Shown in pieces: positions 1 to 32,566 of a DNA stretch of 32,566 nt. Both the position numbers and the translations under genes were made by a program. The first letter of the stretch is position 1; the number at the start of each line of letters is the position of its first letter. This DNA comes from Methanolinea sp. (GTDB taxonomy: Archaea > Halobacteriota > Methanomicrobia > Methanomicrobiales > Methanospirillaceae), in assembly GCA_025453675.1 (NCBI GenBank), contig JALOPW010000022.1, positions 1-32,566 of the forward strand, written 5' to 3'. The notes under the pieces were generated by a model that was given only the letters and a program-made list of their open reading frames with translations, had not been told where the DNA came from and searched no databases.

Positions 1-3
1 CTT

Positions 4-480
4 GTGAAGAAACTGGCCCTCGCCGAATGCATGATGAAGGAGAACCTGGCAGGCCTTCCGGAGATCGATCCTGATGACCTCCCGGCGCACGGGCTCTCCT
101 CCCACGTCAATCTTATCGCACGGGTCCAGTACCAGGTGTTCATGGATGCAAACATCCATTTCCAGTTCTCGGTCAATGACATCGATGAGGGCTTAATCGG
201 CCTTGACGTGGATGCCGGGAGCCTTGATGAGTTCTACTGGGGGCTTGAGCGGAAACAGATCGCAATACGTGCCATCCTGGAAAAGGTGGATCATGCAGGG
301 CGGATATCGTTCGAACAACTCCTGGAACGCTTCCTGAGTTACCCGATCCATCTCGAGGAGAGCACCGAGACTGTCACCCTGACACTTGAGCGCGAGTTTC
401 TCTCATCGCTTGTCGCCGAGATGCGGAAAGAGGGATACCTTACCGGATCGCAGGAAAATATCAGGCTGGGGAAGGGTTGA
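4..480 (+). CDS. Hypothetical protein, possibly 5'-truncated by window edge
   Basis: I do not recognise this protein. The frame is open to the first base of the window, so the GTG at position 4 may be internal and the true start may lie upstream. The visible 158 residues are acidic and soluble-looking with no membrane segment. The C-terminal half looks helical (residues about 80-150, rich in Leu and Glu) and could be a small winged-helix-like or helical bundle fold, but no diagnostic motif is visible. It ends just before a short inverted repeat at 525-540. Codon use and GC resemble the housekeeping genes nearby, which supports it as a real gene. Confidence 0.6.
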   Translation: MKKLALAECMMKENLAGLPEIDPDDLPAHGLSSHVNLIARVQYQVFMDANIHFQFSVNDIDEGLIGLDVDAGSLDEFYWGLERKQIAIRAILEKVDHAGRISFEQLLERFLSYPIHLEESTETVTLTLEREFLSSLVAEMRKEGYLTGSQENIRLGKG

Positions 481-524
481 ATGATGGTGTATTTCTTCCC
501 GGGACATTCAGCAGTATGAACATC

Positions 525-540
525 CCATTCTTATGAATGG
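525..540. terminator. Short perfect hairpin after the first gene
   Basis: A perfect 6-bp inverted repeat (CCATTC / GAATGG) with a TTAT loop lies 45 bases after the stop of the first gene. It could be a transcript end, but no T-run follows directly, so this is only suggestive. Confidence 0.25.
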
Positions 541-641
541 AAATCAGGACAGGGTTTCCAAATAGGACGCCATTCAAGAAAAAGACAATGAAATGGGCAC
601 AGTGGAAGAGAATGAGAGATGAAAAGTCATCATGGAATACT

Positions 642-956
642 TCACAGATACCCATTCCGTCTCAGCCACTCCACCTGGGGCCCGGTGTAGCGGTAGATGA
701 TATCGCACTTGTCGTCCTGGAAGCTCCAGGGGATCACCACCAGGATATCCCCCTCACGGATCCAGACCCGCTTCTTGATCTTGCCCTTGATCCTCCCCAT
801 GCGGGTGACCCCGTCATAGCATTTCACCCGGATGTGGTTTGCCCCCATCATCAGTTCGGCCTGGGCAAACATCTCCCTGTTCCGCTTCTGGGGAAGGCGG
901 ACCCGGATGATCTCCCCGGCCTCATTCGTGTCATCATCGGTCTTTCTCTGGATCAG
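642..956 (-). CDS. eif1a: Translation initiation factor aIF1A (eIF-1A family)
   Basis: This is the archaeal homologue of eIF1A, an OB-fold protein that binds the A site of the small ribosomal subunit during initiation. The conserved N-terminal tract RKTDDDTNEAGEIIRVRLP and the downstream OB-fold segments (NREMFAQAELMMGANHIRVK, GRIKGKIKKRVWIREGDI) are unmistakable. The frame upstream of the conserved region contains no ATG, GTG or TTG until a GTG at 1058, which would add an unconserved 34-residue extension lying over a TATA-like promoter. I therefore place the start at a CTG at 956, 8 nt after a strong GAAGGAG Shine-Dalgarno at 965-971. That gives 104 residues, close to the usual family length. 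The start is an inference; the identity is not in doubt. A sequencing error that removed a normal start is the main alternative. Confidence 0.9.
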   Translation of the reverse strand: MIQRKTDDDTNEAGEIIRVRLPQKRNREMFAQAELMMGANHIRVKCYDGVTRMGRIKGKIKKRVWIREGDILVVIPWSFQDDKCDIIYRYTGPQVEWLRRNGYL

Positions 957-964
957 TGAATCAA

Positions 965-1028
965 CTCCTTCTGCGTGACCCTTGAACCCGCGGTAAATAT
1001 TCAGTGTACGAAGTGTGAGCTTATAGAA
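965..1028 (-). promoter_or_regulatory. aIF1A promoter and ribosome binding site
   Basis: On the minus strand a TATA-like CTATAAGC lies near 1020-1026, and a second AT-rich box AATATTTA lies near 994-1001. Transcription starting about 25 bases after either would give a leader containing GAAGGAG (965-971), placed 8 nt before the CTG at 956. These signals lie inside the only longer in-frame extension, which argues against the GTG at 1058 as start. Confidence 0.5.
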
Positions 1029-1181
1029 TTTTCCCGGTTTCCACTGCCCGGGAGACACCCGATCGGGCTATAAAGGAGAGAGGATGCCCCGTTGAGAGCG
1101 GGTCCGGATCCCGTGTCCGGGGGATGAAGGGGATGTCGGGATACACTCTTTGTGAACCCTTTAAGAAGGAAGGTTCCATCC

Positions 1182-1194
1182 AATAATATATATT
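1182..1194 (+). promoter_or_regulatory. TATA-like element for the small HEAT gene
   Basis: A 13-base A/T-only tract (AATAATATATATT) is centred near 1188. An archaeal start site about 25 bases downstream falls near 1213, giving a very short leader to the ATG at 1221. Confidence 0.5.
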
Positions 1195-1220
1195 GTTAAT
1201 TGACGTATAGTGAACTCAAG

Positions 1221-1625
1221 ATGACCGGAACCCGTGCAGAGCCCGATGAGATCAGCATCATCCTGAAGGATCTCACCAATCATGACTGGCATATCCGGCA
1301 GGCCGCGGTGCGGCGTATCGGGGGGATCACCCGCCCGGAGGAGCTGTCCGTCCTCTTCGGGCGCCTCCTCTCTCAGAAATGGTATATACGTGAGGCTGCA
1401 GCGGCAGGAATAAGGGTTCTTGGCCGGCCGGAATTGATCCCGGTGCTCCTCGCCATCATGCGTGACGGTGACGATATCCTGCGAAACGCCGCTGCCTGCG
1501 CCCTCGGGAACATGCCTTCCCGCGATGCCGAGGCGATCCTCGAGAAGGCAGTGAACGATCCCGACTGCCGGGTGAGGAAGAACGCCCGGGTATCGCTCAA
1601 CCGTGTCAGGGCCCCCCTGCCCTGA
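1221..1625 (+). CDS. Small HEAT-repeat protein
   Basis: This 134-residue protein is made of about three to four HEAT-like helical repeats of the PBS-lyase type. Each shows the pattern D-x-x-x-R-x-x-A-A-x-x-I/L-G, for example DWHIRQAAVRRIGG, KWYIREAAAAGIRVLG and DDILRNAAACALGNM. Such proteins are usually protein-interaction scaffolds; the PBS-lyase label is a family name and implies no pigment chemistry here. A TTG at 1200 would add seven residues, but the TATA-like tract at 1182-1194 places transcription start near 1213, so I chose the ATG at 1221. It stands alone, divergent from aIF1A. The partner is unknown. It is one of four HEAT-repeat proteins in the window. Confidence 0.8.
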   Translation: MTGTRAEPDEISIILKDLTNHDWHIRQAAVRRIGGITRPEELSVLFGRLLSQKWYIREAAAAGIRVLGRPELIPVLLAIMRDGDDILRNAAACALGNMPSRDAEAILEKAVNDPDCRVRKNARVSLNRVRAPLP

Positions 1626-1710
1626 ACTCACACGGCATTTTTGTAAACGGACCTGCCGCTTGGTGCAGGCAGGTGGATAGCTTTCTTCTGGCCGCTCTCA
1701 ATTCGTCAAT

Positions 1711-1735
1711 AAAAAATTGCATTCTTCTGTTTTTT
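1711..1735. terminator. Convergent T-run terminators
   Basis: Six T at 1730-1735 on the plus strand, and six A at 1711-1716 (T on the minus strand), lie between the converging HEAT and RelE genes. Oligo-T tracts are the usual archaeal termination signal, so this probably ends both transcripts. An imperfectly placed 7-bp hairpin (1651-1657 / 1668-1674) lies upstream. Confidence 0.45.
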
Positions 1736-1793
1736 CCCGGCCATTGAACCTTTCTTCACACTCTCCTCATTTTCCCTGTAGAGGAATGAGCTT

Positions 1794-2063
1794 TCATTGG
1801 CCGGAGTATCCCTGCCTCCGGTGGAAGATATCAAGTATCCTGACATCATTCCCCTCAATCACGTATACTACCCGGTAATCTCCCACTCTCATGCGATATT
1901 TCTGGGGGTGGGTGTCTTTTAATGGTTTGATATCTGCATGGGCGCGGGAGATATAGGGATCTCTTTCAAGGCAGGTCAGGCTTTTTCTTATCCTGGTTTG
2001 AGAATCGGCGGGGATTTTATGAAATTCCCGCTGGAATGTCTTTGACACCCATACCTGGAACAT
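1794..2063 (-). CDS. RelE/ParE-superfamily toxin
   Basis: The 89-residue product has the typical RelE-type layout: N-terminal VSKTFQREFHKIP helix, a central LKDTHPQKYRMRVGDYRVVY stretch, and a C-terminal VRILDIFHRRQGYSG strand. The R-x-x-x-G-D-Y-R-V-V-Y signature and the late basic residues (H81, R82, R83) fit ribosome-dependent mRNA interferases. Family knowledge predicts cleavage of mRNA on the ribosome when the antitoxin is lost. Its ATG overlaps the antitoxin stop by one base (TGATG type), so the two are translationally coupled. A ParE-like gyrase poison is possible but less likely given the RelE-like C-terminus. Confidence 0.88.
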   Translation of the reverse strand: MFQVWVSKTFQREFHKIPADSQTRIRKSLTCLERDPYISRAHADIKPLKDTHPQKYRMRVGDYRVVYVIEGNDVRILDIFHRRQGYSGQ

Positions 2064-2248
2064 CAGAGCTCATCCAGGGGTATAAATTCATCATTCCGGA
2101 GAATTTCGTTCCAGCGTGTATCCAGGCGTCTCCAACCCGCATCCTTCAGAAGGCGGAGGATAATATCATCATAGGTCTCCCCTTTATTCCCCAGGTCCCT
2201 CAGGAGATCGCGTGTTCCCGGGGATAGTGCGATGGTGGTCTTCACCAT
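2063..2248 (-). CDS. Antitoxin of the RelE pair (VapB/RHH-like, small)
   Basis: This 61-residue protein begins MVKTTIALSPGTRDLLRDLG, a short beta-strand plus helix typical of ribbon-helix-helix-like archaeal antitoxins (the DUF7557-like class). It continues with ETYDDIILRLLKDAGW and an acidic, probably unstructured tail (NEILRNDEFIPLDEL) that would wrap the toxin. The frame is open further upstream, but those residues are a translated AT-rich promoter. I chose ATG at 2248. A GTG at 2257, 8 nt after AAGGA, is a close alternative and would add three residues. Like other such antitoxins it likely represses its own promoter. Confidence 0.8.
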   Translation of the reverse strand: MVKTTIALSPGTRDLLRDLGNKGETYDDIILRLLKDAGWRRLDTRWNEILRNDEFIPLDEL

Positions 2249-2257
2249 GGTATTCAC

Positions 2258-2285
2258 TATTATAATCCTTATAATTATTATAAAA
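2258..2285 (-). promoter_or_regulatory. AT-rich promoter of the toxin-antitoxin operon
   Basis: The minus strand reads TTATAATAATTATAAGGA in this interval. The TATA-like part (about 2271-2284) sits roughly 25 bases before the predicted antitoxin start. The overlapping AAGGA at 2266-2270 could act as a ribosome binding site for the GTG at 2257. Confidence 0.5.
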
Positions 2286-2447
2286 ATTATGCTTCTTTCA
2301 TATTGCCGCACTTCGAATGCATTCCTGTAAGTTGCCATCTTCAGGACCGAATCGTGCTGCCGACACCTACCCGTTCCCCTGACAAGAAAGGGTCACGCTT
2401 TTGTCTCTCCCGGCACAAGTTCCTGTGCAATCCAGGGAGAAGCCATC

Positions 2448-3626
2448 ATGCAGTATCGATTTGCCGACCGGATGCGGTGTGCCCCTCCATCGTTCCTGGG
2501 AAGGCTCTTTGCCGTCTCCACCGATCCCCGCATCATCTCCTTTGCCGGCGGCCTTCCCAACTCCGGGTGTATCGACGTCGAGGGGCTCGCAGACGCCTCC
2601 CGGAAGGTGTTCGAAGAGGAGGGGCACGTTGCCCTCCAGTACTCCACCACCGACGGCTACCTCCCCCTGCGGGAGTTCATCTCCCGCCGCTACTCCCGGC
2701 GCCTTGGCATCTCCATTCCCCCTGACCACATCCAGGTCGTGAATGGTTCACAGCAGTGCCTTGACCTGGTGGCCAAGATCTTCCTCAACAGAGGAGACCC
2801 GGTGGCCATGGAGCGGCCCGGTTACCTCGGGGCCATCGAGGCGTTCTCCCTCTATGAACCAGCATTCCACGACGTGGCCTTCGGGGAGGATGGCCCGGAC
2901 ATCGACGAGTGTGCGAAGGTCATCCGCACCTTCCGTCCAAAGTTCTTCTATGGCATCCCGAACTCTCAGAACCCCTCAGGGCAGACCTATTCCCTGGAGA
3001 GGAGAAAGGCCGTCGCCGAGGTCCTGGAGGGGTCAGATACCCTGTTCTACGAGGATGACGCATTCGGGGAGCTCTTCTTCGACGGCCGGCCCCGGACACC
3101 GGTAAAGGGCCTCATCCCGGACCGGTGCATCCTCTCAGGATCCTTCTCAAAAGTCATCGCGCCCGGTATGCGCATCGGCTGGATATGCGCCCCGGAAGAG
3201 ATACTCGCCCAGTTCAACTGCGCAAAGCAGGCCGCAGACCTCCACTCGAACTTCCTCTGCCAGAAGGTCCTCTCCCGTTACCTGGCCAGTATCGACCTGG
3301 ACGCCCACATCCGTCGCATCATCGACGCATATGGGCACAACTGCCGCCTGATGTGCGACCTTTTGGACGACTCGTTCCCGGCCGGGATGAGCCACACCAA
3401 CCCGGAAGGGGGCATGTTCCTGCTGGCGACTCTCCCTCCGGGTCTCAATTCAATGAAGGTCTTCGAGGAGGGAGTGAAGGGCGGAGTCGCCGTACTTCCA
3501 GGGATCCCCTTCTATGTCTCGGGCGGCGGCGAATCCACCATAAGGCTCAATTTCTCCAGCATGGACGGGGAGCGTATCAAGGAGGGCATGGAGCGGCTGG
3601 CCCGGGTGATCGGGTCCCTCCTCTGA
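2448..3626 (+). CDS. PLP-dependent aminotransferase, class I/II (LysN/2-aminoadipate-type)
   Basis: A 392-residue fold-type I aminotransferase. The N-terminal PRIISFAGGLPN motif, ALQYSTTDGYLPLREFI, the cofactor-contact region NGSQQCLDL, IPNSQNPSGQTYS, YEDDAFGEL and the Schiff-base segment SGSFSKVIAPGMRIGW (Lys235) are in the expected order, ending with RLNFSS (substrate carboxylate Arg). The ISFAGGLPN start motif is typical of LysN/2-aminoadipate and related archaeal broad-range transaminases. The amino acid substrate cannot be told from sequence; aromatic, branched-chain or 2-aminoadipate are all possible. It stands alone with its own T-run (3657-3661) and converges on a membrane protein gene. 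Confidence 0.9.
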   Translation: MQYRFADRMRCAPPSFLGRLFAVSTDPRIISFAGGLPNSGCIDVEGLADASRKVFEEEGHVALQYSTTDGYLPLREFISRRYSRRLGISIPPDHIQVVNGSQQCLDLVAKIFLNRGDPVAMERPGYLGAIEAFSLYEPAFHDVAFGEDGPDIDECAKVIRTFRPKFFYGIPNSQNPSGQTYSLERRKAVAEVLEGSDTLFYEDDAFGELFFDGRPRTPVKGLIPDRCILSGSFSKVIAPGMRIGWICAPEEILAQFNCAKQAADLHSNFLCQKVLSRYLASIDLDAHIRRIIDAYGHNCRLMCDLLDDSFPAGMSHTNPEGGMFLLATLPPGLNSMKVFEEGVKGGVAVLPGIPFYVSGGGESTIRLNFSSMDGERIKEGMERLARVIGSLL

Positions 3627-3654
3627 CCCCTTCTCTCATCCGGGCTTCCCAATC

Positions 3655-3663
3655 GCTTTTTCC
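3655..3663 (+). terminator. T-run after the aminotransferase
   Basis: Five T (3657-3661) follow 30 bases after the aminotransferase stop, directly against the 3' end of the converging membrane protein gene. Likely an archaeal oligo-T terminator. Confidence 0.35.
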
Positions 3664-4209
3664 TTACCCGAGAGGGGCAGCCCACCTCTCGGGGAGGACC
3701 ACAATCACGAGGGAAGTCACGAGGAGGGTAAAGACCACCTCGGGGAAGATCCCCTGTGCCGTCTCCGCAAAGAGGGGTATGAAAGGGACCCCCAGGGTGG
3801 CAGAGGCGATCAAAAGGTGGAGGGGGAGCAGCAGGACATAGTAATACACGGGGATGCTCACCGCCCAGAGCGCTGCCCTGGCCCACCTCCCCTTCCCCTG
3901 GCTCCAGGAAAAGAGCACTGCATACCATGCCCCCCACAGGAACCCGGCAAGCATGTGGGAGGGGATGTTCCTCTCCGGGGCATACACCACCCCCTGCAGG
4001 AGGCCGATGACCAGCCCCCCGAAGGGACCCGAGAGGGCGGCACCGAGCGTCACGAACACCTCGCTCGGCTCGGCCATGAGGCCATGGCCCAGGGGGACAA
4101 AGAGGCCTGAGAAGAGGGTGAGTGCCGCCAGTATCCCGAACACGAGTGCTGCCACGAACTGCCGGGCAGATACGTGGAGAGTGAAGATTCCTGGGAACTC
4201 TGAACTCAT
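3664..4209 (-). CDS. Multi-pass membrane protein, LytS-5TM/ECF-S-like
   Basis: From the ATG at 4209 the product has 181 residues and about five membrane segments (roughly 17-40, 50-73, 86-103, 112-135, 155-175). The segment FVTLGAALSGPFGGLVIGLLQG resembles the 5TM region of LytS-type sensor kinases and also small substrate-binding membrane components, but no kinase or ATPase follows. It is therefore a stand-alone 5TM-like protein of unknown role. The frame is open to 4386, but the added residues are polar, unconserved-looking and without clear initiation signals, so I used the first start close to the membrane domain. No convincing Shine-Dalgarno precedes it. It converges on the aminotransferase with 37 bases between the stops. 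Confidence 0.65.
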   Translation of the reverse strand: MSSEFPGIFTLHVSARQFVAALVFGILAALTLFSGLFVPLGHGLMAEPSEVFVTLGAALSGPFGGLVIGLLQGVVYAPERNIPSHMLAGFLWGAWYAVLFSWSQGKGRWARAALWAVSIPVYYYVLLLPLHLLIASATLGVPFIPLFAETAQGIFPEVVFTLLVTSLVIVVLPERWAAPLG

Positions 4210-4631
4210 CAGGGAGAGATATCCATTCCGTGAACGCAAAATGGTTTGGGAGGCCGGATAGATGACCGGGTCAGGGTTCATGACCATTCCTCTCGCACAG
4301 GGGGTCGGATGCATGGGATCAGGAGAAGTTGCGACTTCATGCACCAGGATGAGGATCTCCCCCTGGTTCTTCCTGGCGTGTATCATCCCCTACACGCGTT
4401 TTTTCCCCGAATGAAACGCACATGAGACAGTCGGGTCACATGCCCCCCCGATGAAAAACGCGGATGCGGTTTTCATACCAACACACTATGAACTTCTTTC
4501 AGGATTTCGGACATACCTCATGAAAATGGCGAAGCCATTTTCATGCGTCGGGCCTGTTGCGAATTGCATCATTCTTGTTTTCACGAATGCATATGGGTGT
4601 GTCTCGAAGAGAATCATGTAGCTTTTTTTGA
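4210..4631. other. Gene-free interval with a palindromic repeat element
   Basis: I see no credible gene here. The stretch has long C-runs (4444-4449), two hairpins and a segment also present near 28.35 kb; see the repeat entry at 4451-4619. The promoter of the membrane protein gene should lie at its left end, but no clear TATA box stands out. Confidence 0.5.
4451..4619 (+). repeat. Dispersed palindromic intergenic repeat, copy A
   Basis: Two hairpins sit in this interval. The first is 4451-4461 / 4466-4476 (ATGAAAAACGC against GCGGTTTTCAT, 10 of 11 pairs). The second is 4520-4530 / 4534-4544 (ATGAAAATGGC / GCCATTTTCAT, perfect, GAA loop). The right end (4598-4619) recurs in inverted orientation at 28347-28368 with 21 of 22 identical bases. 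The left hairpin and following bases recur at 32522-32566. The same motif in three intergenic places indicates a dispersed repeat family, possibly a MITE-like or REP-like element. It lies at the 3' end of the RuBisCO gene. Confidence 0.6.
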
Positions 4632-5924
4632 TTATTTCGGCTTGTAGTATCCCCATTTCTCCAGCGCCCGGGCAAGTTCGGGTGATGATCTGGCCTTCTC
4701 GTCGAGGCTCATCCCATCTCTCCAGGCCTCGATGGCCTGCATGGTGGCTATCGCCCCTGCACGTGTACCGCGGGGATGTCCGTGAATCCCCCCGCTCACC
4801 AGGAGCACGAGGTCCTCCCCGTAGATATCGAGGACGTCAGGGACCAGGCCGGGATGCAGGCCCCCGGAAGAAACCGGGAACGCACTCTTTATCCCTCCCC
4901 AGTCCTGGTCGAGGAGGGTGTGCCTGACCTCCTTTGTGTGCCGCTCCCGGAGCACATCCGCGAGCAGCGCAACCTCCTTCTTCGTCCCGGTCAGTTTTCC
5001 CACCGCGGTCCCGGTATGGATCTGGCTCACCCCGATAAGGCGCATCATCTTTGCCAGGAACTGCATCGTAATCCCGTGCCTGGGATTCCGGTCAAATGCA
5101 GCATGCATGGCCCGGTGGGCATGGATGGCCAGCCCGAGGTCCGAGCAGTAGTCCCGGAGCGTAGAGACCGCGGACGTCCCTGCCACCACCACGTCAATCA
5201 TCGCGTAGTTCCAGCCGCTGTCGGCGAGCATGCGGGCCCGCTCCTTCATGGTCTCCGTGTCCGCGGTGATGTTGATGAACGCAGATTTCGTATCGCCGGT
5301 TGCCTGCTCGGCCAGATCGCGCATCTTCGTCATCTCCGCAACACGGTCCCCGAACCGGTTGAACGAAGTGGAGGTAAGGTTCTCGTCGTCCTTCACGAAG
5401 TCAAACCCGCCCATCCATGTCTCAAACCCAATCGCGGCGTGTTCGCGGGCATCAAACCCCACTTTCGGCTTAGGGACTGCCCCGGTGAGAGGCCGGCCTT
5501 CTACCCTCATCATCCTCCGGATACCCTCCATGCCGAAGTGCGGGCCCCTGAAGTGCCTGATATATTCTGGCGGCATGCTCACGTCGATCAGCCGGAGGTT
5601 CCTGATCGCTTTCATCCCAAAGATATTGCCCGCGATGCCACTCATCAGCTGGGCAGCGTTCCCCTCCTCCCAGAGATCCAGCGGGTAGGCAATCCGCACA
5701 TACTTCCCCTCGATCTCGTAGACGGTGGCCTGGAGGTCCCTCATCCTGGGCGGGAGGGTGTGAAGCGTGGTCCATGTACCGGTGGAGCTCTCCGAGGCAA
5801 TCCTCCCAGCCGCCTCTTCGCTGCTGATGCCCGCTGCCGGCTCGAAATAAAAGAGTGCGCATAACTCAGTCTTCCCGGGATCGTACCCGGTATCCACGAA
5901 GTCCATGTACCAGTCGATTGCCAT
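4632..5924 (-). CDS. rbcL: Ribulose-1,5-bisphosphate carboxylase, archaeal form III-like
   Basis: A 430-residue RuBisCO large chain. All main catalytic elements are visible: GAVPKPKVGF (Lys152, Lys154), the carbamylation and metal site FDFVKDDEN (Lys178, Asp180, Glu181), HAHRAMHAAF (His270), loop 6 GTAVGKLTG (Lys310), VSSGGLHPG (Ser353) and a phosphate loop VSGGIHGHPRGTRAGA. In that loop Ser377 replaces the first Gly of the usual GGG triplet. Archaeal form III enzymes act in AMP salvage, and in some Methanomicrobiales a RuBisCO works with phosphoribulokinase in a cyclic pathway; no partner gene of either route is in the window. I chose ATG 5924 (MAIDWYMDF), preceded by AAAGGGA, over an upstream in-frame start that reads through the promoter. 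Confidence 0.93.
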   Translation of the reverse strand: MAIDWYMDFVDTGYDPGKTELCALFYFEPAAGISSEEAAGRIASESSTGTWTTLHTLPPRMRDLQATVYEIEGKYVRIAYPLDLWEEGNAAQLMSGIAGNIFGMKAIRNLRLIDVSMPPEYIRHFRGPHFGMEGIRRMMRVEGRPLTGAVPKPKVGFDAREHAAIGFETWMGGFDFVKDDENLTSTSFNRFGDRVAEMTKMRDLAEQATGDTKSAFINITADTETMKERARMLADSGWNYAMIDVVVAGTSAVSTLRDYCSDLGLAIHAHRAMHAAFDRNPRHGITMQFLAKMMRLIGVSQIHTGTAVGKLTGTKKEVALLADVLRERHTKEVRHTLLDQDWGGIKSAFPVSSGGLHPGLVPDVLDIYGEDLVLLVSGGIHGHPRGTRAGAIATMQAIEAWRDGMSLDEKARSSPELARALEKWGYYKPK

Positions 5925-5954
5925 GGGATATCCCTTTAGAGTAAGTGAGGGGGA

Positions 5955-6060
5955 TGCATAATAATGGTAAAGATAGTGCAAATCCGGGAGATAAGAGTGT
6001 CCCACAGGCACCATTATCCGAAAAGCATAAGTTCTGCCGGTTTTTTACTCTTCAGGTGGC
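5955..6060. promoter_or_regulatory. Divergent promoter region, RuBisCO and isocitrate-lyase-like gene
   Basis: On the minus strand, CCATTATTATGC (5956-5966) is a TATA-like box about 35 bases before the RuBisCO ATG, with AAAGGGA following. On the plus strand, AAAAGCATAA (6021-6030) is a TATA-like box with AGGTGG at 6054-6059 before the ATG at 6070. About 145 bases separate the two start codons, so one regulator could act on both genes. Confidence 0.4.
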
Positions 6061-6069
6061 GAACATTCC

Positions 6070-6939
6070 ATGAGACCTACCACCCGCTTGAGAGACCTGA
6101 TCTGTGCCGACCCGATCCTTGTCATCCCCGTAGTCCATGACCCGCTCTGTGCAAGGATTGCCGAGCAGGCAGGCTTCTCCGCCATCTTCTCGGCCGGTTA
6201 TGCGAACTCAGCCGCACTGCTGGGAAAGCCAGACGTCGGCCTGCTGACGCTCACCGAGATGGTCGACTGTGCCTCACGGATCGTGGATGCCACAGATATC
6301 CCGGTCTTTGCTGACGGTGACACGGGATACGGGAACACAACCAACGTGGCAAGGACCATATCCCTCTACGAGAAAGCGGGGGTGGCGGGGGTGTTCATCG
6401 AGGACCAGGTCTCGCCGAAACGGTGTGGGCACATGGAGGGGAAGGCGATTGTCACCCCGGAGGAGATGGTGGCAAAGGTCAGGGCTGCCGTCGATGCCAG
6501 GAGGGATCCGGATCTCGTCATCATGGCCCGGACCGATGCTATCGCCGTGAACGGGATCGATGATGCCGTCGAGCGGGCAAATCTCTACTACGAAGCGGGT
6601 GCAGACCTCACATTCGTGGAGGCCCCGGAATCTGTAGAGCAGATGCGGTGCATATGCCGCGATGTCAGGGGGCCGGCGTTCGCCAACATGCTCCCCGGGG
6701 GAAAGACACCCGTCCTCTCTGCCGCCGAACTGGAGAAGATAGGATATGCCGTGGTTGCCGACCCGGTCTCGTGTACCTACGCCATCGCAAAAGCGGTAAC
6801 CTACGTCTTCTCCGAGCTGAAAAGGACAGGATCTTCGGGGTCGTATCCCGATCACCTCATGGGATTCGATGAGTTCAACCACCTGGTGGGCTTGCCGGGG
6901 ATTCGGGAACGGGAGCGCTCCTATGGAGGGTGCCTCTGA
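6070..6939 (+). CDS. Isocitrate lyase/PEP mutase superfamily enzyme
   Basis: A 289-residue TIM-barrel of the ICL/PEPM superfamily, close in size to 2-methylisocitrate lyase and related C-C or P-C lyases rather than to full-length isocitrate lyase. Visible motifs are the metal-binding PVFADGDTGYGN (Asp82, Asp84), VFIEDQ (Glu111, Asp112), the signature KRCGHMEGK with catalytic-position Cys119, and VIMARTDA. The Cys in KRCGH is expected of true lyases and hydrolases and argues against a phosphonopyruvate mutase. The substrate is not determined by sequence: methylisocitrate, dimethylmalate, or oxaloacetate-like acids are possible. It is divergent from RuBisCO and followed by a long gene-free stretch. 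Confidence 0.87.
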   Translation: MRPTTRLRDLICADPILVIPVVHDPLCARIAEQAGFSAIFSAGYANSAALLGKPDVGLLTLTEMVDCASRIVDATDIPVFADGDTGYGNTTNVARTISLYEKAGVAGVFIEDQVSPKRCGHMEGKAIVTPEEMVAKVRAAVDARRDPDLVIMARTDAIAVNGIDDAVERANLYYEAGADLTFVEAPESVEQMRCICRDVRGPAFANMLPGGKTPVLSAAELEKIGYAVVADPVSCTYAIAKAVTYVFSELKRTGSSGSYPDHLMGFDEFNHLVGLPGIRERERSYGGCL

Positions 6940-7308
6940 TGAACGAGAAGATACCCCTCTTTGACACATGAAAGGATTCTCCGCGACAGGGGGCGTGAAG
7001 GGCCTTCTCCACACTTCAGATCCGGGGGAACCAGAGTCCGGAAATGAGAATGCCCAAAAGCGGCACATTCAGAGAGATAGAATGAGAGCTCTTCCCTGTA
7101 TTCAAGGGGGATATCCGGTTCCCGCAACACAAGATGAGGGAACCTGCCCCCCCACATTCCTGCATCATGCGGATCCCTGATCCCCTATTGGGATCGGCTT
7201 GAATCACCCTCCCGGGTCGCGCCCGGTCAAGGCGGATCAAGTGGCCGCAGGTGAACTTCATGTATCGTTCAATGTACCCGCAGACTATGCAGAAGAGAGA
7301 AAATGGGT
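6940..7308. other. Gene-free interval between convergent genes
   Basis: This 369-base stretch lies between two convergent stop codons, and I see no credible gene. It holds two small inverted repeats: GATCCC/GGGATC at 7179-7184 / 7190-7195, and a CCGGG/CCCGG pair near 7212-7226. They may be transcript ends or part of an unrecognised small RNA. No T-run follows either one. Confidence 0.4.
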
Positions 7309-8559
7309 TCAGGCGAAAGAGCGCCTGATGCGCACCGATTCGGCATGGGCGTGCAGCCCCTCGGCATCGGCAATGGTCTCGATGACATCCCCGATGGCCT
7401 CGAGGCCGGTCCTGTCAATGATCTGGACCGTCGAGGTCTTGCAGAAGTGCCCCACGTTCAGCCCGGAATAGGTCTTTGCATATCCTGCCGTGGGCAGGAC
7501 GTGGTTCGTACCCGACGCATAATCTCCAGCTGCAACAGGGGTATACGGGCCGACGAAGATGGACCCGGCATGTCTGACCGCGTTGAGCACGGAGAGCGAG
7601 TCGTTGACCTGGATAGAGAGGTGCTCGGGTGCGATCTCGTTCATAGCACAGACGGCCGCATCGATGTCGGCTGTGATGACATACCCTGACTGCCCGAGGG
7701 CCTGTTCCATTATCTCTTTTCTCGGCGCTTTCTGCAGCAGCCGGCCAATCTCCTTCTTCACCCGGTCAGCAAGCGCCTTATCGGTGGTGACGAGCACGCA
7801 GGCCGCGTCAGGGTCATGCTCTGCCTGTGCCAGGATATCGATCGCGATGAATGTCGGGTTCGCCGAACTGTCGGCGATGATCCCGATCTCGCTCGGACCG
7901 GCAGGAAAATCGATCTCTGCAATCTCGCGGAGCATCATCTTCGCGGCCGTCACGTAGACGTTCCCGGGACCCACGATCTTCTGTACCGGCCGGATGGTCT
8001 CTGTACCGAGTGCCATCGCCGCGACCGCCTGGGCGCCGCCGATCCGGTAGATCTCATCCACCCCCGCGATATCAAGGGCTACGAGCGTCAGGGGGAGGAT
8101 GGGGGGCGGAGAGCAGGCACACATCTCCGGGACCCCTGCGACCTTCGCCGGGACCGCGTTCATCAGCGCGGTGGAGGGGTAGGCCGCCCTCCTGCCCGGG
8201 ACGTAAAGACCCACCCGGTCAAGGGCCGTGGTCTTGACCCCGAGGACGATCCCGGGTTCCACCTCCTCGAGCCAGAGACTCCGCTCCTTCTGGAGTTCGT
8301 GGAACCGGGTGATCCGCGCCTCCGCCTCGATCAGGCTCTCTGCCAGCCGGTCTTCCACCTCTTCATACGCCGCCTCGCGTTCCTCATCGGTGACCCGGAG
8401 AGATGTGATATCCGGGTCGTGCTTCCTGGCCATTTTGAGGAGTGCCCCGTCTCCCCCTTCGCGGACAGCCTGGATGATCCCGGCAACGGAGACTTTTGCC
8501 TCGTCGAGGCTCGAGCGTCGTGCTGTTACCCAGTGGTCTACATCAAGCGCGTTGAACAT
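7309..8559 (-). CDS. hisD: Histidinol dehydrogenase
   Basis: HisD catalyses the last two oxidations of histidine synthesis, L-histidinol to L-histidine with NAD and a bound zinc. The 416-residue product shows the family landmarks in order: VPGRRAAYPSTALMNAVPAKVAGV, IVGPGNVYVTAAKM, EIDFPAGPSEIGII, QAEHDPDA (zinc-ligand Gln and His), and SIFVGPYTPVAAGDYASGTNHVLPT near 340-370. The start at ATG 8559 (MFNALDVDHWV) gives a normal family length; the frame is open upstream but overlaps the divergent REC-PAS gene. No other his gene is adjacent, which is usual for archaeal genomes with scattered histidine genes. Confidence 0.95.
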   Translation of the reverse strand: MFNALDVDHWVTARRSSLDEAKVSVAGIIQAVREGGDGALLKMARKHDPDITSLRVTDEEREAAYEEVEDRLAESLIEAEARITRFHELQKERSLWLEEVEPGIVLGVKTTALDRVGLYVPGRRAAYPSTALMNAVPAKVAGVPEMCACSPPPILPLTLVALDIAGVDEIYRIGGAQAVAAMALGTETIRPVQKIVGPGNVYVTAAKMMLREIAEIDFPAGPSEIGIIADSSANPTFIAIDILAQAEHDPDAACVLVTTDKALADRVKKEIGRLLQKAPRKEIMEQALGQSGYVITADIDAAVCAMNEIAPEHLSIQVNDSLSVLNAVRHAGSIFVGPYTPVAAGDYASGTNHVLPTAGYAKTYSGLNVGHFCKTSTVQIIDRTGLEAIGDVIETIADAEGLHAHAESVRIRRSFA

Positions 8560-8667
8560 GCGGTCAATGGTTTCTTTTTGGTCGACATAAGGGTGTGTAA
8601 CGTGAAAGGGGCAGGGCTTACTGAACAGGAAAAACGTATTTACAGCCACAATGGTACCCATAGATGA

Positions 8668-10605
8668 ATGATATCGGTTCTCTACGTTGACGATGAACCG
8701 GGGTTGCTGGATATTGTCAAACTCAAACTTGAACAAACCCGGCTTTTCAAGGTCGACACATCGGGATCGGCTCAAAATGCACTGATAAAATTGAAGGAAA
8801 CCAAGTATGATGCGGTTGTATCCGATTACCAGATGCAGGGAATGGACGGCATCGAATTTCTCAGGGCAGTCCGGAAAGAGTATCCCCGGCTCCCATTTAT
8901 CATATTCACCGGACGTGGCCGGGAAGGAGTAGTCATAGAGGCTCTGAATAACGGAGTCGATTACTATCTCCAGAAAGGGACCGGAATAAAGGCACTTTTT
9001 GCCGAATTACAAAATATGCTTACAAAAGCGGTTGAAAAAAAACGCTTGGAGGATGCGCTCATAGAGAGTGAAACCCGGTACCGTGAATTTTTTACGACCA
9101 GCAGGGACAGCGTATTCATCACCTCACCTGAGGGGATATGGATCGATTTTAATGATGCTATTGTGGAATTATTCGGGTATGAGAGCCGGGAGGAATTCTC
9201 TCAAGTTCCGGTTCCTGACGTGTACGCGGAGAAAGGGGCCCGCCTTGCATTCCATGCTATCATTCAACGCGAGGGATATGTGAAAGAACACCCCATGGAG
9301 GGACGAAAAAAAGATGGAACGGTGATTGATACCCTCATTACTGCAGTACCGGTGCGAAATCAGGATGGTCGCGTGAAAGCGTTTATTGGCACTATCAGGG
9401 ATGTTACCGAGCGAAAACGTGCTGAAGAAGCGCTGAAAGAGAGCGAGGAGAAGTATCGCATCCTGGCCGAGAACGCACCCATTGGTATCCTCACCTGTGA
9501 CAGCCTGGGGCAGATCGTCTACCTCAACCCGAAGGTATTGGATATTCTGGGATCACCGGGAGAGGAGAAGACCCGTGAAATCAATCTGCTGCATTTTCCC
9601 CCTTTACAAGAAGTCGGGTTTGCCGAGGCACTTCAGAGGAGCCTTGAGACAGGAGTACCCATCCAATCCATTGAAGCAGAATACACATCAAAGTGGGGAA
9701 AGACGGTCTATTTCAGAACACATATATCACCTTACATCAGGAATAACTCGATACAATCTGCTCAGATTATCCTCGATGATATTACACAGCAGAAACACCT
9801 GGAAGAGGCTCTCCTCGCAAGTGAAGAGCGATATAAGAATGTCGTCCAGACCCAGACGGAGTTTATCACCCGGTTTTTCCCCGACGGTACCCATATATTC
9901 GTAAACGATGCGTACTGCAAGTATTTTGGAAAGACGCCCCAGGAGATGGTAGGGCACCGGTTTTTCCCGAATATCCCCAAAGAGGACATTTCACACATCC
10001 GTGAGCACTTCTCATCACTCACAAAGGAGCGTCCAGTCGGCACCAGTGAACACCGGATCATCATGCCGGACGGGGAAGTCCGGTGGCAGCAGTGGAACGA
10101 CCGGGCGATCTTCAACGAACGCGGCGAGCTGGTGGAGTATCAGTCGGTAGGCCGGGACATAACCGATCGTATCCGGATGGAAGAGGCACTCAGGAATTCT
10201 GAAAAGCTCGGTCACGGGATCATCGATCATCTCCCCGATGCCACACTCGTCGTGAATACTCAAGGGGAAGTTATCGTCTGGAACCATGCCATGGAGGAAC
10301 TGACGAAGGTCCCCGCATCGGAAATGCTTGGAAAAGGGAATTATGCCCATGGGTTGAATTTCTATGGGGAACCCCGCCCTATCCTGGTCGATCTCGTGCT
10401 CAAGGAAGATACAGAACTCCTGAAGACATATTCCTACGTAAAACGGGAAGGAAATACCCTTATCGCCGAAACTCCTGTGATTCACTTCCGCGACAGGGAC
10501 GTAATCCTCTGGGGAAAGGCATCTCCGCTTTACGATCAAAATGGGATGATAATTGGGGCCATCGAGACTATCCGGGATGTATCGGGTATCAAGCGGTCCG
10601 GATAG
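8668..10605 (+). CDS. Response-regulator receiver protein with four PAS domains
   Basis: A 645-residue cytoplasmic signalling protein. Residues 1-120 form a REC domain (acidic pocket Asp8/Asp9, phospho-acceptor Asp53 in VVSDYQMQGMDG, Thr81, Lys103). Then follow four PAS/PAC units at about 136-255, 260-380, 385-505 and 510-640, each closed by a DIT/DVT-type PAC end and linked by helical EEALxxSE connectors. There is no histidine kinase, HTH or other output domain, so it ends on a PAS domain. Family knowledge suggests it receives phosphate from a separate kinase and relays a signal by protein contact; the ligand and cofactor of each PAS are unknown. Codon use looks visibly more AT-rich than the flanking genes. 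Confidence 0.93.
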   Translation: MISVLYVDDEPGLLDIVKLKLEQTRLFKVDTSGSAQNALIKLKETKYDAVVSDYQMQGMDGIEFLRAVRKEYPRLPFIIFTGRGREGVVIEALNNGVDYYLQKGTGIKALFAELQNMLTKAVEKKRLEDALIESETRYREFFTTSRDSVFITSPEGIWIDFNDAIVELFGYESREEFSQVPVPDVYAEKGARLAFHAIIQREGYVKEHPMEGRKKDGTVIDTLITAVPVRNQDGRVKAFIGTIRDVTERKRAEEALKESEEKYRILAENAPIGILTCDSLGQIVYLNPKVLDILGSPGEEKTREINLLHFPPLQEVGFAEALQRSLETGVPIQSIEAEYTSKWGKTVYFRTHISPYIRNNSIQSAQIILDDITQQKHLEEALLASEERYKNVVQTQTEFITRFFPDGTHIFVNDAYCKYFGKTPQEMVGHRFFPNIPKEDISHIREHFSSLTKERPVGTSEHRIIMPDGEVRWQQWNDRAIFNERGELVEYQSVGRDITDRIRMEEALRNSEKLGHGIIDHLPDATLVVNTQGEVIVWNHAMEELTKVPASEMLGKGNYAHGLNFYGEPRPILVDLVLKEDTELLKTYSYVKREGNTLIAETPVIHFRDRDVILWGKASPLYDQNGMIIGAIETIRDVSGIKRSG

Positions 10606-10788
10606 AACTCCGGCCACTGCCTGGACCGGGTCATCGTGATCCTGGCGGCCGTGTGCTGTCGTCGTTGAGGGGGCGCCCTGCCCCATACTCTTTCTCAACG
10701 GAATTTCCCACGTGCTCCGGGCGGTCAGAGGAAAAGGTATCTGATGCGTGGCGTTGAAAAATATTCAATAAATAACGCTTCGATTTAC

Positions 10789-10794
10789 AAAAAA
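10789..10794 (-). terminator. T-run after tRNA-Leu
   Basis: Six A on the plus strand (T on the transcribed minus strand) lie 30 bases beyond the 3' end of the tRNA, a likely archaeal terminator for the tRNA transcript. Confidence 0.4.
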
Positions 10795-10823
10795 TTACGG
10801 AGAACCAAATATTTTGTCAAAAT

Positions 10824-10905
10824 GCGAGTGGCAGGATTCGAACCTGCGAACTCCTGCGAGAACCGATCTTGAGTCGGTCACTTTTGGCCTCTCAGTCACA
10901 CTCGC
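10824..10905 (-). tRNA. tRNA-Leu (anticodon CAA)
   Basis: On the minus strand a class II tRNA can be folded. The acceptor stem is GCGAGTG/CACTCGC. The D arm closes ACT/AGT with GG in the loop. The anticodon stem is ACCGA/TCGGT with loop CTCAAGA (anticodon CAA, reading UUG). A long variable arm (TCTCGCAGGAGTT region) follows, then the T arm GCAGG-TTCGAAT-CCTGC. The long variable arm together with CAA makes Leu secure. CCA is not encoded and there is no intron. Confidence 0.96.
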
Positions 10906-10946
10906 GGTTGTGAATAGGTGTACTATGATCAAGGGTGATCCGTCGG

Positions 10947-10956
10947 CATAAATATT
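10947..10956 (-). promoter_or_regulatory. TATA box of tRNA-Leu
   Basis: The minus strand reads AATATTTATG here, centred about 46 bases before the tRNA 5' end. It would give a transcript start near 10926 and a leader of about 20 bases removed by RNase P. Confidence 0.5.
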
Positions 10957-11218
10957 CACCAGATCATGATCGCCCGGAGCTGATCTCCAGGATGACCCCC
11001 GGGACCTTCAGCATGCCTGGCATGGATGAAACCCACGGAACCCGAAAAACGAGTGGCATTCCACCAGTCCGGGGGACCATCTCTCTCAGTGCAGGGAGCG
11101 TTACGCTGATTGGATGTCCCGCGGACCCAAATCGGGTCTGAATGAGAGCCCCAGTGAAGACTGCGAACTCCTTCACAGTCAAGGAATCATTTTTCTCCTC
11201 TTGGAGGGAGGGACATCT
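10957..11218. other. Gene-free interval upstream of lipoprotein gene
   Basis: This stretch between the tRNA promoter and the lipoprotein start holds no gene I can support. The short frames crossing it look like non-coding sequence. The only clear signal is GGAGGGAGGG just before the lipoprotein start. Confidence 0.4.
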
Positions 11219-12127
11219 ATGCATATGCGATCTCTTCCCACGTTCCTCATCCTCCTGGCCTTACTGGCAGGAGGGGTGTGGTGTGCAGGGTGTATCAGCC
11301 CGGACATTCCAGGAACACCCTTCTCTTCACAGACATCCAGTGAGGAATACCACTCCGCCGACTACAGTTATGCCGGACCGGCACCCATGGCCACCCCATC
11401 GCCCAGTATTGCCTCCGGGGGGGTGGCAGGCGATGACCAGAAGATCATCAGGACCGCCCGCATTGACCTGGAGGTCAAGGATGTCCCGGCTACAAGGGAC
11501 GCGTTGCAGGCCATCGCCACCGCGAACGGGGGGTACGTAGGTTCACTCTCCATGGAGCGGTACAGCGGTGACCGCCTCTCCGCCAGCCTGGTCATGCGGG
11601 TCCCGGCACCCGCCTTCGAGCAGGCTCTTTCGTCGATCGCCGCGCTCGGCACCCTCAAGTCCCAGTCAGTGCAGGCAGATGACGTCACCGAGGAGTATGT
11701 GAACCTCCAGGCCCGGAGAGCGGCGCTCGCAAACCAGCTCGTCCAGTACCAGCGCATCATGGAGAAGGCCGAAAACGTCTCCGAGATCCTGGAGGTACAG
11801 CAGCAGATCGAGCGGGTCCAGGTGGAGATCGACCGCATCGACGGGCGGCTGAAGTACCTCAACAACCGGATAGACTATGCGACCATCACTGTCTCCTTCC
11901 GGGAGCCCGAGCCGGTGGGGGCCGGCAGTGGACCCTCGGTGACGTCGGTCATCAACGAGAGCATCGCCGGGTTCCTGGGAGTTTCCGCCGCGCTGTTCAT
12001 TCTCCTCGTCTCCCTGATCCCCCTCGTCATCCTCGTGCTGATCGCCTACGGCATCTACCGGTGGTGGAAGGGACGGAAGGGGGAGTGGCCCGGAATAGAA
12101 GTAAGAGAAGAGAATAAACCCAAATGA
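11219..12127 (+). CDS. DUF4349-type membrane-anchored lipoprotein
   Basis: A 302-residue surface protein. It begins with a hydrophobic signal segment (residues 6-24) and a lipobox-like CAG-C with Cys25. A low-complexity Ser/Pro linker follows to about 70. The DUF4349-type domain runs from KIIRTARIDLEVKDV through GGYVGSLSMERYSG, LVMRVPAPAFEQAL and SVQADDVTEEYVNLQAR. Next come a predicted coiled coil (about 160-205), IDYATITVSFREPEP, and a C-terminal membrane helix (about 250-277) with a basic cytoplasmic tail. The function of this family is unknown; envelope or cell-surface homeostasis is a guess. A GGAGGGAGGG tract close upstream supports ATG 11219. Confidence 0.85.
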   Translation: MHMRSLPTFLILLALLAGGVWCAGCISPDIPGTPFSSQTSSEEYHSADYSYAGPAPMATPSPSIASGGVAGDDQKIIRTARIDLEVKDVPATRDALQAIATANGGYVGSLSMERYSGDRLSASLVMRVPAPAFEQALSSIAALGTLKSQSVQADDVTEEYVNLQARRAALANQLVQYQRIMEKAENVSEILEVQQQIERVQVEIDRIDGRLKYLNNRIDYATITVSFREPEPVGAGSGPSVTSVINESIAGFLGVSAALFILLVSLIPLVILVLIAYGIYRWWKGRKGEWPGIEVREENKPK

Positions 12128-12259
12128 CCTTTTTTCTCCTGCAGCGCATGAATCCCACGTCTCTCGCGCGGGAGAGGGGGGGGATAAGAGACCCAGACGC
12201 TCCTTCAGGGCCTGTGCGAATCCAGCCCCCGTGCCAGTTCCAGGGCGGATTCCCAGAAT

Positions 12260-13426
12260 TTACCGCGCCCCGGCGATCTCCCTCACAGTCTCCACGAACG
12301 TGGCGACCTCGTCCGGTGTAGTATAGCACCCCATGGATGCCCGGACCGTCCCCGCCGGGTGAAGCGAGGATGCCAGGGGATGGGCACAGTGCAGCCCGCT
12401 GCGGACGCAGATGCCCTGCCTCCGATCAAGATCCGTTGCACATCCGTGGGGATCCATTCCCTCCAGGTTGAATGAGACGACCGGAGACCCTCGCGGACTG
12501 TAGACTGCCACTCCTGCTATCGCGGAGAGCCCTTCGTGGACCTGCACCCCAAGTCGGGTCTCGTGTCGGTGGATCTCCCCGACCCCGAGCTCCTCCACGA
12601 GCCGGATGGCTGCACCGAGACCTATCACCCCGGGGATGTTCGGGGTCCCTGGTTCGAACCGGGCTGGCGGGGGGAGGAGGGAGAACCCATCCAGCGAGAC
12701 GTCCTCGACAATGCCTCCCCCATGGCAGGAGACGGAGAGGGCCGAGTAGTCGGCCGCGTAGAGCGCCCCTGTCCCCTGGGGCCCGAGGAGGCCCTTGTGG
12801 CCGGGAAGGGCCACGAAGTCGAACCCGCGCACGTCAAGGGGCATGTGCCCGACCGACTGGGCAGCGTCGAGGAGAACCGAGGCCCCGGCATCATGGGCTA
12901 TCCCCGCTATCTCCCTGACAGGCTGCACGGTGCCGAGCACGTTCGTCACGTGTGTGACCGCAACCAGCCTTGTCCGGGGGGAGAGTGCCTCCTGAAGGTC
13001 GGCAGGATCGAGCATCCCCCTCCGCTGCGGAAGGACCTTCACCACCACTCCCCGGGCCTTTTGTGCCATCCAGGGGAGAAAGTTTGCATGGTGCTCGAGC
13101 GCGGTGGTGATCACCTCGTCGCCAGGCTCCCAGCAGGTCCCGTGGGCTACCAGGTTGATGGCATCGGTGGCATTCCGGGTAAAGACCAGGTGCCCCGGGT
13201 CTACGCCGAGGAAATTCCCCAGGACCTCCCGGGTCCGCTCGTACTCCTCCGTGGTCTTCCTGGCAAGGTGGTGGGATCCCCGGCCATGGTTGGCAGCATA
13301 CTCGTAAAAATAGGCACACATTGCCGCAACAGCCCTGTGCGGGGTCTGGCTGGTGGAGGCGGAGTCAAGGTAGATGCAGGTGGAGAGGACGGGGAACTCC
13401 TCCCGGAGGCGGGCCAGGTCGTACAT
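12260..13426 (-). CDS. Cysteine desulfurase-like aminotransferase class V enzyme (SufS/Csd type)
   Basis: A 388-residue PLP enzyme of class V. Landmarks are YLDSASTSQTPH, GRGSHHLA (normally GRGxH), FTRNATDAINLVA, ALEHHANFLPW, THVTNVLGT, LLDAAQSVGHMPLDV, the Schiff-base ALPGHKGLLGPQGTG (Lys211), and SGLHCAHP with Cys347 at the position that carries the persulfide in SufS/Csd enzymes. It should release sulfur from cysteine (or a related substrate) for cluster or cofactor synthesis. No Fe-S scaffold gene is adjacent. A selenocysteine lyase-like activity is an alternative. The ATG at 13426 matches the usual family N-terminus. Confidence 0.87.
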   Translation of the reverse strand: MYDLARLREEFPVLSTCIYLDSASTSQTPHRAVAAMCAYFYEYAANHGRGSHHLARKTTEEYERTREVLGNFLGVDPGHLVFTRNATDAINLVAHGTCWEPGDEVITTALEHHANFLPWMAQKARGVVVKVLPQRRGMLDPADLQEALSPRTRLVAVTHVTNVLGTVQPVREIAGIAHDAGASVLLDAAQSVGHMPLDVRGFDFVALPGHKGLLGPQGTGALYAADYSALSVSCHGGGIVEDVSLDGFSLLPPPARFEPGTPNIPGVIGLGAAIRLVEELGVGEIHRHETRLGVQVHEGLSAIAGVAVYSPRGSPVVSFNLEGMDPHGCATDLDRRQGICVRSGLHCAHPLASSLHPAGTVRASMGCYTTPDEVATFVETVREIAGAR

Positions 13427-13539
13427 CTGTCAGGAGTATTGTCGCTGCGAGGTCATTAGGAATTCTCCTGCCGGCGCTGCAGGAATCATGTGCAGTCCTG
13501 GCACGGCGATCGGCACTCCCATGGTGAGTGGTGCCTTCC

Positions 13540-16500
13540 TCACATGAAGTCCGCGAGGCCCATCTGCTGGCTCTTCTCCTGGCCGAAGGTGGACTCAATC
13601 GCCATGTCGAGCACCTGCACCCTCTGCCTGGTGTACTCCGACACCTTGTACTTTCTGCAAATGTCCCGGGACATCTCCAGGTACTTCTTGACAGAACCCT
13701 CGTGCACGGTGGGGATGATGTTCCCCCCGCAGCGGTTGCACTTGCCTGCAAGCGGCATGCGCCGGTAGCTCGTGTTGCACTTCACGCACCGGAACTTCTG
13801 CTTCGAGAACGCGGAGAGGTTCCCCTGGAGATCCCGGATGAAATGGGTGGTGAGGACCCGTTCGGCCACGTCGTCCTCGTCCACGGCCCTGATCTTCCCT
13901 GCAAGGGCCAGTTCTGCGTCAAGCTTCTCGATCATGCTCTTGAGCTGGGTGTAGGTGGACTCGAGCGGGCCTGCAGAGATGTCTCCCGTGTCGTGGGTGA
14001 ATAAGAACCCCTCCAGCTGGGCCGGGGTCCCAAGGCGCCTCCCTACCCGGTCCACCAGCCCCTCGACTTCTTTCGGGTGGGCATAGCGGAGGCTCGCCAG
14101 GTAGAGCTCCAGGGGATAGCGTGCCCCCACGTCAAGGTTATGGCTCTCCTTGTCGATCTCTGCAGGGTCGATACGGGTGGTGAGGACAAGCGGGGCGTCC
14201 ATGGTGCCCCCCCTGGTCTCGGGAAGGAACGAGCGGGAGAAGTTGATCAGCCCGTCCAACAGGAGCATGATGCAGTCCTCGTCCCCGTCGCACTGCCCTG
14301 TGAAGATGCCGTTTGCGAGCACGGTATGGTCCTCGGCCACGGTGAGGCAAAAGACCCTCTCTTCGGGTGCAGGCACGGTCTCCCTGCGCACGACGTGATC
14401 CGTGAGCACATTCGCACCGACCATCACCGGGACCGGGTCCCCCTCTTTCACCTCAACGGCCCGGATCTTTCGCAGGGAGCAGACATCCCAGACCAGCATG
14501 GCATGGTCGGGAGTCACCGCGATCTCCCGGCCCCCCCTTGTCTCGAAGCGGATCAGTGCCTGGGGAGATTTGTGGATGGAGACCGAGGTGACCCGCCTGA
14601 GGTGGGCCTTCCCCTCCCGGTCCACGGTACGCACGAGGATCGTTGACTGGGGATCAGAGTAATAGGTCCCGAGCCTGTCGATCCCCGGCCGGGAGAGGTC
14701 GAAATTCTCTGCCACCAGCTGCCGTATGGACCGGGTACACCAGTCCCGCCCATCGAAGGTCTCTATCTTTGTGTCACCGAAGAAGCAGTTCCTTCGCTTG
14801 GCTGCGTGGAAAAAGGGGTGGGCATACCCTACGTTCGCCCGGGAGAATCCCACGATCCGGGCCAGCACCCCGGCACTGGTGTGAGGAGCAAGCCCGATTG
14901 CCAGGTGACCGAGCAGGTCATCCCTGGTCTGCACCCGGTAAAAGGGGGGGAGCCCGTAACACTTCTCCAGCAGCTCGTCCAGGAACTGGGCAACCTTCAC
15001 CATGTAGTCAGCACAGGAGTCGGAGAGAAGGATGTCCTGGGCTTTGAGTTCCACCACCTGCGAGGGGGAGTGGAGAGGGTTGCCATGGATATCCTTCATG
15101 TACCCTAGTTCCCGGAGCCGCTCCGGCGATACCCCCACCTCATCAGGCCGTATATGCGTGAGGGGCAGGTCGATCATGTCGAACCGGATGGTGCCATCCT
15201 TGAAGACGAAGAGATCCTTTGCGGCCCGCAGAATCCCCTTCTCCATGGCCTCCACCGTCCTCTCCCGGGAGATGAGCCCCTTGACACCCTTCACCAGGGC
15301 AAGGCTGCTGTCCCGGATTCCCAGGCGTTCCATGGCCATCTGGTACTCCTGCTTCACGTTCAGGCTGGTGACCTGGGAGCAGACCAGTGGCGTATGGCAT
15401 ACCGGGCACTCCAGTCCCTGCTGTTCACGCTTGCAGCGGGGGCAGCTGTAGACGGGCTCGGTGTGCGCCCCGCATTCGCACCGGTTGCGATAGGTCTCAG
15501 CCCCGCAGGCGGGGCACCGCCTCCTTCCCGTCTCGATGCTGATCACACCGCCATCCATATTCGGCTGGGGTGCGTGGTTCGAGGCCTCCTGGAACGATCT
15601 GCGGGTACCTCCCGCCTCCCCCAGGGGGAACAGCCCATGTGGTGGTGGATTCATCTTCCTTGGCCGGGACTTCCCCGGCCTGCCCATGCGCCCCCCGATG
15701 CGGGTCCCGCCCCTGGACCGTATTTGGAACCCCGAGAGGTGGCTGACAAGGGCAAGCGGGTCATCCATGAGGGCACCTTGCCAGCAAGGCCGCTTTTTTA
15801 GCTTCAGATCGAGCCCGAGGCAGGCAAGGAAGAGGTAGTATTCGCTGATGCAGATCAGCCCCTCGCGCACCCGGTGGGGGAGCAGGATCTCCTCGAGCTT
15901 CTCCTTGATCCCGGGCCCGGGGGGCAGGACCAGGATACCATGCCTGATTTCCCCGGTGCGGGAGACCAGGTCCGCGAGATCTGCAATCTCCGCGCAGGTC
16001 AGGTCATCCCAGAGGCAGGTGAAGTCAGGGTGGAGGGGGACACCGTCAAAGCAGAGGGAGATGGCCTCTTCCTCGCTTGCGGGCTGCCCCGTCCCCCCTT
16101 CCTGGGACCACCACTCCTGGCAGTAGGCAGGAGGGACCAGGGGGTGGTTGTTCTCCAGGAACTCCCCGTAGGCGATCAGGATCTCCCCCACATCAAGGAT
16201 CCGCTCCACCTCCCCGGTCAAATCCCCTGCCACTGTTGCATCATCGATCCGCAGCACGTCCCCGCTCTTTAACCGGACGGTGGGGCCCTGGATGGTGTCC
16301 ACCGGGACGATTCCCGCGGCCTTTCCCGGGCGCTCGACTTTCATCTGGGTGCCAACTGCCAGGAAATCCCCGAGGATATGCATGGTCGCCGGGTTGAGAC
16401 CGGCGGCCGCGAATCCCGTGTTACGGGACCGACCGTAGCGCAACCGGAATCCGCCCTTCCTCATCGGGTAGGCGAAGACCGGGCGGCCGCCGATCAGGTC

Positions 16501-17406
16501 CCGCAGGTACTTGTCCTTTGGTTTGATGCCGGCCGCATCATCCCCATCGCTCCCTTTTGAGGCCCCGCTGATCAGCTCCTCCAGCCAGTCCCATCCATCC
16601 ATGGAGAGCGCCCGCACGTTCTTCAATACCTTCGGGGCCTTGAGGGCCAGGCCTTCAGCGAGGACAAGCGCCATCCCTCCCCGCACGGTGTTCGTCTCCA
16701 CCCGCTCAAGGTTCCGGTAACCGCTGACCTCCTCCTGCTCCGTTCCCTCCCCGTCGATACACACCGGGCAGTTCTGGACGATTAGCCGTATCTCGCGTTC
16801 CGACGGGAGGTACTGCAGGTTCATGATGGAGTTGTACTGGCGGATCTCCTCGATGTAGCGCTCCACCTCCTCCTGGCGGGGCAGATAGCGGTTCAGCCCG
16901 AGCGCTCTCCTGACAAAATCCCCCACCAGCACCGAGAGGGCCTGGGCGGTCCCCCCGGCACTCCTGATGGGCCCTGCATAATAGATCTTCAGGTACTCGC
17001 TGCCGTCATCATTCCTGCCAATACCCACTTTGGCAATCCCTTCTGTGGGGGCGGCGACGACCCCCTCCGTCAGCACGGCCATCGCAGTGCGGATGGCATG
17101 ATCCAGGATCTCCTCGTTGTTCTCCTCCCCGAACCGGCGCTGCACGAAGTCCTCGCCGATATGGAGCGCCACCTCCTCCCTGGACATCTCCCCTTCCATT
17201 TCCCTGATCCTGGCCGCAATGCCCCGGATCCCAAGGAGGGCCTCTACCCGGTCCGCGAGGTCGCTTGCGACCGGGATCTCCACGACGGTGCGGGGATCGA
17301 TCCCTGCCGCCCGGGCTCTCTCTGCCACAGCCATGGCTGCATTCAGCCCCTCCTGCAGTCCGGCCAGGTATTCCTCCATGGCCGTCGAGCACTGCAACAT
17401 CACCAT
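13540..17406 (-). CDS. polC: DNA polymerase D large subunit (DP2) containing a mini-intein
   Basis: The 1288-codon product is the catalytic subunit of the archaeal replicative polymerase PolD. After removal of a 165-residue intein (874-1038) the mature chain would have 1123 residues. It starts like other DP2 proteins ([43 protein letters not shown]). It has a central Cys-rich zinc cluster near 630-675 (CPACG, CECG, CPRC, CPVC), the active-site KRRN-CDGDED (Asp1040 and Asp1042 are the metal-binding pair) and a C-terminal zinc module (CVKC...CNRCGG, near 1205-1230). ATG 17406 fits the family start; a GTG at 17418 would add four residues. It needs the small subunit DP1, which is not in this window. 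Confidence 0.95.
14293..14787 (-). other. Mini-intein in DP2 (pol-II site), C-terminal Gly-Gln
   Basis: An in-frame 165-residue insert interrupts the catalytic motif NCDGDED. It begins with Cys1 in block A ([13 protein letters not shown]) and has block [10 protein letters not shown] with the T-x-x-H residues. It ends with block F/G ([23 protein letters not shown] region) followed by the +1 Cys of the extein. It is too short for a homing endonuclease and no LAGLIDADG motif is seen. The last residue is Gln rather than Asn and the penultimate is Gly rather than His. A Gln ending is known for DP2 inteins of Pyrococcus, and the P. horikoshii insert at the corresponding site has a similar size. Confidence 0.92.
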
Positions 17407-17512
17407 CTCAATTGCCACGGGGGGGTCTTATGGCTTCGGATGTACCGTCAGCCCCGCCAGCATGTATGACGACCAGGGACACGTCTTTTGTGAAAGGAAA
17501 GAAGTAGAGTGG

Positions 17513-18028
17513 TTATTTCCGCGTTTCATCCTCTACAGAGGAGAGCAGGGATGCTATGCCGCCCTGGCCCATCTGCCACAGGGTGAGCGTGGCGCACTCC
17601 CGCATCACCGGGTCGGGAGACCCGAGCATTGCCTGGATTTCCGGGATGGCAGGCTCGCCTATCCTGCACAGTGCCTGAGCCAGAAACCCCCTGGCACCTG
17701 GATCGGCGTCCTTCATCGCTTCCAAAAGAGGGGTCACCGCCGGTCTTCCCAGGTGCCCCAGGGCGGCAGCGGCATACCTCCGGAATGCCGTGTCAGTATT
17801 CCCTGATATGGCCTCTATCAGCGGCCCAATGCACGCAGTGCCTATCCTGACGAGGGCAACTGAAGCATACCACCGCACCTCGTTCTCCACAGGTTCCTGG
17901 AGGAGCCGGATCAGTGAAGGGATTGCTGATTCCCCCTTCTCTGCCAGCCTCCTGACCGCATCACGGCGGGTCGCGAGGGTTCCGTGGATGAGGGTCTCTG
18001 TCAGAGCGTGCATCTCAGGATCTTCCAT
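17513..18028 (-). CDS. HEAT-repeat protein downstream of MscS
   Basis: A 171-residue all-helical protein with about four HEAT/PBS-lyase repeats. Examples are TRRDAVRRLAEKGESAIPSL, EVRWYASVALVRIGTACIGP, AFRRYAAAALGHLGRPAVTP and GARGFLAQALCRIGEPAIPE. Its start overlaps the end of the MscS gene by 14 bases on the same strand, so the two are probably translated together. Family knowledge points to a soluble adaptor. I infer that it may bind the cytoplasmic cage of the channel or the DUF432-like protein, but nothing in the sequence proves a partner. Confidence 0.82.
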   Translation of the reverse strand: MEDPEMHALTETLIHGTLATRRDAVRRLAEKGESAIPSLIRLLQEPVENEVRWYASVALVRIGTACIGPLIEAISGNTDTAFRRYAAAALGHLGRPAVTPLLEAMKDADPGARGFLAQALCRIGEPAIPEIQAMLGSPDPVMRECATLTLWQMGQGGIASLLSSVEDETRK

Positions 18029-18884
18029 CGCACTCTCCCTCCTGCCCCGCTCTCCCCGTGAGGGCTACCCCCGTCCCGGGGGCGAACGTGATTACCCGCT
18101 GGGGGAAGGGTAGCCGGATCCCCGCATCCTCGAGGGCTTTTTTGATCGCCCAGAGCATCTCTGTCCTCACCGACCACCATACCCTGGAGGGTGCCCAGAT
18201 GAACACCCGCAGGTTCACGCTCGAATCTGCAAGGGTATCCACAAAGACGCTCGGTGCGGGGTGCCGGAGCACGAAGGGGTGCTCATCGAGGAGGCTCTTG
18301 ATGATCCGAATCGCTGTTCCGGCATCGGATTGATAGCTGATCCCGATAGTGTACTCGAACCTCCGGGCGACGTTGGCGACATAATTGGTGATGTCAGAGG
18401 TGAAGACCTTCTCGTTGGGGATACGCACGTAAATGCCCTCATGCGTCTTGATAATGGTGGAGAGAACCCGGATTTCCTCAACCATCCCTGATACCTCCCC
18501 GATGTTGATATTGTCCCCGGGTTTTATGGGCCGTTCCGCGATGAGAAAAAGACCCGAGCCGAAGTTCGAGACGATCCTCTGGCTGGCGAATGCGATCACG
18601 AGACCTATCGTCCCCCCCACCACCAACATATCCGCCACGTTGATGTCAAAGCTCGGGAGGGCCAGGTATACCCCGACAATGATGATCGCCACCTGGATTG
18701 CCTTGATCAGTTTCTCCAGCTCGGTGGGCTCTACCCTGTCACTCAGGGACTTCTTCAGGTAAATCCCTGCAATCTTCGAGATGACCAGGGTGGCCAGGAC
18801 CGCGACGCCAAAGACGATCAGGTCAAGCAGGGTCACGGTCCCGAAGATCTCCGTCTTCAGGTACTCAAACGCCATCTCGGTCAC
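18015..18884 (-). CDS. mscS: Small-conductance mechanosensitive channel (MscS family)
   Basis: A 289-residue MscS protein. Three membrane helices are visible (about 18-42, 60-80 and 85-110), the third being the pore-lining TM3 in VVGGTIGLVIAFASQRIVSNF. The beta domain follows (SGLFLIAERPIKPGDNINI, GMVEEIRVLSTIIKTHEGIYVRIPNEKVFTSDITNY), then the C-terminal alpha/beta cage. It opens on rising membrane tension and protects against osmotic downshock. Its start overlaps the upstream DUF432-like gene by 20 bases and its end overlaps the HEAT gene by 14, a tight three-gene operon. Confidence 0.93.
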   Translation of the reverse strand: MTEMAFEYLKTEIFGTVTLLDLIVFGVAVLATLVISKIAGIYLKKSLSDRVEPTELEKLIKAIQVAIIIVGVYLALPSFDINVADMLVVGGTIGLVIAFASQRIVSNFGSGLFLIAERPIKPGDNINIGEVSGMVEEIRVLSTIIKTHEGIYVRIPNEKVFTSDITNYVANVARRFEYTIGISYQSDAGTAIRIIKSLLDEHPFVLRHPAPSVFVDTLADSSVNLRVFIWAPSRVWWSVRTEMLWAIKKALEDAGIRLPFPQRVITFAPGTGVALTGRAGQEGECDGRS

Positions 18885-19587
18885 CCACCCCGTATTCCAT
18901 CAGGTACGACGTTTTCTCGGGTATCAGGCTCTTTTTGGTGGGATAGACCCGGAGCGTCTGCTTCATCCCTTCAACGGGCGGTGTACCCAGGATCCTGGTC
19001 TCAGCGACCAGCCGCGAAAATATCTCCATCTCTCCTGACATGGCCACCATGTCCGCGTAAAAGAGCCGGAGAGAGGAGGTCTCAAAGACGACACGGGACA
19101 CCCACACCCAGTCCCTGCTCGCATTTTTGATGGAGAGGAAGAGCACCCCCTCCTCAAGGGGATGGGTCAGAGGTACGGATTCATACACCTCGCATTCCAC
19201 GTGCCGGGTGATGACCCCCTTTTCAGGTGTCCCGTAGAGAGAGTACTTTGGCCGGGCGAGCGAAAAGACATCAATAAGGGTGTAATTGTCGGCAGCCCCC
19301 GAGAACACCCCAATCTCCACCGGGAATTTCAGGTAGAGCGAAATGAGGGATTCGGGCCTGACCGCCACTGGCATGAAGTGGAATTCCAGCATCCCGGTCA
19401 CCTCCTGGGGAAGATTGACCGGTTCAACAGGATTGATGACTGCCCTTCCATCCCGGAACCCCAGCATCTTTCTGACTGTTCCCCAGGGAGAGGTCCTCTG
19501 GTAGGTGGAGAGGGCACCCTCGCGATCGACCATTACCGTAATCCCGGATGCATCGATCTGGAAAGGGATCTGGTATATTCCGAACAC
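18865..19587 (-). CDS. DUF432-like archaeal protein, first gene of the MscS operon
   Basis: A 240-residue soluble protein without signal or membrane segment, apparently rich in beta structure. From its composition and its position before an MscS gene I assign it to the archaeal DUF432 group, with moderate certainty; the biochemical function is unknown. The start is a GTG at 19587. No Shine-Dalgarno precedes it, but a TATA-like box at 19609-19620 puts transcription start within a base or two of that GTG, so the gene is probably leaderless. The 3' end overlaps mscS by 20 bases. An association with channel gating or osmotic sensing is inference from the operon. Confidence 0.75.
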   Translation of the reverse strand: MFGIYQIPFQIDASGITVMVDREGALSTYQRTSPWGTVRKMLGFRDGRAVINPVEPVNLPQEVTGMLEFHFMPVAVRPESLISLYLKFPVEIGVFSGAADNYTLIDVFSLARPKYSLYGTPEKGVITRHVECEVYESVPLTHPLEEGVLFLSIKNASRDWVWVSRVVFETSSLRLFYADMVAMSGEMEIFSRLVAETRILGTPPVEGMKQTLRVYPTKKSLIPEKTSYLMEYGVGDRDGV

Positions 19588-19608
19588 AGACAGAGATGGA
19601 ACTCACAT

Positions 19609-19620
19609 CACATATACTTG
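19609..19620 (-). promoter_or_regulatory. TATA box of the DUF432-mscS-HEAT operon
   Basis: The minus strand reads CAAGTATATGTG here, centred about 25 bases before the GTG at 19587, the spacing expected for a leaderless archaeal transcript. Confidence 0.5.
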
Positions 19621-19693
19621 ATCAGATGGGGGGGAAACTATGATTCATACGGGGATGACCGGGATATCATGATTCCGGTGGGCAAATGTGCCC

Positions 19694-20908
19694 TCACCCG
19701 GATCTCTCCCCCTTCGTTCCGAGCTGGGAGAGTATCGCCTCTTTCGTCTCCTCATCGGCCTCTGCCAGGTGGGGGCGGAACCTCTCCAGGACTTTTCGAT
19801 CAGTCATCTCCCGCAGTGACTGGAGAGTGAGCGCCCGGACAGCAGGGCTGGAGAGCCGCAGATGAGCCAGGATGCGTGGAAATGCCTCGTCTCCAAGGCT
19901 CGGAAGCGCTTCGAGGGCGGCTGATCTGACCGAATCTTCCCGGTCATCCAGTGCCACTAAAAGGGGATCTATCGCCCCGGGATCCCCTATCTTCCCCAGC
20001 GCAAGGGCAGCACCCCTGCGGACGTCCGGACCTCCGCTCTCAAGGGCCACAATAAGTGGAGGGAGTCCCAAACTGCCGAACTGGCCCAGTGCATAGGCTG
20101 CCCTGCTCTGGACGAACCGGTCCTGGTCCTCAAGAAGGCTGATCAAAGGGGAGATGGCCCGAAAATCCCCGATCTCACCGAGTGCGATGGCTGCCTTCCA
20201 TCGTACGTCCTCGTCCGGGTGCCCGAGTGCCTGAATGAGGGGTCCCACTGAAGGTTCGCCGATCTGGGCCAGGGCCTCCGCCGCCTTCCACCGCACCCCC
20301 GAATAGCGGTCGCCGGTCAGGGCAGTCATGAGGGGGGGGACCGCCGATGGTTCCTTCAGCACCCCCAGTGCCTCTGCCGCTTCGTACTGGATCCCCGCAT
20401 CCCGGTGCCTGAGGGCCAGGATAAGCCCCTGTGTGTTTCTCTCCTCTTTCATTCTCTTCACATTGACTGAAGTCCGGAGCCGTGCCCTCCACTCATCCAG
20501 GTTTCCCCGGAACCCGCCCGCCGTGGACCCACTCAGGGCGGCGTTGGCTATCTGGGTCATCACCTGCTCCTGCTCCCTGTGCATGTAATCCATCACCACG
20601 CCAATGATGAGGGCCACCACGACGAACATCAGGGCCCGTATCATCGCATCGGTCTGCACGATACCGCTGATAAGGTAGTAGTCACCGGCATACACTACCG
20701 CAAGGAAGACCCCCACCAGCACAGCCCTTTTTCCGTACCAGATGGCCCCCAGTACCACAGGAATATAGAAGAAATGGGAGTAGACCACCTCGATTCCCAT
20801 CATGTGGTGCACGACCACTTCAAGGCCCACGGATACGGCCACCAGCAGGAGCAGGATGCCCAGCTTGTAGCGGTCTACCCGGTTCAGGTGAAGGTCCGAA
20901 AATGCCAT
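19694..20908 (-). CDS. Membrane-anchored HEAT-repeat protein
   Basis: A 404-residue two-part protein. Residues 15-110 form four membrane helices (LGILLLLVAVSVGLEVVVHH, YSHFFYIPVVLGAIWYG, VLVGVFLAVVYAGDYYLI, ALMFVVVALIIGVVM), of the kind used as an N-terminal membrane sensor in archaeal PAS kinases. After a linker, residues about 155-395 are HEAT/PBS-lyase repeats of about 31 residues each, seven to eight in number. Examples are AAEALGVLKEPSAVPPLMTAL, VRWKAAEALAQIGEPSVGPL and VRRGAALALGKIGDPGAIDPL. No enzyme domain is present. It could be a membrane-bound scaffold. It lies 106 bases upstream of the DUF432-mscS operon on the same strand. Confidence 0.87.
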   Translation of the reverse strand: MAFSDLHLNRVDRYKLGILLLLVAVSVGLEVVVHHMMGIEVVYSHFFYIPVVLGAIWYGKRAVLVGVFLAVVYAGDYYLISGIVQTDAMIRALMFVVVALIIGVVMDYMHREQEQVMTQIANAALSGSTAGGFRGNLDEWRARLRTSVNVKRMKEERNTQGLILALRHRDAGIQYEAAEALGVLKEPSAVPPLMTALTGDRYSGVRWKAAEALAQIGEPSVGPLIQALGHPDEDVRWKAAIALGEIGDFRAISPLISLLEDQDRFVQSRAAYALGQFGSLGLPPLIVALESGGPDVRRGAALALGKIGDPGAIDPLLVALDDREDSVRSAALEALPSLGDEAFPRILAHLRLSSPAVRALTLQSLREMTDRKVLERFRPHLAEADEETKEAILSQLGTKGERSG

Positions 20909-20984
20909 TTCAGGAGGTTATTATACAAAATCGCTGATAAATCCACCGGAACTGCAGGGCTGAGGATTGGCGGGGTGAGGGTGG

Positions 20985-21001
20985 TGCCCGGGTGCCGGGC
21001 A
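20985..21001 (-). terminator. Hairpin after the AcnX gene
   Basis: A perfect 7-bp inverted repeat (TGCCCGG / CCGGGCA, 3-base loop) lies about 100 bases after the AcnX stop on the minus strand. No T-run follows, so termination is only possible. Confidence 0.25.
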
Positions 21002-21103
21002 AAATAATCGAACCCACGGGGCCACCTCATGGCAAAGAGTTGCATCATGCCTTTACCTGGGTGTAAATGAGAGCCGGAAGGACCGTCTCTCCCTTCCCGC
21101 GGG

Positions 21104-22288
21104 TCAGGGTACCCGGCCTGCTGCACGCCCGGTCGCCACGTCGATGCACTCCGCAGTGGTCCCCAGACGGACCGCTGCACCGCACATGTTCGGGATATAG
21201 GAGAACGCCTTCCCCGAGTTCACCATGATGGCCTGGAACCGCTCCATCGCAGGGGAGACCACCATGCAGGTATCTGAAAAGACCCTCGCCCCACTCTGCT
21301 CGATGGCCACAACCTCTCTGGGGTGCCGGGCCACGATCTCCCTGGCCGCAAACACGTAGACCGGGATCTGCACCTCTCTTCCTGCCAGCAGTTCCGCGAT
21401 GTGGGTGAGTTCTTCAGATGAACACTGCGGGCAGCCGAGCGCCACCGCCTCCACCGGTACCTCTCTCATGAGATCCGAGATCTCCTTATACTCAACGGGT
21501 ATTACTTCCAGTTCACTCGTCTGGTAATGGAAAATCCTGGCCTCGGGGGTGATGTCCTTCACGTGGAAGAGCGCAACTGCACCCGAGGCGGCCATGGCCG
21601 CCCCGAGCGATTTTAAATGGTCCTTCTTCGGCCGGATACCCTCGATCATGGGGATCCGGCTCCCCACCAGTTTCCCGGCATAATACCCGATTGCCCCGAG
21701 ATGAGCGGCGTCTGTCATGCGGGAGCCCTCCTCCACCCGGACCACTACCTGGGGCTCCCTGGCCGGGACGAGGTGGAGCCCATATTCGGGCGTCCTCCCG
21801 AGAATTGCCGCGGCGAGTGCACTCGGCCCACCCTCGCGGTTCGTCCTTGCCCCGATCACCGAATTTGCATATGCCACCGCTGATGACTCGGACCAGGCGA
21901 GGTGATCGCCGTACCTTGTAAGGTAGAGGTAGTAGGGGGTGCAGGTGCATTCCATGGCCACCCCCAGCCGCTGGTAGGCAGCGAGCACCTCCTCCTGAAG
22001 CCTGGCAAACTCAGGAGAGATCCCCATCTCCCTCCACCGGGACCTGTCCATGCCAACCGGATTGAGAACCGTGGGCACCGAGACTCTGGCGTCGAGGTGC
22101 TGCAGCCAGTCAAGGCCCCAGTGACCGATGGTCTTGTAGGATGCGCCACTCACCTGGGCGCTCCGGATGGGGATCAGGCGCGTTGCACCATAGACCTTCC
22201 CGAGCGCCACCAGGATCTCGAGCATCCTGGCCCGGGTCTCCCCTTCCTCCCCGGCGAGGATGGCTTCTTCTTCTGGTGAGAGGATCAT
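21104..22288 (-). CDS. Phosphomevalonate dehydratase large subunit (aconitase X family)
   Basis: A 394-residue AcnX catalytic subunit. In archaea this protein with its small DUF126-type partner dehydrates 5-phosphomevalonate to trans-anhydromevalonate 5-phosphate. Landmarks are GATRLIPIRSAQVSGASYKTIG, MECTCTPYY, WSESSAVAYANSVIGARTNREGG, and two late Cys motifs (ALGCPQCSSEE, FSDTCMVVSP) that with the first supply iron-sulfur ligands. The ATG lies 8 bases after the stop of the UbiD-like gene, so the two are co-transcribed. The substrate assignment rests on family and this pairing. The small subunit is not in the window. Confidence 0.9.
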   Translation of the reverse strand: MILSPEEEAILAGEEGETRARMLEILVALGKVYGATRLIPIRSAQVSGASYKTIGHWGLDWLQHLDARVSVPTVLNPVGMDRSRWREMGISPEFARLQEEVLAAYQRLGVAMECTCTPYYLYLTRYGDHLAWSESSAVAYANSVIGARTNREGGPSALAAAILGRTPEYGLHLVPAREPQVVVRVEEGSRMTDAAHLGAIGYYAGKLVGSRIPMIEGIRPKKDHLKSLGAAMAASGAVALFHVKDITPEARIFHYQTSELEVIPVEYKEISDLMREVPVEAVALGCPQCSSEELTHIAELLAGREVQIPVYVFAAREIVARHPREVVAIEQSGARVFSDTCMVVSPAMERFQAIMVNSGKAFSYIPNMCGAAVRLGTTAECIDVATGRAAGRVP

Positions 22289-22296
22289 GTCCGGAC

Positions 22297-23532
22297 CTAC
22301 CAGCCCGCTCTCAGGAACTCGTCTTCCCGGCCGAGGACCATGGTGGCGTCCACCCCCACTTTCACGTTGGTCCCGTCACCCAGCCGGCAGGGGTCGAGGG
22401 AGGACCCCCTGGCGCCGGTGACTACCATGATATCCTGGTCCCCCCGCACCCTGGTGGCCAGGGCAAACTCCACCTCCTCCGGGTCGGCAGGGTCGATGTC
22501 CTCGTCCACCACCACCACGTGCTTTAGGGAAGTATGGGCTGCGAACGCAGCCATGATGGCATTCTTGGCATCCCCCTGGGTGCTCTTTTTTATCTGGATC
22601 ACCGCGTGGAGATACCCGCACCCCCCGGTGGTCAGCACCACGTTCCTGGCCTCTGTCACCCCCGAGACCGCCCGGAAGATAACCGGCTCGTAGGGGACCC
22701 CCATCAGGATGCGGTGCTCGTTCCCTCCCGGGAGGATGCTATGGTAAATGCAGTCTTTTGCGGTATGCATCCCGGTGAACCGGATCACCGGCTGAATGCG
22801 GACACTGTCATACGTGCCGGTGATATCCACGAATGGCCCCTCCTCTGCAGTCTCTCTTCCTATGTACCCTTCAAGCACGATCTCTGCCTCCGGGACACGC
22901 ACCCCGTTCTGGCACTGGTGTACCCTTATCTCCCCTCCCAGCAGTTCGGCCGCGAAGGGGAGCTCCTTTCCCTTCGGGACACGGGTGCAGCTGGCAAAGG
23001 TCACCGCCGGGTGAACCCCGATTGCCACGGCCACGGGAAGCTCCTCTTCCCGTGAGAGGGCTTCCTGGTGCAGGGTGTAGGTATGCCGGCCCTCCACCAG
23101 CCTTGCCGCAACCCTTTCCCTGTCCAGGATGAGCATGCGGTGGATGGAGGCGTTCTCGACACCCTGGTAGCGGGAGAAGACGATCCCTGCAGTCAGGTAT
23201 TTTCCTGCATCTCCGGGGAAGAACTTCATGGCCGGGATCCGGGAGAGGTCCGCCCGGCCCATAGGGAGGTTCTCCTCCCTGACCACGCTCCCCTGGTAGG
23301 ATGCCCGTGAGAGGCGCATCCCCATCTCCTTCTCCTCCACCCCAAGCGCAAGGGAGAGCGCTTTCCTGGTGGCGGTGACATTCATCACTCCTCGGCCCCC
23401 GGAGAGGTGATGGAAGAAGAGGAGCGAATTGGTGGTACTGGCCATCTTCGGGGCATCAAATTCCCCGGAGGGCTGCTCCTCCACGTCGATGACTTCGGAT
23501 CGCTCCCTCATCAGTTCGATGAATTCACGCAT
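22297..23532 (-). CDS. UbiD-family decarboxylase, probable anhydromevalonate phosphate decarboxylase
   Basis: A 411-residue UbiD-type protein using prenylated FMN. Visible family stretches are LPMGRADLSRIPAMKFFPGDAGKY, SRYQGVENASIHRMLILDRE, AVAIGVHPAVTFAS, GPFVDITGTYD and the late KHVVVVDEDIDPADPEEVEFALATR. Paired with AcnX it should remove CO2 from trans-anhydromevalonate 5-phosphate to give isopentenyl phosphate, the archaeal mevalonate variant. I chose the ATG at 23532, 9 nt after GGAGG. The ATG at 23541 sits only one base after GGAGG, and the further upstream frame is unconserved-looking. A UbiX-type flavin prenyltransferase is required and not seen here. Confidence 0.9.
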   Translation of the reverse strand: MREFIELMRERSEVIDVEEQPSGEFDAPKMASTTNSLLFFHHLSGGRGVMNVTATRKALSLALGVEEKEMGMRLSRASYQGSVVREENLPMGRADLSRIPAMKFFPGDAGKYLTAGIVFSRYQGVENASIHRMLILDRERVAARLVEGRHTYTLHQEALSREEELPVAVAIGVHPAVTFASCTRVPKGKELPFAAELLGGEIRVHQCQNGVRVPEAEIVLEGYIGRETAEEGPFVDITGTYDSVRIQPVIRFTGMHTAKDCIYHSILPGGNEHRILMGVPYEPVIFRAVSGVTEARNVVLTTGGCGYLHAVIQIKKSTQGDAKNAIMAAFAAHTSLKHVVVVDEDIDPADPEEVEFALATRVRGDQDIMVVTGARGSSLDPCRLGDGTNVKVGVDATMVLGREDEFLRAGW

Positions 23533-23646
23533 TGGGGTCATGCCTCCCTTCCATGCGCTAAGGTGTGAGCTGCACTCTGATAAATCTACAAGCCCCCGTG
23601 GCACCCGCGATTCGCAATGCTATAAAAGGGAGCGCGCGGTGGGGGT

Positions 23647-24090
23647 TCAGGTAAGGGGTGGGTTGTAGAAACGATACCTGAACTGCGACTCCTCGAGAGC
23701 CCGGGCGCTTGCCGGGTCCAGTTCCCTCCTCGCTGCCTTGACGATAGTGTTCAAGATATTCTTCTCCTTGAGGACATCGTAATCCCCCTCCCTGGTCTCG
23801 TTCAGGAAGTCGAGGAGCTCGTTCACATGAATAAGCACTTCCGGACCGGCCACCAGGTTGATCCGGTTCAGGGCGAACGCCAGGTTGCGTTTGGCCCGGT
23901 CGAGTGCATAGGGGTCCCCTGAAGCGACGTTGATCTCCGTGACCGCCTGGAGAAGAGACTCGTATACTTTCAGCTTCACCCGGTTCTGCACCAGCCGGTG
24001 CGCCCTTCCCTCGTTGTACACGTAGGCGCCGCAGAAGACGCACACCACTGCCACCACCCCGGTGGTGACGACAATCCAGTACTCTATCAA
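23647..24090 (-). CDS. Hypothetical small membrane-anchored protein
   Basis: I do not recognise a family. The product (147 residues from a TTG at 24090) has one N-terminal membrane helix (IEYWIVVTTGVVAVVCVFCGAYVY) and a helical soluble domain with even charge distribution (VKLKVYESLLQAVTEINVASG, ELLDFLNETREGDYDVLKEKN). The TTG follows GAGGGGG at 5-nt spacing. A GTG at 24144 would add 18 polar residues, but its AGGA lies directly against the start codon, so I rate it lower. The gene lies between the HD phosphohydrolase and the UbiD gene on the same strand. Confidence 0.62.
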   Translation of the reverse strand: MIEYWIVVTTGVVAVVCVFCGAYVYNEGRAHRLVQNRVKLKVYESLLQAVTEINVASGDPYALDRAKRNLAFALNRINLVAGPEVLIHVNELLDFLNETREGDYDVLKEKNILNTIVKAARRELDPASARALEESQFRYRFYNPPLT

Positions 24091-24168
24091 CAGGACCCCC
24101 TCGCTCTGTGTTTGGCATCGGCGTTCATAAACATTCTTTTTCACTCCTGAGCCCGGCGGAGATGGGGT

Positions 24169-25392
24169 TCACCCGAAGAGCTGCTCCTGGGTGGTCTGTG
24201 GCTTGACATGCACCACTTCCGCGGCGATATTCGCCACGATCTCCCTGTACTCAGGGGCGGTATACACCCCGAGCCGCCACTGGCCCTTCCGGGTCTCGTT
24301 CAGGGTATGCAGAAGGGGTGAGAGCTCCGCGAGGCCGACTACCCGGTCCCGGTTCTGTACCTGGACATGGAGCGACATGTCACCCGGGAACGGGGGTATG
24401 TCCACCAGCACCTGGGAGGAGTCAAGTCCCGCCCTGTCAGCGATCTTTTCAGCCAGTTCACTGCGCAGGGGATAGGGGGAGCTCTGGGTCATCCGTGCCG
24501 CATTCACCTGGTCACACCCCACGTAGAGGGCCCGCTTATAGAGCCTGCGCTGGTATATCCGCCGGCTGAGATCCCTTGCGGCCGGTTCAGGTGAGGTGAG
24601 AAGGGCCTGCAGGCAGGCGGCATCGTCCTCCTGGAGAAGAGTGGAAAGCCCGGCCTTCACATCACCGGCCACATGGGCCATCACCGCACCCTGGAACATC
24701 ATCTCCGCGATCCGGCTCACGTGGTGAAAATAGACCGCCGGGCGCATCAGGGTCCTGGCGATCAGCAGTGACTCGGCCGCATTGATCCCCGCATCTTCCA
24801 GCACCATCCTTCCATCCACAAGAGTGGTGTTCCGGATGAGCCGGTGGGCATCCACGGTGCCATAGGGGGCCCCTGTATAATGGGCATCCCGGAGCAGGTA
24901 GTCCATCCGGTCAACGTCAAGCTCCCCGTGGATGATCCCCGAGAGGGGGTGCACCCCCTGGATCAGGCCGATCACCGCTGCAATGTCCACCCCCATATCT
25001 TCCAGGATGGAGCAGGTCTCATCCTGGTGCACGAGGTCCCCGACATCCTGGTGGCTCCTGCCAGTGAACTCTTCCGAGAGCGGCTCGATCGCATGGGAGA
25101 AGGGCCCGTGCCCTATGTCATGCAGGAGGCCTGCCGAAGCCACCAGCAGGCGGTCCTGCTCGTCGAGCCCAAGCTGCCTGGCCATCACCCCGGCAAGGTG
25201 CATGGTCCCCAGGGAATGCTCAAAACGTGTATGGTGGGCCCCGGGATAGACCAGGAAAGAGAACCCGAGCTGCCGCACGTACCGGAGGCGTTGCATGGGG
25301 GCCGAGTCGAGGAGGGTTACCAGATCTGACGGGACTTCCACGTACCCGTGCACCGGGTCCTTGATGATCTTCATTCCCAATCGAAACAACAC
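24169..25392 (-). CDS. HD-domain phosphohydrolase (dNTPase-like)
   Basis: A 407-residue HD protein of the archaeal/bacterial dGTPase-like class. Metal ligands are clear: HHTRFEHSLGTMHLAG (first His), LLHDIGHGPFSHAIE (HD pair and active-site His) and HGELDVDRMDYLLRDAHYTG (distal Asp). The N-terminal KIIKDPVHGYVEVP is the standard start of this class. The activity is hydrolysis of a nucleotide triphosphate or similar phosphoester; the substrate is unknown. The GTG at 25392 lies 9 nt after GGAGG. ATG 25374 is the alternative and would start exactly at MKIIKDPVHGY. It is divergent from cofD with 32 bases between starts. Confidence 0.9.
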   Translation of the reverse strand: MLFRLGMKIIKDPVHGYVEVPSDLVTLLDSAPMQRLRYVRQLGFSFLVYPGAHHTRFEHSLGTMHLAGVMARQLGLDEQDRLLVASAGLLHDIGHGPFSHAIEPLSEEFTGRSHQDVGDLVHQDETCSILEDMGVDIAAVIGLIQGVHPLSGIIHGELDVDRMDYLLRDAHYTGAPYGTVDAHRLIRNTTLVDGRMVLEDAGINAAESLLIARTLMRPAVYFHHVSRIAEMMFQGAVMAHVAGDVKAGLSTLLQEDDAACLQALLTSPEPAARDLSRRIYQRRLYKRALYVGCDQVNAARMTQSSPYPLRSELAEKIADRAGLDSSQVLVDIPPFPGDMSLHVQVQNRDRVVGLAELSPLLHTLNETRKGQWRLGVYTAPEYREIVANIAAEVVHVKPQTTQEQLFG

Positions 25393-25405
25393 TCTTCTCA
25401 CCCTC

Positions 25406-25420
25406 CTATAAATAGTATAG
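25406..25420. promoter_or_regulatory. AT-rich box between HD gene and cofD
   Basis: TATAAATAGTATAG lies between the two divergent start codons, which are only 32 bases apart. Its distance to the cofD ATG is too short for a standard TATA position. It fits better as the TATA box of the HD gene, giving a start near 25386 just before the ATG at 25374. This conflicts with the Shine-Dalgarno-based GTG start and leaves that start uncertain. Confidence 0.35.
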
Positions 25421-25424
25421 AACT

Positions 25425-26327
25425 ATGATCACCTTCCTCTCGGGGGGCACAGGGACCCCCAAGCTGATACGGGGGATGAGGCACCACCTGGCGGACCATG
25501 AGATCGCGGTGGTTGTCAACACCGCAGAGGACCTGTGGATAAGCGGGAACTTCCTCTCCCCCGATATCGATACCCTGATCTATCTCTTCAGCGGCACGCT
25601 TGATACCGATTCCTGGTGGGGGCTCAAGGGAGACACGTTCTCCACTCACCAGGAACTCGAACGCATGGGCGGTGATGAGTTCATCACCATCGGAGACAGG
25701 GATCGGGCCATCCATATCATGCGCGGGGAACTCCTCCGGAAGGGCATGACCCTTACCGCAACGACCGCACACCTCTGCACCTCCCTGGGAGTCGGGGCCC
25801 GGATCCTGCCGATGGCCGATACGCCGGTGGAGACCATCATCCGCACCGGGGGACGGGAGATCCACTTCCAGGAGTACTGGGTCAGTCACAGGGGCGCGCT
25901 CCCCATCGAGGAGGTCATCAGGAAGTGGGATGATCCCCCGTTTGCTACTCCCGATGTCCTCTCTGCCATACGGTCCGCCGAGGCGGTGATCATCGGGCCC
26001 AGCAATCCCATCACCAGCATTCTGCCCATCCTGGAATGCAGGGGGGTAAGAGAAGCTCTCCGGAAAGTCCCGGTGGTGGCGGTGAGCCCGTTCATCGGGG
26101 ATGCCCCGGTGAGCGGTCCTGCAGCGTCCCTGATGCGGGCCCGGGGATATCAACCCAACTCGGCAGCCACACGGGAACTCTACCATGAGTTTTTGGATCA
26201 CTTCATACAGGACTCCAGGGACCCGGTGGAGGTGACGGGGGCGATCCGCATGGACACGCTAATGAGCTCCCCGGGGGTTGACGCATCACTTGCATCCGCC
26301 ATCCTCTCGCTGATAAGAGGGGTGTGA
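25425..26327 (+). CDS. cofD: 2-phospho-L-lactate transferase (coenzyme F420 biosynthesis)
   Basis: CofD joins the activated lactyl (or related) phosphate to the deazaflavin Fo to make F420-0. The 300-residue protein starts MITFLSGGTGTPKLIRGM, the family nucleotide-binding loop, followed by VVVNTAEDLWISGNFLSPDIDT, the DRDRAIHI stretch, GVGARILPMAD, IIGPSNPITSILPIL and VAVSPFIGDAPVSGPA, all characteristic. No Shine-Dalgarno precedes the ATG, consistent with leaderless translation. F420 is essential for methanogenesis electron transfer, so this gene supports a methanogen host. No other cof gene is nearby. Confidence 0.95.
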   Translation: MITFLSGGTGTPKLIRGMRHHLADHEIAVVVNTAEDLWISGNFLSPDIDTLIYLFSGTLDTDSWWGLKGDTFSTHQELERMGGDEFITIGDRDRAIHIMRGELLRKGMTLTATTAHLCTSLGVGARILPMADTPVETIIRTGGREIHFQEYWVSHRGALPIEEVIRKWDDPPFATPDVLSAIRSAEAVIIGPSNPITSILPILECRGVREALRKVPVVAVSPFIGDAPVSGPAASLMRARGYQPNSAATRELYHEFLDHFIQDSRDPVEVTGAIRMDTLMSSPGVDASLASAILSLIRGV

Positions 26328-26407
26328 AGGGCGTTTTTTGTGGCCACCGGCAACGAAAAGGGTTTTTACCTGGTGGGGCAGACACACGTGGGAGGAACGG
26401 GACCCGA

Positions 26408-27673
26408 ATGAGCATCTTTCGATCACTCAAAGGGGCACTTGGAGGGGAGAGTGCGCACCATCTGGATGAAATGGAAAAGGAGCACATGGAGAGCGTGAAG
26501 AGGGCACTTGCCTATGGTGACGTGGAAGCCCGCTGGAATGCGATAAGAGCGGCGGGGGAGCTCGGGGATGCCTTCATCGACCCGCTCATCCATGCCCTGA
26601 ACGACGAGTACTGGATCGTCCGGAGGGGTGCAGGGGAGACCCTGGCCAGGATCGGCATCCCTGCGGTCCCCCCTCTCATCGAGATGCTGGGCAGCGAGGA
26701 TGACTCTGTCCGCCAGGAGGCCATGCGTGCCTGTGCACTCATCGGGGATCCCGCGGTGGATTCACTGATTCGGGCCCTTACCCGGGAAAACCCGGTAATA
26801 CGACAGGGCGCTGCGGAGATCCTGGGAGAGATGCAGATACAGACCGCAGTCGCTCCGCTGATCGAGACTCTGAAGGATAAGGACCCCGGGGTGAGGCGGG
26901 AGGCGGCGTCTGCCCTGAAGATGCTCGGGAACGAGGAGGCCACAGGCCCGCTCATCAGCCTCCTTGGCGACGAGTCCGGGTATGTGAGGATTGCTGCGGC
27001 GGAGGCGCTGTGTTCGCTCGGGACAAGGGCTATTGATCCACTGGTGAAGGCACTTGCCAGTCCCCAGCCCGAGATACGCCAGAGGGCGGGCCTCTCCCTG
27101 GCATCCATCGGCACCTCCGCCGTGGAGCCGCTCATTGCCGCACTCGGCCATGAGGAAGCCCCGGTCAGGCAGGGTGCCGCAGGGGTGCTGGGAAGAATTG
27201 GGGACCCGCGGGCTATCCCGGGACTGATACGTATCCTCGCGGATAAGGAGAGGACAGTACGGCAGGAAGGGGTACGGGCACTGGCAACCCTTGGATATCC
27301 TGCCATCACCCCCCTGGTGGCAGCCTTCAGGGAGGGTGACACCCTGGTGCGGTACTGCACCATGGAGGCATTATGGATCATAGGTGGCCCGGCTACACGT
27401 CCGCTGCTGGAACTCCTCTCTGACCAGAACTCGGAGGTCCGCAGGAGGACTGCTCTTTTGCTGGGGGAGATAGGTGATCCTGCCGCAGTGGAAGGACTCA
27501 CCCGGCTTTTGAGCGACCAGGTGCCTTCGGTCAGGAGGGAAGGTTTTGAAGCCCTGGAAAAGGTCAGGAAGGCACAGGGTGAGCCGCCCGGGGGTTCTCT
27601 CCAGCCTGCCCGGCAACCAGATCCCGACCTCGAGCGACAGGGGAACGGGAAGAAGAAGACCGGGTCCTGGTAA
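26408..27673 (+). CDS. Large HEAT-repeat protein
   Basis: A 421-residue protein made almost entirely of HEAT/PBS-lyase repeats of 31 residues, about eleven to twelve, from residue 35 to 385. Typical units are DVEARWNAIRAAGELGDAFI, SVRQEAMRACALIGDPAV, GVRREAASALKMLGNEEA and EVRRRTALLLGEIGDPAAVE. The short N-terminus (MSIFRSLKGALGG) is amphipathic and could touch the membrane. The C-terminus is Pro-rich and ends in a charged GNGKKKTGSW tail. No signal peptide or enzyme motif is seen. The ATG at 26408 gives the sensible N-terminus; the open frame before it reads an intergenic stretch. It is probably read in the same direction as cofD, 80 bases away. Confidence 0.87.
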   Translation: MSIFRSLKGALGGESAHHLDEMEKEHMESVKRALAYGDVEARWNAIRAAGELGDAFIDPLIHALNDEYWIVRRGAGETLARIGIPAVPPLIEMLGSEDDSVRQEAMRACALIGDPAVDSLIRALTRENPVIRQGAAEILGEMQIQTAVAPLIETLKDKDPGVRREAASALKMLGNEEATGPLISLLGDESGYVRIAAAEALCSLGTRAIDPLVKALASPQPEIRQRAGLSLASIGTSAVEPLIAALGHEEAPVRQGAAGVLGRIGDPRAIPGLIRILADKERTVRQEGVRALATLGYPAITPLVAAFREGDTLVRYCTMEALWIIGGPATRPLLELLSDQNSEVRRRTALLLGEIGDPAAVEGLTRLLSDQVPSVRREGFEALEKVRKAQGEPPGGSLQPARQPDPDLERQGNGKKKTGSW

Positions 27674-27693
27674 TCCCGGTCACGGAGAAGCGA

Positions 27694-28218
27694 TCAGGGG
27701 GCAATGGTGAACCGGAAGGTCGCCGTGTATCCCGGCACCTCTATTCCCTGCACCTTCACCAGGTAGTCATCCAGTCCCCAACCCCCGGTGTCAATGAGAA
27801 AAGACCAGGTATTCGGGAGTCCCTGTTCCCCGGGCCTGACTTCCACCACGCCCGAAATGCCGGAAGACGTAGCTGAATCGCTCTTCCTGACGGGGCCAAA
27901 CGAGACTGGTATCACCTCAACGAGGACATGGTTTTCAGGAGAGAGAATGGTGGTCGCGGCAAGGAGTATCCGGTCGCCTGCGCGGTATTCCCCCCCGGGA
28001 AGAAAGGGGAGATTCCCGCTCCCTTTCCCGGGGGATTCGTTCGTGACGGTTATCACTACCTCGTCACCCGTGCCAGCCTGGATGAATGACTCCGTCGGTG
28101 GGACAATGGGAACTCTCTCTCCTCCCTTTTCCGGGCTCGCCGTCTGGAGACACCCGCACAGGACCACTGAGAGCAGGGTGAAGATGAGGAGGACCAGGCC
28201 GCTCTGCATGTGTCGCAT
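27694..28218 (-). CDS. Hypothetical lipoprotein
   Basis: From ATG 28218 the product has 174 residues. A hydrophobic signal (LVLLIFTLLSVVLCGC) ends in a lipobox-like LCG-C (Cys23), followed by an exported domain rich in beta-strand-type residues (EVVITVTNESPG, RILLAATTILSPENHVLVEVIPVSFGPV, TWSFLIDTGGWGLDDYLVKVQGIEVPGYTATFRFTI). The final strands resemble an Ig-like or all-beta surface domain. I cannot name a family. The open frame upstream of 28218 lacks signal-peptide logic and overlaps the repeat, so I did not extend it. It converges on the large HEAT gene with 20 bases between. Confidence 0.68.
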   Translation of the reverse strand: MRHMQSGLVLLIFTLLSVVLCGCLQTASPEKGGERVPIVPPTESFIQAGTGDEVVITVTNESPGKGSGNLPFLPGGEYRAGDRILLAATTILSPENHVLVEVIPVSFGPVRKSDSATSSGISGVVEVRPGEQGLPNTWSFLIDTGGWGLDDYLVKVQGIEVPGYTATFRFTIAP

Positions 28219-28346
28219 GATCAGAAGATTACCTGGCGGAGCAAAGAAGATTCGCGATGGAGAGAAGGAACCAATGGCAGTGGGTGCGCGGGCCCCTCGC
28301 AATGCCTGGACGATATCCATAAGCCACCAGCACACCAAATAAGACC

Positions 28347-28405
28347 ACATGATTCCCTTCGAGACACATGCATACACGTTCATGAAAAGGGCAAAGTCAT
28401 TTTCG
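28347..28405 (-). repeat. Dispersed palindromic intergenic repeat, copy B (short form)
   Basis: Bases 28347-28368 match 4598-4619 in inverted orientation at 21 of 22 positions. They are followed at once by an imperfect hairpin (CATGAAAAGGGC / GTCATTTTCG, 28381-28405) resembling the perfect hairpin of copy A. Compared with copy A the intervening bases are shortened and the second hairpin is missing. It lies between the divergent lipoprotein and MNT-HEPN genes and may carry promoter or transcript-end signals of either. Confidence 0.55.
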
Positions 28406-28429
28406 TTTTAAAGGAGAGCAGGGTGCACA

Positions 28430-29080
28430 ATGCCATCACAGGAGAGACCATCTAACAGGGAAGAGGTAATTCTGGCCCTGAATGCAAAATTTGCGGTGAT
28501 ACGGAGGCTTTACGGAGTGAAGAAAATAGGGCTTTTCGGTTCCGTGGCCCGTGGTGAGGAGCGCCCTGAGAGTGATGTGGACATCGAGGTGGAATTTGAC
28601 GCGGGGATGGACTCCTACGAAAATTACATCGGTCTCTCCCTATACCTGGACGACCTCCTGGGGAAGCGGGTTGACCTGGTGATGTCACGGGTGCTGGCTT
28701 CCTACCTGCGCCCTGAACTGGGGGCCGAATTCGCGGCACTCAGCCGGGACAAGGTCTACCTGAACCAGATCCTTGACGAGATCACCTACCTGTCCCACCG
28801 CACCAGGGGAGTGACTGCACGCGATTTCCAGAAGGATGAGACCCTCCGCCGGGCGGTCACACGGAGCATGGAGATTATCGGCGAGTCGGCAGGAAGGATC
28901 TCTGATGCCTGCAGGCAGGATAAGGCGGCTATTCCCTGGAGGGAGCTGGAAGCCCTCAAGACCCGCCTGGTTCACCCCTACTTCTCTCCCGACTGGGGCC
29001 TCGTATGGAACGTGCTGAATGTATTCCTCCCCACCGTCGAGCCCGCCCTGCGAAAACTCCAGGCCCGGATAACACGGTGA
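28430..29080 (+). CDS. Fused MNT nucleotidyltransferase-HEPN protein (MntA-HepT-like)
   Basis: A 216-residue single chain joins two proteins normally encoded as a pair. Residues 15-100 are a minimal nucleotidyltransferase (GLFGSVARGEERPESDVDIEVEF: Gly37-Ser38, Asp49, Asp51; third acidic candidate Asp82 in KRVDLV). Residues 107-212 are a HEPN/DUF86 domain (RDKVYLNQILDEITYL, MEIIGESAGRISD, AIPWRELEALK). In the paired systems MntA adds AMP groups to a Tyr of the HepT R-x4-H-x-Y motif, blocking its RNase. Here the motif reads KTRLVHPY: His182 and Tyr184 are kept, but the motif Arg is Lys177. Whether it is still an RNase is unknown. AAGGAG lies 13 nt before the ATG. Confidence 0.85.
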   Translation: MPSQERPSNREEVILALNAKFAVIRRLYGVKKIGLFGSVARGEERPESDVDIEVEFDAGMDSYENYIGLSLYLDDLLGKRVDLVMSRVLASYLRPELGAEFAALSRDKVYLNQILDEITYLSHRTRGVTARDFQKDETLRRAVTRSMEIIGESAGRISDACRQDKAAIPWRELEALKTRLVHPYFSPDWGLVWNVLNVFLPTVEPALRKLQARITR

Positions 29081-29194
29081 AGGAATTTTTTTGGACTGCG
29101 AATCATCTGGGTATCGTTTATTAGCCATCGGTGACGAATCTACATTCAACTGACAGTCTCCCCCCCTGGTATGCCTCGATCCTGGAAGTGAAGG

Positions 29195-30175
29195 ATGAAC
29201 CAGTCCTACAATCTTTCCCCCGTCCTCTGTGAGCTCCTGGAATTTGCCGAGAGCACTCTCGGGACCGAGATCCAGCTGGTCAGGCGCACTGACGTCCCTC
29301 CCCAGGGAGTCCTTATTGACGACTTCACCTTCGGGACAGGGAAGCATATGATCGCCTTCTCCAGTTCCCAGCTCGGGATGCTCAAGGACTACACCATCTG
29401 CCGCCACTGCCTGGAACTTCTGGCAAAGGGGTGTGCTGCCCGGAGCAACGAGTTCCGGGTCATCTCCTTCGCAACAGAGAGCGCTCGCCCCGCGTGCGGG
29501 CAGATATACCTGGACATCCTCAAGGACGAAGCTACCCGGAATATAGCCGTGTGGAGGAAGAAACAGCTCCTCTTCCTCCTCTATATGCTCTTTCATGAGG
29601 CTTTTTCCGAGCTGCCTCTGACACTCCTGGCAAATATCGTCATTGCCCGGAGATATCCCGTTATCAGGAATGCCCAGGTGTACTTCCTCCTCAAGGAGAG
29701 CATGAGAGACATGCACGACCTGGTCCCCGTGAAAGAGTTCCTCCCACAGCGCTACTTTGTCCTGCATAACGGTATGTATTATGCCCGGGACATGCTGCTC
29801 GCATACGTCCTCTCCGAATTCAAGTTGAACCCTGTCATCAATATCCCTGAACTGCAACGTTTCCGGAACCTTGATGTCAAAGAGATGATGAGCCACCGCT
29901 GGAGCCGCTCCCCGTGGTATCACACAAAGATGGTGGGGGACGCCCTGTCGAACATTCTCAAGCTCACTATCACCATGGATATGGAACAGGACCTGAGCGA
30001 GCAGTACTTCCGGGATCTCTTTACCCTGGGAAGAGAGGTCCTGGCCCGCTGGTGGGTGATGATGGGGATGCAGGAATGGTTTTTATGGGAGAGCCCGGAG
30101 CACCTGAAGGCTGCACTCGCCTCCCAGGAGGTCATGGAGAGGACGATACAGCAGGAGATTTTCGGTTCGGACTGA
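29195..30175 (+). CDS. Hypothetical 326-residue protein
   Basis: I do not recognise this protein. It starts with ATG at 29195 after GGAAGTGAAGG. It is soluble, mainly helical in the second half, and contains a small Cys/His cluster (CRHCLELLAKGC, residues about 70-82) and an Arg/Tyr/Trp-rich centre (HRWSRSPWYHTKMVGD, about 235-250). A long hydrophobic stretch near 120-152 (KKQLLFLLYMLFHEAFSELPLTLLANIVIA) is probably a buried helix pair. No catalytic motif of a known class is evident. Its codon use and length argue for a real gene. It lies 114 bases after the MNT-HEPN gene and 119 bases before AspRS, all in one direction. Confidence 0.7.
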   Translation: MNQSYNLSPVLCELLEFAESTLGTEIQLVRRTDVPPQGVLIDDFTFGTGKHMIAFSSSQLGMLKDYTICRHCLELLAKGCAARSNEFRVISFATESARPACGQIYLDILKDEATRNIAVWRKKQLLFLLYMLFHEAFSELPLTLLANIVIARRYPVIRNAQVYFLLKESMRDMHDLVPVKEFLPQRYFVLHNGMYYARDMLLAYVLSEFKLNPVINIPELQRFRNLDVKEMMSHRWSRSPWYHTKMVGDALSNILKLTITMDMEQDLSEQYFRDLFTLGREVLARWWVMMGMQEWFLWESPEHLKAALASQEVMERTIQQEIFGSD

Positions 30176-30294
30176 TATGCAAGGCCCGCAGGAGATCCCT
30201 TCTTCATCGCTCCCTCATCCATATGTTCCCTCCCTTTTCGACAGGTGCAGGAAAATACCATTATCCTTCACACACCATAGGTATTGGATTTCAT

Positions 30295-31587
30295 ATGCGG
30301 ATACCAATACAGGAGGTGACTCCCGGTGTGGAACGGGCTGAGATCACGGGGTTTGTGCATGAATTGCGCGACCTGGGGGGACTCTCATTTCTCCTCATCC
30401 GGGATCGCACCGGGATCATCCAGGTGACCATACCCAAGAAGAAAGTCCCGGAAGCCGTGCTCTCCGCCGTGCGGGAGGTCTCCCGGGAATCTGTGGTCAG
30501 GGTGGCCGGAACCGTGAAGGCCATCGAGAAAGCCCCGGGGGGGCGGGAGTTGATACCCGAGACCTTCGAGATTATCAGCCTCGCGATGAGCCCGCTCCCT
30601 CTGGACGTGGTGGAGAAGGTTCCCGCAGAGCTGGATACCAGGCTCGACTCCCGTTTCCTGGACGCCCGGCGCCCCCGTGTCGCCGCCGTCTTCCAAATCA
30701 GGAACGCCTGCATGCAGGCGGTGTATGAACACCTCTTTTCAGCCGGGTTCATCCAGATCACCACCCCGAAAGTGGTGGCAGCTGCCACCGAGGGGGGGAC
30801 GGAACTCTTTCCCATCGCCTACTTTGAGAAAGAGGCCTTCCTGAACCAGAGCCCGCAGCTCTACAAACAGATGATGATGGGGGCGGGTTTTGAGAGGGTC
30901 TTCGAGATAGGGCCCATATTCCGGGCCGAGGAACACAATACCACCAAGCACCTGAACGAGGCCACCTCTATTGACGTGGAGGTCTCCTACGCTGATCATC
31001 ACCAGGTGATGGAACTCCTTGAGGAGATCGTAATCGCTGCCTACCGGAAGGTCGACACAACCTGCCGGCCATTCCTGGACCTGCTGGAGATTCAGGAGTT
31101 CCAGGTACCGTCCTCCCCGTTCCCCCGGCTCCCGTACGACGAGGCCATCGGTATCGCGGACAGAAAGATCGAAGAGCCCATCAAATACGGGGACGACATC
31201 GGCACCGCAGCAGAGAAGGCTATAGGGGAGGAGATGGGAAGCCACTACTTTATCGTGGACTGGCCCACCGCGATCAAGCCTTACTACGCCATGCCCTACC
31301 AGGATGACCCCACCGTCTGCAAGGCTTTTGACCTGATGCATCCCCGGATGGAGCTCTCCTCCGGATCAGAGCGTGTACACCAGTACGACCTCCTGGTGCG
31401 CCAGATCCAGTCAAAGGGGCTGAATCCGGAGAGTTTCTCCTTCTATCTCACGCCCTTCTGCTATGGCATGCCTCCCCACTCCGGCTGGGGCCTTGGCGCA
31501 GAGCGCCTGGTCATGACCATGCTTGGCCTCTCGAACATCCGGGAAGCCGTCCTCTTCCCGCGGGACCGTCACCGCCTGGTTCCCTGA
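30295..31587 (+). CDS. aspS: Aspartyl-tRNA(Asp/Asn) synthetase, archaeal type
   Basis: A 430-residue class IIb synthetase. The N-terminal OB fold ([24 protein letters not shown]) is followed by motif 1, motif 2 ([21 protein letters not shown]) and motif 3 ([22 protein letters not shown]), ending [10 protein letters not shown]. His22 occupies the place where discriminating archaeal enzymes have Trp, and Pro81 is present in the KAPGG loop. Both fit a non-discriminating enzyme that also charges tRNA-Asn, which then needs an amidotransferase (inference). ATG 30295 begins exactly at the family N-terminus ([11 protein letters not shown]); the open frame upstream lies over the previous gene. Confidence 0.94.
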
Positions 31588-31592
31588 TCCCC

Positions 31593-32498
31593 ATGGATCC
31601 CTTTGCCAGCCTCCCCCTCCTCCCCACCACGGTGGTGGGGAGTTTTCCGGTGGAGCGGGGGTCAGGAATCGCAAGCCTCCTGGACCCCCTGAAGCATGCG
31701 GTGAAGGTGGCGGTGGATGCCCAGGTCAGGGCCGGTATTGACATTATCTCCGATGGGCAGGTGCGGGGGGATATGATCCAGGCATTCACCTCCCGGCTCC
31801 CTGGAATCCATGGCCAGGAGGTGAAAAACAAGGTGCTCCCGGCCTCCGGGTCCATCACAGTACACGACACCCGCCATGCCCTCTCCTGCCACCCCCTGGT
31901 GAAAGGTATCCTCACCGGCCCGACCACCCTCTCCCATGGCCTGCACATCTCCACCCCGCTCTACAGGAACAGGGAGGATCTTGCACTCGACCTCGCGGCT
32001 GCCCTGGCTCCTGAAGCCCGGGCTCTGGAGAAGGCCGGGGTGTGCATGATCCAGGTGGACGAGCCCATCTTCTCCACCGGGGCTGCCAGCCTGGAGGCTG
32101 GGAAGGCAGCCCTCTCCCACGTGATCTCAAAACTCGGGGTTCCGGTCTGCATGCACGTATGCGGGGACCTCTCGGGGATCATCGACCAGCTCTTATCGTT
32201 CCCGGTGGCAGTACTGGACATCGAGTGTGCAAAGAGCCCGGAGAACCTGGATCTCCTCGACAGGAGATCCCTTCAGGGGAAGAGAGTGGGTGTCGGCTGC
32301 GTGGATTCCAGCGACCCAATCGTGGAGTCCGTCCAGGAGATCCAAAAGAGGGTTGAACATGCGGTGGATCTGCTGGGTCCGGATATGATCCTCTTCGACC
32401 CTGACTGCGGGCTGCGGATGCTCCCCCCTGATGCAGCGTTCCAGAAGCTCTCCCACATGGTCATGGCAGTCAGGGTGGTGCGGGAGGGCCTGGCTTGA
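31593..32498 (+). CDS. Archaeal MetE-type methionine synthase (C-terminal domain form)
   Basis: This 301-residue protein matches only the catalytic half of cobalamin-independent MetE. Zinc and homocysteine ligands are visible: HVCGD (His188, Cys190), DIECAKSPENL (Glu211) and DCGLRML (Cys272), together with PTTVVGSFPV at the N-terminus and VDEPIF. In methanogens this short form transfers a methyl group to homocysteine from a corrinoid or related methyl donor rather than from methyl-folate; the donor is not shown by sequence. The start codon lies five bases after the AspRS stop, so the genes are co-transcribed. Confidence 0.9.
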   Translation: MDPFASLPLLPTTVVGSFPVERGSGIASLLDPLKHAVKVAVDAQVRAGIDIISDGQVRGDMIQAFTSRLPGIHGQEVKNKVLPASGSITVHDTRHALSCHPLVKGILTGPTTLSHGLHISTPLYRNREDLALDLAAALAPEARALEKAGVCMIQVDEPIFSTGAASLEAGKAALSHVISKLGVPVCMHVCGDLSGIIDQLLSFPVAVLDIECAKSPENLDLLDRRSLQGKRVGVGCVDSSDPIVESVQEIQKRVEHAVDLLGPDMILFDPDCGLRMLPPDAAFQKLSHMVMAVRVVREGLA

Positions 32499-32521
32499 TA
32501 ACCGCTTTTGATGTCACGCAA

Positions 32522-32566
32522 ATGAAAATCGCTGATGCGGCTATTATTGGAACAACCCATGACTTC
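32522..32566 (+). repeat. Dispersed palindromic intergenic repeat, copy C (cut by window edge)
   Basis: The last 45 bases align with the left end of copy A (from 4451): ATGAAAA-N-CGC-N-GATGCGG is shared, followed by a similar AACA-rich stretch and ATGA(A)CTTC. The element runs out of the window, so its full length and hairpins cannot be judged. Confidence 0.45.

Follow-up and report, generated by a model that had tools for sequence, protein, structure and literature searches.

A Gly-Gln-ending mini-intein splits the PolD catalytic loop in most Methanomicrobiales genomes

The stretch of DNA analysed here (the window; 32,566 nucleotides of contig JALOPW010000022.1, Methanolinea sp.) contains a 1292-residue open reading frame on the minus strand (13540-17418) that encodes DP2, the large subunit of PolD, and encloses an intein. 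Read on the minus strand from 14787 to 14293, the intein is exactly 165 residues long (CFFGDTK...ANGIFTGQ). A sequence-only reading of this DNA had placed an intein at 14293-14787 and gave no strand; the plus-strand frame from 14293 contains a stop. The extein flanks are ...HAAKRRN before and CDGDED after, so that the insertion splits the PolD catalytic loop. The intein has Cys at residues 1, 17, 103 and 147, His at residues 62, 72, 95, 131 and 154, and Thr at residue 163. The parts of the gene are given below, with the segments that we take to be blocks A, B, F and G.

13540..17418, minus strand: DP2 (PolD large subunit) precursor gene; open reading frame with Pfam and NCBIfam PolD matches, 1292 codons from the listed GTG, a putative start
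14788..17418, minus strand: N-extein ending ...AAKRRN (translation)
14293..14787, minus strand: intein, 165 residues, Cys1 to Gln165 (translation, profiles, relatives, fold model)
14749..14787, minus strand: block A, residues 1-13, with nucleophile Cys1 (Cys1 in 80/80)
14737..14739, minus strand: Cys17 codon, not conserved (7/104)
14491..14532, minus strand: block B, residues 86-99, with Thr92 and His95 (both 80/80)
14479..14481, minus strand: Cys103 codon, not conserved (25/104)
14395..14421, minus strand: residues 123-131, homing endonuclease position in relatives (alignment, and LAGLIDADG_3 in long relatives)
14311..14358, minus strand: block F, residues 144-159, with Cys147 and His154 (each in 107/107 order inteins)
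14293..14310, minus strand: block G, residues 160-165, ending Gly164-Gln165 (107/107)
13540..14292, minus strand: C-extein, first residue Cys+1 of CDGDED (translation)
14275..14292, minus strand: CDGDED motif with the catalytic aspartates (motif search; D956/D958 in P. abyssi, PMC4996933)

The G+C content is 0.63 both in the insert and in the remainder of the DP2 gene. The genome assembly (94% complete) has a single DP2 locus, whose profile match falls into two pieces joining at the insert. The one Pfam intein match in the assembly is the window insert itself, below cut-off, and weaker inteins elsewhere in the genome could escape this search. Several other genes in the window carry recognizable domains. 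A RuBisCO large chain with N-terminal and catalytic domains (4632-6014, minus strand) adjoins a gene of the PEP-mutase/isocitrate-lyase family (6070-6939), and an aconitase X family protein (21104-22288) adjoins a UbiD-family protein (22297-23604), both on the minus strand; the latter pair (21104-23604) is one known from the archaeal modified mevalonate pathway. A single open reading frame at 28430-29080 (plus strand) joins a nucleotidyltransferase domain (residues 24-89) and a HepT-like domain (residues 114-209), which are usually separate genes of a toxin-antitoxin pair. A HEAT-repeat protein was identified by domain search at 19694-20908 (minus strand), and putative further ones by eye at 26324-27673 (plus strand) and 17513-18028 (minus strand).

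The match to Pfam PolC_DP2_cat is broken into two pieces at the insertion point. The NCBIfam models intein_Nterm and intein_Cterm match the insert (E values of 2e-12 and 7e-5, respectively), and the Pfam Intein_splicing match lies just below its cut-off (33.9 vs 35.8 bits). The Pfam/NCBIfam profile search reported no LAGLIDADG domain in the window insert, and the aligned window intein is gapped where long relatives carry their endonuclease domain, as befits a mini-intein. The NCBI PolD model PRK14714 spans the insert with match positions 932-1100, and intein-bearing proteins were thus evidently used in building it. An AlphaFold2 model built on 20 sequences from Methanomicrobiales (hereafter the order; pLDDT 92.1, pTM 0.86) displays the HINT fold: it has 66 PDB matches at E ≤ 0.001, the best ones being inteins, and its top match is the Pol-II intein of P. 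horikoshii at the same site (7oec; TM 0.90, rmsd 1.7 Å). Among solved structures, the order profile matches the Pab polC intein best by sequence (2lcj, E value 3e-13). With the splice signatures described below, these results bear out the sequence-only reading in its claims that an intein lies at exactly these coordinates, that it has no endonuclease, and that it splits the catalytic motif of PolD.

Scanning the contigs of named genomes yielded 89 confirmed relatives, of which 80 were kept. The 79 full-length ones are all 165 residues long and end in Gly-Gln, an agreement in length and ending that excludes chance. The N-terminal flank is AAKRRN in 78 relatives and ASKRRN in one, and the C-terminal flank is CDGDEDC followed by Ile or Val in all 79. 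Eight residues are identical in 80/80 rows (window included): Cys1, His72, Thr92, His95, Cys147, His154, Gly164 and Gln165. Both class 1 nucleophiles are therefore in place, Cys1 in every row and Cys+1 in all 79 relatives, as are the block B residues Thr92 and His95. Class 3 inteins have no Cys1 or Ser1 and are defined by a Trp-Cys-Thr triad; this class was rejected, given the presence of Cys1 and a Met at position 97 in 80/80 rows, with only Cys147 and Thr163 in agreement. The usual class 1 penultimate His and C-terminal Asn are replaced by Gly164-Gln165, as had been read from the sequence. Inteins that lack the penultimate His, or that end in Gln or Asp, can splice (PMC4031507), and the ending does not therefore exclude class 1 membership. 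The insertion point in DP2, between Asn and Cys of AAKRRN/CDGDED, is that of the pol-IIa allele, an assignment that rests on the listing of Pho, M. marisnigri and Methanolinea in PMC4071816.

Conservation extends well beyond the named genomes. In all, 180 records were read (179 loci and the window), four of which have no readable site (L077, L108, L109 and L161). The named-genome set plus loci from further genomes gives 107 distinct order inteins, with lengths of 165 residues in 104, 166 in two and 164 in one. All 107 end in Gly-Gln and have Cys and His at the Cys147 and His154 positions, and two more divergent order inteins of 166 residues each likewise end in Gly-Gln. The intein is present in 187 of 232 order genomes, 119 of 135 good ones, and 37 of 40 genus codes. 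CDGDED was found in 210 of the 232 genomes by an exact degenerate pattern, preceded by Gly-Gln in 184 and by Arg-Asn (the empty site) in 26; the sets are disjoint and leave no remainder. The ending had been called unusual, which holds with respect to the His-Asn norm and not within the order, where it is the only one found (184 genomes); this makes it a maintained state, not decay. Three intein genomes lack the pattern, two with partial matches (residues 1-107 and 1-45) and one with a broken copy. They are among the 22 order genomes without the motif, 18 of which are less than 90% complete; two others have partial DP2 matches that stop short of the site. The broken copy (G104:C6:16539-17038; L205, L212), from an assembly that is 59% complete, is interrupted by a frameshift and by a TGA, possibly through an assembly error. 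One further assembly (G005; L200, L210) holds two loci with different inteins of the DP2-site kind, perhaps from two organisms in one bin.

The intein is under purifying selection much like that on its host DP2, and is slightly less constrained. By the Nei-Gojobori method (84 rows, 553 pairs), pairwise dN/dS comes to 0.24 in the intein against 0.25 across 480 flanking DP2 codons, a rough count at the high dS of these pairs (median about 0.8), and dN in the intein is 1.4 times that of flanking DP2. Columns that are at least 98% invariant number 35/165 in the intein, and 87/290 and 71/180 in the flanks.

Path lengths of intein and DP2 across 89 order rows correlate with r 0.83 and a slope of 0.96, a value as high as which was reached in 0/999 permutations. 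For 15 of the 89 inteins the nearest intein neighbor lies outside the five nearest DP2 relatives, and eight of these fall in the clade holding Methanoculleus; some exchange of inteins may have taken place within the order despite co-inheritance. In a 48-row tree of DP2-site inteins the 15 order rows form one clade (100/100, stem 0.84). The 26 empty sites belong to 23 genomes of genus code g25 and three of g38; g25 comprises 25 genomes, and the remaining two gave no DP2 match. The pol-IIa empty-site sequence AAKRRNCDGDED is found in the 26 loci, and all translate as AAKRRNCDGDEDCVML without a scar.

A DP2 tree computed without the intein (110 rows, 13 of them intein-free; a quick LG+G4 tree with open forks in its backbone) requires two changes of the presence label, forced by its starred branches, and the empty sites need two intein losses as counted on this tree. 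One intein-free clade is sister to an intein-bearing genus code of its family, and the other groups with members carrying the intein from its own genus code and one from g35. Because the intein-free genes stand beside intein-bearing relatives of their genus or family, the view that the empty sites arose when the entire DP2 gene was replaced laterally was rejected; local recombination with an intein-free allele is possible. Both intein-free clades (L163-L165; L084, L085, L087-L090, L102, L103, L166 and L167) have long stems, with 0.37 and 0.47 changes per site, which would suggest that the polymerase evolved faster around the losses.

Outside the order, other Halobacteriota inteins at the same DP2 site share the flanks of the window intein, and all 29 that were first read (20, then nine further) end in Gln. 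They differ in length (175-213 or 474-529 residues) and in the penultimate residue, which varies and is His in none of the 29. Among the first 20, this residue is Gly in nine, Ala in six, Lys in two, and Ser, Gln and Arg in one each; 13 have 175-183 residues and seven have 474-513. LAGLIDADG_3 was found in the four long inteins tested and was absent from two short ones. In a sample of the phylum, 191 of 196 genomes have the motif, preceded by Gln in 63 (33 of these in the order). The Arg-Asn pattern occurs in 118, two of which are really Ser-Asn intein ends, the other sites outside the order having been counted by pattern. Four of the ten remaining genomes were read, giving three Ser-Asn ends and one Asp end; G262, G282, G331, G350, G354 and G356, with neither Gln nor Arg-Asn, were left out. 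At least five DP2-site inteins thus end in Asn and one in Asp, and those with a readable start have 449-500 residues. These inteins of other families (L215-L220; five Ser-Asn, one Asp) begin with CLPP, CLPS, CLAP or CLHP where the start is readable, and one further 451-residue intein at the site (L222, genome G283) ends in His-Gln, like that of Pyrococcus horikoshii.

Since Asn and Asp ends occur at the same site, the idea that the site imposes Gln was rejected; Gln is a trait fixed in Methanomicrobiales and common beyond it, not a rule of the site. A general habit of these genomes was likewise rejected, as Asn is the last intein residue at all 12 junctions found at other sites, and His precedes it in 11. 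These junctions, which represent about six independent sites (several being one site in different genomes), come from eight of 20 stretches; nine others are the same DP2 site and three gave none.

Among the Methanomicrobiales in which Soucy 2014 lists the pol-IIa intein are Methanolinea tarda and Methanoculleus marisnigri (PMC4071816). The M. tarda intein (WP_007314808), compared here by this table listing, has the same allele name (DP2, pol-IIa) and a mini-intein star, and comes from the genus of the nearest named relatives of the window. Stars are also given to Methanoculleus but not to Methanoregula boonei or Methanofollis liminatans, at odds with the full-length inserts read within the order, all of which are 164-166 residues long. 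The authors argue that purifying selection maintains mini-inteins, since only precise deletion or replacement can remove them, and they interpret pol-IIa in Halobacteria as an early invasion (PMC4071816). The M. marisnigri Pol II intein (Nicastri et al. 2013) is of the same allele (PMC4071816) and order, and has a C-terminal Gln (PMC4031507); the named Methanoculleus inteins end in Gly-Gln, like the window intein. The Pol-II mini-inteins of P. horikoshii and P. abyssi (7oec/5bkh and 2lcj) share its Gln ending and fold, and their site, with C-extein CDGDED and N-extein ...AAKRN in assay constructs (PMC8175363). The earlier statement that Gln-ending Pyrococcus DP2 inteins are documented is thus correct (PMC8229266, PMC8175363). 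They differ in having a penultimate His, in the Ser at position F:4 of Pab, and in being hyperthermophilic with temperature-dependent splicing; 7oec is 28% identical to the window intein.

Taken together, the insert is very probably the form that the known pol-IIa intein takes in Methanomicrobiales, an inherited class 1 mini-intein that must excise for PolD to work. It looks like an element ordinary in identity, old and of a known kind, neither new nor broken. The homing endonuclease was probably lost before the order radiated, the intein having since been inherited with the polymerase gene. By the chemistry of the family, Cys1, aided by Thr92 and His95, would accept the N-extein from Asn(-1) and pass it to Cys+1. 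Gln165 would then cyclize to a glutarimide with the assistance of block F His154, and rearrangement of the thioester would yield ...RRN-CDGDED.... With Gly164 in place of the penultimate His, His154 is the natural candidate for the helper. In the Pho intein, the distance between block F His154 and the Gln carbonyl is 3.4 Å; the authors of that study propose that this His activates cyclization, yet may also hold the side-chain in a less reactive state (PMC8229266). Cyclization of Gln is the expected slow step: in both the Pab and the M. marisnigri Pol II intein, splicing is slow with Gln and improves with Asn (PMC4031507). Slow or conditional splicing of the window intein is suggested by these relatives only.

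The catalytic loop of P. abyssi DP2 holds an intein site, and D956 and D958 of this loop are critical for polymerase activity (Sauguet 2016, PMC4996933). PolD was the only essential polymerase in deletion studies of two archaea (PMC4065339). The PolD of the window organism would be inactive before splicing.

The sequence-only reading had proposed redox effects through Cys17 and Cys103, with a possible contribution from Cys147. The first proposal is not supported, and a redox pair of Cys17 and Cys103 was rejected as poorly conserved and unlikely to be a shared switch: among the 104 order inteins of 165 residues, Cys17 occurs in seven and Cys103 in 25 (Cys103 accompanies Cys17 in six of these seven, a raw count that ignores relatedness). 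Cys147 is invariant and a better candidate partner for Cys1 than those residues are; only Cys1 and Cys147 occur in all 104. The activity of the M. marisnigri Pol II intein depends on an internal disulfide, and Pab has a disulfide between Cys1 and Cys+1 (PMC3922620). The Pab F:4 side-chain lies 2.7 Å from Cys1 (PMC8175363). In each of the 13 named Methanoculleus inteins, Cys is confined to positions 1, 147 and 163; if M. marisnigri shares these, its disulfide would use two of the three, of which the window intein, with Thr163 and its own Cys17 and Cys103, has only 1 and 147. By this analogy, a bond between Cys1 and Cys147 is the best redox candidate. The excerpts of PMC6195587, PMC6805012, PMC7765530 and PMC10663303 hold no further detail on this intein.

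Two readings conflict with an inherited, splicing intein. That it was recently acquired or is still mobile is very improbable: endonuclease-bearing relatives do occupy the same site elsewhere in the phylum, and some intein neighbors mismatch those of DP2, but no endonuclease-sized copy was found among the order inteins read, which form one clade and reach 37 of 40 genus codes. Slightly less probable still is a dead insert that no longer splices and persists as a DP2 domain. The atypical ending and the Pfam score just below cut-off might be taken to favor it, against which stand the invariant splice residues, the dN/dS of 0.24, the exact loss in 26 genomes, the single DP2 copy, and an insertion point between Asn and Cys of the catalytic loop.

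How the Gln came to be kept is a more balanced question. About an even chance can be given to a frozen ending, retained with no benefit from slow splicing only because the change from Gln (CAR) to Asn (AAY) needs two substitutions, whose intermediates, Lys or His, cannot splice and would kill PolD. The order inteins use CAG (102) or CAA (five) in all 107 cases, in-between codons were not seen at this position in the order, and the intein is otherwise under ordinary purifying selection. Asn- and Asp-ending inteins, however, occupy the same site in other families and sit beside Gln-enders in the tree, so that a change of ending seems possible over long times; they may also have arrived separately, which limits the argument from the tree. 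The two-base barrier alone could freeze Gln165, and selection for slow splicing could too. It is unlikely, on present evidence, that Gln165 and Cys147 are kept as a selected brake, in which splicing that is slow and sensitive to redox state would help to time or withhold PolD, for instance after oxygen exposure. A Cys1-Cys147 disulfide would block the first step, Cys147 and Gly-Gln are each found in 107/107, and the slowing by Gln, the dependence on a disulfide, the proximity of F:4 to Cys1 and the cysteines shared by Methanoculleus, all described above, fit such a role. But many inteins carry Cys at F:4 for catalytic reasons, only Asp being commoner there (PMC4031507), and the invariance of Cys147 is therefore not specific to a switch. 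Moreover, the window intein lacks Cys163, the Methanoculleus data were obtained with foreign exteins, either in E. coli or in vitro, the intein is altogether gone from two lineages, and the literature consulted, in the parts available, offers no in vivo evidence.

Inteins are usually described as sporadic. The unusual feature here is the completeness of fixation in the order together with the loss record: a mini-intein of almost constant length lies at the PolD active site in 184 of 210 readable order genomes. Titles and the beginnings of abstracts, in a collection with few subscription papers, mention neither order-wide fixation, nor an invariant Gly-Gln, nor two losses, which is a weak negative. 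It is tempting, if rather improbable, to see in the invariance of Cys1, Cys147 and Gly-Gln the mark of a domesticated intein acting as an oxygen-sensitive brake on PolD maturation; if so, most methanogens of the order would couple DNA replication to the redox state of the cytoplasm through protein splicing. The order-wide ending slows splicing in the two relatives tested (PMC4031507). Whether slow Gln-dependent splicing is favored by selection or is just trapped, and what changed when two lineages lost the intein, are testable questions, for which the loss beside intein-bearing members of the same genus code provides a ready natural control.
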